From: Galbibacter orientalis DSM 19592
GTDB taxonomy: Bacteria > Bacteroidota > Bacteroidia > Flavobacteriales > Flavobacteriaceae
NCBI RefSeq assembly: GCF_000260115.1
Contig: NZ_JH651379.1
Location: 1,116,001 to 1,180,000, forward strand
Direction: 5' to 3'
Length of the DNA: 64,000 nt
Position numbers and translations under genes: made by a program. Shown here piece by piece: positions 1 through 64,000 of this stretch. Position 1 is the stretch's first letter, and each line of letters begins with the position of its first letter. The notes under the pieces are model-generated. The model saw nothing but the letters and a program-made list of their open reading frames with translations. It did no database searches and was not told where the DNA came from.

Positions 1-924
1 ATAGAAGCAAACAATTTGCCAGAAGGGATTTCTTGTTTAATAATAGGCGATTATAAAGTTGGAGAATTACTTACAAATGATAAAAGAGTTCCGTTGGTTT
101 CTGCAACTGGGTCTATAAGAATGGGAAAAATAGTAGCACAGGCTGTTGCGGCTCGCTTAGGGAAATCTCTACTAGAATTAGGAGGTAATAATGCCATTAT
201 TGTTACGCCAGACGCAGATATTAAAATGACGGTTATTGGTGCTGTATTTGGTGCTGTTGGAACTTGTGGGCAGCGTTGTACGTCTACACGCCGACTTATA
301 GTGCATGAAACTATGTATGACCAAGTTAAAAATGCGCTTGTAGAAGCATATAAACAGCTTAGAATAGGAGATCCTTTAGATGAGAATAATCATGTTGGGC
401 CACTTATAGATAAAGATGCTGTTGCTAATTATTTAAATGCTTTAGCTGAAGTTAAAAAAGAAGGAGGTACAGTTTTAGTTGAAGGTGGTGTGCTTGAAGG
501 GAAAGGTTATGAAAGCGGATGTTACGTAAAACCTGCAATTGCCGAAGCTGAAAATCATTTTGAAATTGTGCAGCATGAAACATTTGCTCCTATTCTTTAT
601 TTAATGAAGTATAAAGGTGGTGTTGAAAATGCTTTGGAACTTCAAAATGGGGTAGTGCAAGGCTTATCTTCAGCAATTATGACTAATAATTTAAGAGAAG
701 CAGAACACTTTTTATCTCACCAAGGATCCGATTGTGGCATTGCAAATGTAAATATAGGAACTAGTGGTGCCGAAATTGGGGGTGCTTTTGGTGGCGAAAA
801 GGAAACAGGAGGAGGAAGAGAAAGTGGTTCCGATGCTTGGAAAGTGTATATGAGACGTCAAACCAATACCATTAATTATACAACTGAACTTCCGTTAGCA
901 CAAGGAATAAAATTTGATTTATAA
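1..924 (+). CDS. Aldehyde dehydrogenase, ALDH7-like (5' end cut by window)
   Basis: The reading frame is open from the first base, so the gene begins upstream and only about the last 307 residues are present. ALDH hallmarks are visible: the glycine-rich turn around SATGSIRMGK, the general-base segment LELGGNNAIIV, and the catalytic cysteine in GTCGQRCTSTRRL. The GNN variant and the QRCTSTRR context match the antiquitin/ALDH7 group (alpha-aminoadipate semialdehyde dehydrogenase, lysine degradation) better than classic succinate-semialdehyde or betaine-aldehyde enzymes. The enzyme would oxidise an aldehyde to its acid with NAD(P)+ in the cytoplasm. Substrate is inferred from family resemblance only. 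A decayed repeat follows the stop. Confidence 0.85.
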   Translation: MEANNLPEGISCLIIGDYKVGELLTNDKRVPLVSATGSIRMGKIVAQAVAARLGKSLLELGGNNAIIVTPDADIKMTVIGAVFGAVGTCGQRCTSTRRLIVHETMYDQVKNALVEAYKQLRIGDPLDENNHVGPLIDKDAVANYLNALAEVKKEGGTVLVEGGVLEGKGYESGCYVKPAIAEAENHFEIVQHETFAPILYLMKYKGGVENALELQNGVVQGLSSAIMTNNLREAEHFLSHQGSDCGIANVNIGTSGAEIGGAFGGEKETGGGRESGSDAWKVYMRRQTNTINYTTELPLAQGIKFDL

Positions 925-1336
925 TAGCATAATCATACTTTCTACATAAAAAGGAGGCTATCAGGCTTAGCTAATCGAAGTTTTTAAACATCTAACTCTT
1001 AAATATTATCTTAAACTTGATAGGATACTCTTATTGTTAGTTGTTTAAAAACTTCAACAAGCTCATTTTTAAAGTTATAAATTACTTTTTAGACGGCTGT
1101 TTTTAATATTGTAAAACACTATTATTCGATAAAAAAGTAGGCTTAAACCCTAAACTATAGTAACTTAATTACCAAGGTTAATAAATATTTTCAGAAAGTA
1201 TCCCTTTTGCTGTTAAAAATAGAAAGCAAAATTTTAAAAAGCTTCCTTTCTAAAATAAATATTTTATCCCAGTAACAACTTGTCTTTACTTTTTTTGCAG
1301 CGAAACGGTCTTGCGTCTTTATCTGAAAAGTACAGA
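925..1336. other. Gene-free interval with a decayed repeat
   Basis: No convincing reading frame is seen in these 412 bases. The first half holds a degenerate copy of a palindromic repeat (listed separately). The second half is plain AT-rich sequence between the two convergent flanking genes, and I see no clean terminator hairpin in it. Confidence 0.6.
965..1099. repeat. Decayed MITE-like palindromic repeat, copy A
   Basis: This segment aligns by eye with the better preserved element at 60320-60457. Shared blocks are GTTAGTTG, AACTTC(A/G)ACAAGCTCA and TAAATT(A/G)CTTTTTAG. The right end CTTTTTAGACGGCTG (1085-1099) is the inverse of the left end of the other copy, GCCGTTTAAAAAG, with one mismatch, so it behaves like a terminal inverted repeat. 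Copy A has lost most of its internal stem and the left boundary is approximate. Confidence 0.55.
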
Positions 1337-2326
1337 TTATAAAACTCCATTAGCTTCCACCCATTTAAAAATATGTGGATCTTGGGGAGTAGACATTCTT
1401 TCTGAAATACGTTTTAATCTTTCAGGTAATCTTACTAGGTAATCTCTAGCTTTTTCACCTTTATCATTTAACTCTCTAATTTTATCGATTTCCCAATATT
1501 GGTTTAATCGATCTAAAATATTGATATAATCAAAAGTTGTGTAAACACCTAGGCGTTGTGCCGCATTAGAGAAGTTTTCAAAAGCACTTCCAATATGGTC
1601 TCCAGATTCCCTAACAAATTGTGCTGGCATTACAATTTTTCGCTTCATCATATCAGCAAAGGCAATCATCATTTCACTAGGGTCGTAATCAAAAATAATT
1701 TTTACAAACTCACGGTATGCCAAATGGTGTCTCATCTCATCTCCAGCAATTATGTTACACATTTTTGCCAACATAGGGTTTCCTTTCTTCTTAGCTAATT
1801 GTCCCACTCTTTTATGAGAAATATTGGTAGCCAATTCTTGGAAAGAAGTATAAACAAAGTTTTTATATGGGTCTCTTCCGGTACCTATATCAAAACCATC
1901 AGCAATCATATGTTGTGTAGTAACTTCAATTTCTTTCATGTTCACACGGCCAGAGAGGTATAAATATTTATTTAAAACATCTCCATGTCTGTTCTCTTCT
2001 GCAGTCCAATGACGAACCCATTTTGACCAACCATTTCTTGCGTGTTGGTCTACGCCTTCTACATCCATCAACCAAGATTCGTAGGTAGGTAAAGCTTCTT
2101 CTGTAATTGTATCTCCAACCAATACTACCCAAAAATCGTATCCTAATTCTTGTGCCTCTCCTCTTATTTTTTTCACTTCTTCAAAAAAGTTTTCACCTTG
2201 AGAATCTGGTAAGAAATCTGTAGGTTGCCATATTTGGTCAGCAGGAATAAGATATTGCTCTAGAAAAGAATCAACTCTCTTTTCTATAGTTTGCATTACT
2301 TCAAGTCTAATATTATGTAGTGACAT
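1337..2326 (-). CDS. Acyl-[acyl-carrier-protein] desaturase
   Basis: The protein of 329 residues belongs to the soluble di-iron fatty acid desaturase family, which inserts a double bond into acyl-ACP in the cytoplasm and tunes membrane fluidity. Both iron-binding E-x-x-H motifs are present: EENRH at residues 110-114 and DEMRH at 196-200. The further glutamates expected in this family lie in TEEALPTY (about 76) and QELATNISH (about 164). Length and motif spacing are close to plant stearoyl-ACP desaturases. It starts with ATG, is monocistronic, and is convergent with the aldehyde dehydrogenase. Double-bond position cannot be told from sequence. Confidence 0.9.
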   Translation of the reverse strand: MSLHNIRLEVMQTIEKRVDSFLEQYLIPADQIWQPTDFLPDSQGENFFEEVKKIRGEAQELGYDFWVVLVGDTITEEALPTYESWLMDVEGVDQHARNGWSKWVRHWTAEENRHGDVLNKYLYLSGRVNMKEIEVTTQHMIADGFDIGTGRDPYKNFVYTSFQELATNISHKRVGQLAKKKGNPMLAKMCNIIAGDEMRHHLAYREFVKIIFDYDPSEMMIAFADMMKRKIVMPAQFVRESGDHIGSAFENFSNAAQRLGVYTTFDYINILDRLNQYWEIDKIRELNDKGEKARDYLVRLPERLKRISERMSTPQDPHIFKWVEANGVL

Positions 2327-2715
2327 GCTGTTCTGATTTTATGTTGGTAAATATCGTATTTCTAAAAATTATATACGAATACTTTAAGCTTTTTCTGCAA
2401 TTCTCTTTTTAAAAGGAGGTTATGCAGTATTTTTTTGGTTTTAAAACCTCTTATTTTACTTATTAATTGAGATTTTAACGCTCCAAAACGTGCTCTTTAT
2501 TTGCTGATGAGTTTATGTCTAAATGTTTTTTCAGTTTAATACAAAAAGATTTTAATCCCAACGCTTCCTATTAAAGATACAAAATTTAAAAGTTAGAATG
2601 AAGAATTTTACATTTTCATAACTATTTGACTCAAAGTTTTTTACATATTTAGCCCTACAATTTAAGAAATTGACTAAATTTGAGTGTAAGAATTTATAAA
2701 CCAAAGTGATATCCT
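2327..2715. other. Divergent intergenic region
   Basis: These 389 bases separate the divergent desaturase and OmpA-like genes and should hold both promoters. A TAAATTTG box, matching the Bacteroidota -7 consensus TAnnTTTG, sits near 2674, about 35 bases before the OmpA-like start; I see no well-spaced TTG partner. No RNA gene or convincing small gene was found. Confidence 0.4.
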
Positions 2716-3612
2716 ATGAAATCTCTCTACTTAGTTGGTATAATTATTACCATTATAGTTGGCTCTTTTTTTAATTGGATTTTATGTTGTGAGGTAGAAG
2801 CAACCCCAATAGAAAATATAGAGACTATAGCTCCAAAAGAAACTTCAATGGTTGTTAACCCACTTGTAATAATAGACAGCACAGGAAATTTTAATTATAA
2901 AACGAATGATAATTTCAATTTTAATAAATCTGATTTTATTATTCTTAGGCCTCTTGGTGCTGGGGTAGAAGAAGGAATTGCTCAATTGAAAGATTATCTT
3001 AATGGAGATGGTGCAAAATTTATTGATGTAACAGGTTTTTATTCAATTGCTGAAGAAAATAATTCTGCTTTTCCAAACTTAGGATTAGCCAGAGCAAATG
3101 CAGTTAAAAACCATTTGATAGCAAAAGGGGTTTCTTCTAAAAAAATTAATACTTATGGAGAATTAAAACCAAATCTAAAAGTTCAAGATAGTATCTATGT
3201 AGGGCCTGTTTCTTTTGTTATAACAAACGATTCTAATTTTAAAGATGCCGAAGCGGTTGTAGAAAATATTAAAAAGAATCCAATTGTATTATACTTTGAG
3301 ACTGGCAGAAGTACTATTACCTTAACAGAGGAGCAACGGGCTAAGTATTTAAGTATTGTTCAGGCTATGGATAAGGTTGATGATGTTTCAGTCCAAATTA
3401 TTGGTCATACCGATACCACAGGAAACGCAGAGAATAATAAGGTTTTAGGAAAAGAAAGAGCAGAATTTATAAAAACCTATTTGGTAAGAAATGGTATTTC
3501 TTCTGAAAATATTGAAACCATTTCAAGGGGAGAAACGGAGCCTATAGCAGATAATAACACGAACGAAGGGCGAGCAAAAAATAGAAGAACTGTAATTACA
3601 ATTAAGAACTAA
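2716..3612 (+). CDS. OmpA-family envelope protein with two OmpA-like domains
   Basis: The protein of 298 residues starts with a hydrophobic segment (residues 2-22, with Cys-Cys at 24-25) that is either a signal peptide or an anchor. The C-terminal ~110 residues are a clear OmpA/MotB peptidoglycan-binding domain: YFETGRSTIT, QIIGHTDTTG, GKERAEFIKTYLVRNGI and GRAKNRRTVI. Residues about 45-160 look like a second, degenerate OmpA fold, with FIDVTGFYS, LGLARANAVKNHLIAKGVSS and KINTYGE in matching order. The family holds the outer membrane or an envelope complex to peptidoglycan. The next gene starts 19 bases downstream on the same strand, so the two are probably co-transcribed. Confidence 0.8.
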   Translation: MKSLYLVGIIITIIVGSFFNWILCCEVEATPIENIETIAPKETSMVVNPLVIIDSTGNFNYKTNDNFNFNKSDFIILRPLGAGVEEGIAQLKDYLNGDGAKFIDVTGFYSIAEENNSAFPNLGLARANAVKNHLIAKGVSSKKINTYGELKPNLKVQDSIYVGPVSFVITNDSNFKDAEAVVENIKKNPIVLYFETGRSTITLTEEQRAKYLSIVQAMDKVDDVSVQIIGHTDTTGNAENNKVLGKERAEFIKTYLVRNGISSENIETISRGETEPIADNNTNEGRAKNRRTVITIKN

Positions 3613-3631
3613 TCATCCAAAATTTATATAT

Positions 3632-4153
3632 ATGAACTGGTGTTTACTTATTCCATTAATAGTAGGCGTTATATGCGCAATTTTAGGTTATTTATTAGGG
3701 AGGTTATCTTCTGGAAATAATACTGCCGAGATTGAAGCTTGGCAAAAAAAATACGACAAATTGGAAGCCGACCTTACCGATTGTAGGTCTAAATTGGCAG
3801 CCAAACCTAGTCCTTCTGTAAGTTCAAAAACTGAAAACACAACTTTAAATTTAATTCCATTTGATGCTGCATTAGCTAAGGCTACTTATGGGAAAAAAAT
3901 AAAACAAGACGACCTTAAAATTGTGGAAGGAATAGGGCCTAAAATTGAACTATTATTTCACGCTAAAGGCATTACCACTTGGAAAGGACTTTCTGAGTGT
4001 AGTGTAGAAAAATGTGAAGAAGTTTTAAAATCTGGTGGAAAGGCATACGAAATACACAAACCTGGAACTTGGCCAAGACAAGCACAATTAGCTTACGAAG
4101 GGAAGTGGGTAGAGTTACATGCTTGGCAAGACGAGTTGAAAGGCGGAAAATAA
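3632..4153 (+). CDS. Membrane-anchored helix-hairpin-helix-like small protein
   Basis: This protein of 173 residues has one N-terminal transmembrane helix (about 4-24, ending in the glycine-rich GYLLGRLSSG), a short predicted coiled coil (about 33-57), a low-complexity linker, and a C-terminal domain with the helix-hairpin-helix-like motif KIVEGIGPKIELLFHAKGI. That domain ends in PGTWPRQAQLAYEGKW, a block seen in many Bacteroidota hypothetical proteins described as Flap-endonuclease-like HhH proteins. Such a domain usually touches DNA or mediates protein contacts. The membrane anchor makes a DNA role uncertain. Its pairing with an OmpA-like gene suggests an envelope job. Confidence 0.6.
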   Translation: MNWCLLIPLIVGVICAILGYLLGRLSSGNNTAEIEAWQKKYDKLEADLTDCRSKLAAKPSPSVSSKTENTTLNLIPFDAALAKATYGKKIKQDDLKIVEGIGPKIELLFHAKGITTWKGLSECSVEKCEEVLKSGGKAYEIHKPGTWPRQAQLAYEGKWVELHAWQDELKGGK

Positions 4154-4172
4154 ACTAACCAACTTAAAAAAT

Positions 4173-4209
4173 AAAAGGTTCTCTTTTTTCTAAAAGGAGG
4201 ATCTTTTTT
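4173..4209. terminator. Bidirectional intrinsic terminator
   Basis: An 11-bp stem pairs AAAAGGTTCTC (4173-4183) with GAGGATCTTTT (4197-4207), with two G-U pairs. It is flanked by A and T runs on both sides and lies between two convergent genes. Confidence 0.6.
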
Positions 4210-4780
4210 AGTTTACCAATGTAAATAAAAATAATACTTTGTATTGTTCTCCCAATCTATTTCTTAACTTACTATATGCCTTTGTTATCTGCGCTTCTAC
4301 AGTTTTAATAGATAAATCTATATGTTCGGAAATTTCAATATTGGTAAGGCCTTCAATTTTACTTAACATAAAAACACCTTTGCATTTAGGCGGTAATTTT
4401 TCAATTTCTTCTGTAACTATTCTAAAGAAATTTTCAATTTTAGAATCATCTATACTTGTAGTAATTTCTTCTAGGCTTTCTAAATATTTATAATGCAAAT
4501 AGGTGGTGGCTTTACTTTTTTGATAGGTATTAACAAATTCGTTGTAAACAGATTTATAGAGAAAACTCTGAATAGAAAAATTCTTATTTAATTTCTTTCG
4601 ATACTGCCATGTCTTTAATAATACATTTTGAACAATATCTTCTGCAATAACCTTGTCGTTTATTAAGCTTACAGCGTATGCATATATTTTCCGATAGTAT
4701 TTATCTACTAAATATTCATAGGCTTTTTCATCTCCTTTTTTTAAGCTATTTATAAAAATTTCATAATTATTGTAAATCAT
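4208..4780 (-). CDS. RNA polymerase ECF sigma factor, FecI-like Bacteroidota type
   Basis: The protein of 190 residues has sigma region 2 at about residues 18-65 (EYLVDKYYRKIYAYAVSL, AEDIVQNVLLKTW) and the region 4 helix-turn-helix at about 125-172 (LPPKCKGVFML, LTNIEISEHIDLSIKTVEAQ). This is the arrangement of extracytoplasmic-function sigma factors that activate SusC/SusD loci after an outer-membrane signal. The FecR-type partner lies directly across a 123-bp divergent intergenic region, and the SusC downstream carries the signalling domain needed for such a relay. Unlike most FecI/FecR pairs the two regulators are not in one operon. A good promoter for this gene is visible at 4810-4841. 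Confidence 0.88.
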   Translation of the reverse strand: MIYNNYEIFINSLKKGDEKAYEYLVDKYYRKIYAYAVSLINDKVIAEDIVQNVLLKTWQYRKKLNKNFSIQSFLYKSVYNEFVNTYQKSKATTYLHYKYLESLEEITTSIDDSKIENFFRIVTEEIEKLPPKCKGVFMLSKIEGLTNIEISEHIDLSIKTVEAQITKAYSKLRNRLGEQYKVLFLFTLVN

Positions 4781-4809
4781 AAATTGTGGGTTGGCAGGTT
4801 GTTAAACCT

Positions 4810-4841
4810 CAAATTTATGTTAATAAAAGTGAATTTGACAA
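4810..4841 (-). promoter_or_regulatory. Promoter of the ECF sigma factor gene
   Basis: On the minus strand TTG (4839-4841) is followed after 21 bases by TAAATTTG (4810-4817). This fits the Bacteroidota consensus TTG-N17-23-TAnnTTTG. The start site would be near 4804, about 24 bases before the sigma gene start. Confidence 0.5.
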
Positions 4842-4869
4842 AAAAAAGCTAAAAAAAATAAGGGTATTA

Positions 4870-4877
4870 TAATTTTG
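4870..4877 (+). promoter_or_regulatory. Candidate -7 box for fecR
   Basis: TAATTTTG matches TAnnTTTG and lies 26 bases before the FecR start. The nearest upstream TTG (4835-4837) is 32 bases away, longer than the usual 17-23, so only the -7 box is supported. Confidence 0.35.
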
Positions 4878-4903
4878 ATTTGTAATACTATTAAATACTC
4901 AAA

Positions 4904-6073
4904 ATGATTCCTTCAAAAATAGAAGACATTATTATTAAATTCTTATCTAATACAGCAAGTTCAGAAGAGCTGGATTTTCTTATTGAGAATATAGAAAAAA
5001 AAGAGAATAAAAAAATTTTTAAATCATATATAAAAACCCATTTCGCTATTTCTATTGCCATGCATAAACCAAATACAAAAAAAGCTAAAAAAGAATTTCT
5101 ATTAAATATAAAAAATGAAAAAAGAAGAGGTCGACTTAGGGTAATCAATTCGGTTGTTAAATATGCCGCTGTTGTTTTAATAATGATTGGAGGTGCTTTT
5201 ACTTATAAACATTACTATGACATAAACCAAAGCGCTACAAGCAATACTAAAATCATTCCAAGAGAAGGACAAGTAATACTTCAACTAGAAAATGGAGAAA
5301 AACAAATTATATCTGGGAGTAAACCGATAAAAAATATAAAAGGAAAGACTATTGCAAAAAGTGACGGAACCAGTATATTATATGAAAATAAAATAACGAA
5401 TGATAAAAAATTGGTATATAATAAATTGACGGTACCTTATGGAAAAAAAATTGATTTAGTTCTTTCTGACGGAACCCGTGTAACTCTCAATTCGGGAAGC
5501 TCCTTAAAATATCCTGTTGATTTTGTAAAAGATGGAGAGAGAAAGGTTTTTTTACAAGGGGAAGCTTTTTTTGATGTAACACCCAATAAAGAAAAACCTT
5601 TTTATGTAGAAGCTCAAGCAATTAATGTAAAAGTCTATGGGACGTCCTTCAATTTTAAAAATTATCAAGAAGAAACAGATACCGAGGTTGTTTTAGTTGA
5701 AGGCTCTGTAAGTATGCAACTTAATAAAAGTAGTAAAAATGAAGTTCAGGAAACCATACTTAAACCAGGAGACAAAGCCTCTTTTAATAAAAACAATAAG
5801 AATATTACAAAAACAAAAGTAGACACCTCTATTTACACATCATGGATTCATGGGAATCTTGTGTTTAGAGACGAGCCATTTAAAAACATCATCAAGGCGT
5901 TAGAGCGCTCATATAACGTTATTATTATAAATAACAACAAGGAAGTAATAAACGAATCTTTTAATGCCACTATCGAAACTAACAATGAAAGCATTGAGCA
6001 GGTGTTATCTTATTTTGAAAAGGTATATGATATTGACTATAAAATAATAGAAAACAAAGTAGTAATTAATTAA
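4904..6073 (+). CDS. FecR-family anti-sigma factor
   Basis: The protein of 389 residues has a cytoplasmic N-terminus that would bind the sigma factor, one transmembrane helix at about residues 82-103 (KYAAVVLIMIGGAFTY), and a periplasmic FecR domain (VPYGKKIDLVLSDGTRVTLN, GEAFFDVT, VYGTSFNF, EVVLVEGSV). It ends in the DUF4974-type module (RDEPFKNIIKALERSYNV, FNATIETNNESIEQVLSYF). FecR proteins receive the signal from the STN domain of a TonB-dependent transporter and release the sigma factor. The SusC gene that follows 97-139 bases downstream on the same strand has that domain, so the three proteins form one sensing relay. Confidence 0.9.
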   Translation: MIPSKIEDIIIKFLSNTASSEELDFLIENIEKKENKKIFKSYIKTHFAISIAMHKPNTKKAKKEFLLNIKNEKRRGRLRVINSVVKYAAVVLIMIGGAFTYKHYYDINQSATSNTKIIPREGQVILQLENGEKQIISGSKPIKNIKGKTIAKSDGTSILYENKITNDKKLVYNKLTVPYGKKIDLVLSDGTRVTLNSGSSLKYPVDFVKDGERKVFLQGEAFFDVTPNKEKPFYVEAQAINVKVYGTSFNFKNYQEETDTEVVLVEGSVSMQLNKSSKNEVQETILKPGDKASFNKNNKNITKTKVDTSIYTSWIHGNLVFRDEPFKNIIKALERSYNVIIINNNKEVINESFNATIETNNESIEQVLSYFEKVYDIDYKIIENKVVIN

Positions 6074-6212
6074 AATATAATTGCCTATGCAGCACACATA
6101 ACCAACAGATTTAACCAATCACTTTATAAAAAAGCCAGAAAATGCTGTCACATTTCCTGACTTGAATTAAGTGATCAAAAAAATTAATCACCCTTTTAAA
6201 CATTTCAAAATT

Positions 6213-9200
6213 ATGAAAAAACAAGCTAACCTGTGGCTTTACTTTCCACAGATTATAAAATTTGACCTAAAAATGAAACTATCCTTACTGTTTCTAGTCA
6301 CAACTATTTTTACTATTCAGGCCAATAATTCGTATTCTCAAAAGACAAAAATTTCGCTTGAAGCTAAAAACAATAGTATTTCTGAAGTACTTGATGAGAT
6401 TGAATCTACTACAAAGTTCAGATTTATATTTAGCACCAACGATATTGACCTCGATAGGAAAATATCTGCTGTATTTAAAAAAGCACCTATTACAGATGTG
6501 TTAACTATATTATTTAAAAATGAAAATGTAACCTATGAAATCCTAGACCGAAAAATTCTTTTGAAAAAGGAAAAGAAAAATGTTGAAGATTATATTAAAG
6601 CCCCCCGTAATGCTATAAAAAAATATCAATTTGAGGTCTCGGGAAGTGTTTTCGATGGGCTAGGAACTCCCCTGCCTGGAGCCAATGTATTGGAAAAAGG
6701 TACCAGCAATGGAACTCAAACAGATTTTGATGGTAATTTTAGCCTCTCTTTAAGCAGTGAAAATGCTGTTTTAGTAATATCATATATTGGTTTTACCACA
6801 AAAGAAGTTCCTGTAAACGGGCAAACCAATTTAAAAATTACCATTGAAGAAAGCGCTGCTGCCTTAGACGAAGTAGTGGTTATTGGGTATGGAACATTAA
6901 AAAAGAGAGACGTAACAGGCTCTATAGGATCTCTTAAAATGAATGAGACCCTAAATAGTAGAGCAACGGTAGATTTCGGACAAGTATTGACCGGTAAGGT
7001 AGCTGGGGTACAAGTCATTAATGGAAGTGGAAGACCTGGAGCTTCATCTAGTATTCAAATCCGTGGGGTTAATTCCATATCAGCTGGAGGCTCACCACTT
7101 GTCGTTATTGATGGGGTACAGCTCCCAAATTATGATTTAAATTCTATTAATAGTTCTGATATTGAATCTATAGAAGTATTAAAAGACGCTTCTTCTTCTT
7201 CAATTTATGGTTCCAGAGGAGCGAATGGAGTTATATTAGTTACCACCAAATCGGGGAAAAGAGGAAAATCAACATTAAATATTGATTATACAACCAGTAT
7301 CCAACAAGTGATTAAGAAAATGGATGTAATGAATTCTAGTGAATATGCGCAAGCAGCTATAGATGCAGCTCAGAATGGATGGATAGATCAAGGAGGTGAT
7401 CCAAATGCGCCTAATACCATTAGTGCTAGAGGGCAATACAAATACACATGGCCCAAAGCTTTGGAGTCTCCAGAAACGTTACCTAATACAGATTTTCAAG
7501 ACCTGATTTTTAGAGCAGCTCCTTTACGTAAACTTGGGATAAGCTTTTCTGGAGGAAATGAAAAATCTAAATATAGCTTGTCCGCAGGATACCTCAATCA
7601 AGAGGGAATTGTTATTAACTCTGATTATGAGCGTTATACTATCAATATAAATACATCTACAACCATTAACGATTGGTTAAAGCTGGGGGGAATGTTAAAC
7701 ACCCTTTACGATAATGAAAATCAAGCTTACAACAGGACAGTTGAATGGGCTGTTCAATACCCTTCCATTTATCCGATCTATGGTAATGACGGTTATTTAG
7801 GAGGCCCATTGAATACGTCAGGATTTGAAAATTATTCTTCTATTTTGTTTAGACCTAATAATGGACATCCTTTGTATCGAGCTAATGATGACATTCAGAA
7901 TAGTAACTTTACTACTCTTGGAAATCTTTTTGCAAACATTCAGTTCTCAGACCCTTTGAGTTTTAAATCTACTTTTAGTGCCTATGCTAACAATAAAGAA
8001 GGAACAAATTATCAAGCTGGGAATCACGATTTAGGGAAAAACTATGAGACAGTCGCTAGATATTCTGTAGAGAATCAAAGAACTACCAGTTATACATGGT
8101 CGAACATTTTAACATACAATAAAACTTTTGATAAACATTCGCTTAATCTGCTTATAGGTCAAGAATATAATCATCAAAAATATAACTATATTATTGCCTT
8201 AAGAGAAGGTTATGATAATGATAATTTTCATTCATTAGCAGCTGGGAAAAAAGTAGTGGAAGCAAATGACATGGCAAGAGAAACCAACCTTATTTCATAT
8301 TTAGGCAGATTAAACTACTCTTTTTTAGATCGTTATATTTTCTCTGCTTCTTATCGTAAAGATGGTTCTTCACGGTTTGGGCCAGAAAATAAATGGGGTG
8401 ATTTTTACTCCTTCTCTGGTGCTTGGAGGGTTTCGGACGAAGGTTTTATGAAAGACTCAAAAGTAATTAGTAAACTTAAGCTAAAAGCCAGTTATGGGAT
8501 AACAGGGAACGACAACTTTTCTGACTATAAGTGGGTAAGTACAATTACACAACAAAGAGGCTCTTTAGGGAATAATACAGTAACCACATATTTCCCTACC
8601 AATTTAGAAAATAAAAATTTAGCATGGGAAGGGACTAAACAATTGAATGTTGGGTTTGATATAGGAGTGTGGAAAAATCGAATTAGTTTGGAAGTTGATT
8701 TATATACTTCAAAATCAAATGATTTATTACTTGATGTTCCTGTCCCTTCCATTACTGGATTTACAAATGCCTTCTCAAATATTGGGGAAATTACCAATAA
8801 AGGAGTTGAAATTAATCTGCAAACCCAAAATTTTATTAAAGATAAATTTACTTGGACAACACAATTTAATCTTGGATTAAATAGAAGCGAGATTACCCGC
8901 TTAGGTCAAAATAATACATCTATCATATTCGACCTAGGATCATTTGGTTCAATGCAAAAAATTAACCAAATAGGAAAGCCTGTTTTTAGTTTTTATGGTT
9001 TTCAATATGATGGGGTGTATATGAATCAAGTTGAAATTGATAGCGATCCGTCAAGTCCAGATTATATTACCCCAGGAGACGGAAGATATAAAGATATTAA
9101 TGGAGACGGGATATTAAATGCAGATGACAGAACCATAATAGGTAATACTCAACCCGATTTTAACTGGGGAATTACTAATAACTTTACTGTAGGAGACTTA

Positions 9201-9665
9201 GACGTAAGCATTTTGTTTCAAGGAGTTGTAGGAGGTGAAATCTATGATGATAATGCCCACCGGTCTCTTTTATACCATGAAGGAAGAAATTACCTTTCAG
9301 AAGTTAATAACCGTTGGCGCTCTGAAGAAAATCCAGGCGATGGATACCACTACAAGCTTTCAGTAGATACTAAAGGGTTAGAAAAAACAGCGTCTAGTTA
9401 TTGGATTGATGATGGTTCTTATCTTAGACTTAAAGACCTTACGATAGGATATAAACTACCTAATTATGTTATTTCTAAATTAGGGTTGTCTCATGTGAGG
9501 CTTTTTGTTAACGGAGCAAACTTATTTACCATAGCAAAAGCTCCGGTTTTTGACCCAGAGAATTTTTTAAATACCAATGTTTCTAGTCCGTTATATAGAG
9601 GGGTTGGAGGTGCAGCATATCCTACTGCAAAAACATATTCAATAGGGCTTAACGTTAAATTTTAA
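6213..9665 (+). CDS. SusC/RagA TonB-linked outer-membrane transporter with STN signalling domain
   Basis: The frame is open from a GTG at 6171, but the ATG at 6213 is the better start: it gives the usual basic leader of STN-bearing SusC proteins before the signal sequence (MKLSLLFLVTT, cleavage near NSYSQ). In order come the STN domain (about 45-120), a carboxypeptidase-like regulatory domain (about 138-215), the junction DEVVVIGYGTLKKRDVTGSI, the TonB plug (SGRPGASSSIQIRGVNSI, KDASSSSIYGSRGANGVI), and a beta-barrel ending in phenylalanine. With SusD it imports oligosaccharides across the outer membrane using TonB-ExbBD energy. The STN domain signals to FecR. The pair SusC-SusD is separated by 10 bases. 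Confidence 0.95.
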   Translation: MKKQANLWLYFPQIIKFDLKMKLSLLFLVTTIFTIQANNSYSQKTKISLEAKNNSISEVLDEIESTTKFRFIFSTNDIDLDRKISAVFKKAPITDVLTILFKNENVTYEILDRKILLKKEKKNVEDYIKAPRNAIKKYQFEVSGSVFDGLGTPLPGANVLEKGTSNGTQTDFDGNFSLSLSSENAVLVISYIGFTTKEVPVNGQTNLKITIEESAAALDEVVVIGYGTLKKRDVTGSIGSLKMNETLNSRATVDFGQVLTGKVAGVQVINGSGRPGASSSIQIRGVNSISAGGSPLVVIDGVQLPNYDLNSINSSDIESIEVLKDASSSSIYGSRGANGVILVTTKSGKRGKSTLNIDYTTSIQQVIKKMDVMNSSEYAQAAIDAAQNGWIDQGGDPNAPNTISARGQYKYTWPKALESPETLPNTDFQDLIFRAAPLRKLGISFSGGNEKSKYSLSAGYLNQEGIVINSDYERYTININTSTTINDWLKLGGMLNTLYDNENQAYNRTVEWAVQYPSIYPIYGNDGYLGGPLNTSGFENYSSILFRPNNGHPLYRANDDIQNSNFTTLGNLFANIQFSDPLSFKSTFSAYANNKEGTNYQAGNHDLGKNYETVARYSVENQRTTSYTWSNILTYNKTFDKHSLNLLIGQEYNHQKYNYIIALREGYDNDNFHSLAAGKKVVEANDMARETNLISYLGRLNYSFLDRYIFSASYRKDGSSRFGPENKWGDFYSFSGAWRVSDEGFMKDSKVISKLKLKASYGITGNDNFSDYKWVSTITQQRGSLGNNTVTTYFPTNLENKNLAWEGTKQLNVGFDIGVWKNRISLEVDLYTSKSNDLLLDVPVPSITGFTNAFSNIGEITNKGVEINLQTQNFIKDKFTWTTQFNLGLNRSEITRLGQNNTSIIFDLGSFGSMQKINQIGKPVFSFYGFQYDGVYMNQVEIDSDPSSPDYITPGDGRYKDINGDGILNADDRTIIGNTQPDFNWGITNNFTVGDLDVSILFQGVVGGEIYDDNAHRSLLYHEGRNYLSEVNNRWRSEENPGDGYHYKLSVDTKGLEKTASSYWIDDGSYLRLKDLTIGYKLPNYVISKLGLSHVRLFVNGANLFTIAKAPVFDPENFLNTNVSSPLYRGVGGAAYPTAKTYSIGLNVKF

Positions 9666-9675
9666 CACAAAAAAA

Positions 9676-11124
9676 ATGAAAACATTATATTATATCATAA
9701 TACTTATAATCGTGGTTGGTTGTTCATCAGACAGGCTAGACTTATATCCTATCACACAACCCACCAATGATACTTTTTATACTTCAGAAGAAGAACTTGA
9801 ACAGTCTCTCAATGAAGTATACAGACAATTAGGGATTGTATATGATGCTACTGGTTTACCAGACATCTATGGGGAAGCCTATTCAGACAACACCTACATA
9901 AAAGCGGCAACAGGGGCCAATAACTTTTTCGAACAAATCAATGAATATTCAATATTAACCGATAATGGTCTTATTGAGAATGCTTGGGAAAATGCCTATA
10001 AAGCAATTTTTATTTGTAATAATATTATAGAAAGGATAAATAACACCCCTTTGGAAATAAATGAGACAAAGAAGAATATAATGATTTCTCAAGCGTTAGC
10101 GGTACGTGCACTTGTATACTTTAATATAGTAAGAGTTTGGGGAAAAGTTCCTTATGTTGAAGAAACTATTACCCCTGAGGAATCATACGCTGTTGTGCAA
10201 ACTGAACCAAATGAAATATACAAAAATATTATACAAGATCTAAACACATCCAAACCTTATTTACCTGAAGCATATGATGCAAATAATGTAGGAAGGATAA
10301 CAAAATATGGAGTGTCGGCTATTTTAGCAAAGATTTATTTAACTCTTGGTAACAATCCAGCAGCAAAAAGTGAACTGGAATTTATCATCAATAGCAATCG
10401 ATATTCTTTAGATGCCAATGAAGATGGCACTATAAATATTGAAGATTATATGTATCTGTTTTTGCCCGAGACGAAAAATTGTAAAGCCTCTATTTTAGAA
10501 ATTCAATATTCATCTGGGATTAATGCCAACAACGCATCTCATCAAACCACCTATTCTCCTTTCGAATTTGATTTTCACCTTCCGGGTCAAGCGTTAACTT
10601 TTAGAGGAGAAGGATTTAATACTCCTACAGAAGATTTGGTTGCTGAGTTTGAAGAAAATGATCCACGAATAGAAATAAGCGTAGCCAAAGGATATATCAA
10701 CTTGGGCAGTGGAAACTTTGTAAATTATCCGTATACACTAAAATTCTACGATCCCAATTTTAATAACCCAGGGCAAAACTTTGAAATAATTCGTTATGCG
10801 GATATATTATTAATGTATGCTGAAATCACTAACGATCCAACGTATTTAAATATGGTAAGAGAGCGTGTAGGGCTTCCATTATATGGAACACCTGATTATC
10901 CTACTTCTAAATATCCAGACCTTAAACTCGCCATAGAACATGAGCGAAGAATAGAGCTTTGTTTTGAGTTTCATCGCTTTTTTGATTTGGTTAGAACCAA
11001 TCGAGCTATGTCTGTAATGAGTGATAAAGGATATGCTATTAATCAAGATAAACTAATATTTCCAATCCCTCAGAATGAAATAGACATTAACCCCAATTTA
11101 GAACAGAATAATGGGTACAAATAA
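9676..11124 (+). CDS. SusD/RagB family glycan-binding lipoprotein
   Basis: The protein of 482 residues has a lipoprotein signal peptide with the acylated cysteine at residue 16 (VVGCSSD). It has the SusD N-terminal helical region (YTSEEELEQSLNEVYRQLG, AWENAYKAIFICNNIIERI, QALAVRALVYFNIVRVWG) and the C-terminal signature (IRYADILLMYAEI, LAIEHERRIELCFEFHRFFDLVR, IFPIPQNEIDINPNLEQN). SusD sits as a lid on its SusC and captures the glycan at the cell surface. The gene is co-transcribed with susC. The glycan cannot be named from the sequence; the sulfatase next door suggests a sulfated one. Confidence 0.95.
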   Translation: MKTLYYIIILIIVVGCSSDRLDLYPITQPTNDTFYTSEEELEQSLNEVYRQLGIVYDATGLPDIYGEAYSDNTYIKAATGANNFFEQINEYSILTDNGLIENAWENAYKAIFICNNIIERINNTPLEINETKKNIMISQALAVRALVYFNIVRVWGKVPYVEETITPEESYAVVQTEPNEIYKNIIQDLNTSKPYLPEAYDANNVGRITKYGVSAILAKIYLTLGNNPAAKSELEFIINSNRYSLDANEDGTINIEDYMYLFLPETKNCKASILEIQYSSGINANNASHQTTYSPFEFDFHLPGQALTFRGEGFNTPTEDLVAEFEENDPRIEISVAKGYINLGSGNFVNYPYTLKFYDPNFNNPGQNFEIIRYADILLMYAEITNDPTYLNMVRERVGLPLYGTPDYPTSKYPDLKLAIEHERRIELCFEFHRFFDLVRTNRAMSVMSDKGYAINQDKLIFPIPQNEIDINPNLEQNNGYK

Positions 11125-11175
11125 ATTCAATGAAAATAATCTATACTTTTAGAGTGTAACACAAATAAGAATCCG

Positions 11176-12624
11176 ATGAAGTTAACAACATGGTTATTAA
11201 TGGTGTTTTTTTTAATAATTAACACCCAACTTTTCAGTCAAGATAAAATGAATGTCATTATTTTTATAGCAGACGATGTTAGTTGGAACGATTTGGGGTG
11301 CTACGGAAATACCGACGTACAAAGCCCCACCATAGATACATTGGCAGAGCAAGGCTTGAAATTTAACAATTTCTACCTTACGGCCAGCTCGTGTAGCCCC
11401 AGCAGAAATAGTATTATAACAGGAAGGTATCCTCATAATACGGGAGCCGCAGAACTCCATACAGAGCCGCCGCTATGGATGAAATCCTTTCCAGAGATAT
11501 TGAAACAAAACGGATATTATACCGTTCAGGCGGGAAAATTTCACATGGGAGCGTATGCATACCGGGGTTTTGATAAAGTTTTTGAAAAAAGGGAGGAAAA
11601 TGGTTCTGGAGGAGAGAAAATGTGGGTGGATGCTATAAAAGAGCGACCAAAAAACAAACCATTTTTTATGTGGTTTGCTTCGTATGATGCGCATCGGGAA
11701 TGGGGAGAAAATAAATTTTCTGGTACTCACCCCCCTAATAAAATCACTCCGCCTTTTTATTTAGTAAATGGTGAAAATACCAAAGAAGATATGGGGCATT
11801 ATTACGATGAAATAAAGCGATTCGATTATAGCATTGGAGAAGTTTTAAAGGAATTGAAAAATCAAGGAGAAATGGAAAATACTTTATTGATTGTTATGGC
11901 TGATAATGGCAGACCTTTTCCACACAGCAAAACACGTGTTAACGATCGGGGTATGAAGTCACCTTTTATAATTTATGGACCAAAAAATATTGTGGCAAAA
12001 AATACCGAAAGTAATGCCTTGGTAAGTGCCATTGATATTGCCCCAACCATTTTGGATTTGGCAAATGTTTCCATAGAAGATCAATTTCAAGGAGTAAGTT
12101 TTAAAGAAGTATTAAAATCGCCTTCAAAAAGCTTTAGGAAACACGTTTTTGCAGAACATAACTGGCATGACTATGAGGCTTTTGAACGTATGGTACGTAC
12201 AGAAGATTTTATGTATATTTTTAATGCTCAGCCTCAATATCCGCAATCTGGGCCTGCTGATGCTGTTGGAAGTCCATCGTATATTGATTTGGAGATGAAG
12301 AAAGAAGCAGGAGAATTAACAGCTGCTCAGGCAGATGTTTTTGTTACACCAAGACCTAGTGAAGAACTTTTTAATTGTAAAACAGATACTCTTCAATTGT
12401 TAAATATCGCTTCGATACCATCAAAAAAAGAAAAACTAAATGAGTTGAGAACTGTACTAGAAAAATGGATGACTGAAACCGGAGATTATGTTCCAGAACA
12501 ACTTACCAAAGATTGGTATACAAGAGAAGCGGGGTATGTTAAAACCGAGAGTTTTGAAATTCGAGGAGAAATGCCCGGCAGCAAAACCAATGCTGTAAAA
12601 AACAATAGTAAAGGAGCCTTTTAG
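11176..12624 (+). CDS. Secreted sulfatase (family S1)
   Basis: The protein of 482 residues has a signal peptide (cleavage after about residue 20, FSQ) and an alkaline-phosphatase-fold sulfatase domain. The formylglycine signature C-S-P-S-R is at residues 73-77, with Cys73 the residue to be converted. Metal ligands are seen at Asp33-Asp34 and in VMADNGRP. It would remove sulfate esters from a glycan in the periplasm or at the surface. The N-terminal region (ADDVSWNDLGCYGN, ITGRYPHNTG) recalls the heparan N-sulfatase-like S1 subgroup, but subfamily is inference. It is 51 bases after susD and likely in the same operon. A maturase gene is not in the window. Confidence 0.92.
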   Translation: MKLTTWLLMVFFLIINTQLFSQDKMNVIIFIADDVSWNDLGCYGNTDVQSPTIDTLAEQGLKFNNFYLTASSCSPSRNSIITGRYPHNTGAAELHTEPPLWMKSFPEILKQNGYYTVQAGKFHMGAYAYRGFDKVFEKREENGSGGEKMWVDAIKERPKNKPFFMWFASYDAHREWGENKFSGTHPPNKITPPFYLVNGENTKEDMGHYYDEIKRFDYSIGEVLKELKNQGEMENTLLIVMADNGRPFPHSKTRVNDRGMKSPFIIYGPKNIVAKNTESNALVSAIDIAPTILDLANVSIEDQFQGVSFKEVLKSPSKSFRKHVFAEHNWHDYEAFERMVRTEDFMYIFNAQPQYPQSGPADAVGSPSYIDLEMKKEAGELTAAQADVFVTPRPSEELFNCKTDTLQLLNIASIPSKKEKLNELRTVLEKWMTETGDYVPEQLTKDWYTREAGYVKTESFEIRGEMPGSKTNAVKNNSKGAF

Positions 12625-12650
12625 CTAGTGCTATTATAAAGTGCTAATAG

Positions 12651-12686
12651 AAAAGGGTTGATGTTAATTGCATCAACCCTTATTCT
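12651..12686. terminator. Terminator between convergent genes
   Basis: AAGGGTTGATG (12653-12663) and CATCAACCCTT (12671-12681) form a perfect 11-bp stem with a 7-base loop. Short T-rich tracts follow on both strands. It separates the sulfatase from the convergent DUF1080 gene. Confidence 0.65.
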
Positions 12687-12806
12687 TGTATTTTATCTGA
12701 TTTTTGTTTATAATGTATTAGGTTAATTTATAACCATAGCAACACTTCGATGAGATTTGGGGAATAGCAATGCATAGAACTTTTATTATCTGGATTTGGG
12801 TAACAA

Positions 12807-13634
12807 TTACTTCAATTCTCTCACCCAAATATTTCTATAGCTAACACGACTATTATCGCCGTGATCTTGAAGTCTTATTGGGCCATCGCCGTGAGCTTCA
12901 TTTTTAGGCCATCCAATATAGGGGGTAGTACCTTTTATTTCAGTATGGTCTTGAATTAGTACGCCGTTATGTAAAACGGTTATAGTAGCCGATTTTATTT
13001 TCCCTCCTTCACTATTAAATTCAGGTTCATGGTAAATAATATCATATGTATTCCATTCTCCAGTTGGCACAGAAGCCTTTGCTAACGGTACACCTTGTTT
13101 GTAAATAGCGCCTACTTGCCCATTTGTATATGTGTTGTTGTTATTATTGTCTAATACTTGAACTTCATATAGGTTTTGTAAAAACACACCACTATTGGCT
13201 CTGTGTTGTCCGTCTCCTTGAATTTTGGCAGGCGATTTCCACTCTATATGTAATTGAATGCTTCCAAAACTCTGTTTGGTTTGAATATCGCCCGCTTTAT
13301 CTTTTACGGTCATACTTCCGTCTTTATTCAAAGTCCAAGCAGCAGCAGTACTGTCTTTAGAGCTAATCCAATTGTCTAAATTTTTTCCGTCAAAAAGGAT
13401 AATAGCATCACTAGGAGCTCCATTTTTTTCGGTTGGATTTACAGTTGGAGCAACAGGTTTGTAAAATTCTGTTTCTTCAGGAGTAGTTGGTTCTTCCCCA
13501 GAATATTCTTCATAAGTTATAACGTCAGATTTTTCTTCAGTTTTAGGGACTTCTACTTTTTGTTCTTCTTTTTGAGGCGAATTACACGCCGCAATAGCAC
13601 CAATTAATAGGGCGCTAAATAGTATTTTTTTCAT
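12807..13634 (-). CDS. DUF1080 (3-keto-disaccharide hydrolase family) lipoprotein
   Basis: The protein of 275 residues has a lipobox signal peptide (IGAIAAC, acylated Cys17), an acidic linker of about 45 residues, and the DUF1080 concanavalin-like domain: ILFDGKNLDNWIS, LHIEWKSP, NSGVFLQNLYEVQVLDN, TGEWNTYDIIY, GPIRLQDHG and VSYRNIWVREL. The Pfam family is now named 3-keto-disaccharide hydrolase; members cleave glycosides whose sugar has been oxidised at C3. The next DUF1080 gene lies 2 bases upstream in the same operon. The two share the fold but differ clearly, so they are probably not redundant. Exact substrate is unknown. Confidence 0.88.
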   Translation of the reverse strand: MKKILFSALLIGAIAACNSPQKEEQKVEVPKTEEKSDVITYEEYSGEEPTTPEETEFYKPVAPTVNPTEKNGAPSDAIILFDGKNLDNWISSKDSTAAAWTLNKDGSMTVKDKAGDIQTKQSFGSIQLHIEWKSPAKIQGDGQHRANSGVFLQNLYEVQVLDNNNNNTYTNGQVGAIYKQGVPLAKASVPTGEWNTYDIIYHEPEFNSEGGKIKSATITVLHNGVLIQDHTEIKGTTPYIGWPKNEAHGDGPIRLQDHGDNSRVSYRNIWVRELK

Positions 13635-13636
13635 CC

Positions 13637-14389
13637 TTAATTAAGCTCTTTTATTTTTATATTTCTAAAAGAAACTTCATCCCCGTGATATTGTAAACCA
13701 ATTTTTCCAGTTTCTGAAGCTCCAAAGCCATCCCATCCTTTAAATTTAGAATTTGCTATCATTTCTTCCCATTTATCTCCATGAACTGGGAATTTAACAA
13801 TTTCCGTACCGTTTAAAGTTACAGAACCTTGATTTGTTTTATGGTTAATTACCAAAATACATGTGTTCCATTCTCCAGCTGGTCTAGCTACTTTTTCACT
13901 TGGGGCAATCATATCGTATAAAGCTCCTGCTTGGTGTGTTTCTCCTGCTTTTGCATCTGGATGCCTTTCATTATCTAATACTTGAATTTCTGGTCCAGTT
14001 TGGTAAGGTTCTTTATATTTTTTATCTTCTTGTACTCCCCAGAAAAAACCACTGTTTCCACCTTCAGAAATTTTCCATTCTAAAGAAAGTTCGAAATTTT
14101 TAAATTCTTCATTTGTAACAATATTTCCAGCGTTTTCACTTGGAGTTAATACCATTGCGTCATCTTTGATTGTCCAAGAATCGTTTACTTCGCCACCATT
14201 AAACATGTGCCAAGAATCAAAGTTTGTTCCATCAAACAGTATTTTCCATCCGTCATTATTAGAAGCTAATTCTTGGGTTGCCTCCGTTTCTGTTTTAATA
14301 CTTTCTTCAGAAGCAGTTTTATCATTATTTTGTTGCTTGCAAGACATCATTGCGAGTGATGCTATAAATAAATAGTTAATAGTTTTCAT
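13637..14389 (-). CDS. DUF1080 (3-keto-disaccharide hydrolase family) lipoprotein, second copy
   Basis: The protein of 250 residues carries a lipobox (LAMMSC, acylated Cys17) and one DUF1080 domain: KILFDGTNFDSWHMFNG, LSLEWKISEGGNSGFFWG, GPEIQVLDNERHPD, AGEWNTCILVIN and IGLQYHGDEVSFRNIKI. It should act on an oxidised glycoside outside the cytoplasm. It is 2 bases upstream of the first DUF1080 gene and 18 bases downstream of the TIM-barrel gene, so three genes here form a tight operon. The histidine-rich loop NERHPDAKAGETHQAG is absent from its neighbour and may set its specificity; that is inference. Confidence 0.88.
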   Translation of the reverse strand: MKTINYLFIASLAMMSCKQQNNDKTASEESIKTETEATQELASNNDGWKILFDGTNFDSWHMFNGGEVNDSWTIKDDAMVLTPSENAGNIVTNEEFKNFELSLEWKISEGGNSGFFWGVQEDKKYKEPYQTGPEIQVLDNERHPDAKAGETHQAGALYDMIAPSEKVARPAGEWNTCILVINHKTNQGSVTLNGTEIVKFPVHGDKWEEMIANSKFKGWDGFGASETGKIGLQYHGDEVSFRNIKIKELN

Positions 14390-14407
14390 ATGTTTGTTTT
14401 TAGTTTT

Positions 14408-15460
14408 TTATAATCCTAGTATTTTTTTCAATTTTGCGTCGTCTGTATCTCCACCTGCAAAATCGTCGAATACTTTTTCCGTAGCTTCAATAATATGTTT
14501 TTGGATAAAAGGCGCACCTTCTCTTGCTCCTTGTTCTGGACTTTTAATACAACATTCCCATTCCATAACTGCCCAAACATCACATCCGTATTGAGTGAGT
14601 TTTGAAAAGATTCTTTTAAAATCTATTTGTCCGTCTCCTAAAGAGCGATATCTTCCTGCACGGTCTCCCCAATTATTATATCCTCCAAATGCTCCTTTTT
14701 TTCCTGTCGGATTAAATTCGGAATCTTTTACATGGAAGGATTTGATAAATTCATGATAATGATCAATATACTCAATATAGTCTAACTGTTGAAGGACAAA
14801 ATGAGATGGGTCGTACAAAATATTTACACGTTTGTGATTGCCAGTAGCTTCTAAAAAACGTTCAAAAGTATCTCCATCGTGAAGGTCTTCTCCTGGATGT
14901 ATTTCATAACAAACATCAACGCCTTGCTCATCAAATTCATTTAAAATAGGGAGCCAGCGTTTTGCTAATTCTTCAAATCCCATTTCCACCAGTCCTGGTG
15001 GTCTTTGTGGCCATGGATGGAAAGTGTGCCAAAGTAAGGAGCCTGAAAAGGTTGCATGCGCATTTAACCCTAAATAATTACTGGCTTTTGCAGCTTTCTT
15101 CATCTGGTCTATAGCCCATTCGGTACGTGCTTTAGGGTTATTTTTTACATTGTCTGGGGCAAAATTATCAAACATAATATCATAGGCAGGGTTTACTGCC
15201 ACAAGTTGCCCTTGTAAGTGCGTAGATAGCTCTGTAATCTCTAACCCGTAGGAATTAATTTTTCCTTTAAGATCATCGCAATATGTTTTGCTTTCCGCCG
15301 CTTTATCTAAATCGATTAAGAACTTTTCGGTGGTTGGAATCTGGATTCCTTTATAGCCTAAATCGGCTGCCCATTTACAAATTCCGTCAAGAGAATTAAA
15401 AGGGGCTTTGTCATCTACAAACTGCGCTAAAAATACCGCAGGGCCTTTTATAGTTTTCAT
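14408..15460 (-). CDS. Sugar phosphate isomerase/epimerase-like TIM barrel
   Basis: The protein of 350 residues is of the xylose-isomerase-like TIM-barrel family. Metal-binding positions are recognisable: Glu in CYEIHPGEDLHD, Asp/His in NILYDPSHFVLQQLD, His in SFHVKDSE, and Glu in VMEWECC. There is no signal peptide, so it acts in the cytoplasm. Members isomerise, epimerise or hydrate sugars and keto-sugars. It sits in an operon with two DUF1080 genes and a Gfo/Idh/MocA dehydrogenase, which points to the rearrangement of keto-sugars. The precise reaction cannot be read from the sequence. Confidence 0.82.
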   Translation of the reverse strand: MKTIKGPAVFLAQFVDDKAPFNSLDGICKWAADLGYKGIQIPTTEKFLIDLDKAAESKTYCDDLKGKINSYGLEITELSTHLQGQLVAVNPAYDIMFDNFAPDNVKNNPKARTEWAIDQMKKAAKASNYLGLNAHATFSGSLLWHTFHPWPQRPPGLVEMGFEELAKRWLPILNEFDEQGVDVCYEIHPGEDLHDGDTFERFLEATGNHKRVNILYDPSHFVLQQLDYIEYIDHYHEFIKSFHVKDSEFNPTGKKGAFGGYNNWGDRAGRYRSLGDGQIDFKRIFSKLTQYGCDVWAVMEWECCIKSPEQGAREGAPFIQKHIIEATEKVFDDFAGGDTDDAKLKKILGL

Positions 15461-15558
15461 TTATTGATGTATTTAGTTGAATATTATAAAATCGTTTTAG
15501 TGATTTAATTAGCAATTTATTCAGAAATAAAATTGATAAAAAATAATTAGTCTTAAAA

Positions 15559-16704
15559 TTATGCTTTTAAAGCAGTCCAAACGGAATTTTCCTTATCACT
15601 TTTTACTGCTGCATAAATAAACTCAACCCCATTAACGCCTTCTTTTACTGAAGGATAATCGGGTTTCTCTATGGTTTTGTTCTCTAATATACTCATTAGG
15701 TGTAATCCAAAGGCTTTATATATATTTCCAAATGCCTCTAAATAGCCTTCTGGGTGTCCTTTTGGAATTCTAGATATAGCTCTTACATTATCATAAACAG
15801 CTATCCCGTCTGGAGTAAAAGTTTGCTGAGGTTTGTCAACCCACTTGGCAATAAGTTTTGTGGAATCTTCTTGGTTCCATTCAATACTTCCTTTGCTACC
15901 ATATATTTTTACAATCAAGGCATTTTCTTCTCCAGTGGCAACTTGAGAGATTGACATTGTTCCTTTGGCTCCATTTTTCATTCGTAAAAGAATGTTTCCA
16001 TCGTTATCAAGTACACGGTCTTTTCCAATTCTCCCTAAATCTGCTGCAACTTCTGCAATCTCAGAATTAGTAATATAGGATACCAAGTTTTCTGCATGTG
16101 TGCCTATATCTGCTAAAGAACCTCCAATACCAGATTTTGTAGGATCTGCCCTCCAAGGTTTAATTTTTGCCTGTTCATTTACTTCGGCGGTCATCCACCC
16201 TTGTAAATACTGCACTTGTACTTTGTAAATAGCTCCTAAATCCCCGTTTAAAACCATTGCTCTGGCTTGTTTTACCATGGCGTTGCCTGTGTAATTGTGA
16301 GTCAAAGCAAAGAGGAGTCCTGTTTTTTCAACTAATTTTTCAAGTGTTTTTGCTTCTTCAACAGTAAGCGTCATAGGTTTGTCACAAACTACATGAAAAC
16401 CATTTTCTAGAGCCATTTTAGCTGGCTCAAAATGTAAGTGGTTTGGCGTAACAATAGTTACAAAATCCATTCGCTCTCCTTCTGGGAGTTGTTTTTCTTT
16501 TTCAATCATCTCTTGATAACTTCCGTAGCATCTATCTTCAGGAAGATATAATGCTTTCCCAGAGGCAATTGTTTTTTCTAGAGAGCTATTAAATGCACCG
16601 CATACTAACTCTATCATTCCATCAAGGCCAGATGCTTTTCGGTGTACATCGCCCATAAAAGAGCCAATGCCACCACCGACCATTCCCATTCTTAATTTTC
16701 TCAT
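15559..16704 (-). CDS. Gfo/Idh/MocA family NAD(P)-dependent sugar dehydrogenase
   Basis: I place the start at the ATG at 16704, giving 381 residues that begin MRKLRMGMVGGGIG; the frame is open further, but that extension runs into a terminator hairpin at 16735-16776. The N-terminal Rossmann fold has GGGIG, the conserved CDKPMT supplies the catalytic lysine, and GGSLADIGTHAENL carries the Asp/His pair of the active site. Family members oxidise or reduce ring hydroxyls of sugars and inositols, often at C3. Together with the neighbouring DUF1080 and TIM-barrel genes it fits a role in making or reducing 3-keto sugars in the cytoplasm. Confidence 0.88.
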   Translation of the reverse strand: MRKLRMGMVGGGIGSFMGDVHRKASGLDGMIELVCGAFNSSLEKTIASGKALYLPEDRCYGSYQEMIEKEKQLPEGERMDFVTIVTPNHLHFEPAKMALENGFHVVCDKPMTLTVEEAKTLEKLVEKTGLLFALTHNYTGNAMVKQARAMVLNGDLGAIYKVQVQYLQGWMTAEVNEQAKIKPWRADPTKSGIGGSLADIGTHAENLVSYITNSEIAEVAADLGRIGKDRVLDNDGNILLRMKNGAKGTMSISQVATGEENALIVKIYGSKGSIEWNQEDSTKLIAKWVDKPQQTFTPDGIAVYDNVRAISRIPKGHPEGYLEAFGNIYKAFGLHLMSILENKTIEKPDYPSVKEGVNGVEFIYAAVKSDKENSVWTALKA

Positions 16705-16734
16705 TGTTTTTTTATTACTGAATATAAATTTAGT

Positions 16735-16776
16735 TTTATTAAAAAACAAGGCTGTGTGTATACATACGCACAGCCT
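16735..16776 (-). terminator. Intrinsic terminator between two dehydrogenase genes
   Basis: The arms 16749-16761 and 16764-16776 pair over 13 positions with one G-U. On the minus strand they are followed by TTGTTTTTT. It ends transcripts of the upstream dehydrogenase gene and splits this locus into two units. Confidence 0.7.
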
Positions 16777-16799
16777 AAATTATCATAATTGAGTAGAAA

Positions 16800-17936
16800 T
16801 TATTTAACTTCTACCCAAACATTTCCTTGTTGATGTGAGGCTACTGCACGTTCAATAAAATTCATTCCACGCACTCCATCTTTCATAGTTGGAAATTCTC
16901 CTGGATGGTATTTTTCTTTTCGGATGGCTTTAGCAACTCCTTTGTAAATATTACCCATGGAGTCAAAAATTCCTTCTGGATGTCCTGGAGGAAGTTTTGT
17001 TCCGTCTAAAGAAAATGCACTGTTATAAGCATGCCCTGGTTTTAAAACTTTTAATGGCTCATCTTCAGTTAGGTGGTGTAAATAGTTTGGATTTTCTTGC
17101 TCCCATTTTAAACCACCTTTATCTCCGTAAATTTTTACAGTAAAATTGTTTTCTTCTCCAGTAGCAATTTGGCTTGTTCTTAAAACTCCTTTTACATTTT
17201 CCGCAAAGCGAAGTAAAATAGTTCCGTCAATATCCATTTTGTTGTCGGCATATAAATAATTGAGGTCGGCTAGAATGGTTTTTACTTCCATCCCTGTAAC
17301 ATACTCAATCATATCAAAACCATGTGTTCCAATATCTCCAACGCAACAGCTAATTCCAGACTTCTCTGGATCTAAACGCCAGGTGCTAGCTCTTTTTTCT
17401 TTATCGTGAATAATTGGATTAATCCAACCTTGATAATATTGAACATCTATTTTTTGAACCTTCCCAATTACTCCAGTAGAAATCATCTCTTTCATCTGGC
17501 GGACCATTGGGTAGCCTGTATAGGTATAAGTTACAGCAAAAATAGTATTTGCTTTTTCCAATGTTTCTTGAAGAACTTGAGCTTCTTCAAATGTTGTGGT
17601 CATTGGTTTTTCACAGATAACATTAAAACCAGATTCCAATAGTTTTTTTGCCATCGGAAAATGTAAAAAGTTAGGGGTTAAAATCGAAACTACTTGGATG
17701 CGCTCATCTTCAGGAAGTTTTAATTCTTCCTCAATAAATACATCAAAATCTTTATAAATTCGATTTGTTGGGATGCCAATTTGTTCAGCAAACCCTATAT
17801 TATCATCGTAATTCGGATTAAAAACACCTCCAACCAATTGGTAGCTATCGTACATAGAAGAAGCGATACGGTGCAAAACACCAATTAACGAATCGCCTCC
17901 GCCTCCTAAAATTCCTAATCTTATTTTCTTACTCAT
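16800..17936 (-). CDS. Gfo/Idh/MocA family NAD(P)-dependent sugar dehydrogenase, second copy
   Basis: The protein of 378 residues has the Rossmann motif GILGGGGDSLIG, the catalytic-lysine motif CEKPMT and the active-site motif CVGDIGTHGFDMI, with Lys, Asp and His in the expected order. It resembles the adjacent dehydrogenase over its whole length but is clearly diverged, so the pair could run the forward and reverse steps of a keto-sugar cycle, or use different sugars. It has no signal peptide. A terminator follows its stop. Its likely operon partners are the transporter and TIM-barrel genes upstream. Confidence 0.88.
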   Translation of the reverse strand: MSKKIRLGILGGGGDSLIGVLHRIASSMYDSYQLVGGVFNPNYDDNIGFAEQIGIPTNRIYKDFDVFIEEELKLPEDERIQVVSILTPNFLHFPMAKKLLESGFNVICEKPMTTTFEEAQVLQETLEKANTIFAVTYTYTGYPMVRQMKEMISTGVIGKVQKIDVQYYQGWINPIIHDKEKRASTWRLDPEKSGISCCVGDIGTHGFDMIEYVTGMEVKTILADLNYLYADNKMDIDGTILLRFAENVKGVLRTSQIATGEENNFTVKIYGDKGGLKWEQENPNYLHHLTEDEPLKVLKPGHAYNSAFSLDGTKLPPGHPEGIFDSMGNIYKGVAKAIRKEKYHPGEFPTMKDGVRGMNFIERAVASHQQGNVWVEVK

Positions 17937-18037
17937 ATTGTTAGTTAAATATTATAAAGTTAAAAAGAGTACATGGAAGAAGTTATGGGTGTTTTACAAT
18001 TTATACACGCCTAAACTCTTAATTCCAAACCTCTATA

Positions 18038-19267
18038 TTATTGCTCTTTGTATTCTATTTTTTCATCTTTAAAAAAGATAGCAAACAATACCGCTACGGC
18101 AAGTGCAAAACCAGCAGGGTAAATCCAAATGCTATACCAGTCGTGAGACCCTTCAGCAATTAAGAATTTATCAGAAATCATTCCTGCAATTTCAAAACCA
18201 ATTAACATTCCAACCCCGTAGGTTGCAAGGGTAATAAGTCCTTGTGCAGCACTTTTATATTTAGCGCCAGCTTTAGAGTCGGTATAGATTTGTCCAGATA
18301 CAAAGAAGAAATCATAGCAAAGTCCGTGTAAAGCAATTCCTATAATAAGCATAAAAACTAAATCTCCGGAGTCTCCAAAAGCAAATAATACATAGCGTAA
18401 AGTCCAAGCAAGCATTCCTGCAAGAATTGTTTTTTTGAAGCCGAATTTTTTAAAGAAAAATGGTAAAAGAAGCATAAATAATACTTCTGACATTTGTCCG
18501 AAAGACATTTTAAAAGTTGAATTCTCAACGCCAATTTCAGTTAAAAAAGGACTCGCATTTTGGTAATAAAAAGCCAATGGGATACATATTAATACGGAAG
18601 AAATAAAGAATAATAAAAAGTTTCTATCCTTTAATAATTTCAAGGCATCTAAACCTAAAATTTCTGAGATACTTGCTTTTTCTTCTTTATTAATTTTTGG
18701 TGGTGTTTTAGGTAAAGTAAAACTAAATATACCTAGAGCAGCAGAAACAATGGCTGTCATTAAAAAGGTGTTTTTAAGCATTCCTTGGGCAATATTTTCA
18801 CTAGAATCCCAAGCAAGGTAACTAATTACACTTCCTGCAACAATCCATCCAATGGTTCCAAAAACTCTTACAAAAGAAAATTGTTTTCCAGGGTCGGTCA
18901 TTTGGTTAAAAGAAATAGAATTTACCAAGGCCAGAGTTGGCATAAAGGCAATCATGTATGCTAGTACATATGGGTAAAAGGCACCAAAATCTGTACTTTG
19001 GTACATTAAATACATCAAAATTGCGCCAATAATGTGTAATACCCCTAAAATTCTTTCGGCATTAAAATAACGGTCGGCAATAAGTCCTATAATAAATGGA
19101 GCAATAATTGCGCCCCAAGATTGAGTTGAAAATGCCATGGCAGATTGTGCGCCTGTAGCTTCTAAGTTGTTGCCAAGAAAAGTTCCTAGCGTTACAAACC
19201 AGCCTCCCCAAATGAAGAATTCTAAGAACATCATAAAGGATAGCTGAAATTGAATTTTTTTGTTCAT
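18038..19267 (-). CDS. Major facilitator transporter, nucleoside:H+ symporter (NupG)-like
   Basis: The protein of 409 residues has about 12 hydrophobic segments, beginning FQLSFMMFLEFFIWGGWFV. The N-terminal features WGAIIAPFIIGLIADRYF and the loop RFFG-like QFSFVRVFGTIGWIVAG are typical of the Nuc_H_symport family. It would drive uptake across the inner membrane with protons. In Bacteroidota, members of this family often sit in sugar loci and probably carry sugars or modified sugars, not nucleosides. Here it lies between a dehydrogenase and an isomerase, consistent with import of a product of extracellular glycan oxidation. The substrate is inference. Confidence 0.8.
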   Translation of the reverse strand: MNKKIQFQLSFMMFLEFFIWGGWFVTLGTFLGNNLEATGAQSAMAFSTQSWGAIIAPFIIGLIADRYFNAERILGVLHIIGAILMYLMYQSTDFGAFYPYVLAYMIAFMPTLALVNSISFNQMTDPGKQFSFVRVFGTIGWIVAGSVISYLAWDSSENIAQGMLKNTFLMTAIVSAALGIFSFTLPKTPPKINKEEKASISEILGLDALKLLKDRNFLLFFISSVLICIPLAFYYQNASPFLTEIGVENSTFKMSFGQMSEVLFMLLLPFFFKKFGFKKTILAGMLAWTLRYVLFAFGDSGDLVFMLIIGIALHGLCYDFFFVSGQIYTDSKAGAKYKSAAQGLITLATYGVGMLIGFEIAGMISDKFLIAEGSHDWYSIWIYPAGFALAVAVLFAIFFKDEKIEYKEQ

Positions 19268-19307
19268 GTTCGCTTGCGTTTAATAGTTATAGTTAGTAAT
19301 TATAAAG

Positions 19308-19333
19308 AATCCCAATGCTTGCAAATTGGGATT
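19308..19333 (-). terminator. Weak hairpin between isomerase and transporter genes
   Basis: AATCCCAAT (19308-19316) and ATTGGGATT (19325-19333) form a 9-bp stem with an 8-base loop. The following T tract on the minus strand is short and broken, so this may attenuate or protect mRNA instead of fully terminating. Confidence 0.4.
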
Positions 19334-19349
19334 GTATATTCAAAAATAG

Positions 19350-20375
19350 TTATGCTTGATTGGTTGTTGAAGTCTCACTTAATTTTTTTGCAACAGCTAG
19401 TAATAATGCTTTTGTTGCTAAAATTCCTTTTTCTTCGGATAATTCTTCTCCTTCATATTCTACTCCAACAAAACCAGTAAACCCTGCATCTTTAACAATT
19501 TTCATCATTTTATAAAAATCGATGGTTGTTTCGTTGCCATTTTCGTCAAAGTTAAAAGTTTTTGCACTAACTCCTTTTGCAAATGGCATTAATTCTTCAA
19601 CACCTTTATAGATATCATATTCTTCAATACAAGGTGCGTCCCATAATTTATTGTCTTCTCTTTTTAAGCAGAAATTTCCAAAATCGGGTAATGTACCACA
19701 ATTTTCTTTATTAACAGTTTCCATAACTTCGGCCATGAGTGCGCCATTTGAAGAGAGGTAACCATGGTTTTCTACAATTATATTTACATTTTTTTCTGAA
19801 GCATATTCAGAAAGTTCCTTTAAAGAAGCGATGGAATTTTCTTTCCAAATCTCTTCATCGTTAGATCCAAATAAATTAATCCGCATGGAATGGCATCCTA
19901 AAATTGCAGTAGCATCAATCCAGATTTTATGATTTTCCACTCCTTGTTTTCGATGTGTTTGATTGGGGGTAGAAAGTAAATTTTCGTCTCCCTGTAAATC
20001 AACCATCATAATCTGATTTTTCATTTGCTGCTGATCGCTTATTTTTTTTAAATCTTCAGCTAAAGAAATAATTGCATTATTGTTGTTTCCTCTTTTTTCG
20101 AGTTCTTTATTATAAAGTTGATTTACATATTCTAAACCTTCAAAACCTAAATCTTTTGCTTTTTTTGCAAAATCCATTGGATTTAATTTTTCTTCCCAGA
20201 TCATTTTATGAAGAGACCATTGTGCTAATGATAATTTAAAAAAAGGTTCAAAAACGGCTGCTTCCTCTTCGGGAATTGCTTCTTTTGAAGGAGTTTCTTT
20301 ACAGGCGTACATCCCTAAAAATGAGAGCGCTAAGCCTGCTTGACTAGTGTTTCTAATAAAATTTCTTCTCTTCAT
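19350..20375 (-). CDS. Exported sugar isomerase/epimerase-like TIM barrel
   Basis: The protein of 341 residues starts with a twin-arginine-like signal (KRRNFIRNTSQAGLALSF) followed by a lipobox-like YAC at residues 24-26, so it is probably exported and perhaps lipid-anchored. The rest is a xylose-isomerase/hydroxypyruvate-isomerase-like TIM barrel; likely metal ligands are in NIIVENHGY, TLPDFGNFC and GVEYEGEE. The export signal separates it from the cytoplasmic isomerase at 14408-15460. It is divergent from the GMC oxidoreductase gene and probably acts on the same keto-sugars in the periplasm. The reaction is not known. Confidence 0.78.
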   Translation of the reverse strand: MKRRNFIRNTSQAGLALSFLGMYACKETPSKEAIPEEEAAVFEPFFKLSLAQWSLHKMIWEEKLNPMDFAKKAKDLGFEGLEYVNQLYNKELEKRGNNNNAIISLAEDLKKISDQQQMKNQIMMVDLQGDENLLSTPNQTHRKQGVENHKIWIDATAILGCHSMRINLFGSNDEEIWKENSIASLKELSEYASEKNVNIIVENHGYLSSNGALMAEVMETVNKENCGTLPDFGNFCLKREDNKLWDAPCIEEYDIYKGVEELMPFAKGVSAKTFNFDENGNETTIDFYKMMKIVKDAGFTGFVGVEYEGEELSEEKGILATKALLLAVAKKLSETSTTNQA

Positions 20376-20479
20376 ATTCGTAGGTTATTAGGTCGAAAAT
20401 TATTAAATCAACAATGTTAATGTTGTTAAAATGATTAATTGATAATTAAAATATTCGTCTAATGTAAAAAATTAATTTT

Positions 20480-20487
20480 TATATTTG
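20480..20487 (+). promoter_or_regulatory. Candidate -7 box for the GMC oxidoreductase operon
   Basis: TATATTTG matches TAnnTTTG and lies 31 bases before the start codon. No TTG with the normal spacing is seen. Confidence 0.4.
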
Positions 20488-20518
20488 GAGAACTACTATT
20501 GTAAACAAGCTAAAAAAA

Positions 20519-22234
20519 ATGAGTACATTTTATTACAATTCCCCTCAAGAGGAGTATGATGCTATAGTCGTAGGAACTGGAGTTTCTGGTGGCTGGGCAG
20601 CAAAAGAACTTTGTGAAAATGGATTAAAAACGTTGGTTTTGGAAAGAGGCCGTATGGTAAAACATGTGGAAGACTACCCAACAGCAAATTTAGATCCATG
20701 GGATATGCCAAACGGAGGCGCAGCTTCCAGAGAAGTAAAAGAAAGAAAATTCAAACAAAACAGAACAGGTTACACAGTTAGTGCAGCAAGCGAACACTTT
20801 TTTGTTGATGATGTTAAGCATCCTTATAATGAAGACCGCCGCTTTGATTGGATGCGTGGATATCATGTTGGAGGACGTTCACTAATGTGGGGGCGCCAAA
20901 GCTACCGAATGGGAGATGTTGATTTTGAAGCAAATCTTAAAGATGGGATTGCTGTAGATTGGCCTATTCGTTATGATGAAATAAAACCATGGTACGATAA
21001 AGTAGAGCAATTTATTGGAGTAAGTGGTGTAAATTTAGGTTTACCTGTTTTGCCTGATGGTAAATTCTTACCTCCAATGGATTTAAATTGTGTGGAAGAC
21101 CATTTTAAAGATATTATTGAAGAAAAATTTGGAGACCGTACCATTACAATTGGACGTGTAGCTCATATTACTCAAGGAACAAAAGAAGGACAAGGAAGAG
21201 GTCCATGTCAATATAGAAATAGATGTATTAGAGGGTGTCCTTTTGGAGCATACTTCAGTAGTAACTCATCTACATTACCTACTGCAGAAGCAACAGGAAA
21301 CATGACGCTTCGTCCAAATTCTATTGTGCATGAAATAATATATGATTCTGAAACAGGAAAAGCAACTGGAGTTCGTGTTATTGATGCGGAAACTAAAGAA
21401 ACAATGGAGTTTAAAGCAAAAGTTATCTTTTTATGTGCTTCTGCAATTGCTTCAGCTTCTATTTTATTACAGTCTAAATCTGAAAGATTCCCAGACGGAA
21501 TGGGGAACGACAGCGGAGAACTAGGTCATAACTTAATGGATCATCACTTTAGAGTAGGTGCTAGCGGGAAGTTTGACGGTTTCCACGATAAATATTACAA
21601 AGGAAGAAGACCAAACGGGGTTTACATTCCGCGTTTTAGAAATCTAGGAGGTGCCACAGACCGTAAAGACTTTATTAGAGGTTACGGATATCAAGGTGGT
21701 GCAAGTAGAGGAGATTGGTCTGAATCTATCCGTGAGCTTGCTTATGGAAAAGAATTGAAAGAAGCAATTATGGAGCCAGGAGACTGGACTATGGGAATGA
21801 CTGCTTTTGGAGAAACGCTTCCAGATCATAAAAACCGTATGTATCTTGATTATGATAAAAAGGATGAGTGGGGATTACCAACGGTAACTTTTGATGCTGA
21901 TTTTGGTGAAAACGAATTGGCAATGCGTAAAGACATGAAGCAACAAGCTGCCGAAATGTTGGAAGCTGCTGGTTTTAAAGATATTTCTACTTATGATAGT
22001 ATTGGAGGAATGGGATTAGGAATTCACGAAATGGGAACTGCTCGTATGGGAAGAGATCCTAAATCTTCAGTATTAAATAAAAATAACCAATTACATGCTG
22101 TGCCAAACGTATATGTAACAGATGGAGCTTTTATGACTTCTTCAGCATGTCATAATCCATCTTTAGGATATATGGCGTTTACAGCAAGAGCTGCAAACCA
22201 TGCGGTAGAAGAACTTAAAAAAATGAATTTGTAA
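20519..22234 (+). CDS. GMC-family oxidoreductase, sugar dehydrogenase catalytic subunit
   Basis: The protein of 571 residues has the FAD-binding GxGxxG motif (IVVGTGVSGGWAAKEL, about residues 12-27), the GMC segment GGRSLMWGRQSYR, and the C-terminal active-site block CHNPSLGYMAFTARAA with the His-Asn pair. Cysteines 230, 236 and 240, followed by PFGA, match the C-x5-C-x3-C-P-x-G-A pattern that holds the 3Fe-4S cluster in FAD-glucose dehydrogenase large subunits. The gluconate dehydrogenase subunit 3-type gene follows after 10 bases. Such complexes oxidise sugars, including at C3 in glucoside 3-dehydrogenases. No own signal peptide is seen, so export would be with the Tat-signal partner. Confidence 0.88.
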   Translation: MSTFYYNSPQEEYDAIVVGTGVSGGWAAKELCENGLKTLVLERGRMVKHVEDYPTANLDPWDMPNGGAASREVKERKFKQNRTGYTVSAASEHFFVDDVKHPYNEDRRFDWMRGYHVGGRSLMWGRQSYRMGDVDFEANLKDGIAVDWPIRYDEIKPWYDKVEQFIGVSGVNLGLPVLPDGKFLPPMDLNCVEDHFKDIIEEKFGDRTITIGRVAHITQGTKEGQGRGPCQYRNRCIRGCPFGAYFSSNSSTLPTAEATGNMTLRPNSIVHEIIYDSETGKATGVRVIDAETKETMEFKAKVIFLCASAIASASILLQSKSERFPDGMGNDSGELGHNLMDHHFRVGASGKFDGFHDKYYKGRRPNGVYIPRFRNLGGATDRKDFIRGYGYQGGASRGDWSESIRELAYGKELKEAIMEPGDWTMGMTAFGETLPDHKNRMYLDYDKKDEWGLPTVTFDADFGENELAMRKDMKQQAAEMLEAAGFKDISTYDSIGGMGLGIHEMGTARMGRDPKSSVLNKNNQLHAVPNVYVTDGAFMTSSACHNPSLGYMAFTARAANHAVEELKKMNL

Positions 22235-22244
22235 AAAACATATT

Positions 22245-22892
22245 ATGGACAGAAGAAGAGCACTTAGAAATATTGGTTTAACTACAGGTTTTGTTGTAGC
22301 AACACCTACGCTTTTAAGCATGTTGCAAAGCTGCACTGCCGATAAAGCAACTTGGGTTCCTGAGTTTTTTACACCAGAAGAAGGAGTTGCACTTACAAAT
22401 ATTGTAGATGTAATTATTCCTGAAACAGATACACCATCTGCTTCTCAAGTTAATGTACCTCAATTTATAGACAAGTATGTTAAAGAAGTAGAGTCTGATG
22501 AAGCGCAAGCTCGCTACCGTAAAAGAATGGCAGGTTTGGTAAATCAGTTAAAAGCAACTTATAATGAAGATTTAAATGATATAACTCCAGAGCAATATGA
22601 GGAGATTGTAGCTGCAAATCTTAAAGTTTCTGAAGATAAAAAGAAAGATCTAAACAAACGTATTAGTATTGAAGGGAATGAAGTGGAAATTGGAACTACC
22701 GAAAATAAGGTAGAAGACAATGAAGCACTTGCTTTTGGTATGATAAACGATTTACGTTGGTCAACAATAAACGCCTTTAAAAACAGTCAGAAAATAGGGG
22801 AAGAAGTATTGGCTTATGATCCTATTCCTGGGGTGTATAATGGCTGCATGCCAGTAGAAGAAGCTACTGGTGGTCGTGCTTGGTCATTATAA
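22245..22892 (+). CDS. Gluconate 2-dehydrogenase subunit 3 family protein
   Basis: The protein of 215 residues begins with a twin-arginine-like signal (DRRRALRNIGLTTGFVVA) and a possible lipobox at QSC (about residue 30). The body matches the small-subunit family: FTPEEGVALTNIVDVIIPETDTPSA, VPQFIDKYV and, near the end, VYNGCMPVEE. Small subunits of this type are needed for folding and Tat export of the FAD-containing partner. The gene is 10 bases after the GMC gene and is followed by a strong terminator, so the two form a bicistronic unit. A cytochrome c subunit is not in this window. Confidence 0.85.
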   Translation: MDRRRALRNIGLTTGFVVATPTLLSMLQSCTADKATWVPEFFTPEEGVALTNIVDVIIPETDTPSASQVNVPQFIDKYVKEVESDEAQARYRKRMAGLVNQLKATYNEDLNDITPEQYEEIVAANLKVSEDKKKDLNKRISIEGNEVEIGTTENKVEDNEALAFGMINDLRWSTINAFKNSQKIGEEVLAYDPIPGVYNGCMPVEEATGGRAWSL

Positions 22893-22927
22893 AAATTAAA
22901 ATTATTTACTTAGATTTTGCATTTTTT

Positions 22928-22975
22928 AAAAGCCCTCTTCTTTTTATGGTTAAAGAAGAGGGCTTTTTTTTGTCC
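22928..22975. terminator. Strong bidirectional terminator
   Basis: A perfect 16-bp stem pairs 22928-22943 with 22952-22967 around an 8-base loop, with T runs on both strands. It ends the GMC operon and also the convergent outer-membrane protein gene. Confidence 0.85.
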
Positions 22976-22993
22976 TATTTTTTTTGCTTCTGA

Positions 22994-23536
22994 TTAAAAA
23001 TAAACTCTTACAAAAGGCATAAAAGGTGTTCCGTAAATACTTTTGTCATCATCATATAAAACATCATACCGTACTCCTATAGTTACAGGTCCTGTGTTGT
23101 AACCTGCTCCAAGATGCAGTGCTGGATACCAATATTCGTCTCTAAAATCTGGGATTCCGTCATATTCATATTTTCTGTTTACATGAAGTTCTTCAAATTC
23201 TGCTGAAAGTTGAATCTCTCTAATTGGGCTATAAAAACCGAGTACGCTCCCTCCAAAAACAGTAGCTGTATAATTACGATCGTCGGTATAAGTAAAGTTT
23301 AAACCAACACCAGTTGCAAACTTATCATTTACTTGATAAATGGCACTTGGAGTTATAGAACCACTAAAAAAGTCATTTCCAAACCCTAATCCTAATCCAC
23401 CACCAAAACGTACATTGTCCCAAAAATTAGGACTTCTGTAATTTTGCGTCATTTGAGCAGTAGCAAATTGAGTAATTCCTAACATAAAGAGAGCGAAGAT
23501 GTATTTTTTGAAACAGGACTTGTTATAAATATGCAT
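22994..23536 (-). CDS. Small outer-membrane beta-barrel protein
   Basis: The protein of 180 residues has a signal peptide ending near FATAQ (about residue 28) and alternating amphipathic strands with many Gly/Tyr (RFGGGLGLGFG, VGLNFTYTDDRN, ALHLGAGYNTGPVTIGVRY), ending in VYF as outer-membrane proteins often do. About eight strands would fit. It is divergent from sucA with about 100 bases between. Its placement next to the E1 gene has led to relatives being labelled alpha-ketoglutarate decarboxylase, but nothing in the sequence supports an enzyme. Function is unknown. Confidence 0.75.
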   Translation of the reverse strand: MHIYNKSCFKKYIFALFMLGITQFATAQMTQNYRSPNFWDNVRFGGGLGLGFGNDFFSGSITPSAIYQVNDKFATGVGLNFTYTDDRNYTATVFGGSVLGFYSPIREIQLSAEFEELHVNRKYEYDGIPDFRDEYWYPALHLGAGYNTGPVTIGVRYDVLYDDDKSIYGTPFMPFVRVYF

Positions 23537-23595
23537 ATCAGTAATTTTTATCTTATAAATATATTAAAACTATGTATCAATTTTCTCAAATATTG

Positions 23596-23603
23596 TACTT
23601 TTG
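23596..23603 (+). promoter_or_regulatory. Candidate -7 box for sucA
   Basis: TACTTTTG matches TAnnTTTG and ends 36 bases before the sucA start codon. A TTG at normal distance is not seen. Confidence 0.4.
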
Positions 23604-23639
23604 TATAAATTTTGTCTAAAGAGACAGTGAAAAGAAAAC

Positions 23640-26432
23640 ATGGATAAATATTCCTTTTTAAATGCGGCAAATACCGCTTTTTTTGCGGACTTATACGATC
23701 AATACCTAATTAATCCGGATAGTGTAGAGCCAAGTTGGAGAGCTTTTTTTCAAGGCTTTGATTTTGGGATGGAAACTTCGTCTTCAGAAGACGACACAGT
23801 AACCATTGAACATGCTACTTCAGGAGAAAAAATTGAAATTTCTCAGGATGTTTACAAAGAGTTTCAGGTAATTCGCCTTATAGACGGTTATCGAAGCAGA
23901 GGACATTTGTTTACTAAAACCAATCCTGTAAGAGAGAGAAGAAAGTATTCCCCTACCTTGGCTATCGATAATTTTGGGTTAGAAAAAGCTGACCTTAATA
24001 ATGTCTTTAATGCTGGAGATATTTTAGGAATTGGTCCTTCAACCTTACAAGAAATTATAGACCATTTAGAAGCAATTTATTGTGATGCTATTGGGATTGA
24101 ATATATGTATATTCGAAACCCAGAGCGTAAGCAGTGGATTCAAAATTGGTTGAATGTAAACGATAATCATCCGAAGTTTAATGACGATGAAAAGAAAAAC
24201 ATTCTTAGAAAATTAAACGAAGCCATTTCTTTTGAAAACTTTTTGCATACTAAATATGTAGGGCAAAAGCGTTTTTCTTTGGAAGGAAATGAGTCTTTAA
24301 TTCCTGCGTTAGATACCTTGGTTGAAAAAGCAGCCGATATGGGGGTGCAGCAATTCGTAATGGGAATGGCACACCGTGGAAGGTTAAATGTGCTTACCAA
24401 TATTTTTGGAAAATCTGCTAAAGACATCTTTAGTGAGTTTGACGGAAAAGATTATGAGTTGGATATTTTTGATGGAGATGTTAAGTATCACTTAGGGTGG
24501 ACAAGCGATCGGAAAACAACTAGTGGGAAGAAAATAAATATGAATATTGCTCCTAATCCTTCGCACTTAGAAACAGTAGGTGCTGTTGTAGAAGGGATTA
24601 CTAGAGCAAAACAAGATAGACATTATAAAGACGACTTTTCTAAAGTGTTGCCAATTGTAGTGCATGGAGATGCTGCAATTGCAGGACAAGGACTTGCTTA
24701 CGAGGTGGTTCAAATGGCACTTTTAGATGGCTATAAAACAGGAGGAACTATTCATATTGTAGTAAATAACCAAATTGGATTTACTACAAACTATTTAGAT
24801 GGAAGGTCTTCTACTTATTGTACAGATGTAGGAAAAGTAACGCTCTCTCCAGTGTTACACGTAAATGCAGATGATGCTGAAGCTGTAGTTCATGCAATAA
24901 CTTTTGCTTTGGATTACCGAATGAGATATGGAAGAGATGTATTTATAGATTTATTAGGATATAGAAAATACGGACATAACGAAGGAGACGAACCTAGATT
25001 TACACAACCTAAACTTTATAAGGCTATTTCTAAGCATGAAAATCCACGTGATATTTATGCAGATAAGTTGAAGAAAGAGGGAGTTATTGACGATTCGTAT
25101 GTTAAAAAACTAGAAGACGACTATAAAGCTTCCTTGGAAGAAAAATTAGAAGATTCTAGAAAAGAAGACAAAACTGTTATCACTCCATTTATGCAAGATG
25201 AATGGAAAGGATTTAATCCTGCTCTGGAGGATAAAATGATGGATACAATAGATACTTCTTATCCTAAAGATAAATTAACTCAAATTGCAGAAACAATTAC
25301 CAATCTTCCGAAGGGTAAAAAATTTATGCGTAAGATTGAAAAGCTTATAAAAGAGCGTAATAAAATGTTCTTTGAAACAGATAAGCTGGATTGGGCAATG
25401 GGAGAGTTGTTAGCATATGGTTCTCTTTTAGAAGAAGGATTTGCAGTGCGTATGTCTGGTCAAGATGTGGAAAGAGGAACTTTTTCTCACCGTCATGCAG
25501 TTATTAAATTAGAAGATTCCGAAGAAGAAGTAGTGCTATTAAATGAGTTAAAAGAAAATCAAAATGCACATTTTGATGTGTATAACTCATTACTTTCTGA
25601 GTATGGTGTTGTTGGTTTTGATTATGGTTATGCCATGGCAAGTCCAGATACATTAACTATTTGGGAAGCACAGTTTGGAGATTTTAGTAATGGGGCTCAG
25701 ATAATGATAGACCAATACATCTCTGCTGCAGAAGATAAATGGAAATTGCAAAACGGACTTGTAATGTTATTACCTCACGGTTATGAAGGGCAAGGAGCAG
25801 AGCACTCGTCGGCAAGAATGGAGCGTTACTTACAATTGTGTGCTAAAGACAATATGTTTGTGGCAGATGTTACTACCCCAGCAAATTTATTTCACTTGTT
25901 AAGACGACAAATGAAAGCCGATTATAGAAAGCCTTTAATTGTTTTTACTCCTAAGAGTTTATTAAGACACCCAAAAGTGGTTTCTTCGGTAGACGAGTTT
26001 GTAAACGGAAGCTTTCAAACGGTTATAGACGATGCTGAAGCTTCAGTTAAAAAAGTAAAAACCCTAGTTTTCTGTACTGGTAAATTCTATTATGATTTAT
26101 TGGCAGCAAAAGAAGAAGGTAAAAGAGAAGATGTTGCTTTAGTAAGAATAGAGCAGTTGTTCCCATTGCCAACTTCAGAAATGCGTAAAATAATGGATAA
26201 ATATAGTAGTGCAGAAGAAGTAGTTTGGGCACAAGAAGAACCAAGAAATATGGGAGCTTGGAGTCATTTATTACTTCATTTTGAAGAGGCACGTACTTTT
26301 AGAGTGGCTTCCAGACGTTTTTACGCTGCTCCAGCAGCAGGAAGTGCTACGCGTTCAAAACGTAGACATCAACAAGTAATTGAATATGTTTTTGATAAAA
26401 CCAAAGACAATATGCAACGAAAAGCGAAATAA
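23640..26432 (+). CDS. sucA: 2-oxoglutarate dehydrogenase E1 component
   Basis: The protein of 930 residues is full length for this family. The N-terminal lipoamide-acyltransferase-interacting helix is present (LYDQYLINPDSVEPSWRAFF). Thiamine-diphosphate-site motifs follow: MGMAHRGRLNVL, VHGDAAIAGQG, VVNNQIGFTT and LGYRKYGHNEGDEPRFTQP. The transketolase-like pyrimidine-binding domain has GTFSHRHAV and PHGYEGQGAEHSSAR. E1 decarboxylates 2-oxoglutarate and passes the succinyl group to lipoate on E2, in the TCA cycle. sucB follows 54 bases downstream on the same strand. Confidence 0.98.
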   Translation: MDKYSFLNAANTAFFADLYDQYLINPDSVEPSWRAFFQGFDFGMETSSSEDDTVTIEHATSGEKIEISQDVYKEFQVIRLIDGYRSRGHLFTKTNPVRERRKYSPTLAIDNFGLEKADLNNVFNAGDILGIGPSTLQEIIDHLEAIYCDAIGIEYMYIRNPERKQWIQNWLNVNDNHPKFNDDEKKNILRKLNEAISFENFLHTKYVGQKRFSLEGNESLIPALDTLVEKAADMGVQQFVMGMAHRGRLNVLTNIFGKSAKDIFSEFDGKDYELDIFDGDVKYHLGWTSDRKTTSGKKINMNIAPNPSHLETVGAVVEGITRAKQDRHYKDDFSKVLPIVVHGDAAIAGQGLAYEVVQMALLDGYKTGGTIHIVVNNQIGFTTNYLDGRSSTYCTDVGKVTLSPVLHVNADDAEAVVHAITFALDYRMRYGRDVFIDLLGYRKYGHNEGDEPRFTQPKLYKAISKHENPRDIYADKLKKEGVIDDSYVKKLEDDYKASLEEKLEDSRKEDKTVITPFMQDEWKGFNPALEDKMMDTIDTSYPKDKLTQIAETITNLPKGKKFMRKIEKLIKERNKMFFETDKLDWAMGELLAYGSLLEEGFAVRMSGQDVERGTFSHRHAVIKLEDSEEEVVLLNELKENQNAHFDVYNSLLSEYGVVGFDYGYAMASPDTLTIWEAQFGDFSNGAQIMIDQYISAAEDKWKLQNGLVMLLPHGYEGQGAEHSSARMERYLQLCAKDNMFVADVTTPANLFHLLRRQMKADYRKPLIVFTPKSLLRHPKVVSSVDEFVNGSFQTVIDDAEASVKKVKTLVFCTGKFYYDLLAAKEEGKREDVALVRIEQLFPLPTSEMRKIMDKYSSAEEVVWAQEEPRNMGAWSHLLLHFEEARTFRVASRRFYAAPAAGSATRSKRRHQQVIEYVFDKTKDNMQRKAK

Positions 26433-26486
26433 GAGTATATTTATAATAGAATTAGACAATAAAATATAAAACTAAAATAAAGAACA

Positions 26487-27713
26487 ATGGTTTTAGAAAT
26501 GAAAGTTCCCTCTCCTGGGGAATCGATAACAGAAGTAGAGATAGCGGAATGGCTAGTTGAGGATGGAGATTATGTTGAGAAAGATCAAGCAATTGCTGAG
26601 GTAGATTCTGATAAGGCTACTTTAGAGTTGCCTGCAGAGGCAAGTGGAATTATTACACTTAAAGCTGAAGAAGGAGATGCGGTAGCTGTTGGAGAAGTAG
26701 TTTGTTTAATCGACACTTCTGCAGAGAAACCAGCGGGTGGTGAAGATGCATCAGCCGAAAAGGAAGAAAAAGAAGCGCCTAAAAAAGAAGAAAAAGCTGC
26801 TCCAGCTGAAAAAGCTCCGGAGAAAAAAGAAACATATGCTAGCGGTACTGCAAGTCCAGCAGCTAAAAAAGTACTAGCCGAAAAAGGAGTAGATCCTAAA
26901 GAGGTAAAAGGTACTGGAAAAGACGGCCGAATTACTAAAGACGATGCCGTAAAAGCTACTCCATCTATGGGGACTCCAAGTACTGGAAGTCGTGGTAGTG
27001 AGCGTAAAAAATTATCAATGCTTAGACGTAAAGTGGCAGAGCGTTTGGTTTCTGTAAAAAATGAAACGGCTATGCTAACTACATTTAATGAGGTAGATAT
27101 GAGTCCGATTTTTGAATTGCGTAAGCAGTACAAAGACGAATTTAAATCGAAACATGGAGTAGGTCTAGGCTTTATGAGTTTCTTTACATTGGCAGTTGTA
27201 CGTGCATTAAAAATGTATCCTGCTGTTAACTCCATGATTGATGGCAAAGAAATGATAAGTTATGATTTCTGTGATGTTAGTATTGCGGTTTCTGGACCAA
27301 AAGGTTTGATGGTTCCTGTAATTAGAAATGCAGAGAATTTAAGCTTTAGAGGTGTTGAAGCAGAAGTTAAAAGATTAGCAATAAGAGCTCGTGAAGGAGA
27401 AATTACAGTTGACGAAATGACTGGAGGTACTTTTACAATTACCAATGGAGGGGTGTTTGGTTCTATGTTGTCTACTCCAATTATTAATCCGCCGCAAAGT
27501 GCAATCCTTGGGATGCATAATATTGTAGAAAGACCAATTGCTAGAGATGGTGCTATTGCAATTGCTCCAATAATGTACGTGGCTTTATCTTACGATCATC
27601 GTATTATTGACGGGAAAGAATCTGTAGGATTTTTAGTAGCCGTAAAAGAAGCATTAGAAAGTCCAGAAGAATTATTGATGGACGGTAATGTTAAGAAAGC
27701 TTTAGAATTATAA
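26487..27713 (+). CDS. sucB: Dihydrolipoyllysine-residue succinyltransferase (E2 of 2-oxoglutarate dehydrogenase)
   Basis: The protein of 408 residues has a single N-terminal lipoyl domain with the lipoylated Lys43 in [10 protein letters not shown]. Next come an Ala/Glu/Lys-rich linker (about 77-115), the E1/E3-binding domain ([27 protein letters not shown]), and the acyltransferase core ending in the active-site motif SYDHRIIDG (His371). It transfers succinyl from lipoate to CoA and forms the core of the complex. It lies directly downstream of sucA, and a strong terminator follows. The E3 gene is not in this window. Confidence 0.97.
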
Positions 27714-27735
27714 AATATAAGTTTTATAGAATTGG

Positions 27736-27768
27736 AAACGCCCAACTGAATTTCAGTTGGGCGTTTTT
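27736..27768 (+). terminator. Terminator of the sucAB operon
   Basis: A perfect 14-bp stem (27736-27749 with 27753-27766) with a 3-base loop is followed by a T run. It lies 23 bases after the sucB stop. Confidence 0.85.
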
Positions 27769-27796
27769 CATTTTGGTTGGCTAATATAACGGAATT

Positions 27797-27919
27797 CTAA
27801 ATTGATAAAACCAAAAATAAATTTAGAAGGAAAGTAATCATAGCTAAACTTACAATAGTTACGGCTAAGTGAATGTCGTTTGAATTTTTTTGCTGCTGGA
27901 TGTCAGTCTTCATAATCAT
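27797..27919 (-). CDS. Candidate 40-residue single-pass membrane protein
   Basis: A short frame starts MIMKTDIQQQKNSND and ends in one hydrophobic stretch (IHLAVTIVSLAMITFLLNLF, then LVLSI). The layout, a polar N-terminus of about 16 residues and one transmembrane helix reaching the C-terminus, is that of many real small membrane proteins. It lies alone in the 490-base gap between sucB and the response regulator gene. No family is recognised. AT-rich DNA easily yields hydrophobic frames, so conservation in relatives is the only real test. Confidence 0.35.
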   Translation of the reverse strand: MIMKTDIQQQKNSNDIHLAVTIVSLAMITFLLNLFLVLSI

Positions 27920-28017
27920 TTCATTATTAGTTGGTTTGGTAAAATTCTATAATTTAATGAGTTATTTCAAAGGGAATATTACCCTATTTATCTAGGATGA
28001 ATTACAAATACTATCGT

Positions 28018-28128
28018 TTATAGTGTTAAAAGACAGTAAATGTTAATAAATAGCGCTATTGCAATTAAAAATATGAGGAGGAATAATAATAAGGTAGGAA
28101 TCTTTTTTATAACATAGAGTGGTATCAT
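28018..28128 (-). CDS. Candidate 36-residue hydrophobic peptide
   Basis: A second short frame on the same strand reads MIPLYVIKKIPTLLLF and continues with an almost wholly hydrophobic segment to LLTL. It would be a single transmembrane helix with two lysines near the start. It lies between the response regulator gene and the 40-residue candidate. No ribosome binding site or promoter box is evident. The case is weaker than for its neighbour. Confidence 0.25.
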   Translation of the reverse strand: MIPLYVIKKIPTLLLFLLIFLIAIALFINIYCLLTL

Positions 28129-28206
28129 TAATTAGGTATTAGGTTGATTATGAGTTATAAAGCTACGCTATGTTTGTAATAAATGGAATACGTACTTACT
28201 CGTATA

Positions 28207-28845
28207 TTATTTTAGAAGAAGTTCTTGATTTTCTATTGCCCAAAGTAATAAGGCGTTGGTTTTATGGGGTATTTCTAGTTTGTTTATAATATTACTTCGG
28301 TGTTTTTCAACGGTTCTTATGGAGATAAAAAGCATTTCGGCAATTTCCCTGTTTGTTTTTTCTTTAGCAATTAATCGAAGTATTTTTATTTCTGAAGGAG
28401 TGAAAATGGCTAGGATATCATCTTTGTTTAGTTGTAAAGACTTTGTTTTATGAAGTATAATTGGACTGTAGTACCTTCTGTTTTGACAGATTTCTTCAAT
28501 GCAAAGCTTAATTTCCTCAATGGCAAATTCTTTTAAAATATATCCTTCTACATTGAGTTCTTTTGCTTGATAAATAAGATCCGGTTCTTTGTGTAGGGTA
28601 ATAAGAATAATTTTAGTTTTTATATTATTCTTTTTACAGTTTAAAGCTACTTCAAGTCCTGTCATTTTTGGCATTTCAATATCCAAAATAGCAATATTGG
28701 GTTTGTGTTTTACAATTAAATTGTATGCTGTGTTTCCGTCCTGAGCGCTATCTAAAATGTTATACTTGTTCTCAATTAAAAAATCATTGAGACCTTTTAA
28801 TAGAAACGGATGATCATCTGCAGTTATAATGGATGGATTCATCAT
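28207..28845 (-). CDS. NarL/LuxR-type response regulator
   Basis: The protein of 212 residues has a receiver domain (about 1-120) with acidic pocket Asp10-Asp11, phospho-acceptor Asp55 in AILDIEMPKMTG, a switch threonine in ILITLHKEPD and the lysine in YILKEFA. A C-terminal LuxR helix-turn-helix follows (about 148-205: FTPSEIKILRLIAKEKTNRE, SIRTVEKHRSNIINKL). It would bind DNA when phosphorylated by the histidine kinase encoded upstream. Its start overlaps the kinase stop by 4 bases (ATGA), so translation is coupled. Targets are unknown. Confidence 0.92.
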   Translation of the reverse strand: MMNPSIITADDHPFLLKGLNDFLIENKYNILDSAQDGNTAYNLIVKHKPNIAILDIEMPKMTGLEVALNCKKNNIKTKIILITLHKEPDLIYQAKELNVEGYILKEFAIEEIKLCIEEICQNRRYYSPIILHKTKSLQLNKDDILAIFTPSEIKILRLIAKEKTNREIAEMLFISIRTVEKHRSNIINKLEIPHKTNALLLWAIENQELLLK

Positions 28846-30860
28846 GCTATTGGAATAATGTATGAGAAAGTAGTTCCTTTATTTTTTTCTGAATCAACTT
28901 TCATAGTTCCTTTTAAATATTTGGTTCGCTCTCGAAGTGTTTTTAGTCCGAGCGATTTAAAATCATTATACCTTTCTGAAAAGTCAAAACCATCTCCATT
29001 GTCTTTAATAACAATAAGAATGCGTTTGCTTTCTTTTATTACAGAAATTTTTGCTGCTTCCGCATTAGCATGTTTTACAATATTGGAAAGTGTTTCTTGA
29101 ACAATTCTGTATAAATTTAATTCTTGGTCTTTGGTAAGTGTATTTGAAATATCGTCAATATCGGAAGAAATAAAGATATCTGTGTGTTCGTCTACGTCTC
29201 TAATTGTATTTTTTATTGCTTTTGTGATTCCTAATTTTTCTAACTGAAAAGGATGGAGTGCTCTAGAAATAGAACGTACTTCTTCAATGGCGTTATTAAA
29301 CATTGTTCTAGTGCTTTCATCTGTATTTAAAGCTATTTTATTTTTTATTAGAAGTAAACTTTGACCTACTCCGTCATGAAGATCTTTAGAAATACGTTCT
29401 CGTTCTTCTTCTTGAGATAATAGTAACTGCTGACTAAAATCTTCCTGCTGGATTTTCGATTTTTTTAAATGTTGTTTGTTTCTGTATAGGAAAACACATA
29501 AAAACAGTAAGCTTAATCCAGCTATAGAAAAGCCTAGAAGTCGTTTTTTGGCTTGGTTTTCTTCCTTTAAAGCTTCAATTGAGGCGTTTTTTGTTACTAA
29601 TTCTTTCTCTTTTTTCTCTGTTTCGTACAGTGTTTGGTAATAGGTGAGGGCGTTGGTTTTTTGAACATTAAATAAAGAATCCTTTAGAGTGTTGTATTCT
29701 TGAAAAGCTTTGTATGAAGCAGTGGTGTTTCCAGTTTTATTATAGAGTTGTGCTAATTGTTCTTTTAAATCAACTAAATGGTCGTTACTTTTTCCTTCTT
29801 CAGAAAAAAGAATAACTTCTTTCAGTAAAGCAATGGCTTCCTCGTATTTTTTTTCGCCTTCTAAAATTGCAACTTTCGCAATTTTGTAATGATTCATTAA
29901 TTGTTTTTCATTTACAATATCTTCTTTAAGGCCTTCGATAATAGCAAAATGTTGACGTGCTTTATTGAGTTGATTGATGTTTACATAAAGTTTTGTTAGT
30001 GAAGTTTCAATATATATGCTGCTGTAAACATCATTATTATTGGCTTCTTTATTAATTTTTTCAGCCTCTAATAGTAATTCTTCTTGTCGTTTTGGGTTTT
30101 TTAATTCTTTATAATGTATGGCTTTGTTGTAAAGAGTACTTACAATTGCATCTGCTTTATCGTTCTCTTTTGCGTAGGCAATTACTTCGTCTTCAGCTTT
30201 TTCAGCTTGCTCATAAAATTTATTCATTCCATAAACAGTTGCAACTCCACTTTTGGCTAGAATAACATATTCCACGTCTCCAAGAGACTCATAATACATA
30301 GATGCGGTTTTGTAATCTTTAATAGCTTGTAAGAAGTTTCCTTGATAAGCTTCGGCTTGCCCTTTAAATAGGTATGAGTCGGCTACGTAAATGGAATCTT
30401 TTATTCCAAAATTTAAAATAGCTTTAGCGTAATTTTCGGCTGCTTTTTTAAAATCTATATCATAATAAGCGCCACCTTTCTTTAAGTAAACACTTCCAAG
30501 TAGAAAAGAATCTTTGGTTCTATTTAAATATTTTTCAGCATTTAGAACAACTTTTAGAGCGTCGTCTTTATGGTTTTGGATGTTATTGATGTAGTAAAAT
30601 ACTTTAACAGAGGCAGCAATCATTTTGTCATACATTTCTAACTTTTCAGCTATAGAAATATAATCTTTGGTATAAGTAACATACGTATCTGTATAAGCTT
30701 GTTTGTCTATCTTATTAATAATGGAGTCTAAGACTTGGAGTTTTATAGTTTCGTTTTGCGCTGAGTCTAATGCTTTCACAAAATTGCTGATATTTTCTTG
30801 CGCATTAATCAGTGCTACTATAAAAAATAGTAGTGTAGTTAATAAAGTCTTAGGTTTCAA
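28842..30860 (-). CDS. TPR-containing sensor histidine kinase (HisKA_3 type)
   Basis: The protein of 672 residues has an N-terminal signal (TLLTTLLFFIVALINAQ), a long periplasmic helical region of about 370 residues with tetratricopeptide-like repeats (YLKKGGAYYDIDFKKAAENY, AYQGNFLQAIKDYKTA), a coiled coil, one transmembrane helix (RLLGFSIAGLSLLFLCVFLY) and the kinase. The phospho-acceptor is His495 in ERISKDLHDGVGQS; the ATPase domain has ETLSNIVKHANA and KDNGDGFD. The only available start is TTG, because the upstream gene's stop is in frame. It is co-transcribed with the protease upstream (12 bases) and the regulator downstream. The signal sensed is not evident. Confidence 0.9.
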   Translation of the reverse strand: MKPKTLLTTLLFFIVALINAQENISNFVKALDSAQNETIKLQVLDSIINKIDKQAYTDTYVTYTKDYISIAEKLEMYDKMIAASVKVFYYINNIQNHKDDALKVVLNAEKYLNRTKDSFLLGSVYLKKGGAYYDIDFKKAAENYAKAILNFGIKDSIYVADSYLFKGQAEAYQGNFLQAIKDYKTASMYYESLGDVEYVILAKSGVATVYGMNKFYEQAEKAEDEVIAYAKENDKADAIVSTLYNKAIHYKELKNPKRQEELLLEAEKINKEANNNDVYSSIYIETSLTKLYVNINQLNKARQHFAIIEGLKEDIVNEKQLMNHYKIAKVAILEGEKKYEEAIALLKEVILFSEEGKSNDHLVDLKEQLAQLYNKTGNTTASYKAFQEYNTLKDSLFNVQKTNALTYYQTLYETEKKEKELVTKNASIEALKEENQAKKRLLGFSIAGLSLLFLCVFLYRNKQHLKKSKIQQEDFSQQLLLSQEEERERISKDLHDGVGQSLLLIKNKIALNTDESTRTMFNNAIEEVRSISRALHPFQLEKLGITKAIKNTIRDVDEHTDIFISSDIDDISNTLTKDQELNLYRIVQETLSNIVKHANAEAAKISVIKESKRILIVIKDNGDGFDFSERYNDFKSLGLKTLRERTKYLKGTMKVDSEKNKGTTFSYIIPIA

Positions 30861-30872
30861 ACTAGTTGGTTT

Positions 30873-31313
30873 TTAAGACTTTAAAAATAATGTTTTTTTG
30901 TTATAGTCTATTACAGCTTTGGCCTTTTTTAGAACATCTGCACCAATAATCCCATGAACGGGAAGGGCATCATGAATAGTAAGTGCAGAATTTACATGTG
31001 TTAAATCAAAAAGTACGATTTTGAGCTTTTTGAGTTTCCAAGATTCCATCTCCAAAGTATTTTTTTTAGAAACCTGTGTTAACATATTTGTTGCTCCAGC
31101 ACCCGCTGCTTTGACTTCGGAAGCCTCGGTTTCTAAATTAAAATGTTCAATGCAGTCAAAACCAATACAAGTATTAGAAGCGCCTGTGTCTAGAATAAAT
31201 CTGCCAGTAATACCATTAATTTTTGCAACTACTTCAAAATGATTTGTTTTGGTGAGGGTAAGTGGGGTTTTTATATATCCTTTTGCTAACAAGAATTTTT
31301 TTAAACTTTGCAT
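30873..31313 (-). CDS. Retropepsin-like aspartic protease
   Basis: With the ATG at 31313 the protein has 146 residues and begins MQSLKKFLLAKGY. It has a single retropepsin fold: the catalytic D-T-G-A at residues 42-45 (FILDTGASNTCIGF) and the second hallmark GIIGADVLKKAKAVIDY near the C-terminus. Such clan AA proteins act as dimers. No signal peptide is seen, so it should be cytoplasmic. An earlier TTG at 31334 is unlikely because a TATATTTG box overlaps it. The gene is first in an operon with the histidine kinase and regulator, which hints at a role in the same signalling route. Confidence 0.82.
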   Translation of the reverse strand: MQSLKKFLLAKGYIKTPLTLTKTNHFEVVAKINGITGRFILDTGASNTCIGFDCIEHFNLETEASEVKAAGAGATNMLTQVSKKNTLEMESWKLKKLKIVLFDLTHVNSALTIHDALPVHGIIGADVLKKAKAVIDYNKKTLFLKS

Positions 31314-31331
31314 TATCTCTTCAGTTTTATG

Positions 31332-31339
31332 CAAATATA
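31332..31339 (-). promoter_or_regulatory. Candidate -7 box for the protease-kinase-regulator operon
   Basis: On the minus strand TATATTTG matches TAnnTTTG, 18 bases before the ATG at 31313. The transcript would have a very short leader. It faces away from the box for tatD at 31354-31361, so both promoters share a gap of 52 bases. Confidence 0.4.
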
Positions 31340-31353
31340 GCCGTTTAAACTGT

Positions 31354-31361
31354 TATTTTTG
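31354..31361 (+). promoter_or_regulatory. Candidate -7 box for tatD
   Basis: TATTTTTG matches TAnnTTTG and ends only 4 bases before the tatD ATG, so if used the transcript would be leaderless or nearly so. No TTG partner at the normal distance was seen. Confidence 0.35.
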
Positions 31362-31365
31362 CGCC

Positions 31366-32133
31366 ATGATTTTAACAGATACACATACTCATTTATATAG
31401 TGAGGCTTTTGACGAAGATAGAGATGCTATGATCCAAAGAGCACTAGATGCAGGAATTGAACGTTTTTTTATCCCTGCTATCGATTCTACCTATACGCAA
31501 GCCATGTTGGAGTTGGAAAAAGCATATCCCAAAAATGTTTTTTTAATGACGGGATTACATCCAACGCATGTAAAAGAAAATTATAAGGAAGAATTAAAGC
31601 ATATTGAAGAGTTATTGACTAGAAGAAGTTTTTATGCTATTGGAGAAATAGGAATAGATTTATATTGGGATAAAACTTTTTTAAAGCAGCAACAAGAGGC
31701 TTTTAAATATCAAATCCAGTTAGCTAAAAAATATAAACTTCCAATTGTAATTCATTGTAGAGATGCCTTTGATGAAGTATTTGAAGTATTGGAAAGTGAA
31801 AAAGGAGAAGACCTTTTCGGGATTTTCCATTGTTTTACCGGTACATTAGAGCAAGCAAAACGAGCTATTTCTTATAATATGAAATTAGGAATTGGTGGTG
31901 TTGTAACTTTTAAAAATGGAAAGATTGATACTTTTTTAAATGAAATTCCGCTTACAGAAATTGTTTTGGAAACAGATGCTCCTTATTTGGCGCCTACACC
32001 CTATAGGGGTAAACGTAATGAAAGTTTGTATTTAACAGAAGTTGCAGGAAAATTGGTAGATATATATAATACCTCTCTAAAAGAAATAGTTACCATTACC
32101 ACTAATAATTCTAAAGAGGTATTTGGAGTTTAA
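31366..32133 (+). CDS. tatD: TatD-family metal-dependent hydrolase (DNase)
   Basis: The start is the ATG at 31366, giving 255 residues that begin MILTDTHTHLY; the frame is open further upstream but would extend over the divergent promoter and the protease start. Metal ligands of the amidohydrolase-type TIM barrel are all present: THTH (His7, His9), GEIGIDLYWD, VIHCRD, IFHCFTG and LETDAPYLAP. The family removes 3' nucleotides from DNA and has been linked to repair. The C-terminal VAGKLVDIYN and NNSKEVFGV are typical. It is divergent from the protease operon. Confidence 0.93.
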   Translation: MILTDTHTHLYSEAFDEDRDAMIQRALDAGIERFFIPAIDSTYTQAMLELEKAYPKNVFLMTGLHPTHVKENYKEELKHIEELLTRRSFYAIGEIGIDLYWDKTFLKQQQEAFKYQIQLAKKYKLPIVIHCRDAFDEVFEVLESEKGEDLFGIFHCFTGTLEQAKRAISYNMKLGIGGVVTFKNGKIDTFLNEIPLTEIVLETDAPYLAPTPYRGKRNESLYLTEVAGKLVDIYNTSLKEIVTITTNNSKEVFGV

Positions 32134-32194
32134 CAAGCTTTTACGGTTAAAGTGAACTAAATTTTGTTTTTTTGCCATTAAACATAGAGTCCGA

Positions 32195-33334
32195 GTGATT
32201 ACAATAGACGATATAAGACCTTATTACGATTCTGAAGTCAACGATGCCCTTTTGAAATTTATGGAGCATCCTATGGTTTTGGCGATGCTTCAATTTACTT
32301 TCCCCAATAAGAATATGGAGGAGATTATGGCAATAGCAGAAAGTTGTCATTCAATAAGAGATTTTCAGAGTAAAATAATATATAACAGTATTAGAATGGT
32401 GCTCGAAAAGAGTTCCGAAGGTTTTTCTACAGATGGTTTTGAGAAGCTAGAAAAAGGAGAATCTTATCTTTTTATATCCAATCATCGAGATATAATTTTA
32501 GATACTTCTTTATTAAATGTTGCCTTGTACGAACATGATTTGGTAATGACAGCTTCGGCAATTGGAGACAATTTGGTAAAAAAACCTTTTTTAATGGCAT
32601 TGTCTAGACTAAATAGAAGCTTCATTATTAAAAGAGATTTATCGCCTCGAGAAATGCTTAAAAGTTCAAAATTAGTATCTTCTTATATAAGCAATTCACT
32701 TCAGAAAGAAAAAAGGTCTATTTGGATAGCGCAACGAGAGGGGAGAACAAAAAATGGAGATGATCAAACCCAACAAGGAGTTTTGAAAATGTTAGCGCTC
32801 GCAAATGATGAAGACCAAGTGATGGATTATTTTAAAAAGCTTAAAATAGTTCCTATTTCTATTTCTTATGAATACGACCCAACAGATGTGTTGAAGATGC
32901 CAGAATTAATGGCGAAGCATAAAGAAATAGAATATATAAAGTCTAATAATGAAGATTTTAATAGTATTTTAAAAGGAATTACTGGTAGGAAAAGACATAT
33001 TCATATTTCTGCAGGGAAAGTTTTTTCTGCCGAATTAGATGAAATTAAGAATAGTGGAGAGCCAAATAATAAGCAGTTTCAAATGTTGGCAGATACTATT
33101 GATGCCGAAATATATAAAAACTATAAGCTATGGCCTTCTAACTATTTAGCTTATGATTTGCTCAATAATACAACTAAGTTTTCAGAATTTTATTCAGACA
33201 AAGAAAAGCGTCAATTTAAAAGACGGATTAAACGTCGTGTCCAAATAGGGGATAAAATTGAATTGGAAAATTTTTTAAGAATGTATGCTCACCCAGTTAC
33301 AAACCATTTAAAATATAAAGTAAGTGCAAGCTAA
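32195..33334 (+). CDS. 1-acyl-glycerol-3-phosphate acyltransferase-like protein
   Basis: The protein of 379 residues has the acyltransferase H-x4-D motif in SNHRDIILDTSLLN and the phosphate-binding EGR motif in AQREGRTKNGDDQTQQG, in the order of the PlsC family. It lacks obvious transmembrane segments and is longer than typical PlsC, with additional regions at both ends (C-terminal FKRRIKRRVQIGDKIEL is strongly basic and may bind the membrane surface). It should esterify a lysophospholipid or related acceptor. The start is GTG with no in-frame ATG nearby. Its end overlaps the asparaginase start by 11 bases. Confidence 0.8.
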   Translation: MITIDDIRPYYDSEVNDALLKFMEHPMVLAMLQFTFPNKNMEEIMAIAESCHSIRDFQSKIIYNSIRMVLEKSSEGFSTDGFEKLEKGESYLFISNHRDIILDTSLLNVALYEHDLVMTASAIGDNLVKKPFLMALSRLNRSFIIKRDLSPREMLKSSKLVSSYISNSLQKEKRSIWIAQREGRTKNGDDQTQQGVLKMLALANDEDQVMDYFKKLKIVPISISYEYDPTDVLKMPELMAKHKEIEYIKSNNEDFNSILKGITGRKRHIHISAGKVFSAELDEIKNSGEPNNKQFQMLADTIDAEIYKNYKLWPSNYLAYDLLNNTTKFSEFYSDKEKRQFKRRIKRRVQIGDKIELENFLRMYAHPVTNHLKYKVSAS

Positions 33335-34343
33335 AATTTTACTTATTTATACAGGAGGAACTATCGGGATGGTGAAAGACTTTGAAACAGGAGCTCTCCA
33401 TGCATTTAATTTTGACGAATTGTTAAAACGGATTCCAGAGTTATCTCTTTTAGATTGTAATATTGATACCATTTCTTTTGAAGAACCTATAGATTCTTCA
33501 AATATGAATCCAGATTCTTGGGTTCAGATTGTAGAAGTAATCGAGAGAAATTATGAAACTTACGATGGTTTTGTAGTGCTTCATGGAAGTGATACCATGA
33601 GTTATACATCTTCGGCTTTAAGTTTTATGCTTGAAAATCTATCTAAACCTGTAATTTTTACAGGGTCTCAACTTCCAATAGGAGATTTAAGAACCGATGC
33701 GAAGGAGAATTTAATTACTTCCATTCAAATTGCCTCATTAAAACAAAATGGCAGTGCCGTTATTAGAGAAGTATGCTTGTATTTTGAATATAAACTGTAC
33801 AGAGCTAACCGAACGACCAAGATAAATGCAGAGCATTTTCAGGCGTTTGCTTCTTTAAATTACCCCGCAATTGCAGAAAGCGGAGTTCATTTAAAAGTGC
33901 ATCATGAATATTTATTGAAGTCAACTCGAAAGAAGTTGAAGGTTCATAAACAAATGGATGCGAATATTGCTTTAGTAAAGCTTTTTCCTGGCATTAATGA
34001 AAATACTTTAGGTTGCTTATTAACAAACCCAACTACAAAAGCTATAGTATTAGAAACTTACGGAGCGGGAAATGCTCCTACCGAGAAATGGTTTGACGAT
34101 TTGTTAAAAAAAGCTATTAAATCGGGAAAAATAATTGTAAATGTTACACAATGTTCTGGAGGAAGTGTGATAATGGGACAGTATGAAACGAGTTCTCACC
34201 TAAAAAAAGCGGGTGTAATTAACGGGAAAGATATTACAACAGAGGCTGCAATTACAAAATTAATGTATTTACTTGGGAATAATATTCAAGCTAAAGTGTT
34301 CAAAACCATATATGAAACGTCTTTAAGAGGCGAGATGAATTAA
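33324..34343 (+). CDS. ansA: L-asparaginase, type I (cytoplasmic)
   Basis: The protein of 339 residues has both active-site threonine motifs of bacterial asparaginases, IYTGGTIGM near the N-terminus and LHGSDTMSYT, together with the lysine in DAKENLIT. Absence of a signal peptide points to the type I cytoplasmic enzyme, which turns asparagine into aspartate and ammonia. The start is GTG at 33324, inside the end of the acyltransferase gene (11-base overlap), so the two are translationally linked. The C-terminal region (CSGGSVIMGQYETSSHLK) is also typical of the family. Confidence 0.93.
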   Translation: MQAKILLIYTGGTIGMVKDFETGALHAFNFDELLKRIPELSLLDCNIDTISFEEPIDSSNMNPDSWVQIVEVIERNYETYDGFVVLHGSDTMSYTSSALSFMLENLSKPVIFTGSQLPIGDLRTDAKENLITSIQIASLKQNGSAVIREVCLYFEYKLYRANRTTKINAEHFQAFASLNYPAIAESGVHLKVHHEYLLKSTRKKLKVHKQMDANIALVKLFPGINENTLGCLLTNPTTKAIVLETYGAGNAPTEKWFDDLLKKAIKSGKIIVNVTQCSGGSVIMGQYETSSHLKKAGVINGKDITTEAAITKLMYLLGNNIQAKVFKTIYETSLRGEMN

Positions 34344-34413
34344 AATTAACTACATAAATTTTAAGAACTAAAAAAAAATTCGTTATTTGGCACTCTAAAG
34401 CTATATGTAATAT

Positions 34414-34501
34414 AGAGAGGTGGCCGAGTGGTCGAAGGCGCACGCCTGGAAAGTGTGTATACGTCAAAAGCGTATCGAGGGTTCGAATCCCTTCCTCTCT
34501 G
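34414..34501 (+). tRNA. tRNA-Ser(GGA)
   Basis: The acceptor arms AGAGAGG (34414-34420) and CCTCTCT (34494-34500) pair fully and are followed by discriminator G. The anticodon GGA is at 34448-34450 in loop CTGGAAA, with stem CACGC/GTGTG. A long variable arm, TATACG/CGTATC-type, confirms the serine class, and the T loop is TTCGAAT. CCA is not encoded. It reads UCC and UCU codons. Confidence 0.95.
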
Positions 34502-34577
34502 CTGTAGTTTTTAATGTTTAATAACATTTTTTTTTTATCTTTAACCCTATTAACGAACAAATTTAAGTTTAGAAGAA

Positions 34578-35381
34578 ATGAAAAGACTATTCTCTATGCT
34601 GGCAATTGCCGGATTATTGGCTTTTAACGCAACAACTGCCAACGCAAAGGATTTAACGCCAGTTATGGCTGATCAAATCTCAGAAATTGTTGCTATCGAC
34701 GATGCTGCAACAGCATTAGTACAAGACGACGCAGCTCCTGCTGCAGAAGAAAAAGGCTTCCAACAAGTCCTTAAGGAAAAGTTTATCCAAGGGGGTGCAG
34801 GCTTTATGGGTATTGTACTATTATGTTTAATTTTAGGACTAGCTGTGGCTATTGAAAGAATTATTTTCTTGAATATGGCTACTACAAACACAAAAAAGCT
34901 TACTCAAAAAGTAGAAGATGCATTAGCGTCTGGTGGAGTTGAAGCTGCAAAAGACGTTTGTAGAAACACAAGAGGTCCTATTGCATCAATTTATTATCAA
35001 GGTTTAGACAGAGTTGACGAAGGTGTTGATGCTGCTGAAAAAGCTGTAGTAGCTTATGGTGGTGTGCAAATGGGTCAATTAGAGAAAAACGTTTCTTGGT
35101 TGTCTTTATTCATCGCAATTGCACCGATGTTAGGATTCATGGGTACTGTAATCGGGATGATTCAGGCATTCGAAAAAATTAGTGCTGCTGGTGGACTAGA
35201 TGCATCTCTTATTGCAGGAGATATTCAGGTTGCCTTATTAACAACAGTATTTGGTCTTATTGTGGCTATTATACTTCAGATTTTTTATAACTACATTATC
35301 GCAAAAATCGATAGTATAGTAAACAGCATGGAAGATGCTTCAATCATCTTAGTAGACATGTTGGTAGATCACAAAAAATAA
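34578..35381 (+). CDS. exbB: MotA/TolQ/ExbB proton channel protein
   Basis: The protein of 267 residues starts with a signal-like segment ending near TANA (residue 23) and a short acidic, alanine-rich stretch. Three transmembrane helices follow, at about 74-92 (GFMGIVLLCLILGLAVAI), 172-196 (LSLFIAIAPMLGFMGTVIGM) and 213-240 (IQVALLTTVFGLIVAIILQI). The conserved segment GFMGTVIGMIQAF is the ExbB/TolQ hallmark. With ExbD it turns the proton gradient into mechanical energy for TonB, and so powers the SusC transporter in this window. It is first in an operon of four or five genes. Confidence 0.93.
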   Translation: MKRLFSMLAIAGLLAFNATTANAKDLTPVMADQISEIVAIDDAATALVQDDAAPAAEEKGFQQVLKEKFIQGGAGFMGIVLLCLILGLAVAIERIIFLNMATTNTKKLTQKVEDALASGGVEAAKDVCRNTRGPIASIYYQGLDRVDEGVDAAEKAVVAYGGVQMGQLEKNVSWLSLFIAIAPMLGFMGTVIGMIQAFEKISAAGGLDASLIAGDIQVALLTTVFGLIVAIILQIFYNYIIAKIDSIVNSMEDASIILVDMLVDHKK

Positions 35382-35405
35382 TAAGCATTTAATTTAATTT
35401 AAGAT

Positions 35406-35825
35406 ATGTATAAAATAGCTAAAATATTAGCGATAATACTTAGTGTAATTGGATTAGTGCTGTGGGTTTTAATAGTACAATCTGATGACAACGAAGGTGT
35501 TATTAGCTTAATGATAAGCCTAGGATTATGGCTAACCGTTATTATAGCAGGAATTACACTTGTACTTTCTCTTATGGGGCTAGCCTCAGACGGAGATAAA
35601 TTAAAGAAAGCATTAATTTCTGTTGCTGCTTTTGCTTTAATTATAGTAATAAGTTATGTTGTATTTGCTACAGGAAAAGATGTAAATCTTCAACAAATGG
35701 CAGATAGAGGCATCGAAGTTACTGAAGGAACTGTAAAAACTGTAGGAGCAGGTTTATGGTCTTTCTATATTCTAGCAATTGTAGCGGTAGTTGCAATGGT
35801 AGTAGGAGGATTTAAGAAACAATAA
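35406..35825 (+). CDS. Small polytopic membrane protein in the exb operon
   Basis: The protein of 139 residues has four hydrophobic segments (about 7-25, 36-60, 75-95 and 115-136) joined by short loops, with one longer loop (GKDVNLQQMADRGIEVTEG) between the third and fourth. No enzyme motif is visible. It is placed between exbB (24 bases before) and exbD (19 bases after), an arrangement I associate with Flavobacteriaceae. It may be an accessory of the ExbBD motor. I do not recognise a named family. Confidence 0.7.
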   Translation: MYKIAKILAIILSVIGLVLWVLIVQSDDNEGVISLMISLGLWLTVIIAGITLVLSLMGLASDGDKLKKALISVAAFALIIVISYVVFATGKDVNLQQMADRGIEVTEGTVKTVGAGLWSFYILAIVAVVAMVVGGFKKQ

Positions 35826-35844
35826 TTAAAAAAATAATAATAAT

Positions 35845-36465
35845 ATGGCAAGAAGAGGAGCACCGCCTGAGGTTAACGCAGGTTCAATGGCAGACATCGC
35901 TTTCCTACTCTTGATCTTTTTCTTGGTAACAACTACCATTGAAACAGATGCAGGATTAGATCGTAAGTTGCCACCAATCGAGCCGCCAGAAAATCCGCCA
36001 ATTATTAAGCAGAAAAATATTTTTACGGTAGTTGTTAATAAAAATAACGACTTACTTGTAGAAGAAGAAGTGATGGATCTTAAGAACCTTCGCGAAGCTG
36101 CTGTAAAATTTTTGGATAATGGTGGAGGTACAGGAGAAAAAGGAGAGTCTTGCGACTATTGTCAAGGCCCAAAAAATCCTGAGTCTTCAGATCACCCTAG
36201 TAAAGCTATCATCTCTTTGCAGAATGATAGATTGACAGAGTATGGGACATATATAGCAGTACAGAATGAATTGGTAGCTGCATATAATCAATTGAGAAAC
36301 AGAGAAGCGCAAAGACTTTATGGTAGAGATTTTACGGAAATGAATGATACTTATTTAGATCCTAAAACTTCAGACGCTATTAAAGATGATCTGAAACCAA
36401 AGTTAGAGCGTATTCAGAAAATGTATCCTCAAAAATTATCTGAGGCTGAACCAAAAAATAACTAA
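35845..36465 (+). CDS. exbD: ExbD/TolR-family biopolymer transport protein (first copy)
   Basis: The protein of 206 residues has the N-terminal motif VNAGSMADIAFLLLIFFLV with the proton-path aspartate, then a proline-rich DRKLPPIEPPENPP segment and a periplasmic domain with FTVVVNKNNDLLVEEE and KAIISLQNDRLTEYGTYIAV. It is longer than a typical ExbD (about 140), with an insertion containing C-x2-C (SCDYCQGP). It pairs with ExbB in the inner membrane. The next ExbD gene is 20 bases downstream. Confidence 0.9.
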   Translation: MARRGAPPEVNAGSMADIAFLLLIFFLVTTTIETDAGLDRKLPPIEPPENPPIIKQKNIFTVVVNKNNDLLVEEEVMDLKNLREAAVKFLDNGGGTGEKGESCDYCQGPKNPESSDHPSKAIISLQNDRLTEYGTYIAVQNELVAAYNQLRNREAQRLYGRDFTEMNDTYLDPKTSDAIKDDLKPKLERIQKMYPQKLSEAEPKNN

Positions 36466-36485
36466 TTAAATTAGTATAAGCTATT

Positions 36486-36968
36486 ATGGCAAAATTCACA
36501 AAGAAAAAGAAGGGGGATTTACCAGCGGTTTCAACCGCATCATTGCCGGATATCGTTTTCATGTTGTTATTTTTCTTCATGACCGTTACCACAATGAAAG
36601 ATAGTTCCCTTATGATTAAAAATGAATTGCCTTATGCTGATCAAGTTCAAAAACTTGATAAAAAAGACAGGGTAATTTATATCTATGCAGGTAAACCTAG
36701 TCCTCGTTACCAAGATAAATTTGGAACAGCAGCAAAAATTCAGTTAAATGATAAATTTGCAGATGTTTCTGAGGTAGCAAACTACGTACTTGCTGAGAGA
36801 GCTTCAAAGCGTGAAGAGTTACAAAATGTACTTACAACTGCTTTGAAAGTTGATAACGAAACCAATATGGGACTCGTATCGGATATTAAACAAGAATTGA
36901 GAAAAGTTAATGCATTAAAAATTAACTATACTACCAGAGGTGGTACTGCTTTTCAAAACTTGAAATAA
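36486..36968 (+). CDS. exbD: ExbD/TolR-family biopolymer transport protein (second copy)
   Basis: The protein of 160 residues has a lysine-rich N-terminus (FTKKKKGDLPAVSTASLPDI), one transmembrane helix with the conserved aspartate (PDIVFMLLFFFMTVTTM), and a periplasmic domain with a short C-x-free core (RVIYIYAGKPSPRYQ, LKINYTTRGGTAF). It differs strongly from the first ExbD, so a heteromeric motor is possible. A terminator follows 24 bases after the stop. Confidence 0.88.
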   Translation: MAKFTKKKKGDLPAVSTASLPDIVFMLLFFFMTVTTMKDSSLMIKNELPYADQVQKLDKKDRVIYIYAGKPSPRYQDKFGTAAKIQLNDKFADVSEVANYVLAERASKREELQNVLTTALKVDNETNMGLVSDIKQELRKVNALKINYTTRGGTAFQNLK

Positions 36969-36992
36969 TCCATTTCAGTTAAACTTATATTT

Positions 36993-37030
36993 AAAAAGCG
37001 CTTCTATCTTTAGATTTGAAGCGCTTTTTA
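36993..37030 (+). terminator. Terminator of the exb operon
   Basis: AAAAAGCGCTTC (36993-37004) and GAAGCGCTTTTT (37018-37029) form a perfect 12-bp stem with a 13-base loop, ending in a T run. Confidence 0.8.
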
Positions 37031-37091
37031 TCTTCAATACAATTCCTTTTTCTATTACCTTTACTGCTACATAAGTTTAAATTAGTTTTCA

Positions 37092-37787
37092 TTGAAGCGT
37101 ATAGTTTTCCTTTTTCTGTTGTTTTTAAACTCTATAATATGGGCGCAACAAGATTCTCTTTTTGTTGTAGAACCAGACGATAAGTATGTAGAAGATCAGT
37201 TTTACTTCGGAATTAATTACAATCTTTTAGTAAGTGCTCCAGATAATGCTAGTCAAAGTAGTTTTTCTTATGGTATTATGGGTGGTTTTATTAAAGATAT
37301 CCCTATCAATAAAAGACGTAATATTGGATTTGGAGTTGGTGTAGGATTATCTTTTAATGCTATTTATAGCGATTTATTAGCTACTCAAGCAGAAAATGGA
37401 AGTATATCTTATCAAATAGTTCCAGACGATATTTCTTACAATAGAAATAACCTTACCATGAATTTTGTTGAATTTCCAATTGAGTTTCGTTGGCGATCTT
37501 CTAAAGCAGATGATTATAGATTTTGGCGAATTTATTCTGGAATAAAACTTTCTTACTTAATCTCTGGAAATTCAAAATTTGTTGCCGATACAGAAACCAT
37601 AAAATTTTCCAATAAAGATATTAGAGATATGCAATATGGTGTTTATTTTAGTTTTGGGTATAATACCTGGAACTTCTATGCGCAATATGATCTTTCTAAC
37701 ATTTTTGAAGATAATACCTATACAATTGACGGAGATTTAATGGATACTCAAATCTTTAAAGCAGGATTAATCTTCTATATTTTATAG
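37092..37787 (+). CDS. porT: PorT-family outer-membrane beta-barrel protein
   Basis: The protein of 231 residues starts at a TTG (MKRIVFLFLLFLNSIIW), with signal cleavage near AQQ. The body is a beta-barrel with Tyr/Phe-rich strands; FVEFPIEFRWRSS, FWRIYSGIKLSYLI and FGYNTWNFYAQYDLS resemble the PorT/SprT protein needed for type IX secretion and gliding in this phylum. The C-terminus is hydrophobic (AGLIFYIL). It follows the exb operon but is separated by a terminator. Assignment to PorT is by resemblance recalled, and a generic porin-family barrel is the alternative. Confidence 0.7.
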   Translation: MKRIVFLFLLFLNSIIWAQQDSLFVVEPDDKYVEDQFYFGINYNLLVSAPDNASQSSFSYGIMGGFIKDIPINKRRNIGFGVGVGLSFNAIYSDLLATQAENGSISYQIVPDDISYNRNNLTMNFVEFPIEFRWRSSKADDYRFWRIYSGIKLSYLISGNSKFVADTETIKFSNKDIRDMQYGVYFSFGYNTWNFYAQYDLSNIFEDNTYTIDGDLMDTQIFKAGLIFYIL

Positions 37788-38387
37788 CCAGTATCCAAAG
37801 GTTAAGAATTGGGTAATAACACCTATAAAACATCCTATAATGATTTCTGGATACGTATGAGATTTTAAATAGAGTCTTGCGGTAGCTACTATTCCAGTAA
37901 TTAAAACTAATAGTGATAACCCTAAGGTAATGTTTATTTCATAATGAAAAGACAAGCCTAAAATAAAGGTTGTTAAGCCGCAAATTCCCATCATATGCAT
38001 GCTTGCTTTGAAATTGAAGTAAATCATTATTAAACAGCTTAAAAGAGCTCCTAAAATGCCAATAAAGTAATAATACAACTCAATTGAAAAATCAAACGTA
38101 GTAATTTTCATTATTGTGATGTAAATTACTATAATGAAAATGTAAAGAGGAATCTTCCGTTCTTTAATATGAGTCAGTCCGTTATTTGTAATCCATCCTA
38201 AATTTCTTAGCAGTAAGAAAAATATAAAAGGAATTATTACTGTTAATATTAAAATAGCAAGTAATATTAATCGCTTAGCTTCGGGTGGGTTAAATTTTGG
38301 GGTGATAAAAAAATAAAGAATCGAACCTACTAGCGGAAAGAATAAGGGATTAAAAATATGACTAATTAATTTTGAAAATATTCGCAT
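37782..38387 (-). CDS. PAP2-like membrane protein
   Basis: The protein of 201 residues has about six hydrophobic segments. The region KASMHMMGICGLTTFILGLS followed by VATARLYLKSHTYPEIIIGC resembles the PAP2 phosphatase motifs (SGH and SRxxxxxH), with the His of the last motif kept but the Ser-Arg reduced to Ala-Arg, so activity is uncertain. Its start overlaps the rpoN stop by one base, and its end overlaps the convergent porT end by 6 bases. It is probably co-transcribed with rpoN. Confidence 0.6.
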   Translation of the reverse strand: MRIFSKLISHIFNPLFFPLVGSILYFFITPKFNPPEAKRLILLAILILTVIIPFIFFLLLRNLGWITNNGLTHIKERKIPLYIFIIVIYITIMKITTFDFSIELYYYFIGILGALLSCLIMIYFNFKASMHMMGICGLTTFILGLSFHYEINITLGLSLLVLITGIVATARLYLKSHTYPEIIIGCFIGVITQFLTFGYWL

Positions 38388-39844
38388 TAAATTTCTTTTC
38401 TTAGACGCGCAACAGGGATGTGGAGTTGCTCTCTGTATTTAGCTACAGTTCTTCTTGCAATTGGATATCCTTTTTCTTTTAAAATAGCAGCTAACTTATC
38501 GTCGGTTAGGGGTTTTCTTTTCTCTTCTTCATTAATTACAGTTTCTAATATTTTTTTAATTTCTCTAGTGGAAACATCTTCCCCTTCATCATTCTTCATT
38601 GATTCAGAGAAAAATTCTTTTATTAGTTTAGTCCCGTAAGGAGTGTCTACATATTTACTGTTTGCAACTCTAGAAACAGTAGAAACATCCATTCCAATTG
38701 TATCGGCAATATCTTTTAAAATCATAGGGCGAAGTTTGCGTTCGTCTCCTGTTAAAAAATATTCTTCTTGATAATGCATAATACAATTCATAGTTACATA
38801 AAGCGTTTCTTGACGTTGTTTAATAGCGTCTATAAACCACTTTGCAGCATCTAATTTTTGTTTGATAAACTGAACGGCATCTTTTTGAGATTTTGATTTA
38901 GTTTTAGTGTCTTTATAGCCTTTCAGCATATTATTATATTCTCTAGACACATGAAGTTCTGGAGCGTTTCTTCCGTTTAATGTTAGCTCTAGTTCTCCGT
39001 CAACAATTCTAATGTTAAAATCTGGGACTACATGTTCTACAATTCTATTATTTCCAGAATAAGAGCCTCCTGGTTTTGGGTTTAGACGCTCTATTTCATG
39101 TATTGCGTCTCTGAGTTCTTCTTCAGTGATATCGTATTTTTGAATTAGACGGGTGTAGTGCTTTTTTGTAAACTGTTCAAAAGATTTGTCTAATATTTCA
39201 TAAGCAAGGTCTACACTTTGTGTAGGTTCTTTTCTTTCAAGTTGAATTAATAAACACTCTTGAAGGTTTCTGGCGCAAACCCCAGCAGGATCTAATTGTT
39301 GTGTTATATGAAGGATTCGTTCTACTTGTTTTTCTTCTGTAAATACATTCTGAGTAAAGGCAAGATCGTCTACTATGTCTGGTATTGCTCTTCGGATGTA
39401 GCCGCTCTCATCTACACTTCCTACTAAAAATTCAGCAATATCACGTTCTTCATCATTCAGTCTAAAAGTATTTAACTGGTTTAATAAATGCTGATGAAAA
39501 GAAGTTCCCGCAGCGTATGGAACCGATTTTTCATCGTCATCACTACTGTAATTATTTGCTTGGAGCCTATATTCTGGCACTTCATCGTCACTTAAATATT
39601 CGTCTACATTTATATCTTCAGCATTTATAGATTCGTTGTCGTAATCGTCTTGCTGTGAATTATCGATATCGTCATTCTCAAAATCATTATCATCCTTACC
39701 ACTTTCTAATGCAGGATTTTCTTCAAGCTCTTGTTTTAAACGCTGTTCAAAAGCTTGTGTAGGCAGTTGAATCAATTTCATTAATTGAATCTGCTGCGGA
39801 GATAATTTCTGCGATAATTTAAATTGTAACTGCTGCTTTAGCAT
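38387..39844 (-). CDS. rpoN: RNA polymerase sigma-54 factor
   Basis: The protein of 485 residues has the glutamine-rich region I (QQLQFKLSQKLSPQQIQLMK), an acidic region II (about 45-95), the core-binding region, a helix-turn-helix (KDIADTIGMDVSTVSRVANS), and the RpoN box ARRTVAKYREQ near the C-terminus. It directs polymerase to -24/-12 promoters and needs activator ATPases. The C-terminus LHIPVARLRKEI is typical of the Bacteroidota group. No sigma-54 activator gene is in this window. Confidence 0.96.
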   Translation of the reverse strand: MLKQQLQFKLSQKLSPQQIQLMKLIQLPTQAFEQRLKQELEENPALESGKDDNDFENDDIDNSQQDDYDNESINAEDINVDEYLSDDEVPEYRLQANNYSSDDDEKSVPYAAGTSFHQHLLNQLNTFRLNDEERDIAEFLVGSVDESGYIRRAIPDIVDDLAFTQNVFTEEKQVERILHITQQLDPAGVCARNLQECLLIQLERKEPTQSVDLAYEILDKSFEQFTKKHYTRLIQKYDITEEELRDAIHEIERLNPKPGGSYSGNNRIVEHVVPDFNIRIVDGELELTLNGRNAPELHVSREYNNMLKGYKDTKTKSKSQKDAVQFIKQKLDAAKWFIDAIKQRQETLYVTMNCIMHYQEEYFLTGDERKLRPMILKDIADTIGMDVSTVSRVANSKYVDTPYGTKLIKEFFSESMKNDEGEDVSTREIKKILETVINEEEKRKPLTDDKLAAILKEKGYPIARRTVAKYREQLHIPVARLRKEI

Positions 39845-39866
39845 ATATTTTTTAACCTTTATATAA

Positions 39867-39911
39867 AAATAAAAAAACTAGCTATATGAAATGTGTTCAT
39901 ATGCTAGTTTT
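39867..39911 (-). terminator. Terminator of asnS
   Basis: Arms AAAACTAGC plus ATATGAA (39874-39890, one bulged T) pair with TTCATAT plus GCTAGTTTT (39896-39911). On the minus strand the stem is followed by a T run, between asnS and rpoN. Confidence 0.75.
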
Positions 39912-39935
39912 ATTACTGTTTACTGTTAATTTATT

Positions 39936-41369
39936 CTAAAATTCGGCGTTTTGTGGTGTTCTAGGGAAAGGAATTACGTCTCTAATGTTTGTCATTCCTG
40001 TTGCAAATAACACTAAACGCTCAAATCCAAGTCCGAATCCACTGTGTGTTGCCGTCCCAAATTTTCTAAGTTCTAGGTACCACCAAAGCTCTTTTTCATC
40101 AATTCCCATGGCTTCCACTTTTTCTTTTAAAACATCATAACGTTCTTCTCTTTGGGCGCCACCAACAATTTCTCCAATACCAGGGAAGAGAATGTCCATT
40201 GCTCTAACCGTTTTCCCATCTTCATTGGCTCTCATGTAAAAAGCCTTTATGTCTGCAGGGTAATCAAATAAAATTACTGGAGTTTTAAAATGTTTCTCTA
40301 CAAGATAGCGTTCATGCTCACTTTGTAAATCCGCACCCCACTCTTCAATAATATAGTTGAATTTTTTCTTTTTATTAGGCTTAGAATTTTTTAATATTTC
40401 TATAGCTTCTGTATAGCTTACACGCTTAAAGTTGTTGTCTATTACAAAATGTAGCTTTTCTGTAAGCGTCATTTCACTTCTTTCTGCTTGCGGCTTTGTT
40501 TTTTCTTCTTGTAATAAACGTTGCTCTAGAAATTCTAAATCATCTTTACAGTTATCTAGCGCATATTTAATGACATACTTTATAAAATCTTCAGCAAGAT
40601 CCATATTGCCGTCTAAATCTAGAAAAGCAACTTCTGGTTCAATCATCCAGAATTCTGCCAAGTGTCTAGAAGTATTTGAGTTTTCTGCTCTAAAAGTAGG
40701 GCCAAAAGTATAAACTTTCCCTAATCCCATTGCATATGTTTCGGCTTCTAATTGACCAGAAACGGTAAGATTTGTCTCTTTTCCGAAGAAATCTTCTTTA
40801 AAATCAATTTCTTTGTTATCTGTGAGCGGAGGGTTTTTAATGTCTAGCGTAGAAACTCTAAACATTTCTCCAGCGCCTTCAGCATCAGAACCTGTAATAA
40901 TAGGGGTGTGAACATAATTAAACCCATTCTGATTGAAATATTGATGTACAGCAAACGATAAAGAAGAACGAACACGCATAATAGCACTAAAAGTGCTTGT
41001 TCTAACTCTAAGATGCGCTTTCTCTCTAAGGAATTCTAAGGAGTGCTTTTTTGGCTGGATGGGATATTCTTCCGGATTAGATTCTCCTAAAATAGCAATG
41101 TCTTTAACTTGGATTTCTACATTTTGCCCTTTTCCTTGGCTCTCAACAAGTGTTCCGTTTATGCTAACTGCTGCTCCAGTATTAAGTTGTTTTAATATTT
41201 TTTCTGAAATATTTTCAAAGTCAACAACACATTGAATGTTATTTATTGTGGAACCATCGTTTAGTGCAATAAAACGGTTGCTTCTAAAAGTTCGAATCCA
41301 TCCTTTAACGCTAACTTCTTGAAGTAATTTCTCACCACCAAGCAGTTCTTTAATGTTATCTAATTTCAT
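39936..41369 (-). CDS. asnS: Asparaginyl-tRNA synthetase
   Basis: The protein of 477 residues has the N-terminal OB-fold anticodon-binding domain ([20 protein letters not shown]) and the class II catalytic core. Class II motif 2 is seen in [20 protein letters not shown] and motif 3 in [16 protein letters not shown]. The Asn-type features ([20 protein letters not shown]) set it apart from aspartyl enzymes. It charges tRNA-Asn in the cytoplasm. A TATCTTTG promoter box sits 29 bases upstream. Confidence 0.97.
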
Positions 41370-41397
41370 TATGGGTTACATCAAATAATTGTGGGCA

Positions 41398-41405
41398 CAA
41401 AGATA
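41398..41405 (-). promoter_or_regulatory. Candidate -7 box for asnS
   Basis: On the minus strand TATCTTTG matches TAnnTTTG, 28 bases before the asnS start. No TTG with normal spacing is seen. Confidence 0.45.
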
Positions 41406-41624
41406 AAATTTTAAACCTATTAATTATAAGCATTGTAGCTTTGATTCTTAAAAATATTTGTACCATAACATTATTCTTTTGTTAAATGCAAGAAAATTAA
41501 ATATTAATGATGTAGAACAAATCAAATTTTTTCGTACATTTAACATAAGCTTATAAATTTTAAGATAATTTTTGTAGGATAAAAAAAGGGATAAAAACCC
41601 TTTTATGCTATTATATTAATTTGA

Positions 41625-41632
41625 TATATTTG
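41625..41632 (+). promoter_or_regulatory. -7 box of the candidate small RNA
   Basis: TATATTTG is an exact match to TAnnTTTG and lies 7 bases before the proposed RNA start. A TTG at 17-23 bases upstream is not seen. Confidence 0.45.
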
Positions 41633-41638
41633 TAGAAA

Positions 41639-41748
41639 ATAGTGCATACGCTGTCTTAAAAGACACAATAAAAATATATAAGAATGTAGGTTTGGGGGAA
41701 CCTTAAAGTCTGTTCGGAAACTTTGTTTTCGGCAGACTTTTTTTTGTA
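41639..41748 (+). ncRNA. Candidate structured small RNA
   Basis: A TATATTTG box (41625-41632) predicts a start near 41639. The following 110 bases hold three hairpins in a row: TGTCT-TAAA-AGACA (41652-41665), AGGTT-TGGGGG-AACCT (41688-41703) and a long intrinsic terminator (41705-41740) ending in eight T. The only in-frame ATG is followed at once by a stop (ATG TAG at 41685), so it does not encode a peptide. The flanking genes are both on the minus strand (asnS and the MMPL gene) and start or end away from it. This is an independent transcript by all visible signs. Family unknown. Confidence 0.5.
41705..41748 (+). terminator. Terminator of the candidate small RNA
   Basis: AAAGTCTG (41705-41712) pairs with CAGACTTT (41733-41740), the stem continues inward with TCGGAAA and TTTTCGG through one bulge, and a run of T follows. 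No protein gene on this strand precedes it. Confidence 0.8.
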
Positions 41749-41780
41749 AATACATTATGATTAAATGATTATCTAAAGTA

Positions 41781-41815
41781 AAATCCCCATTTGATGCTAA
41801 TACAAATGGGGATTT
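41781..41815 (-). terminator. Terminator of the MMPL transporter gene
   Basis: AAATCCCCATTTG (41781-41793) and CAAATGGGGATTT (41803-41815) form a perfect 13-bp stem. The T tract on the minus strand is short (TTTTACTTTA). It is 25 bases after the gene's stop. Confidence 0.65.
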
Positions 41816-41839
41816 ATTGGTATAAATTTTTAATATATT

Positions 41840-44224
41840 TTATTCTTTACTGCTTTTGGGAAGTACATCTATATTTGGCTTTTTAAGCACTTGCTTGTTT
41901 GCAATATTTCTTTCTAAAGCCAATAATAATGCAGGAAGAAGTATTAAATTGGCTAGCATGGCAATTAAAAGTGTAAAGGAAACTAAGCCTCCAAGAGCTT
42001 TTGTGCCTCCAAAACTACTTAGCATAAATACAGAAAATCCAAAGAAGAGTACAATAGAAGTATAGAACATACTAACGCCTGTTTCGCGTAGGGCATTATA
42101 AACAGATTTTCTAATGTTCCAGTGACTTTTTGTAAGTTCTTGTCTATACTTTGCTAAGAAGTGAATGGTATCATCCACAGAAATTCCAAAAGCTACACTA
42201 AATACTAAAATAGTTGAAGGTTTAATAGGAATTCCTAAAAAGCCCATCATACCAGCAGTAATAATAAGGGGTAATATATTTGGAATTAGTGAAACAATAA
42301 TCATTTTAAAAGACCTAAACATATAGGCCATAAAAAGAGAGATAAGGAAAATAGCCAATGCTAAAGACATTACTAAATTCTTTACCAAATACTTTGTTCC
42401 TTTCATAAAAACCAATGCTTTTCCTGTTAATGTAACGTCATATCTGTCTTGAGGTAAAACTTTGTGTATTTTTTTCCATAAATCTGCTTCTATGCCTTCC
42501 ATTTTATCGGTACCTATGTCCTGCATAAAAGTGGTAATTCTAGCTATTTGTCCTGTAGAGTCCACAAAACTCTTAAGTAAATCTGCGTTATTAGCCGATT
42601 TTTTTGCGTAAGAAAGGATAAAAGTATTTTCCTGATTATTTGGTAATTGGTAGTAATTTGGATTTCCGTTGTAATATGCCTGTTTGGAGTATTTTACCAA
42701 GTTGGTAACAGAAATAGGATCGGAAAGTTCTGGAATTTCTTTTATAAGGGTTTCCAACTCTTCCATTCTACGAAGTGTGGTAAGTTTTAAAACCCCATTT
42801 TTTCTTTTGGTGTCTACCATAATTTCAACAGGAAGGATTCCGTCAAATTCTTTTTCAAAAAAGCGAATATCATCAAAAAAGGCAGCATCTTGAGGCATGT
42901 CTTCTATTAAACTCCCTGAAATTCTAATTTGGTATATTCCGATAATGCTACCAATTAAAGCTATTAACGATATTATAAACACAGCTATTCTATGGTTACG
43001 AACCGAATTTTCCATCCATCCTACAAAAGTGTTGATCCATTTTGTGTTTAGGTGCTTTAAATGCTTCGTTTTAGGTAGAGGCATAAAGCTATAGATAATT
43101 GGAATTATCAGTAACGATAAAACAAAAATTGCAAAAATGTTTAGAGAGGCAACAATACCAAATTCTTTTAAAAGTTTACTTTCAGTAATAATAAAAGTAG
43201 CAAAACCAGCTGCTGTGGTAATGTTGGTCATTAATGTTGCATTACCTACATTTGAAATTACCCGCTGTAAAGACTTTGCTTGATTTCCATGTTTTTGAAC
43301 TTCCTGCTGATACTTATTAATGAGGAATATACAGTTGGGAATCCCAATTACAATTATTAAAGGAGGGATCAATGCTGTTAAAACGGTAATTTCATAGTGT
43401 AATAAACCTAAAATCCCAAATGCCCACATTACACCTATAATTACAACTATCATGGAGATAAAAGTTGCTCTAAAGGATCTAAAAAAGAAAAAGAAAATAA
43501 GAGAGGTAACTCCTAAGGCAGCGCCAATAAACATACTAATTTCGTCTATGATACTTTGAGAGTTTAAAGTTCGGATGTATGGCATTCCAGATACTTTAAC
43601 ATCCAGTCCAGTTTTAGCTTCGAAATCGTCTATTAATGGTTCAAAATCATTAATTACAAAATCTTTTCGAACACTGGTGTTTACTATTTCTTTATCAATA
43701 TAAATAGCAGTTCTTATAGTGTGTGTTTTTTTATTGAAAAGTAAACTTTCGTAAAATGGGAGTTTTAAGAAAAGTTCATCTTTAATGCTGTCTACTTCAG
43801 CTTTATTCTTTAATTCGTTTTTAATTAAAGGTTCTAATTCAAATTGGTGTTTTTCGGTATTTTTTACGAGTTTTTGGAGGCTTTCTGTAGAAATAACTGC
43901 ATCAACTTCTGGTTTTGCTTGAAGTTGTTTGCTTAATTTATTCCATTCGTTAAAATTTTCTGGAGTGAATAAATTACTGTCTTTTACAGCAATTATAATT
44001 AAATTTCCTTCTTCGCCGAAAGTATCTAAAAATTTATTGTACTCAACGTTAACAGGGTGATGGTCTGGGAGTAAATTTGCTTCGGTAAAAGTAAAGCGCA
44101 TGTTTTTCCATTGCATGGCTAGAAAAACAGTGATTCCAAGAAGAATCAATAAAATAATAATACGATTGCGGAGAATTATTCTCGCCGTTTTCTTCCAAAA
44201 GCCTTTACTGATCTTGTTTATCAT
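41840..44224 (-). CDS. RND-superfamily (MMPL) membrane exporter
   Basis: With the ATG at 44224 the protein has 794 residues; a TTG three bases earlier is less likely. It is built as two repeats, each with one transmembrane helix, a large periplasmic loop (about 45-220 and 430-610), and a bundle of five or six helices (LIFFFFFRSFRATFISMIVV, PPLIIVIGIPNCIFLINKYQ; then FLISLFMAYMFRSFKMIIVS, FGISVDDTIHFLAKYRQEL). The SVDDTIH segment carries the proton-relay aspartates of the family. It resembles MMPL and sterol-sensing-domain-like exporters of lipids. The cargo is unknown. It is 46 bases downstream of the DUF5686 gene and likely co-transcribed with it. Confidence 0.85.
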   Translation of the reverse strand: MINKISKGFWKKTARIILRNRIIILLILLGITVFLAMQWKNMRFTFTEANLLPDHHPVNVEYNKFLDTFGEEGNLIIIAVKDSNLFTPENFNEWNKLSKQLQAKPEVDAVISTESLQKLVKNTEKHQFELEPLIKNELKNKAEVDSIKDELFLKLPFYESLLFNKKTHTIRTAIYIDKEIVNTSVRKDFVINDFEPLIDDFEAKTGLDVKVSGMPYIRTLNSQSIIDEISMFIGAALGVTSLIFFFFFRSFRATFISMIVVIIGVMWAFGILGLLHYEITVLTALIPPLIIVIGIPNCIFLINKYQQEVQKHGNQAKSLQRVISNVGNATLMTNITTAAGFATFIITESKLLKEFGIVASLNIFAIFVLSLLIIPIIYSFMPLPKTKHLKHLNTKWINTFVGWMENSVRNHRIAVFIISLIALIGSIIGIYQIRISGSLIEDMPQDAAFFDDIRFFEKEFDGILPVEIMVDTKRKNGVLKLTTLRRMEELETLIKEIPELSDPISVTNLVKYSKQAYYNGNPNYYQLPNNQENTFILSYAKKSANNADLLKSFVDSTGQIARITTFMQDIGTDKMEGIEADLWKKIHKVLPQDRYDVTLTGKALVFMKGTKYLVKNLVMSLALAIFLISLFMAYMFRSFKMIIVSLIPNILPLIITAGMMGFLGIPIKPSTILVFSVAFGISVDDTIHFLAKYRQELTKSHWNIRKSVYNALRETGVSMFYTSIVLFFGFSVFMLSSFGGTKALGGLVSFTLLIAMLANLILLPALLLALERNIANKQVLKKPNIDVLPKSSKE

Positions 44225-44269
44225 CAAAAAAAATTTCCATGCAAAGGTAAAGAACCTCTGCGAATGTGC

Positions 44270-46789
44270 CTAAAAACCTAAAGTAAAATAGTAGGTAAAC
44301 TTAAAGGAGATATTATCGTCAAAATTTGGTAAATGGTATGCGCCGTATCTATACATAAAGTTTAATCCAAATCCTTTAAGAATTTTATTTACTTCTAGAC
44401 CGCTCTCTAAGTATCCATTTTCTAAAGAGCTAAACTCAATACCCTCATGTTGTTGTCTTTCAGAAATATTTCCAATTGCAAAGCGGGAGATTAAAACTAA
44501 TTCTGGTCTAAATTTATCGGTAATATTAAAGCGTTTGAAATAATGTTTTGCTTGAGCAACTGCGTATCTATCCGAAAAGAATTCGTTAAAATACATGGTT
44601 TCAAAGCTATCGCGTCCAGCTACCGAAAATCTATTTAAAATATGTTCTCCATCTGGTTGGTTTGGAGAGGTGTTGTATAATTCTGTAATTGGCAAATCTC
44701 CAAAGCCAATTCCTCCAACAAATAGGAATGTTGTTTTGCCCATGTTAAGCGGACTAATTTCATGCATAACTCGCATGGATATTTTAGAAAAACTTAAATC
44801 GCTATCAAAAATGTTTCTTAACGCTTGTGTAGTTTGGATAGTAAATTGGGGATAGTTATTCTCAATAACTACTTTTCCGGTATTAGTTTGCATGTATTTA
44901 TTAAACGGATTCCATTGTATGGAAGCTGTAATCGAGCTTGTTTGATAGCTTTCATACGTTTTTCCGTCATTGGTAAATGTATATTCGTAAGTAGGTTTTA
45001 CATCTTGATGAGATAATTGTAATTTAGAGCTTAATTTTGGGGTGAAATCGTGAGTCATGTAGGTGCTAATATCGTTTACCTTATGAAATTGGCTCAAATT
45101 AAAAAGGCGAGGTTCAAATAGGTAAAAGGCTCTTCCGTCTGTTATAAAAGTTAAGCTTCCAGTTTCTACTAAATCGTCTTTGTAATTAATTCCAATTCTA
45201 GTATCGTCATATTTGTCTAATCTTCTTTCTGCTCCAAAACCATATTTAAAATTACCATCTTTGGTTCCATAAGCTCCATATCCATGAATCTTATATTTAT
45301 TAGAAAAATTATTATTTGTAACCGCACTCATCCCTATTCTAAAACCTTCGTAACGGTTAAATTTCAATAAGGATTTATAGTCAAAATCTATGTATTTTGT
45401 ACTTACGTACCCTACTGCAGCTTTTCTAATAAATGATAATTTTTTCTCGTAATTATTGGCTGCTACTAGGCTGTCAACAGCAGTGTAGGTTTCTTTTTCT
45501 TTTTCTGAAATTGGTTTAGTTCTATAGGTTTTCCAGAATTCTTCATCTCGTTCTGAGGCTACATCTACAAGTTCAATTGCAGTGCCTCTTCTTTCAATAG
45601 TAACAGGACTGTTTAATCTAATTTCAAAATTGTTGGTTTCTGAAGTTAGATAAATGTGTTTTGTAATATCATCTGGGTTTGTACTAACAAAAGTGGAATC
45701 TTCCATTTTAGAGCTGGATGCAATTCTTAGTGTCCCAAAAAGGTTTACTACATTATTGTTATCTCCTTTTCCAACTACCACTTTGTTATTTGTAGGGAAC
45801 CAAATGTTTTCTTTTGGAAAGTAGGTGTAATTTTGAACCGCTTGTACGTCTATCGAAGCATTTAGTTGTGAGATGGTTTTTTGTAAGGCATAACTTTCTC
45901 TATCGATATATAATACCCCCTCCAAGGCTATCTTTTCTTTGTCCTCTTTTGGGTAATAATGTACCAAATAGCCTTCTCTGTTTTGCTCTACAACGGTGTC
46001 TAAAATTTTGTAATTATATGTTTTTAATGCAGACTCTCCTAGTGGACTTACAAATTCGGTTCCGAAAACTATATAATGATTTTTATAAAAAGAAAAAGAT
46101 TGCATTTCTAAAGCAAGCACCTCATAAATAGGTTTGCTTAATCCAGCCATGTGTGTTCCAAGTATAGTTTCTCTTTTTCCTCGATGTTTTGAGAATAAAA
46201 AATTTGAAGCTTTTTCTAAAATGTATAAATGAGATTTTTCTAGTTGCTTTTTAAGCTGATAATTGGTGGAATCTATTTTCTTAAACTTCAATCCTTTTTT
46301 CTTCACTCTAAAAATAGAATCGATAGTTCCATTTATAGAATCTTTATCGGCCGTAATAATTAATTTGCTATAGCTTCTATAATTGAATGTGTTTAAAACG
46401 TCTTCTGGGTTATTTTTCTGCCTATTTACAATAGCTTTTTTAATGATTGTATTAGCATTGTTTACTTTTTGCTGTTGAAGAACAACTTCATCTAACTTTT
46501 CAATATTTTTTTCAAGTTGAATAACTAGATTGTCATTCAATTCTGTTACTTCTTTTGGCTTATAACCTACGTAGCTAACTAATAACTTTTGATTATTGTT
46601 AGCAATCTCAATTGAAAATTTACCGTCCAAATTAGAAACCGTATTGTTCTCCTTTGCAACTATAGTTGCAAAGGGGAGTGGGGTTTTAGTTTCTTTGTCT
46701 TGTATACTTCCATGAATAACATCTTGAGCAAAATTAGATTTTACTAATAATAAAAAGAAAACTAAAATATAGGATGCTAAGTTTTTCAT
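44270..46789 (-). CDS. DUF5686 outer-membrane protein with carboxypeptidase-like regulatory domain
   Basis: The protein of 839 residues has a signal peptide (cleavage near NFAQD, residue 22). A CarboxypepD_reg-like beta-sandwich follows (about 24-100: IHGSIQDKETKTPLPFAT, NLDGKFSIEI, LLVSYVGYKPKEV), then a long region rich in beta-strands ending in NISFKFTYYFTLGF, as expected for an outer-membrane barrel. This matches the DUF5686 family, found only in Bacteroidota and without a known job. It is upstream of the MMPL exporter on the same strand (45-base gap), which suggests a shared envelope export function. No catalytic motif is seen. Confidence 0.85.
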   Translation of the reverse strand: MKNLASYILVFFLLLVKSNFAQDVIHGSIQDKETKTPLPFATIVAKENNTVSNLDGKFSIEIANNNQKLLVSYVGYKPKEVTELNDNLVIQLEKNIEKLDEVVLQQQKVNNANTIIKKAIVNRQKNNPEDVLNTFNYRSYSKLIITADKDSINGTIDSIFRVKKKGLKFKKIDSTNYQLKKQLEKSHLYILEKASNFLFSKHRGKRETILGTHMAGLSKPIYEVLALEMQSFSFYKNHYIVFGTEFVSPLGESALKTYNYKILDTVVEQNREGYLVHYYPKEDKEKIALEGVLYIDRESYALQKTISQLNASIDVQAVQNYTYFPKENIWFPTNNKVVVGKGDNNNVVNLFGTLRIASSSKMEDSTFVSTNPDDITKHIYLTSETNNFEIRLNSPVTIERRGTAIELVDVASERDEEFWKTYRTKPISEKEKETYTAVDSLVAANNYEKKLSFIRKAAVGYVSTKYIDFDYKSLLKFNRYEGFRIGMSAVTNNNFSNKYKIHGYGAYGTKDGNFKYGFGAERRLDKYDDTRIGINYKDDLVETGSLTFITDGRAFYLFEPRLFNLSQFHKVNDISTYMTHDFTPKLSSKLQLSHQDVKPTYEYTFTNDGKTYESYQTSSITASIQWNPFNKYMQTNTGKVVIENNYPQFTIQTTQALRNIFDSDLSFSKISMRVMHEISPLNMGKTTFLFVGGIGFGDLPITELYNTSPNQPDGEHILNRFSVAGRDSFETMYFNEFFSDRYAVAQAKHYFKRFNITDKFRPELVLISRFAIGNISERQQHEGIEFSSLENGYLESGLEVNKILKGFGLNFMYRYGAYHLPNFDDNISFKFTYYFTLGF

Positions 46790-46834
46790 TTACTAGGGGA
46801 AAACAATGCTTTTAGAATATCTTGTAATGTTACA

Positions 46835-46872
46835 AAAAAATAAAGCGACTCGTAGAAGTCGCTTTATTTTTT
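46835..46872 (-). terminator. Terminator of the translation gene cluster (after frr)
   Basis: A perfect 16-bp stem pairs 46835-46850 with 46857-46872 (loop CGTAGA); on the minus strand it ends in a run of T. It lies 20 bases after the frr stop. Confidence 0.9.
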
Positions 46873-46891
46873 ATTGAAAGTTTAACGATTG

Positions 46892-47446
46892 TTATACCGT
46901 CATAATTTCTTTTTCTTTCACTGCTAATGTAGCGTCCGTTTTTTTGATGTATTCATCGGTTAAAGCTTGAACATCTACTTCTGCATTTGCTTTTAAATCT
47001 TCAGAAATATCAAGTTTTTTGATTTCCTTATTAGCATCTTGTCTAGCACTTCTAATAGACACTTTTGCGTCTTCTGCTTCTGCTTTTGCTTGTTTTACTA
47101 AATCTCTTCTTCTTTCTTCAGTTAGTGGTGGAACGTTAATAATAACCATTTCCCCATTATTCATTGGGTTGAAACCGAGGTTGGCAATCATAATTCCTCT
47201 TTCAATTTCTTGAAGCATTCCTTTTTCCCAAGGTTGAATAGAAATAGTTCTTCCGTCTGGAGTATTTACATTGGCTACTTGGCTCAAAGGCGTAGGAGAA
47301 CCATAGTAATCTACCATAACACTTCCAACCATAGCTGGACTTGCTTTTCCGGCACGTATGTTTACAAATTCTTTTTCTAAATGCTTTATAGCGCCATCCA
47401 TTGCTTCTTTGGCACTATCCATTATAAAGTCTACTTCTTCGTTCAT
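46892..47446 (-). CDS. frr: Ribosome recycling factor
   Basis: I use the ATG at 47446, which gives 184 residues, the usual length; an in-frame TTG 18 bases upstream would add an unneeded leader. Family blocks are present: LEKEFVNIRAGKASPAMV, PLSQVANVNTPDGRTISIQP, MVIINVPPLTEERRRDLVKQ and KISEDLKANAEVDVQ-like KKLDISEDLKANAEV. With EF-G it splits the post-termination ribosome. It follows pyrH by 45 bases in the conserved order tsf-pyrH-frr, and a strong terminator closes the unit. Confidence 0.97.
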   Translation of the reverse strand: MNEEVDFIMDSAKEAMDGAIKHLEKEFVNIRAGKASPAMVGSVMVDYYGSPTPLSQVANVNTPDGRTISIQPWEKGMLQEIERGIMIANLGFNPMNNGEMVIINVPPLTEERRRDLVKQAKAEAEDAKVSIRSARQDANKEIKKLDISEDLKANAEVDVQALTDEYIKKTDATLAVKEKEIMTV

Positions 47447-47491
47447 AACTATGTATGTTTTCAATAGTTTGGCTAAAATAAGCCAAGTTTA

Positions 47492-48199
47492 TTAAAGATT
47501 TACTTTTGTACCAATATTTTCTCCTGAAACTACTTTTAGTAAGTTACCAGGTTTATTCATATCGAATACAATAATAGGTAATTCGTTTTCCTGACTCAAA
47601 GTAAAGGCTGTTGTGTCCATTACTTTTAACCCTTTATTTAGCACATCTTTAAAAGTGATGTTGTCAAATTTTGTCGCGTCTTTATTTTTTTCAGGATCTG
47701 AGGTGTAGATTCCATCAACTCTAGTTCCTTTTAAAATAACATCAGCATTTATTTCGATAGCACGTAAAACAGCTGCAGAGTCTGTGGTAAAATAAGGATT
47801 TCCTGTTCCTCCACCAAAAATTACAACACGCCCTTTTTCTAGATGACGAATAGCACGTCTTCTAATAAAAGGCTCTGCTACTTCATTGATTTTAATAGCC
47901 GATTGTAAGCGTGTTTCTATACCTTCGTCTTCCAAGGCAGATTGCAATGCAAGTCCGTTAATAACGGTTGCTAACATTCCCATATGATCGCCCTGTACAC
48001 GATCCATTCCATTGCTTGCTCCTGCTAGTCCTCTAAAAATATTTCCTCCACCAATTACAACGGCAACTTCTACACCAGACTCAATAACAGTTTGAATTTC
48101 TTCAGCATATTCTTTAAGTCTTTTTGGGTCAATCCCATATTGTTTTTCCCCCATAAGGGCTTCTCCGCTTAGTTTTAGAAGTATTCTTTTGTATTGCAT
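47492..48199 (-). CDS. pyrH: UMP kinase
   Basis: From the ATG at 48199 the protein has 235 residues, the usual length, beginning [17 protein letters not shown]; the frame stays open further upstream but that part is not conserved-looking. Motifs of the amino-acid-kinase fold are present: [48 protein letters not shown] and [16 protein letters not shown]. It phosphorylates UMP to UDP. It is followed by frr. Confidence 0.96.
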
Positions 48200-48423
48200 G
48201 TTTTTCTGTTGAAGATTATTTCTGAAAATTTTCCGAAGCAAAAATAAGCAAAATAATTAAGTGTTTTCAAAAACCTATTTAAAGTAAGGTTGTTTATTTT
48301 GAATGAAAGCGAAGGGAGTGTAGGTAATTCTGTACAATGGAAAGCTGTAGTTTCAGATTGCAATTTAATAAGGAACATCTAAAACCTTCTCACAGAAAGA
48401 AGTATGAACTATTGCGAAAAAGA
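48200..48423. other. Interval between tsf terminator and pyrH
   Basis: About 220 bases with no supported gene. A plus-strand frame of 41 codons (48337-48462) is judged spurious because its 3' part is the terminator. The interval should hold the pyrH-frr promoter, but no exact TAnnTTTG box was identified. Confidence 0.4.
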
Positions 48424-48460
48424 AAAACCCACTTTCAAAATAATTTTGAAAGTGGGTTTT
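48424..48460 (-). terminator. Terminator after tsf
   Basis: A perfect 17-bp stem (48424-48440 with 48444-48460) with a 3-base loop lies 24 bases after the tsf stop and is followed on the minus strand by a T-rich tract. It separates tsf from pyrH, so pyrH-frr may have its own promoter. Confidence 0.8.
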
Positions 48461-48484
48461 GATATGTTTAAAAGTAACTTAGAA

Positions 48485-49309
48485 TTATCCTAAAGCTACT
48501 CTTTCAAATGCTACTACAGTAAGTTTTTTGTCAAAAGATTTTACGTATTCAGCAACGCTTTGTTTGCTGTCTTTAATAAAATCTTGGTTTACTAAAGTAT
48601 TGTCTTTAAAGAAACGCTTTAATTTACCTTTAGCGATGTTTTCCAACATAGCTTCTGGTTTTCCTTCAGCTCTTAGTGTATCTTTAGCAATTTCGATTTC
48701 TTTATCGATAACCTCTTGGTCAACACCAGACTCGTCTAAAGCAACAGGATTCATAGCGGCAGCTTGCATAGCAACATCTTTAGCAGCAACATCTACTCCT
48801 TCAGCGTTTGCAGATAAACCAACTAAAGTAGCTATTTTGTTACCAGCGTGAATGTAAGAACCTACAAATGGAGCTTCTAAAGTTCTGAAATCTCCAATTT
48901 CAATTTTCTCACCAATTACTCCAGTTTGCTCGATTAATTTGTCGGCAACTTTAACTCCTTTGTAATCTGCTTCTAAAAATGCTTCTTTAGAATCAAAGCT
49001 TAGCGCTAATTCAGCAAGTTCGTTTGCTAAAGTTACGAAAGTATCGTTTTTAGCAACAAAGTCTGTTTCACAGTTAAGAGAAACAATAACACCTCTGCTG
49101 TTTGCATCGTTAACCTTTGCAATAACTGCACCTTCAGTAGACTCTCTGTCAGCTCTTTTAGCTGCAACTTTTTGTCCTTTTTTACGAAGAACTTCTACTG
49201 CTGTATCGAAATCACCTTCAGCTTCTACTAATGCATTTTTACAATCCATCATACCAGCTCCGGTAGCTTTTCTTAGTTTATTTACTTCAGCGGCTGTAAT
49301 TTTTGCCAT
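48485..49309 (-). CDS. tsf: Elongation factor Ts
   Basis: The protein of 274 residues has the N-terminal UBA-like domain with KLRKATGAGMMDCKNALVEA and the core motif NCETDFVAKNDTF, the EF-Tu-contacting residues. The dimerisation part has VGLSANAEGVDVAAKDVAMQ and GKPEAMLENIAKGKLKRFF. It recycles GDP on EF-Tu. It lies 192 bases downstream of rpsB in the conserved rpsB-tsf order; the gap contains an inverted repeat and a promoter box. Confidence 0.97.
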   Translation of the reverse strand: MAKITAAEVNKLRKATGAGMMDCKNALVEAEGDFDTAVEVLRKKGQKVAAKRADRESTEGAVIAKVNDANSRGVIVSLNCETDFVAKNDTFVTLANELAELALSFDSKEAFLEADYKGVKVADKLIEQTGVIGEKIEIGDFRTLEAPFVGSYIHAGNKIATLVGLSANAEGVDVAAKDVAMQAAAMNPVALDESGVDQEVIDKEIEIAKDTLRAEGKPEAMLENIAKGKLKRFFKDNTLVNQDFIKDSKQSVAEYVKSFDKKLTVVAFERVALG

Positions 49310-49429
49310 TTCTTTATCAGTTTTAATTCCTCTTTGAGGGTTTTATTGTCTTGCCCTACAAGTTGGAATAGTTTTTAAATTTATTTTTGAGTAACCTTAA
49401 GGTGTAACCTTTGGGTACTTTAACTTAAT

Positions 49430-49488
49430 AAAGTCGTTATCAATTTATTTCAATACAAAAGTAGAGAAGATAAAAAGATAACGACTTT
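49430..49488 (-). promoter_or_regulatory. Inverted repeat with nested promoter between rpsB and tsf
   Basis: AAAGTCGTTATC (49430-49441) and GATAACGACTTT (49477-49488) are perfect 12-base inverted repeats 35 bases apart. Between them, on the minus strand, lies TACTTTTG (49456-49463), an exact TAnnTTTG box. The repeat begins 13 bases after the rpsB stop. It could be an operator around the tsf promoter, or a long-loop attenuator. There is no T run, so simple termination is unlikely. Confidence 0.4.
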
Positions 49489-49501
49489 AAGAAATTATTA
49501 T

Positions 49502-50299
49502 TTAATCGTTTTCTTCAGTTTCTAAAGCCTTAGCTTTTTTTTCTTTAGCTGCGGTCTCTGCTTTAGTTTCTTCATCTTCTTCAGCTTGCTTTTCAGCAGC
49601 CTTATCAGCTTTTCTTTCAGAAAGACCTTCGTTAATAGCGTCTGTTACGTGCGTAAGAACTTTTTCGATAGATTTTGAAGCATCATCATTAGATGGTATA
49701 ACGTACTCAACTTCTCTAGGATCTGAGTTAGTATCTACCATTGCAAATATTGGAATGTTTAATTTTTGTGCTTCTTTCACTGCGATATGCTCACGCATAG
49801 TATCTACAATAAACAATGCCCCTGGTAAACGAGTCATGTCAGAAATAGAACCTAAGTTTTTCTCAAGCTTAGCTCTTAAACGATCTACTTGTAGTTTTTC
49901 TTTTTTAGAAAGTGTGTCAAAAGTACCGTCCTTCTTCATTCTATCAATAGCAGCCATTTTCTTAACCGCTTTTCTAATAGTAACAAAGTTAGTAAGCATA
50001 CCACCTGGCCATCTTTCTGTGATGTAAGGCATGTTTGCTGCTCCTGCTTTTTCAGCAACGATATCTTTTGCTTGTTTTTTGGTAGCTACGAAAAGTATTT
50101 TTCTACCTGATGCTGCGATTTTTTTAAGAGCTTCGTTAGCTTCTTCAATCTTAGCAGCTGTTTTGTATAAATTGATAACGTGGATTCCGTTACGCTCCAT
50201 ATAGATATAAGGAGCCATATTTGGATTCCATTTTCTAGTAAGGTGACCAAAATGTACACCTGCTTCTAGTAAGTCTTTAACTTCTATGTTATTTGCCAT
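49502..50299 (-). CDS. rpsB: 30S ribosomal protein S2
   Basis: The protein of 265 residues has the S2 core: LLEAGVHFGHLTRKWNPNM, ITERWPGGMLTNFVTIRKAV, LPGALFIVDTMREHIAVKEA and IPIFAMVDTNSDPREVEYVI. The C-terminus has an acidic and lysine-rich tail of about 40 residues (KAAEKQAEEDEETKAE), common in this phylum. It is encoded after rpsI, separated by 207 bases with hairpins that may be a leader. Confidence 0.98.
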   Translation of the reverse strand: MANNIEVKDLLEAGVHFGHLTRKWNPNMAPYIYMERNGIHVINLYKTAAKIEEANEALKKIAASGRKILFVATKKQAKDIVAEKAGAANMPYITERWPGGMLTNFVTIRKAVKKMAAIDRMKKDGTFDTLSKKEKLQVDRLRAKLEKNLGSISDMTRLPGALFIVDTMREHIAVKEAQKLNIPIFAMVDTNSDPREVEYVIPSNDDASKSIEKVLTHVTDAINEGLSERKADKAAEKQAEEDEETKAETAAKEKKAKALETEEND

Positions 50300-50507
50300 T
50301 TTTGTAATAGTTTACGTTCCGTTGCCCACAATGTGGGTTTGAATATTTAGCAATGTTAAAGTGGTCACGATTGCTCGATTGCCTTTCCCATTTGGATGCT
50401 AAACTTATCTTCGCTTCTTTTATAAAGAGGTGAAGCAACGACATGTTTTAAATTCAATAATAAATGAACAATGTGTACGAATACACATATGTAAAAATTG
50501 ATACAGA
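50300..50507 (-). other. Possible 5' leader of rpsB
   Basis: The 208 bases between rpsI and rpsB contain the short palindrome CCCACAATGTGGG (about 50325-50337) just before rpsB and further imperfect stems. No terminator with a T run and no exact TAnnTTTG box was found. Ribosomal protein operons often carry autoregulatory leaders; whether this is one is not shown. Confidence 0.3.
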
Positions 50508-50894
50508 TTAACGTTTCGAGAATTGGAATTTCTTACGTGCTTTCTTCTGACCAAATTTCTTACGCTCTACCATTCTTGGATCTCTAGTTAATAATCCTTC
50601 TGGTTTAAGAGTCAATCTGTTTTCGGCATCTATTTCGCACATTGCTCTAGAGATTGCCAAACGGATAGCTTCTGCTTGTCCTGTTACACCACCACCAAAA
50701 ACATTTACTTTAATGTCAAAGTTCTCAACGTTCTCTGTTAATGTAAGAGGTTGTTGTACTTTGTACTGTAATGTTGGTGTTGGGAAGTATTGTGCAAATT
50801 CTTTTTTGTTGATGGTGATTTTACCTTCACCTTCAGAAACGTACACTCTTGCAACTGCAGTTTTTCTTCTGCCGATTTTGTGAATTACTTCCAT
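50508..50894 (-). CDS. rpsI: 30S ribosomal protein S9
   Basis: The protein of 128 residues is full length. It begins HKIGRRKTAVARVYVSEGEG and ends in the basic tail FGQKKARKKFQFSKR, whose final Ser-Lys-Arg contacts P-site tRNA in known ribosomes. GGGVTGQAEAIRLAISRA is the conserved core. Its start overlaps the rplM stop by one base, so translation is coupled. Confidence 0.98.
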   Translation of the reverse strand: MEVIHKIGRRKTAVARVYVSEGEGKITINKKEFAQYFPTPTLQYKVQQPLTLTENVENFDIKVNVFGGGVTGQAEAIRLAISRAMCEIDAENRLTLKPEGLLTRDPRMVERKKFGQKKARKKFQFSKR

Positions 50895-51349
50895 TATTTA
50901 AGATCGTTTAAGTTAATTGTAGCTGGTTTTTGAGCTTCTTGAGCGTGCTCAGTTCCAACATACACTTTTAAATTACGGAATAACTCAGCACCTAATTTGT
51001 TTTTAGGAAGCATTCCTTTAATTGATTTTTCTAACAAACGAGTAGGATCTTTTTTGTAAAGTTCCGTCGCTGTTGTTGTTCTTTGACCGCCTGGGTAACC
51101 TGTGTGACGCACGTATTGTTTTGCATCCCATTTTTTACCCGTTAAGTTGATTTTCTCTGCATTGATGATAACAACGTTATCTCCACAGTCAACATGCGGT
51201 GTGTAATTAGGCTTGTACTTACCTCTAAGTAGTTTTGCTACCTTAGAAGAAAGACGTCCTAGCGTCTGACCTTCAGCGTCAACTAAAACCCACTGCTTGT
51301 TTACAGTAGCTTTGTTTGCTGAAATTGTTTTGTAGCTTAATGTATCCAC
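50894..51349 (-). CDS. rplM: 50S ribosomal protein L13
   Basis: The protein of 151 residues starts at GTG and has family blocks WVLVDAEGQTLGRLSSKVAK, LLRGKYKPNYTPHVDCGDNV, KKWDAKQYVRHTGYPGG-like GKKWDAKQYVRHTGYPGG and GMLPKNKLGAELFRNLKVY. It is an early-assembly protein of the large subunit. It is the first gene of the cluster rplM-rpsI-rpsB-tsf and is preceded by a consensus promoter and a short leader hairpin. Confidence 0.98.
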   Translation of the reverse strand: MDTLSYKTISANKATVNKQWVLVDAEGQTLGRLSSKVAKLLRGKYKPNYTPHVDCGDNVVIINAEKINLTGKKWDAKQYVRHTGYPGGQRTTTATELYKKDPTRLLEKSIKGMLPKNKLGAELFRNLKVYVGTEHAQEAQKPATINLNDLK

Positions 51350-51382
51350 ACTAACTTATTTTAAAAAATTAAACATTCCATT

Positions 51383-51414
51383 CCCATACCCAAACGTGAA
51401 TTCGGGATAATGGG
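51383..51414 (-). promoter_or_regulatory. Leader hairpin of rplM
   Basis: CCCAT (51383-51387) pairs with ATGGG (51410-51414) and CCC (51389-51391) with GGG (51404-51406). The structure begins at the predicted transcript start and may serve L13 autoregulation; that is inference from other bacteria. Confidence 0.35.
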
Positions 51415-51417
51415 GTG

Positions 51418-51447
51418 CAAAAGTACAATTATTTATGTTATTTACAA
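51418..51447 (-). promoter_or_regulatory. Promoter of the rplM-rpsI cluster
   Basis: On the minus strand TTG (51445-51447) is followed after 19 bases by TACTTTTG (51418-51425), a full match to the Bacteroidota promoter TTG-N17-23-TAnnTTTG. The start would be near 51412, giving a leader of about 60 bases. Confidence 0.7.
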
Positions 51448-51573
51448 ATAGAGGATGTAATTATTTGTTGATAAGAAAAAGTTGGTTTCTAGTAAGTTAA
51501 AAGAATCTTGTTATAAGTAACTGTTTCATGTTTTGATTTTAAAGAGCAAATTTTATAAAAGCTAATTGTAATT

Positions 51574-51600
51574 TGGGAGGAAGTATATAAAATCCTCCCA
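51574..51600 (-). terminator. Possible terminator of polA
   Basis: TGGGAGGA (51574-51581) and TCCTCCCA (51593-51600) form an 8-bp G-rich stem with an 11-base loop, 14 bases after the polA stop. The T tract is poor. Confidence 0.5.
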
Positions 51601-51614
51601 TTATTTTGAATAAA

Positions 51615-54446
51615 TTAATGCGCCTCCAGCCAATCATTTCCAGTTCCTACTTCAACATCTAATGGAACACTCATGTTGTATGCGCTTTCCATTTCTGTTT
51701 TAATCATCTGTTTTACAGTGTCTAGTTCTTCTTTATATGCATCAAACACCAATTCATCATGTACTTGTAAAAGCATTTTAGTTTTAAAATTGCCTTCTTT
51801 TAATTTCTGATGAATATTTATCATGGCAATTTTTATAATATCGGCAGCACTTCCTTGTATTGGAGCGTTTACTGCATTCCTTTCAGCAGCACCACGAACT
51901 ACTTGATTTCTAGAATTAATATCTTTTAAATATCTACGGCGACCTAAAATGGTCTCCACATACCCATTGTCTTGAGCAAAATGAACTTGCTTGCTCATAT
52001 AGGCTTTTAATTTTGGGTATGTTTCATAATAGGTTTCTATTAACTCTTTAGCTTCGCTTCTAGATAAGGTGGTTTGGTTGCTTAATCCAAAGGCAGATAC
52101 CCCATATATAATTCCGAAATTAACGGTTTTAGCATTACCACGTTGTTCGCGCGTTACTTCTTCAATAGGAACTTTAAAAACTTGAGCTGCTGTGGAGGCA
52201 TGAATATCTTGACCTTCTTGGAAGGCTTTTATCATGGTGTCTTCTTCACTTAAAGCAGCAATAATACGAAGTTCTATTTGAGAATAATCTGCTGCTAATA
52301 AAATGTAATCCTCATTCCGTGGAATAAAGGCTTTTCTTACTTGTCTACCTCTTTCTGTACGTATTGGGATGTTTTGTAAGTTAGGATTATTGGAGCTTAA
52401 CCTTCCTGTGGCGGCTACAGCCTGACTATAAACGGTATGTATTCTATTTGTTTTTTTGTTGATTTCATTTGGCAATGCATCAACATAAGTGCTTTTTAAT
52501 TTATTGAGTTGTCTCCATTGTAAAATATCAGCAACAATTGGGTGGTCTTTTGCTAAGTAAGAGAGTACATCTTCTGCGGTAGAATATTGACCTGTTTTGG
52601 TCTTCTTAGGTTTGTCTACCAATTTTAATTTATCAAATAAAATAGGGCCTAATTGTTTTGGAGAAGCTAAATTAAATTCTTCCCCTGCTTGCTCAAAAAT
52701 GTCTTTCTCTAATCTGAGAATATCATTATTGAGGTCTTTTGTTAAGGAATGAAGAAATTTTTCATCTAAATTAATTCCTTCTATTTCCATGTCCGCCAAC
52801 ACTTTTACAAGTGGTGCTTCTATTTCTTCAAATAGTTTTTTAGCATTTCTATTTGGTAATTCTTGCTCAAAAATATTTTTTAGCTGAAGTGTAATGTCAG
52901 CATCTTCAACGGCATATTCTGTTTGCTCTTCTAAAGCAACGCTTCGCATAGAACGTTGATTCTTTCCTTTTTTACCAATAAGAGTTTCTATAGAAACAGG
53001 GGAGTAGTTTAAATAAGTTTCTGCCAATACATCCATGTTGTGGCGCATATCTGGATTGATAAGGTAATGCGCTATCATGGTATCGAAAATCGGTCCTTTA
53101 ACAGGCATGTTGTAATTGGAAAGTACTTTAATATCATATTTTAAATTCTGACCGATTTTTTCAATTTCTTCATTTTCAAAAAATGCTCTGAATTCTTCTA
53201 AGATATTTTGTGTTTCTTTTTGGTCTTCAGGGAAAGAAACATAATAACCCGTTCCAGGTTCCCAAGAAAAGGCACAGCCTACCAATGCTGCATTTAACGA
53301 TTTTAGGCTTGTAGTTTCCGTGTCAAAACACACGCTACTTTGTTGCATTAACTTTTGTAGTAAAAGCTTTCTGGCTAATGGCGTATTGGCGTGTTGGTAT
53401 AAATGTGGAACTTGTGCAAGGGTTTTGTATCCAGAAATGCTGGTAGTGGTTGTTTGCTCAGTAGTGTCGTTACTCCCAAAAAGGTCATATTGAACTTCTA
53501 AGCTGTTGTTTACCTTGCCTTTATTTTCTGATGGATTACTTTCTTCGGAAGGAGTGTCTTCTTGTTTAAAAGTTTTCATCAGATTTTCAGCAAGCCTTCT
53601 AAATTCTAATTCCTGAAAAATTTCTTGGACTTTTTCAATATCTGGAGTGTCTAATTTAAAATCGTTTTCATGAAATTCTACAGGCACATCCAACATAATA
53701 CGCGCCAATTCTTTAGATAATAATCCTTGTTCTTTATTGGCTTCTACTTTTTCTTTCATCTTTCCTTTCAGCTTATCGGTGTTTGCTAAAAGGTTTTCCA
53801 TACTGCCGAATTCTTTTAAGAATTTCTTGGCTGTTTTTTCTCCAACACCTGGTAATCCTGGGATATTATCCACAGCATCTCCCATCATTCCTAGAAAATC
53901 TATTACTTGGTCTGGGGTTTCTATTTCAAACTTTTTTTGAACTTCTGGAATTCCCCAAATTTCAATTCCATTTCCCATTCTCGCTGGGCGATACATAAAT
54001 ATATTTTCTGAAACTAATTGCGCAAAATCTTTATCTGGAGTAACCATATACACCTTATAGTTTGCTTTTTCCGCTTGTTTTGCTAGCGTTCCAATAATAT
54101 CATCGGCTTCGTATCCTTCTTTTACAATACAAGGAATATGCATTGCTTTTAAAATATCTTGAATAATAGGAACTGCTATTCTAATGGCTTCAGGGGTTTC
54201 ATCTCTGTTGGCCTTATAAGCTTCAAACATTTCTACTCGATCCACACTCCCTCCTTTGTCAAAAGCAACCGCTAGATGGTCTGGTTGCTCTCTTTTGATA
54301 ACATCTAAAAGAGAATTCATAAACCCCATAATGGCTGAAGTATCCATTCCTTTTGAATTGATTCTCGGATTTTTTATAAAAGCATAATATCCTCGGAATA
54401 TTAATGCGTATGCATCTAAAAGAAAAAGCCTTTTTTGCTCAGCCAT
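51615..54446 (-). CDS. polA: DNA polymerase I
   Basis: The protein of 943 residues has the 5'-3' exonuclease domain (about 1-290: FLLDAYALIFRGYYAF, EGYEADDIIGTLA, GEKTAKKFLKEFGS). The 3'-5' proofreading domain (about 350-530) keeps its catalytic residues: FDTETTS, GQNLKYDIKVL and EYAVEDADITLQL. The polymerase domain has motif A LLAADYSQIELRI, the O-helix RGNAKTVNFGIIYG and motif C LQVHDELVFDA. It fills gaps and removes RNA primers. Unlike some polymerases of this family, proofreading looks intact. Confidence 0.98.
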   Translation of the reverse strand: MAEQKRLFLLDAYALIFRGYYAFIKNPRINSKGMDTSAIMGFMNSLLDVIKREQPDHLAVAFDKGGSVDRVEMFEAYKANRDETPEAIRIAVPIIQDILKAMHIPCIVKEGYEADDIIGTLAKQAEKANYKVYMVTPDKDFAQLVSENIFMYRPARMGNGIEIWGIPEVQKKFEIETPDQVIDFLGMMGDAVDNIPGLPGVGEKTAKKFLKEFGSMENLLANTDKLKGKMKEKVEANKEQGLLSKELARIMLDVPVEFHENDFKLDTPDIEKVQEIFQELEFRRLAENLMKTFKQEDTPSEESNPSENKGKVNNSLEVQYDLFGSNDTTEQTTTTSISGYKTLAQVPHLYQHANTPLARKLLLQKLMQQSSVCFDTETTSLKSLNAALVGCAFSWEPGTGYYVSFPEDQKETQNILEEFRAFFENEEIEKIGQNLKYDIKVLSNYNMPVKGPIFDTMIAHYLINPDMRHNMDVLAETYLNYSPVSIETLIGKKGKNQRSMRSVALEEQTEYAVEDADITLQLKNIFEQELPNRNAKKLFEEIEAPLVKVLADMEIEGINLDEKFLHSLTKDLNNDILRLEKDIFEQAGEEFNLASPKQLGPILFDKLKLVDKPKKTKTGQYSTAEDVLSYLAKDHPIVADILQWRQLNKLKSTYVDALPNEINKKTNRIHTVYSQAVAATGRLSSNNPNLQNIPIRTERGRQVRKAFIPRNEDYILLAADYSQIELRIIAALSEEDTMIKAFQEGQDIHASTAAQVFKVPIEEVTREQRGNAKTVNFGIIYGVSAFGLSNQTTLSRSEAKELIETYYETYPKLKAYMSKQVHFAQDNGYVETILGRRRYLKDINSRNQVVRGAAERNAVNAPIQGSAADIIKIAMINIHQKLKEGNFKTKMLLQVHDELVFDAYKEELDTVKQMIKTEMESAYNMSVPLDVEVGTGNDWLEAH

Positions 54447-54535
54447 ATTTTTTTGTTTGAAATTTAAGATTTAGAAAAAATAGATAGTTTGTAAAGTTAA
54501 AAAAGTTAAATGAGATTTAAATGGCTCGTAGTTGT

Positions 54536-55531
54536 TTACTTTTCTTTGACGAAGGATCCTGAAGGATTATTACTTTGTCCTGTGCCATCATATTTGCTAT
54601 AGCTAAACCCAGGGTGTATGCAGTAAGATCCTGTTTCTCCTTTTTTATTGATGGCTAAAAATCCTATCTGGAAGGTATCATGATTTTTATTTTTTGCTAT
54701 AATTCTGTTCACAGCTTCTTCACAAGCTTTTTGAGGCGATTTCCCTTGTCGCATTAACTCTACAATTAAAAACGAACCTACAGTTTTAATTACTTCTTCT
54801 CCAACTCCTGTTGCTGTTGCTCCGCCAACTTCATTATCTATAAAAAGTCCGGCGCCAATAATTGGGGAATCTCCAACGCGCCCATTTACTTTATAGGCCA
54901 TTCCACTTGTGGTGCAGGCGCCTGCAAGATCTCCATTTTTATCAATAGCAAGCATTCCAATAGTGTCGTGGTTTTCAATATTAATAATGGTTTCATATTT
55001 AGATTCTTCTTTCCATTTTAACCATTCTTTTTTGGATTGTTCGGTAAGTAAGTTTTCTTTCTGAAACCCTTTTTCATAAGCAAATTGTTCTGCTCCTTTT
55101 CCTGCTAGAATTACATGTGGCGTTTCTTCCATCACTTTTCTAGCTACAGAAATTGGATGTGCAATATTTTGCAAATAAACTACCGAGCCACAATTTCCAT
55201 CTTTATCCATAATACAGGCGTCTAATGTAACATTGCCATCTCTATCTGGTCGGCCACCTTTTCCTACGGTTTGGTTGTTTACATCGGCTTCTTCTACCAT
55301 TACGCCTTGTTCAACAGCGTCCAGAGAGGTGCCTCCATTATTTAAAACTTCCCATGCTTTTGCTGTAGCGTTTTTAAAATTCCATGTGCAAATAGCAATA
55401 GGAATTATAGGCTTTTCAATAGATTCTGGAGTCACGTTAATTGTATCTTCCGTCCAAGAAGCTAAAAACGGAACAGATAGTATTCCTGTTGCTCCTAATC
55501 CTGTCTTTTTTAGAAATTTTCTTCTTTGCAT
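54536..55531 (-). CDS. Exported glycosylasparaginase-like Ntn hydrolase
   Basis: The protein of 331 residues has a twin-arginine-like signal (QRRKFLKKTGLGATGILSVP), so it should be periplasmic. The nucleophile threonine that becomes N-terminal after autocleavage is in ENHDTIGMLAID (His-Asp-Thr-Ile-Gly), followed by DLAGACTTSGMAYKVNGRVGD and DSPIIGAGLFIDN. This is the aspartylglucosaminidase pattern: it would cut GlcNAc-asparagine links or beta-aspartyl peptides. The HDTIG context fits glycosylasparaginase better than isoaspartyl peptidase. It lies 89 bases upstream of polA on the same strand. Confidence 0.85.
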   Translation of the reverse strand: MQRRKFLKKTGLGATGILSVPFLASWTEDTINVTPESIEKPIIPIAICTWNFKNATAKAWEVLNNGGTSLDAVEQGVMVEEADVNNQTVGKGGRPDRDGNVTLDACIMDKDGNCGSVVYLQNIAHPISVARKVMEETPHVILAGKGAEQFAYEKGFQKENLLTEQSKKEWLKWKEESKYETIINIENHDTIGMLAIDKNGDLAGACTTSGMAYKVNGRVGDSPIIGAGLFIDNEVGGATATGVGEEVIKTVGSFLIVELMRQGKSPQKACEEAVNRIIAKNKNHDTFQIGFLAINKKGETGSYCIHPGFSYSKYDGTGQSNNPSGSFVKEK

Positions 55532-55620
55532 GGGTATATCTTGTTTATTTTTACTTGATGATGAAGAGGTTTGAATATTTCAACGCTTGCATCATTACTT
55601 TTTTTGACAATAAGAAATGG

Positions 55621-55628
55621 TAAATTTG
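55621..55628 (+). promoter_or_regulatory. Candidate -7 box for cutC
   Basis: TAAATTTG matches TAnnTTTG and lies 17 bases before the ATG at 55646. A TTG exists 14 bases upstream, shorter than usual. Confidence 0.4.
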
Positions 55629-55645
55629 GGTTAAATATAAGGAAT

Positions 55646-56368
55646 ATGATTATAGAAATTTGTGCAAATTCTGTGGAATCTGCGTTAAATGCCGAAGAGG
55701 GAGGGGCAAATAGAATAGAATTTTGCGGAGAACTATCGGTTGGAGGAATTACGCCTTCTTATGGAATGTTAGTGCGTGCTGTAGAACAATTATCTATTCC
55801 TGTTTTTGTGCTCATTCGTCCAAGAAGTGGAAACTTTACTTATTCTGATGAAGAATTTGAAGTGATGAAAGAGGATGTTCTTTTTTGTAAGAAAATTGGT
55901 TGTAGCGGAATCGTCTCTGGAGTATTAGATGCCGATAATAATTTAGATATTGACAGAACTCGGGAGCTAGTGGAGCTTTCAAAACCTTTAGAATTTACTT
56001 TTCATAGGGCATTTGATTGGGTTTCTCAACCTGAGGAAGCGCTTAAGCAGTTAATAGAAATAGGATGTAAGCGGGTATTAACTAGCGGACAAGTGGAGAA
56101 AGCTATTGATGGATTATCATTATTGAAAAAGCTAAAAAGTAAATACGGAGATAGCATAGTTATAATGCCTGGTAGTGGAGTGAATATTGATAATGTATTG
56201 GAATTTAAAAAGGATGGTTTTTCTGAAATACATTTCTCTGCAAGTAGTGCGTATAAAAATCTCACAGCAACTCCTAAAATATCATTTAACGGAAATGCTA
56301 GTGATGAAAGTTTTATTACAAAATCCGACTTAACATTAATTAAGCAGATGGTAGATAAAGTTAAATAA
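55646..56368 (+). CDS. cutC: CutC-family protein
   Basis: The ATG at 55646 gives 241 residues beginning MIIEICANSVESALNAEEGG, the conserved start; the frame is open 75 bases further upstream but that part overlaps the promoter box. The TIM-barrel family motifs follow: GANRIEFCGELSVGGITPSYG, VFVLIRPRSGNFTYS, FTFHRAFDW and IMPGSGVNIDN. It was named for copper homeostasis, but the true role in bacteria is unsettled. The length is usual for the family. Confidence 0.9.
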   Translation: MIIEICANSVESALNAEEGGANRIEFCGELSVGGITPSYGMLVRAVEQLSIPVFVLIRPRSGNFTYSDEEFEVMKEDVLFCKKIGCSGIVSGVLDADNNLDIDRTRELVELSKPLEFTFHRAFDWVSQPEEALKQLIEIGCKRVLTSGQVEKAIDGLSLLKKLKSKYGDSIVIMPGSGVNIDNVLEFKKDGFSEIHFSASSAYKNLTATPKISFNGNASDESFITKSDLTLIKQMVDKVK

Positions 56369-56433
56369 TCTGTAAAAAAGGGTTATTTGTCTGTATATAA
56401 GGTAATTTTGTTAAAAATAGCGAAGAAAAATAT

Positions 56434-57675
56434 ATGTCACGTTTTTTTATAGTCTTAGGTATAATATACCTTATTGGAGCCTTTTATGGCTTTCAAGCTT
56501 TTAGAACACTAGTTAAAAATCCATATTTACAAATAGTATACGGAATTGTTTTTATAGCAGTTTTAGCAAATGTATATCTGCAGTTTAGTCATTTTGATAG
56601 GAGTCATGGAATGACTCATAAAATGGGATTTGCCGTAGGTTTGTTTTTGGCGTTTATGGCTTTAGGGTTTAGCGCTGGAATTTTTATGCTGATAGAAGAT
56701 GTTGTTCGGGTTTTTACATGGATTTTCGGTAAGGCTTTTCAGTCAGGTGAAGCTGCATCTTCTGGACTTCCATCTCGGAGAAGATTTATGAGTCAGATTG
56801 CAATTGGAGTTGCAGCAGTTCCTTTTTTATCGCTTTTATATGGGATGTATAAAGGAAAATATGATTATCAAGTTTTAAAGCACACGCTGGAGTTTGACGA
56901 TTTACCAGATGCTTTTGATGGTTATACCATTACGCAAATTTCGGATATACATAGCGGAAGTTTTGATGATAAAGAAAAGGTAGCTTATGCAGTAGACCTT
57001 ATTAATAAACAGGAATCGGATGTAATTTTATTTACGGGCGATTTAGTAAATAATGTTGCTTCGGAAATGCATACGTGGAAAGATACTTTTTCAAAACTTA
57101 ATGCCAAAGATGGGGTGTATTCTGTTTTAGGAAACCATGATTATGGAGATTATGCCGATTGGCCTTCCGAAGAAGCAAAAAAAGCAAATTTGGATGAGTT
57201 AAAGCAAATTCAAAAAGATATGGGCTTTAACTTACTATTAAATGAAAGTAGGTTTTTAGAAAAAGAGGGTCAGCGTTTGGCGCTTGTTGGGGTTGAAAAT
57301 TGGGGAGAAGGCGGTTTTAAAAAAGCAGGAGACCTTGAAAAGGCTATTGAAAATATAGATAAAAACGACTTTAAAATTTTAATGAGTCACGATCCGTCTC
57401 ATTGGCAGTATCAAGTTGTGGACCATCCATATCATTATCATTTAACCTTAAGTGGACACACACATGGAATGCAATTTGGAGTAGAGATTCCGGGTTGGTT
57501 AAAATGGAGCCCAGTAAAATACAGGTATAAATATTGGGCAGGAGTTTATGAGAAAGCGGGACAGTTTATTAATGTAAATAGAGGCTTAGGTTTTATTGGT
57601 TATCCAGGGCGTGTAGGAATTTGGCCAGAAGTAACGGTTATAAAATTAAAAAAGAAATCTAAAGAAATAGTGTAA
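56434..57675 (+). CDS. Membrane-anchored metallophosphoesterase
   Basis: The protein of 413 residues has three or four N-terminal hydrophobic segments (residues 2-18, 32-50, 67-92), a linker, and a further hydrophobic stretch near 124-138 (QIAIGVAAVPFLSLLYGM, after a twin-Arg SRRRFMSQ). The calcineurin-like domain has all metal motifs: QISDIHSG, LFTGDLVNN, LGNHDYGDY, MSHDPSHW and LSGHTHGMQFG. It resembles the YkuE-type (COG1408) phosphoesterases that cut phosphodiester bonds in membrane lipids such as UDP-diacylglucosamine. The active site faces outward if the topology is as drawn. It is followed by the thioredoxin-fold gene after 88 bases. Confidence 0.9.
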   Translation: MSRFFIVLGIIYLIGAFYGFQAFRTLVKNPYLQIVYGIVFIAVLANVYLQFSHFDRSHGMTHKMGFAVGLFLAFMALGFSAGIFMLIEDVVRVFTWIFGKAFQSGEAASSGLPSRRRFMSQIAIGVAAVPFLSLLYGMYKGKYDYQVLKHTLEFDDLPDAFDGYTITQISDIHSGSFDDKEKVAYAVDLINKQESDVILFTGDLVNNVASEMHTWKDTFSKLNAKDGVYSVLGNHDYGDYADWPSEEAKKANLDELKQIQKDMGFNLLLNESRFLEKEGQRLALVGVENWGEGGFKKAGDLEKAIENIDKNDFKILMSHDPSHWQYQVVDHPYHYHLTLSGHTHGMQFGVEIPGWLKWSPVKYRYKYWAGVYEKAGQFINVNRGLGFIGYPGRVGIWPEVTVIKLKKKSKEIV

Positions 57676-57726
57676 GTAAAAGCTGGCTAAAAAGCCTTGT
57701 TTAGAGCATTTTATCTGTTTTTTTAT

Positions 57727-57734
57727 TACATTTG
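57727..57734 (+). promoter_or_regulatory. Candidate -7 box for the thioredoxin-fold gene
   Basis: TACATTTG matches TAnnTTTG and lies 29 bases before the start codon. The nearest TTG is 27 bases upstream of it, a little far. Confidence 0.4.
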
Positions 57735-57763
57735 ATTTATCAAGTTGTTAAAATTGAATATTT

Positions 57764-58060
57764 ATGTCAAAGTTTGGTGAGCTAATTCACGGTAACATTC
57801 CGGTGTTATTAGACTTTTATACAGAGTGGAATGAATCTTCTACAGCAATGCATCCAGTTTTACGAGATGTTGCAGCAGCACTTGGGGATAAAGCTAGAGT
57901 TATAAAAATTGATGTTGATAAAAACAGCGAATTAGCCGAGGCTCTACGCGTAAAAGGATTACCAACATTGATGATTTATAAAGCAGGAGAAATGGTTTGG
58001 CGCCAAAGTGGGGAGCAAGATGCAAATACCCTCATTGGTTTGTTGCAAGATTATGTGTAG
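57764..58060 (+). CDS. Thioredoxin-fold protein lacking the catalytic cysteines
   Basis: The protein of 98 residues matches thioredoxin along its length: VLLDFYTEW in place of the usual lead to the active site, VIKIDVDKNSELAEALRVKG, the cis-proline GLPTLMIY (Pro67) and the C-terminal helix. The redox motif WCGPC is replaced by W-N-E-S-S at residues 22-26, so both cysteines are gone and the protein cannot run disulfide exchange. It may act as a chaperone or binding module. Its last 31 codons and 9 bases past its stop are repeated at 59370-59476, flanking an inserted module, so the present 3' end may have been supplied by the insert. Confidence 0.85.
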   Translation: MSKFGELIHGNIPVLLDFYTEWNESSTAMHPVLRDVAAALGDKARVIKIDVDKNSELAEALRVKGLPTLMIYKAGEMVWRQSGEQDANTLIGLLQDYV

Positions 58061-58069
58061 TTTATATTG
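57963..58069. repeat. Direct repeat, left copy (107 bp)
   Basis: This is identical to 59370-59476 at 106 of 107 positions; the one difference (58021 T against 59428 C) is silent in Asp86. It begins at the second base of codon 67 of the thioredoxin-fold gene and ends 9 bases after its stop. The flanking bases differ on each side, so these are true edges. Confidence 0.95.
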
Positions 58070-58076
58070 AGGAGAA

Positions 58077-58559
58077 TCAAAATAATCGTCCCAATTTGGA
58101 GTTTAAAGAAGTAGTCAAATCAATAACTTCAAATTTTAAATTAAATTCTTGCTTTAAAGGTTCAATCATTTTTTTAAGGGACTTTATATCTTTAGTTATA
58201 TAAGCATCAATCTTTCGATTATAAATTTGAGCGAAAAGTTTAATGTCATTAATAACGACTTTTCTTTCGCCAAAATCACCAAATTTCCCTATGTTCTTAA
58301 GTAATGCTAAAAATTTCCCCGAAAATTTAGCATCTGTAAAATCAAACTCTAGCAACCTAAAAGAATTTAAGGAAAGTAAATTTTCAGGGTCATCACCAAC
58401 AGAATATTCACTTACTACAATTGTTGATAAATACATTTCTATATTATTTTCAATGAAATATTTGAAATAATCAATGCAATTTTGATGAAATTCGTCATCT
58501 CTTTTAAGTAAGCGGATACAGAAAGAACTATCTAAAAGAACATTGCTTATCGCTTTCAT
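58077..58559 (-). CDS. PIN-domain protein (candidate RNase toxin)
   Basis: The protein of 160 residues has the PIN-domain acidic set: Asp10 in VLLDSSFCIRLLK, Glu51 in VVSEYS, Asp105 in VINDIKLFA and Asp124 in YITKDIKSL. These residues bind metal in PIN ribonucleases such as VapC toxins. It is slightly longer than typical VapC. Its ATG overlaps the stop of the 255-residue partner by 4 bases (ATGA), so the two are made together, partner first, as in toxin-antitoxin operons. Its stop is only 7 bases from the left repeat. A toxin role is inference. Confidence 0.75.
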   Translation of the reverse strand: MKAISNVLLDSSFCIRLLKRDDEFHQNCIDYFKYFIENNIEMYLSTIVVSEYSVGDDPENLLSLNSFRLLEFDFTDAKFSGKFLALLKNIGKFGDFGERKVVINDIKLFAQIYNRKIDAYITKDIKSLKKMIEPLKQEFNLKFEVIDLTTSLNSKLGRLF

Positions 58560-59323
58560 ATTCCTTTAGCTTTTATATCATTTAACCAAGTATCAACATT
58601 AGTTATCTTATTTAAATTTACAGAAGCTTTATCTATAACTTTATCTAAAAGGGATTTATTAAAGACAGGTTTGTATTGTATAAATTCTAAAAGGACTAAA
58701 TCAAATAAACTTTCATCTTCTAAATTTTTTTTACCTCTTACTTTAATACCGTATGGTTTGTAAGTTTTTTTCTCGCCATCCATAATTTGTTCTTTTGTAG
58801 CTGAAATTGTAATATTACCATACTTATTAGTGCTCATGTGAAGGTTTGGATTTTTTCCACCCTCTTGATAAATTTCTCCGTATAAATAAAATTCACTTTC
58901 AAAATATGTAGGAGCAATCCTCTCATAATTCGTTGACTCATCAATGATTAAAGTAGGGTTGTTGGACATTGAATTGTTAAATTCAATTTTATATCCTTCG
59001 CTTAATGCTTTTTTCTGAAATTTATCAATTATTGATTGTCTTTTATAGTCTAAAAAATCTAAACTTTTTCTATTTTTTATTTCGGTAGTAAGACCATTAA
59101 ATAGAATCACTGCAGTTATGGGTAAAAAGAACTTATGTTTTGCAGAGCCTTCTTCAATGTCGTATGATATATGTGGGCGGTTATGTTTTTCCTTTCTATT
59201 AGGGTACAAGAAAGTCTCAATATCTGATATAAAGTCTTTAACTTCATTTATATCAATATCTTTAGGGGATAAAGAGTTATCCCTATTTGTTACTCTTATT
59301 TCTATGTAGCCTTGTTCTTCCAC
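58556..59323 (-). CDS. Unrecognised 255-residue partner of the PIN protein
   Basis: The protein starts at GTG (MEEQGYIEIRVTNRDNSL); no nearby ATG is in frame. I recognise no domain. It looks soluble and mixed alpha/beta, with one hydrophobic segment near residues 68-82 (FLPITAVILFNGLT), a basic stretch (KNRKSLDFLDYKRQ, about 86-99), a beta-rich middle (ERIAPTYFESEFYLYGEIYQ), and a helical C-terminus (FNKSLLDKVIDKASVNLNKI). It has no helix-turn-helix or AbrB/MazE-like signature and is far larger than usual VapB antitoxins. It precedes the PIN gene with a 4-base overlap and has a good promoter, so it could be an antitoxin or a target-recognition subunit. Confidence 0.6.
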   Translation of the reverse strand: MEEQGYIEIRVTNRDNSLSPKDIDINEVKDFISDIETFLYPNRKEKHNRPHISYDIEEGSAKHKFFLPITAVILFNGLTTEIKNRKSLDFLDYKRQSIIDKFQKKALSEGYKIEFNNSMSNNPTLIIDESTNYERIAPTYFESEFYLYGEIYQEGGKNPNLHMSTNKYGNITISATKEQIMDGEKKTYKPYGIKVRGKKNLEDESLFDLVLLEFIQYKPVFNKSLLDKVIDKASVNLNKITNVDTWLNDIKAKGI

Positions 59324-59339
59324 TTGCTTAACTAAAATA

Positions 59340-59372
59340 CAAATTTAACTGATTAAAAAAAATTACTGTCAA
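59340..59372 (-). promoter_or_regulatory. Promoter of the PIN module
   Basis: On the minus strand TTG (59370-59372) is followed after 22 bases by TAAATTTG (59340-59347), a full promoter match. The TTG is formed by the first three bases of the right repeat. The start would be near 59334, giving a leader of about 11 bases. Confidence 0.55.
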
Positions 59373-59476
59373 CATTGATGATTTATAAAGCAGGAGAAAT
59401 GGTTTGGCGCCAAAGTGGGGAGCAAGACGCAAATACCCTCATTGGTTTGTTGCAAGATTATGTGTAGTTTATATTG
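59370..59476. repeat. Direct repeat, right copy (107 bp); 3' remnant of the thioredoxin-fold gene
   Basis: It carries the last 31 codons and stop of the thioredoxin-fold gene without the first 67, so as a gene it is a remnant. It differs from the left copy only at 59428. Its right end holds the stop codon of the deacetylase on the other strand (59469-59471). Confidence 0.95.
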
Positions 59477-60107
59477 CTGAAAAGGAATATCCTTGATTTT
59501 GTAAGTTTTTTAAGATTTCAGGAAGGGCTTGTTGCAGTATGGGAAAGGCTTTTAGGCTGTCGTGAAAAACTATAATACTTCCAGATTTTACGTTTTTAAT
59601 AACGTTTTCTATACATTTCTCTGCTGAAATGGAAGTGTCGAAATCGGCACTTAAAATATCCCACATTATAATTTTATATCCCTTTTGTTTAATTGTTTTA
59701 GTAGCTTTTTTAGAAATTCTACCATAGGGTGGTCTAAAAAGTTGTACTTGGTTTTTAGGATTATATTTAAGAATAGTTTCTTCCGCTAAAAGTACATTCT
59801 CTATATATAAATCTAGTTTATGCTCCTTGCAATTGTAATGATTGTGAGTATGATTTCCAATAGGGTGTCCATCATCTAAAATACTTTTAAAAATTTCTGG
59901 ATGCTTAGCAACATTTTTTCCTATACAAAAAAAGGTGGCTTTAGCATTGTATTTCCTTAATTCGTCTAAAACAAAAGTGGTAACTTCTGGAGTTGGGCCG
60001 TCATCAAAAGTTAAAAACACTTCTTTGTCTTCAGTTTTAAAATCCCAGATAAGGTTTTTAAAAATGAATTTAACTACGCTAGGTGTTTTTGCAAGATAAG
60101 GTTTCAT
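59469..60107 (-). CDS. Polysaccharide deacetylase (NodB/carbohydrate esterase 4)
   Basis: The protein of 212 residues has the NodB motifs: TFDDGPTP (catalytic base and metal Asp), GNHTHNH (the H-x3-H metal pair), RPPYGRISKKA and IIMWDILSADFD. It would remove N- or O-acetyl groups from peptidoglycan or another glycan. No cleaved signal is obvious; the N-terminus KTPSVVKFIFKNLIW may be a membrane-surface helix. It reads toward the island and is the native convergent neighbour of the thioredoxin-fold gene. Its last codons lie inside the right repeat. Confidence 0.92.
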   Translation of the reverse strand: MKPYLAKTPSVVKFIFKNLIWDFKTEDKEVFLTFDDGPTPEVTTFVLDELRKYNAKATFFCIGKNVAKHPEIFKSILDDGHPIGNHTHNHYNCKEHKLDLYIENVLLAEETILKYNPKNQVQLFRPPYGRISKKATKTIKQKGYKIIMWDILSADFDTSISAEKCIENVIKNVKSGSIIVFHDSLKAFPILQQALPEILKNLQNQGYSFSAI

Positions 60108-60473
60108 TTAAATTAGAGTTTACTATTTGTTAACCCCTCACAGAGGGATTGACTCCTCAACTTCTACCCAGAGTTTGCCGAAAGGCTCTGTGTCGAAATG
60201 AATTAAGGTTGTTTTGTTGGAATACTTCGGGTTAGCGCCGAGGTAGTTGATTCCTTACTAAATTAAGAAATTTAGCGTAGCCAAAAATATTTTTTTAACT
60301 ACGCTGAATGTTGTTAAGAGGCCGTTTAAAAAGTTCCTAAATTCTATATGTCATCCTGAGCTTGTCGAAGGATTCTCTTGAATGTTAGTTGCGAAACTTC
60401 GACAAGCTCAGTTCGACAAGCTCAGTTTTGACAGGTGTAAATTGCTTTTTAGTCAGCTTCCTATAGGTTGTTA
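60108..60473. other. Gene-free interval with hairpins and a repeat element
   Basis: No gene is seen. From left to right come CCCTC-ACA-GAGGG (about 60136-60148), CAGAG-TTTG-CC-GAAA-GG-CTCTG with a GNRA-type loop (about 60170-60192), an imperfect GGAAT...ATTCC stem (about 60218-60253), a hairpin TTTAGCGTAG/CTACGCTGAA (about 60269-60308), and the palindromic repeat listed next. It should also hold the deacetylase promoter, which I could not place. Confidence 0.45.
60320..60457. repeat. MITE-like palindromic repeat, copy B
   Basis: Ends GCCGTTTAAAAAG (60321-60333) and CTTTTTAGTCAGC (60445-60457) are imperfect inverted repeats (10 of 13). Inside, CTGAGCTTGTCGAAG (60356-60370) pairs perfectly with CTTCGACAAGCTCAG (60397-60411), and the second arm is repeated in tandem (60412-60425). 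The core CTTCGACAAGCTCAG is a repeat I know from many Flavobacteriaceae genomes. A decayed copy is at 965-1099. No coding capacity. Confidence 0.75.
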
Positions 60474-63400
60474 TTAATTATCTAAAGGGATAGAATCTAT
60501 CTCTGTTTGAGGAATTACCTTTCCATTTACTGGAGCATTTTCTATCACTGCTGAATCCATATTTGCAGGTATTGCATTACCGTCAATAACAGGTTCTCCT
60601 TCTGGCATTTCTGTAGGACTTGCATTTCCAGGTCTTCTATAGAAATGACTAAAACGCTCTAAATACTCATTAAAAGTGGTTGTTTCTGGTAATCCAAATT
60701 CCTTATCATCATTCGCAACAACAATGTCGAGAAGACTTCTGTAACGCTCAATATCGCTTACTATATCTGATGCATAACTATATTGAGTGTCTATTGGAAG
60801 GTTGCTGTAATGATTTAAGCTTTCTTGATATTTTTTAGCAACCTCTTTGTAAAGAGCTCTTGCTTTTTCTTTTTCGCCTACTTTGTAGTAACCTTCAACA
60901 TAAGGTTCTAAGAATACATAATACCCGAAATACCCAAAAGGCATTTTTTCCATAGCTAAATCAAGTACATCTTTAGCCTTTTCTTCTTTTCCAGTATTAA
61001 TAAGCTTTCCTGTAAGTCTCGCTAAATTACCACGGTAAGAAATACTATTTTTTCGTGTCTCTGGATCGTGATAAATATCTGGAGATTCAGAATTTCCCCA
61101 TTCCCAATCCATTACAATGTTGTACATTAAATCTTCGTCAATGCGACCCATTTCATAAGGATTGTTTTTATCTATAGGCGTTTTTATAGGAACTAATTTA
61201 TAAACAAGTCCATCTAGTTGTAAATAATCTTTCATCCATAGGTATTCCGCAGGATCAAAACTTCCACCAGTAAAGTAAATTGGGCGTTCCCAATCGTTGT
61301 TTGCTAATAAATCGAGCATTAAAAGCCTATTTTTAGGCAAAGCACTTTTTGGTAAATCAATGTCTATATAATCTACAATTTCTGCTGAATCCTTTTCTTT
61401 TACCAATCCTGTTGCTAAGGCATTTTTCTTGTTTACAGGGACTCTAATTTTATTGGTAGGGTAGAAAGGAAGGTTTAGGTAACTTTCTGGATACTGACTC
61501 GTATCTCCGCCTCTTTTTTTGATGAGGTTTCGAATGGTGTTATCGTCATTAGCAATCCAATCCATGAATTTTTTAATATCCCAACGCTCGTCTGTTAGTT
61601 GTTGGTAATAAACAGCATCTCGAACTCCAAAGGCATATTTATCATGTGTGAGTTGAGATGGAATTGGAGCACTTTCATAGGCGGCACGTTTCATTTGATC
61701 TATATACCAATCTGTAGCAAACAAACTGGTATTGATAGTTCTAACATCGGTACGGTATCCTTCTATCTCTTGTGCATACCAAAGGGAGAATGTATCGTTA
61801 TCTCCAATTGTAAATAACATAGCACCCGCATCTTCTTCAATAGAATCGAGGTAAGATTTCGCCATCGATTGTGCAGTATATCTGTCGGATCTGTCATGAT
61901 CGTCCCAGTTCTGGTAAGCCATAACTGTAGGAACGGCTAAAAAGCAAATAACCGTTACTGCAGGAGCCAATATTTTTGGATTTAGATATTTTTTGAATTC
62001 TTCAAATAATGCATAAACACCCATTCCAATCCACATAGAGAATACAAAGAAGGAGCCAACGAGGGCATAATCTCTTTCTCTAGGCTCAAAAGGACGTTCG
62101 TTTAAGTATATTTTTAAGGCAATTCCCATAAAAAGGAAAAGCGAAAAGAGAATCCAGAATTGCTGTTTACTAGATTTTAAAATAAATAGAAAACCTATGA
62201 GTCCTAATATTAAAGGTAAGAAGAAGTAGGTATTTCTTGCTTTGTTGTTTAGTACATCCGAAGGAAGATTCTCTTGAGATCCTAAACGCCACTCATCAAT
62301 AAATTTAATTCCACTTAACCAATTTCCATGGTCGTCTAGTCTCCCTTGGATATCGTCTTGACGCCCAGTAAAGTTCCACATAAAATACCTCCAGTACATA
62401 TATCCCATTTGAAACTCAAAAAGGTAATGCATGTTTTGTAGGAATGAAGGCTTTTCAATAACAAGGTATTCATTAAATTGCTTGATAAAGTTTAAATATT
62501 CGTCCTCATCAATAACTCCATTTTCAAGGTCGCGTTTAAACTGACTTACAGCATCTGTTAATTGTTTTTCACTTCTATATTCTGGTTTTACGGTAATGTT
62601 TAAAGGTCCTGTAATCTTCATGTAGTTAGCAGCGTGTTCACTACTCCACATTCTAGGAAGAAAACCTTCTTGAGCACTGTTTGGAGCAACTCTAGAGTTT
62701 TTATAATTGTTTACAATAACATATTTGTTGCCTTTTCTTTCGTATTTAGGCTTATCATCTTTGTAAGGATTATCTGGATCCTGACCAGCAAAGGCATCAG
62801 AATACATTGGTCCATAGAAAAGATGTGTCTCAGGGTATTGCTCTAAATTGTAATAAGCCAAAAGTTGTCGTGCATCTGTAGGACTATTTTCGTTAATAAC
62901 CGTTCCTGCATTTGCACGGATTGGAACCATTAACCAAGTAGAAAAACCTATCAGAATAAATAAAACACTTAAAACAATTGTATTTAGAAGTTTATAATTC
63001 TTTTTTCTTGTATAATTTAATCCGAAGTAAAATAATGCAATAATGATAATTCCAGCGATAATCGTTCCAGAATTAAATGGTAATCCGATGCTATTTACAA
63101 AGAAAACTTCCAGATAACCGAATACTTTTAGAACATTAGGAAGTAGTAATTTAAATAAGAATAAAAGTACAGCAATGGAAATAATATTTGCTATTATAAA
63201 GGATTTAGCATTATAGTTTTTGTAATTTTTGAAGTAATAAATCATTCCTAATGAAGGAATGGTAAGGAGCGCCATAAAGTGAACTCCAAAAGAAAGTCCT
63301 ACAACAAGAGAGATTAAAATTAACCAACGATTTCCTCTTGGGGTATGCATTTCGTCTGCCCATTTTAATCCTAACCAAACCATCAAAGAAGTCATGAGCA

Positions 63401-63854
63401 TAGCCATGGCATATACTTCTGCTTCCACTGCATTGAACCAAAAGCTATCTGTATATGTAAAAGTTAAAGCGCCTACAAATCCGCTTCCTAAAATGGCAAT
63501 ATATTTTGCAGATGTAAGTTCTCCAGATTTAGCAGCCAATTTTCTTGTAACATTGGTTATTGACCAAAACATAAATAAAATTGTAAAAGCACTAGAGAAA
63601 ACCGACATATGGTTTACGGTAACTGCCACTGCTTCAGCATCTGGTGAAAACATGGCAAAGAAAGCCCCCATCATTTGGAAAAAAGGAGCTCCAGGAGGGT
63701 GTCCTACTTGTAATTTAGCTGAAGTAGCAATATATTCTCCAGCATCCCAAAAACTTGAAGTAGGCTCAACCGTTAAATGATAAGTGATTAATGCGATCAA
63801 AAAAACGATCCAACCAAGGATAGTATCCCATTTTTTAAATTGATTTGCAGACAT
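60474..63854 (-). CDS. DUF2723 polytopic membrane protein, likely glycosyltransferase
   Basis: The protein of 1126 residues has about 12-14 transmembrane helices in its first 640 residues, beginning GWIVFLIALITYHL. The DUF2723 signature is in the first periplasmic loop: SSFWDAGEYIATS and VGHPPGAPFFQMM, where the Asp-Glu pair resembles the catalytic acid of GT-C mannosyltransferases. The C-terminal ~480 residues are soluble and end in TPR-like helices (LARLTGKLINTGKEEKAKDV, KVGEKEKARALYKEVAK). Bacteroidota use GT-C enzymes for protein O-glycosylation, and a role there is likely but inferred. It is monocistronic in this window. Confidence 0.85.
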   Translation of the reverse strand: MSANQFKKWDTILGWIVFLIALITYHLTVEPTSSFWDAGEYIATSAKLQVGHPPGAPFFQMMGAFFAMFSPDAEAVAVTVNHMSVFSSAFTILFMFWSITNVTRKLAAKSGELTSAKYIAILGSGFVGALTFTYTDSFWFNAVEAEVYAMAMLMTSLMVWLGLKWADEMHTPRGNRWLILISLVVGLSFGVHFMALLTIPSLGMIYYFKNYKNYNAKSFIIANIISIAVLLFLFKLLLPNVLKVFGYLEVFFVNSIGLPFNSGTIIAGIIIIALFYFGLNYTRKKNYKLLNTIVLSVLFILIGFSTWLMVPIRANAGTVINENSPTDARQLLAYYNLEQYPETHLFYGPMYSDAFAGQDPDNPYKDDKPKYERKGNKYVIVNNYKNSRVAPNSAQEGFLPRMWSSEHAANYMKITGPLNITVKPEYRSEKQLTDAVSQFKRDLENGVIDEDEYLNFIKQFNEYLVIEKPSFLQNMHYLFEFQMGYMYWRYFMWNFTGRQDDIQGRLDDHGNWLSGIKFIDEWRLGSQENLPSDVLNNKARNTYFFLPLILGLIGFLFILKSSKQQFWILFSLFLFMGIALKIYLNERPFEPRERDYALVGSFFVFSMWIGMGVYALFEEFKKYLNPKILAPAVTVICFLAVPTVMAYQNWDDHDRSDRYTAQSMAKSYLDSIEEDAGAMLFTIGDNDTFSLWYAQEIEGYRTDVRTINTSLFATDWYIDQMKRAAYESAPIPSQLTHDKYAFGVRDAVYYQQLTDERWDIKKFMDWIANDDNTIRNLIKKRGGDTSQYPESYLNLPFYPTNKIRVPVNKKNALATGLVKEKDSAEIVDYIDIDLPKSALPKNRLLMLDLLANNDWERPIYFTGGSFDPAEYLWMKDYLQLDGLVYKLVPIKTPIDKNNPYEMGRIDEDLMYNIVMDWEWGNSESPDIYHDPETRKNSISYRGNLARLTGKLINTGKEEKAKDVLDLAMEKMPFGYFGYYVFLEPYVEGYYKVGEKEKARALYKEVAKKYQESLNHYSNLPIDTQYSYASDIVSDIERYRSLLDIVVANDDKEFGLPETTTFNEYLERFSHFYRRPGNASPTEMPEGEPVIDGNAIPANMDSAVIENAPVNGKVIPQTEIDSIPLDN

Positions 63855-64000
63855 GTAACTGTTTTTCGTATATAGCAGGCGAATTTAATAAATTATAAAT
63901 GAAAGTACCCCACTTTTGATAAATGTTAACACGGCAGTTTTAAATGATTTAAAAATTATTTAAAAAAATGTTTGCGCATATCAAAGTTTGTCTTAAATTT
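63855..64000. other. Upstream region of the DUF2723 gene
   Basis: The last 146 bases are AT-rich and hold no supported gene. The DUF2723 promoter should be here, but I could not find an exact TTG-TAnnTTTG pair. Confidence 0.35.

Follow-up and report, generated by a model that had tools for sequence, protein, structure and literature searches.

The interval between asnS and a transporter gene of the MMPL/RND type in Galbibacter orientalis DSM 19592 raises the question of whether it houses a small RNA gene and, if so, which regulator would switch this gene on and how its product would act. The window, as we call the whole stretch of 64,000 nucleotides analysed here, carries both neighbours on the minus strand: asnS (39936-41369; Pfam tRNA-synt_2 and tRNA_anti-codon domains), divergent from the candidate, and the transporter gene (41840-44227; Pfam MMPL), convergent with it. 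An earlier interpretation made from the letters of the DNA (the sequence-only reading) had placed a promoter box, three consecutive stem-loops and a strong terminator on the strand opposite to both genes, and the candidate does lie on the plus strand. The promoter box, TATATTTG at 41625-41632 of this strand, can be read directly; it is retained in related loci, is a -7 box of the Bacteroidetes type TAnnTTTG, and is absent from the list returned by a sigma-70 promoter scan. The claim that no reading frame is present also held, as the sole ATG (41684) is followed by TAG and GTG or TTG starts open frames of at most eight codons. An inverted repeat at 41781-41815 (AAATCCCCATTTG...CAAATGGGGATTT) may serve to terminate transcription of the minus-strand transporter gene.

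The predicted RNA spans 41637-41745 of the plus strand, its start being placed from the box (within about 4 nt) and its end where the T-run finishes, with a conserved core at 41669-41745; it would be an independently transcribed, structured molecule with a predicted length of about 110 nt. The fold of 41637-41748 has an energy of -27.5 kcal/mol, compared with -18.4 (sd 2.7) for shuffled sequences (z -3.35), and none of 200 shuffles equalled it. Its most stable part is an intrinsic terminator with eight T after its long stem (41705-41745, plus strand), which bears out the strong terminator proposed earlier; a terminator scan of 1.4 kb returned this site and one other, with 0.4 expected. Upstream of it on the same strand lie the GGGG-loop hairpin AGGUUU-GGGG-GAACCU (41688-41703; AGGTT-TGGGGG-AACCT in DNA) and a weak 5' hairpin, GUCU-UAAA-AGAC (41653-41664; GTCT/AGAC in DNA). 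Of the three stem-loops originally proposed, the GGGG hairpin and the terminator proved to be conserved, but the sequence of the first hairpin did not: the 5' stems differ between species, and the minimum free energy fold has two weak stems where the earlier reading had one. The loop had been described as TGGGGG between AGGTT and AACCT, and this sequence is present, but the loop proper is GGGG, closed in the minimum free energy fold by a U-G pair, because in the three of 21 aligned rows where the base 3' of GGGG is A the pairing with the opposite U is kept.

The small RNA matches no Rfam family. At gathering score, Rfam 15 identified only a tRNA (34414-34501) in the window, and a low-stringency search of 41370-41840 gave nothing near the cut-off. 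Identification as 6S RNA, a riboswitch or a leader peptide was set aside, there being no Rfam match, no downstream gene on the plus strand and no frame. By BLAST, the core was found in all seven genomes of the genus Galbibacter/Joostella, and the RNA also occurs in Kordia, Robertkochia, Sinomicrobium and Leptobacterium. An exact hairpin pattern (GTAGGTTTGGGGRAACCN{3,8}YCYG), run on a collection of 84,980 species genomes, matched 28 stretches: nine in Kordia, seven in Robertkochia, five in Galbibacter, two each in Sinomicrobium and in Flavobacteriaceae with no genus name, and one each in Leptobacterium, Joostella and Phycisphaerales, the last of which (L157) looks like a chance match. A covariance model had matches at E 0.01 in 71 of 397 family genomes, of which 16 were accepted because the fetched match retains GTTTGGGG[GA]AAC, a count that leaves out loci L056-L062 and rows with no locus. 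Seven inspected lower-scoring matches (L046, L048 and L051-L055) consisted of a terminator only and were dropped; genomes G101 and G147, missed by the model, were both found by the promoter pattern. In its own genome (G000) the RNA has one convincing copy by the model, the next match (E 0.003) being a terminator. Second copies away from asnS are present in Galbibacter sp. EGI 63066 (L135, of the loci L135 and L136) and Robertkochia marina (L155 and L160, of the loci L153-L155 and L160), and genome G228 has two model matches (L040 and L134).

The covariance search of relatives, a check proposed in the sequence-only reading, thus found the stems conserved, where their lack of conservation would have spoken against an RNA. 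The strength of this result depends on the alignment. In alignment A3 (21 loci), which was fitted to the covariance model and so leans towards it, double changes occur at 10 of the 13 terminator pairs and at one pair of the near-invariant GGGG hairpin, with 34 double-change cells against 7.5 in shuffles. The result is weaker in the unfitted alignment A1 (11 sequences), where double changes are seen at only two pairs and 160 of 500 shuffles show at least as many, although the double-change cells (six) and the percentage of paired positions are above all shuffles. The element UUUGGGG is near-invariant among the loci. The 5' end has the sequence CTATTAATCAAT in several other genera, where it is mostly predicted to be unpaired and is a possible second contact site.

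The suggestion that placement beside asnS might be conserved was borne out as well: of the 53 loci tested, some of which were fetched twice, 46 have asnS, the transporter gene or both beside the RNA, asnS being the only such neighbour in L014 and L144. Of the seven loci with neither neighbour, L008/L135, L155 and L160 are second copies, L121 and L127 have diverged, and L157 is the apparent chance match. The transporter gene was found in 38 of 41 family genomes. Among 30 fetched loci in which asnS and the transporter gene adjoin, only those of G000, G002 and G027 carry the RNA; the spacers of the other 27 have neither a palindrome scoring above 13.0 nor an RNA-like motif (the TTGGGG seen in L302 and L305 lies where the transporter gene ends), and therefore the gene is restricted to a clade at an otherwise conserved junction. 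An interpretation as a mere terminator, or as a fold that arose by chance and does not function as an RNA, which would suit the dominance of the terminator in the fold and the terminator-only matches of the model elsewhere, is hardly credible, since asnS is divergent and thus no other plus-strand gene needs a terminator here, the box, an upstream palindrome, their spacing and the GGGG hairpin are conserved, and those 27 spacers lack these elements. Judged by its conserved sequence, stems, promoter and placement beside asnS, the candidate put forward earlier is well supported, and we regard it as a real small-RNA gene of a family absent from Rfam, transcribed, as we infer, from the box described above.

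The regulator of this gene may be indicated by the palindrome AGGGATAAAAACCC (41587-41600, plus strand), which has the form GGGGA-N4-TCCCC, often GGGGAAAAACACCC in Galbibacter, and is proposed to be the site of a LuxR-type response regulator on the grounds of its constant place before the -7 box and of matches in two-component clusters. Its first base lies 38 nt before the box here and 37-38 nt before it in all 15 loci in which the search rule recognised both elements, out of 21 examined; of the remaining six, L045 has a variant that escaped this rule, L002 and L007 have decayed forms, and L005, L040 and L050 have none. Among 27 loci of named genomes (L157 left out), 19 score above 20, L136 and L161 have decayed palindromes in the same place, and six, from G. 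marinus, R. sediminum and R. marina, have none. The spacing was again 37-38 nt in all 18 named-genome loci whose palindrome is strong and whose box is regular, a set that is not independent, as several of its loci come from genomes that trained the scoring matrix. If transcription begins a few bases downstream of the box, the centre of the palindrome would lie near -44, a usual place for an activator.

A first pattern for the palindrome, RGGGAWWWWHMCCC, gave 61 matches in G000 compared with nine for the reversed control, and was rejected since most of the contexts viewed belonged to an unrelated interspersed repeat, which ends in GGGGAATAAAACCCTCAATGAGGGATTTAA and occurs genome-wide (e.g. L070-L089). 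A pattern combining palindrome and box matched 75 of 199 family genomes, and its reversed control also matched often. Twelve places, picked from its matches by eye for symmetry, included two small RNA genes at asnS (L124, L125), two genes resembling the small RNA (L121, L127), one kinase gene (L120) and two occurrences of a small-protein gene (L122, L128), the others not being convincing. In the latter two (from G116 and G036, respectively), GGGGAAATTTCCCC and a -7 box directly precede frames of about 37 amino acids with a hydrophobic segment, alike in both genera, which are possibly a further gene of the same regulon.

The genome of G. orientalis encodes, outside the window, a cluster consisting of a 128-amino acid small protein, a protein with seven transmembrane segments (7TM), a HisKA_3 histidine kinase (G000:C1:3348695-3349468) and a LuxR-type regulator with REC and GerE domains (gene at L285:3981-4625). 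Clusters of this composition are conserved (L163, L285 and L286-L297), with a small protein that has no Pfam match (or a lipoprotein-like one), a 7TM protein likewise lacking a Pfam match, a kinase and a regulator, and often adjoin a gene that we take to resemble pxpC. In G. marinus, the palindrome and the box stand before the histidine kinase gene, which is followed by the gene of the LuxR-type regulator. A matrix built from the 15 small RNA palindromes was run over 14 two-component clusters, picked partly for having a palindrome or the RNA, with 20 shuffles of each, and its best site exceeded all 20 shuffles in 12 of them. The scores (highest shuffle score in parentheses) were 21.7 (17.3) in G002, 25.6 (19.0) in G000, 25.4 (14.0) in G116, 25.4 (17.0) in G036, 18.8 (14.2) in G182, 29.8 (14.0) in G184, 29.8 (12.9) in G082, 25.1 (12.8) in G101, 19.7 (12.9) in G147, 22.1 (16.3) in G148, 23.0 (15.8) in G027 and 20.7 (14.9) in G153; the clusters of G062 and G146 had no site above their shuffles. 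The position of the site varies: that of G000 shares bases with the end of the 7TM gene, that of G147 falls within the reading frame of the kinase, and in G116 and G036, which represent two further genera, it belongs to an abutting gene resembling the small RNA (palindrome, box, UUUUGGGGC and terminator). A looser motif was present within 1.5 kb upstream in seven of the 30 best kinase loci. In a pattern search of the seven genus genomes, a blinder test than the 14 clusters, ten matches were obtained, compared with four for the reversed control, and comprised four promoters of the small RNA (G000, G003, G004, G005), three kinase promoters (G002, G004, G006; identified by tblastn) and three others. 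A kinase with 56% identity or more to the query was found in six of 199 genomes, including the query's own, and all six carry the RNA; because kinship confounds this co-occurrence, no p-value is given.

At the level of sequence, then, the GGGGA-N4-TCCCC palindrome is shown to be common to the small RNA promoter and the two-component cluster, and we infer that the regulator of the cluster binds and activates both. A different regulator might bind the palindrome of a genuine small RNA gene and also happen to control the cluster. This is unlikely: it would account for the clusters of G153 and G182, which have the palindrome and in which the RNA was not found, and the sequence is the sole link between the two promoters, but the palindrome accompanies the cluster across many genera, and two-component systems commonly regulate themselves. 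A circuit leading from the two-component system of the cluster to the small RNA thus seems probable.

As to how the RNA would act, L125 keeps UUUGGGG without the GGGG hairpin, L121 and L127 keep the G-run as UUUUGGGG, also without it, and L124 has UUGGGG in another, compensated hairpin (GTAAGTT-GGGG-AACTTAC). As the G-run is retained in all of these loci, and in L125 and L121/L127 without this hairpin, it points to pairing by the G-run. A different use of the element, under the same two-component control, would be binding of a protein, with the GGGG hairpin serving as a decoy or scaffold in the manner of RsmY and RsmZ and not as an antisense element. The near-invariance of the element in both sequence and hairpin would agree with this; nevertheless, we consider it improbable, as CsrA (PF02599) was not detected in the own genome (its profile matched in three of 14 control rings), the RNA lacks an AnGGA loop motif, and a G-run that outlasts its hairpin suits pairing better than recognition of a shape. 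The profile of Hfq (PF17209), which matched in five of 14 control rings, likewise gave no match in the own genome.

The absence of a recurring target among the complements in the genus speaks for protein binding. The C-rich target envisaged in the sequence-only reading was sought through these complements, and no conserved one emerged. The pattern TYCCCCAAAC had 151 matches in the seven genus genomes, including the RNA's own complement, compared with 92 for the reversed control. In G000, 20 of 21 complements were fetched, of which 15 are antisense to a frame, three lie within a frame and two do neither. Among the 98 distinct sites viewed in the genus, ten are non-coding by the rule applied (one being the complement of the RNA itself in G001, and two sharing a locus), and no gene was seen to recur, as judged by eye. 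One of the own-genome sites, L230, is a lead: the C-rich loop of an intergenic, terminator-like hairpin carries the complement of the GGGG element twice in tandem and is predicted to form 16 pairs with the RNA at -25.6 kcal/mol; among 3000 random windows, the top 1% start at -18.3 and the best value is -33.1, in a pool that includes the window and the L230 site. No similar hairpin was present among the sites from other species, its tandem neighbour has no complements, and Rfam returned nothing relevant for it. This loop belongs to one of four tandem transcript-like units between two AraC-type genes (L284, 3500-4250, minus strand, with a candidate partner transcript at 3940-4190; G000:C1, approximately 1780000-1780750), which have a GGTTAGTT motif in common ahead of their terminator-like hairpins. 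Pairing as the mode of action is weakly supported, as is any particular target.

Several known systems offer parallels. In pseudomonads, RsmY and RsmZ are activated by GacA and have an upstream palindrome for this LuxR/FixJ-type response regulator. The RNA described here resembles them in having a palindrome, putatively for a LuxR-type regulator, upstream of its promoter, and a hairpin loop containing G; as regards activation by such a regulator, what was observed is a palindrome in common with the cluster. In contrast to RsmY and RsmZ, it has, by sequence and fold, a single G-run loop instead of several GGA loops, a different palindrome and a promoter of the Bacteroidetes type, in a genome where CsrA/RsmA was not detected. 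The Qrr RNAs of vibrios and the CiaR-controlled csRNAs of streptococci are small RNAs whose synthesis is controlled by a two-component regulator and which target other RNAs in trans, and both properties would be shared by the present RNA. Qrr RNAs need sigma-54 and Hfq, whereas here the box is of the TAnnTTTG type and Hfq was not detected; a relation in sequence was compared through Rfam only. Within the same bacterial family, Rfp18 of Flavobacterium psychrophilum is (PMC9723704) a structured small RNA with a known phenotype, conserved across a genus and bearing a stem-loop for which pairing with mRNAs is predicted. The present RNA is likewise structured and conserved across a genus. Identity with Rfp18 looks unlikely, since none of the 28 stretches matching the exact hairpin pattern is in a record named Flavobacterium. 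Full-text literature searches found no paper on a small RNA in Galbibacter and none combining a flavobacterial response regulator, a small RNA and a palindrome; broader searches, covering such parts of the papers as were accessible, gave nothing on this subject.

The reading that we favour, with reasonable though far from complete confidence, is that the locus encodes a small RNA of about 110 nt, that the palindrome of its promoter is bound by the LuxR-type regulator of the two-component cluster, and that the RNA acts in trans via UUUGGGG. In response to a signal, this regulator, most likely that of the own-genome cluster, would bind 38 nt before the -7 box and raise the expression of both its own cluster genes and the small RNA, which would then act through UUUGGGG, most likely by pairing with a C-rich RNA and without Hfq. 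A wider proposal is more tentative, and we would not yet bet on it: the RNA may be the output of an undescribed flavobacterial system, self-regulated via GGGGA-N4-TCCCC, that switches on a GGGG-loop small RNA in a genome that yielded no match to CsrA or Hfq; in G. orientalis itself, the L230 RNA may be a further partner, met through the tandem complements. To our knowledge, the regulator is known for few small RNAs of Bacteroidota, and this locus would offer a testable circuit that runs from kinase and regulator genes through a DNA site to an RNA with a near-invariant motif. A conserved small RNA with a G-run, in a genome in which neither Hfq nor CsrA was detected, may thus open the way in which such RNAs find their targets there to direct study.
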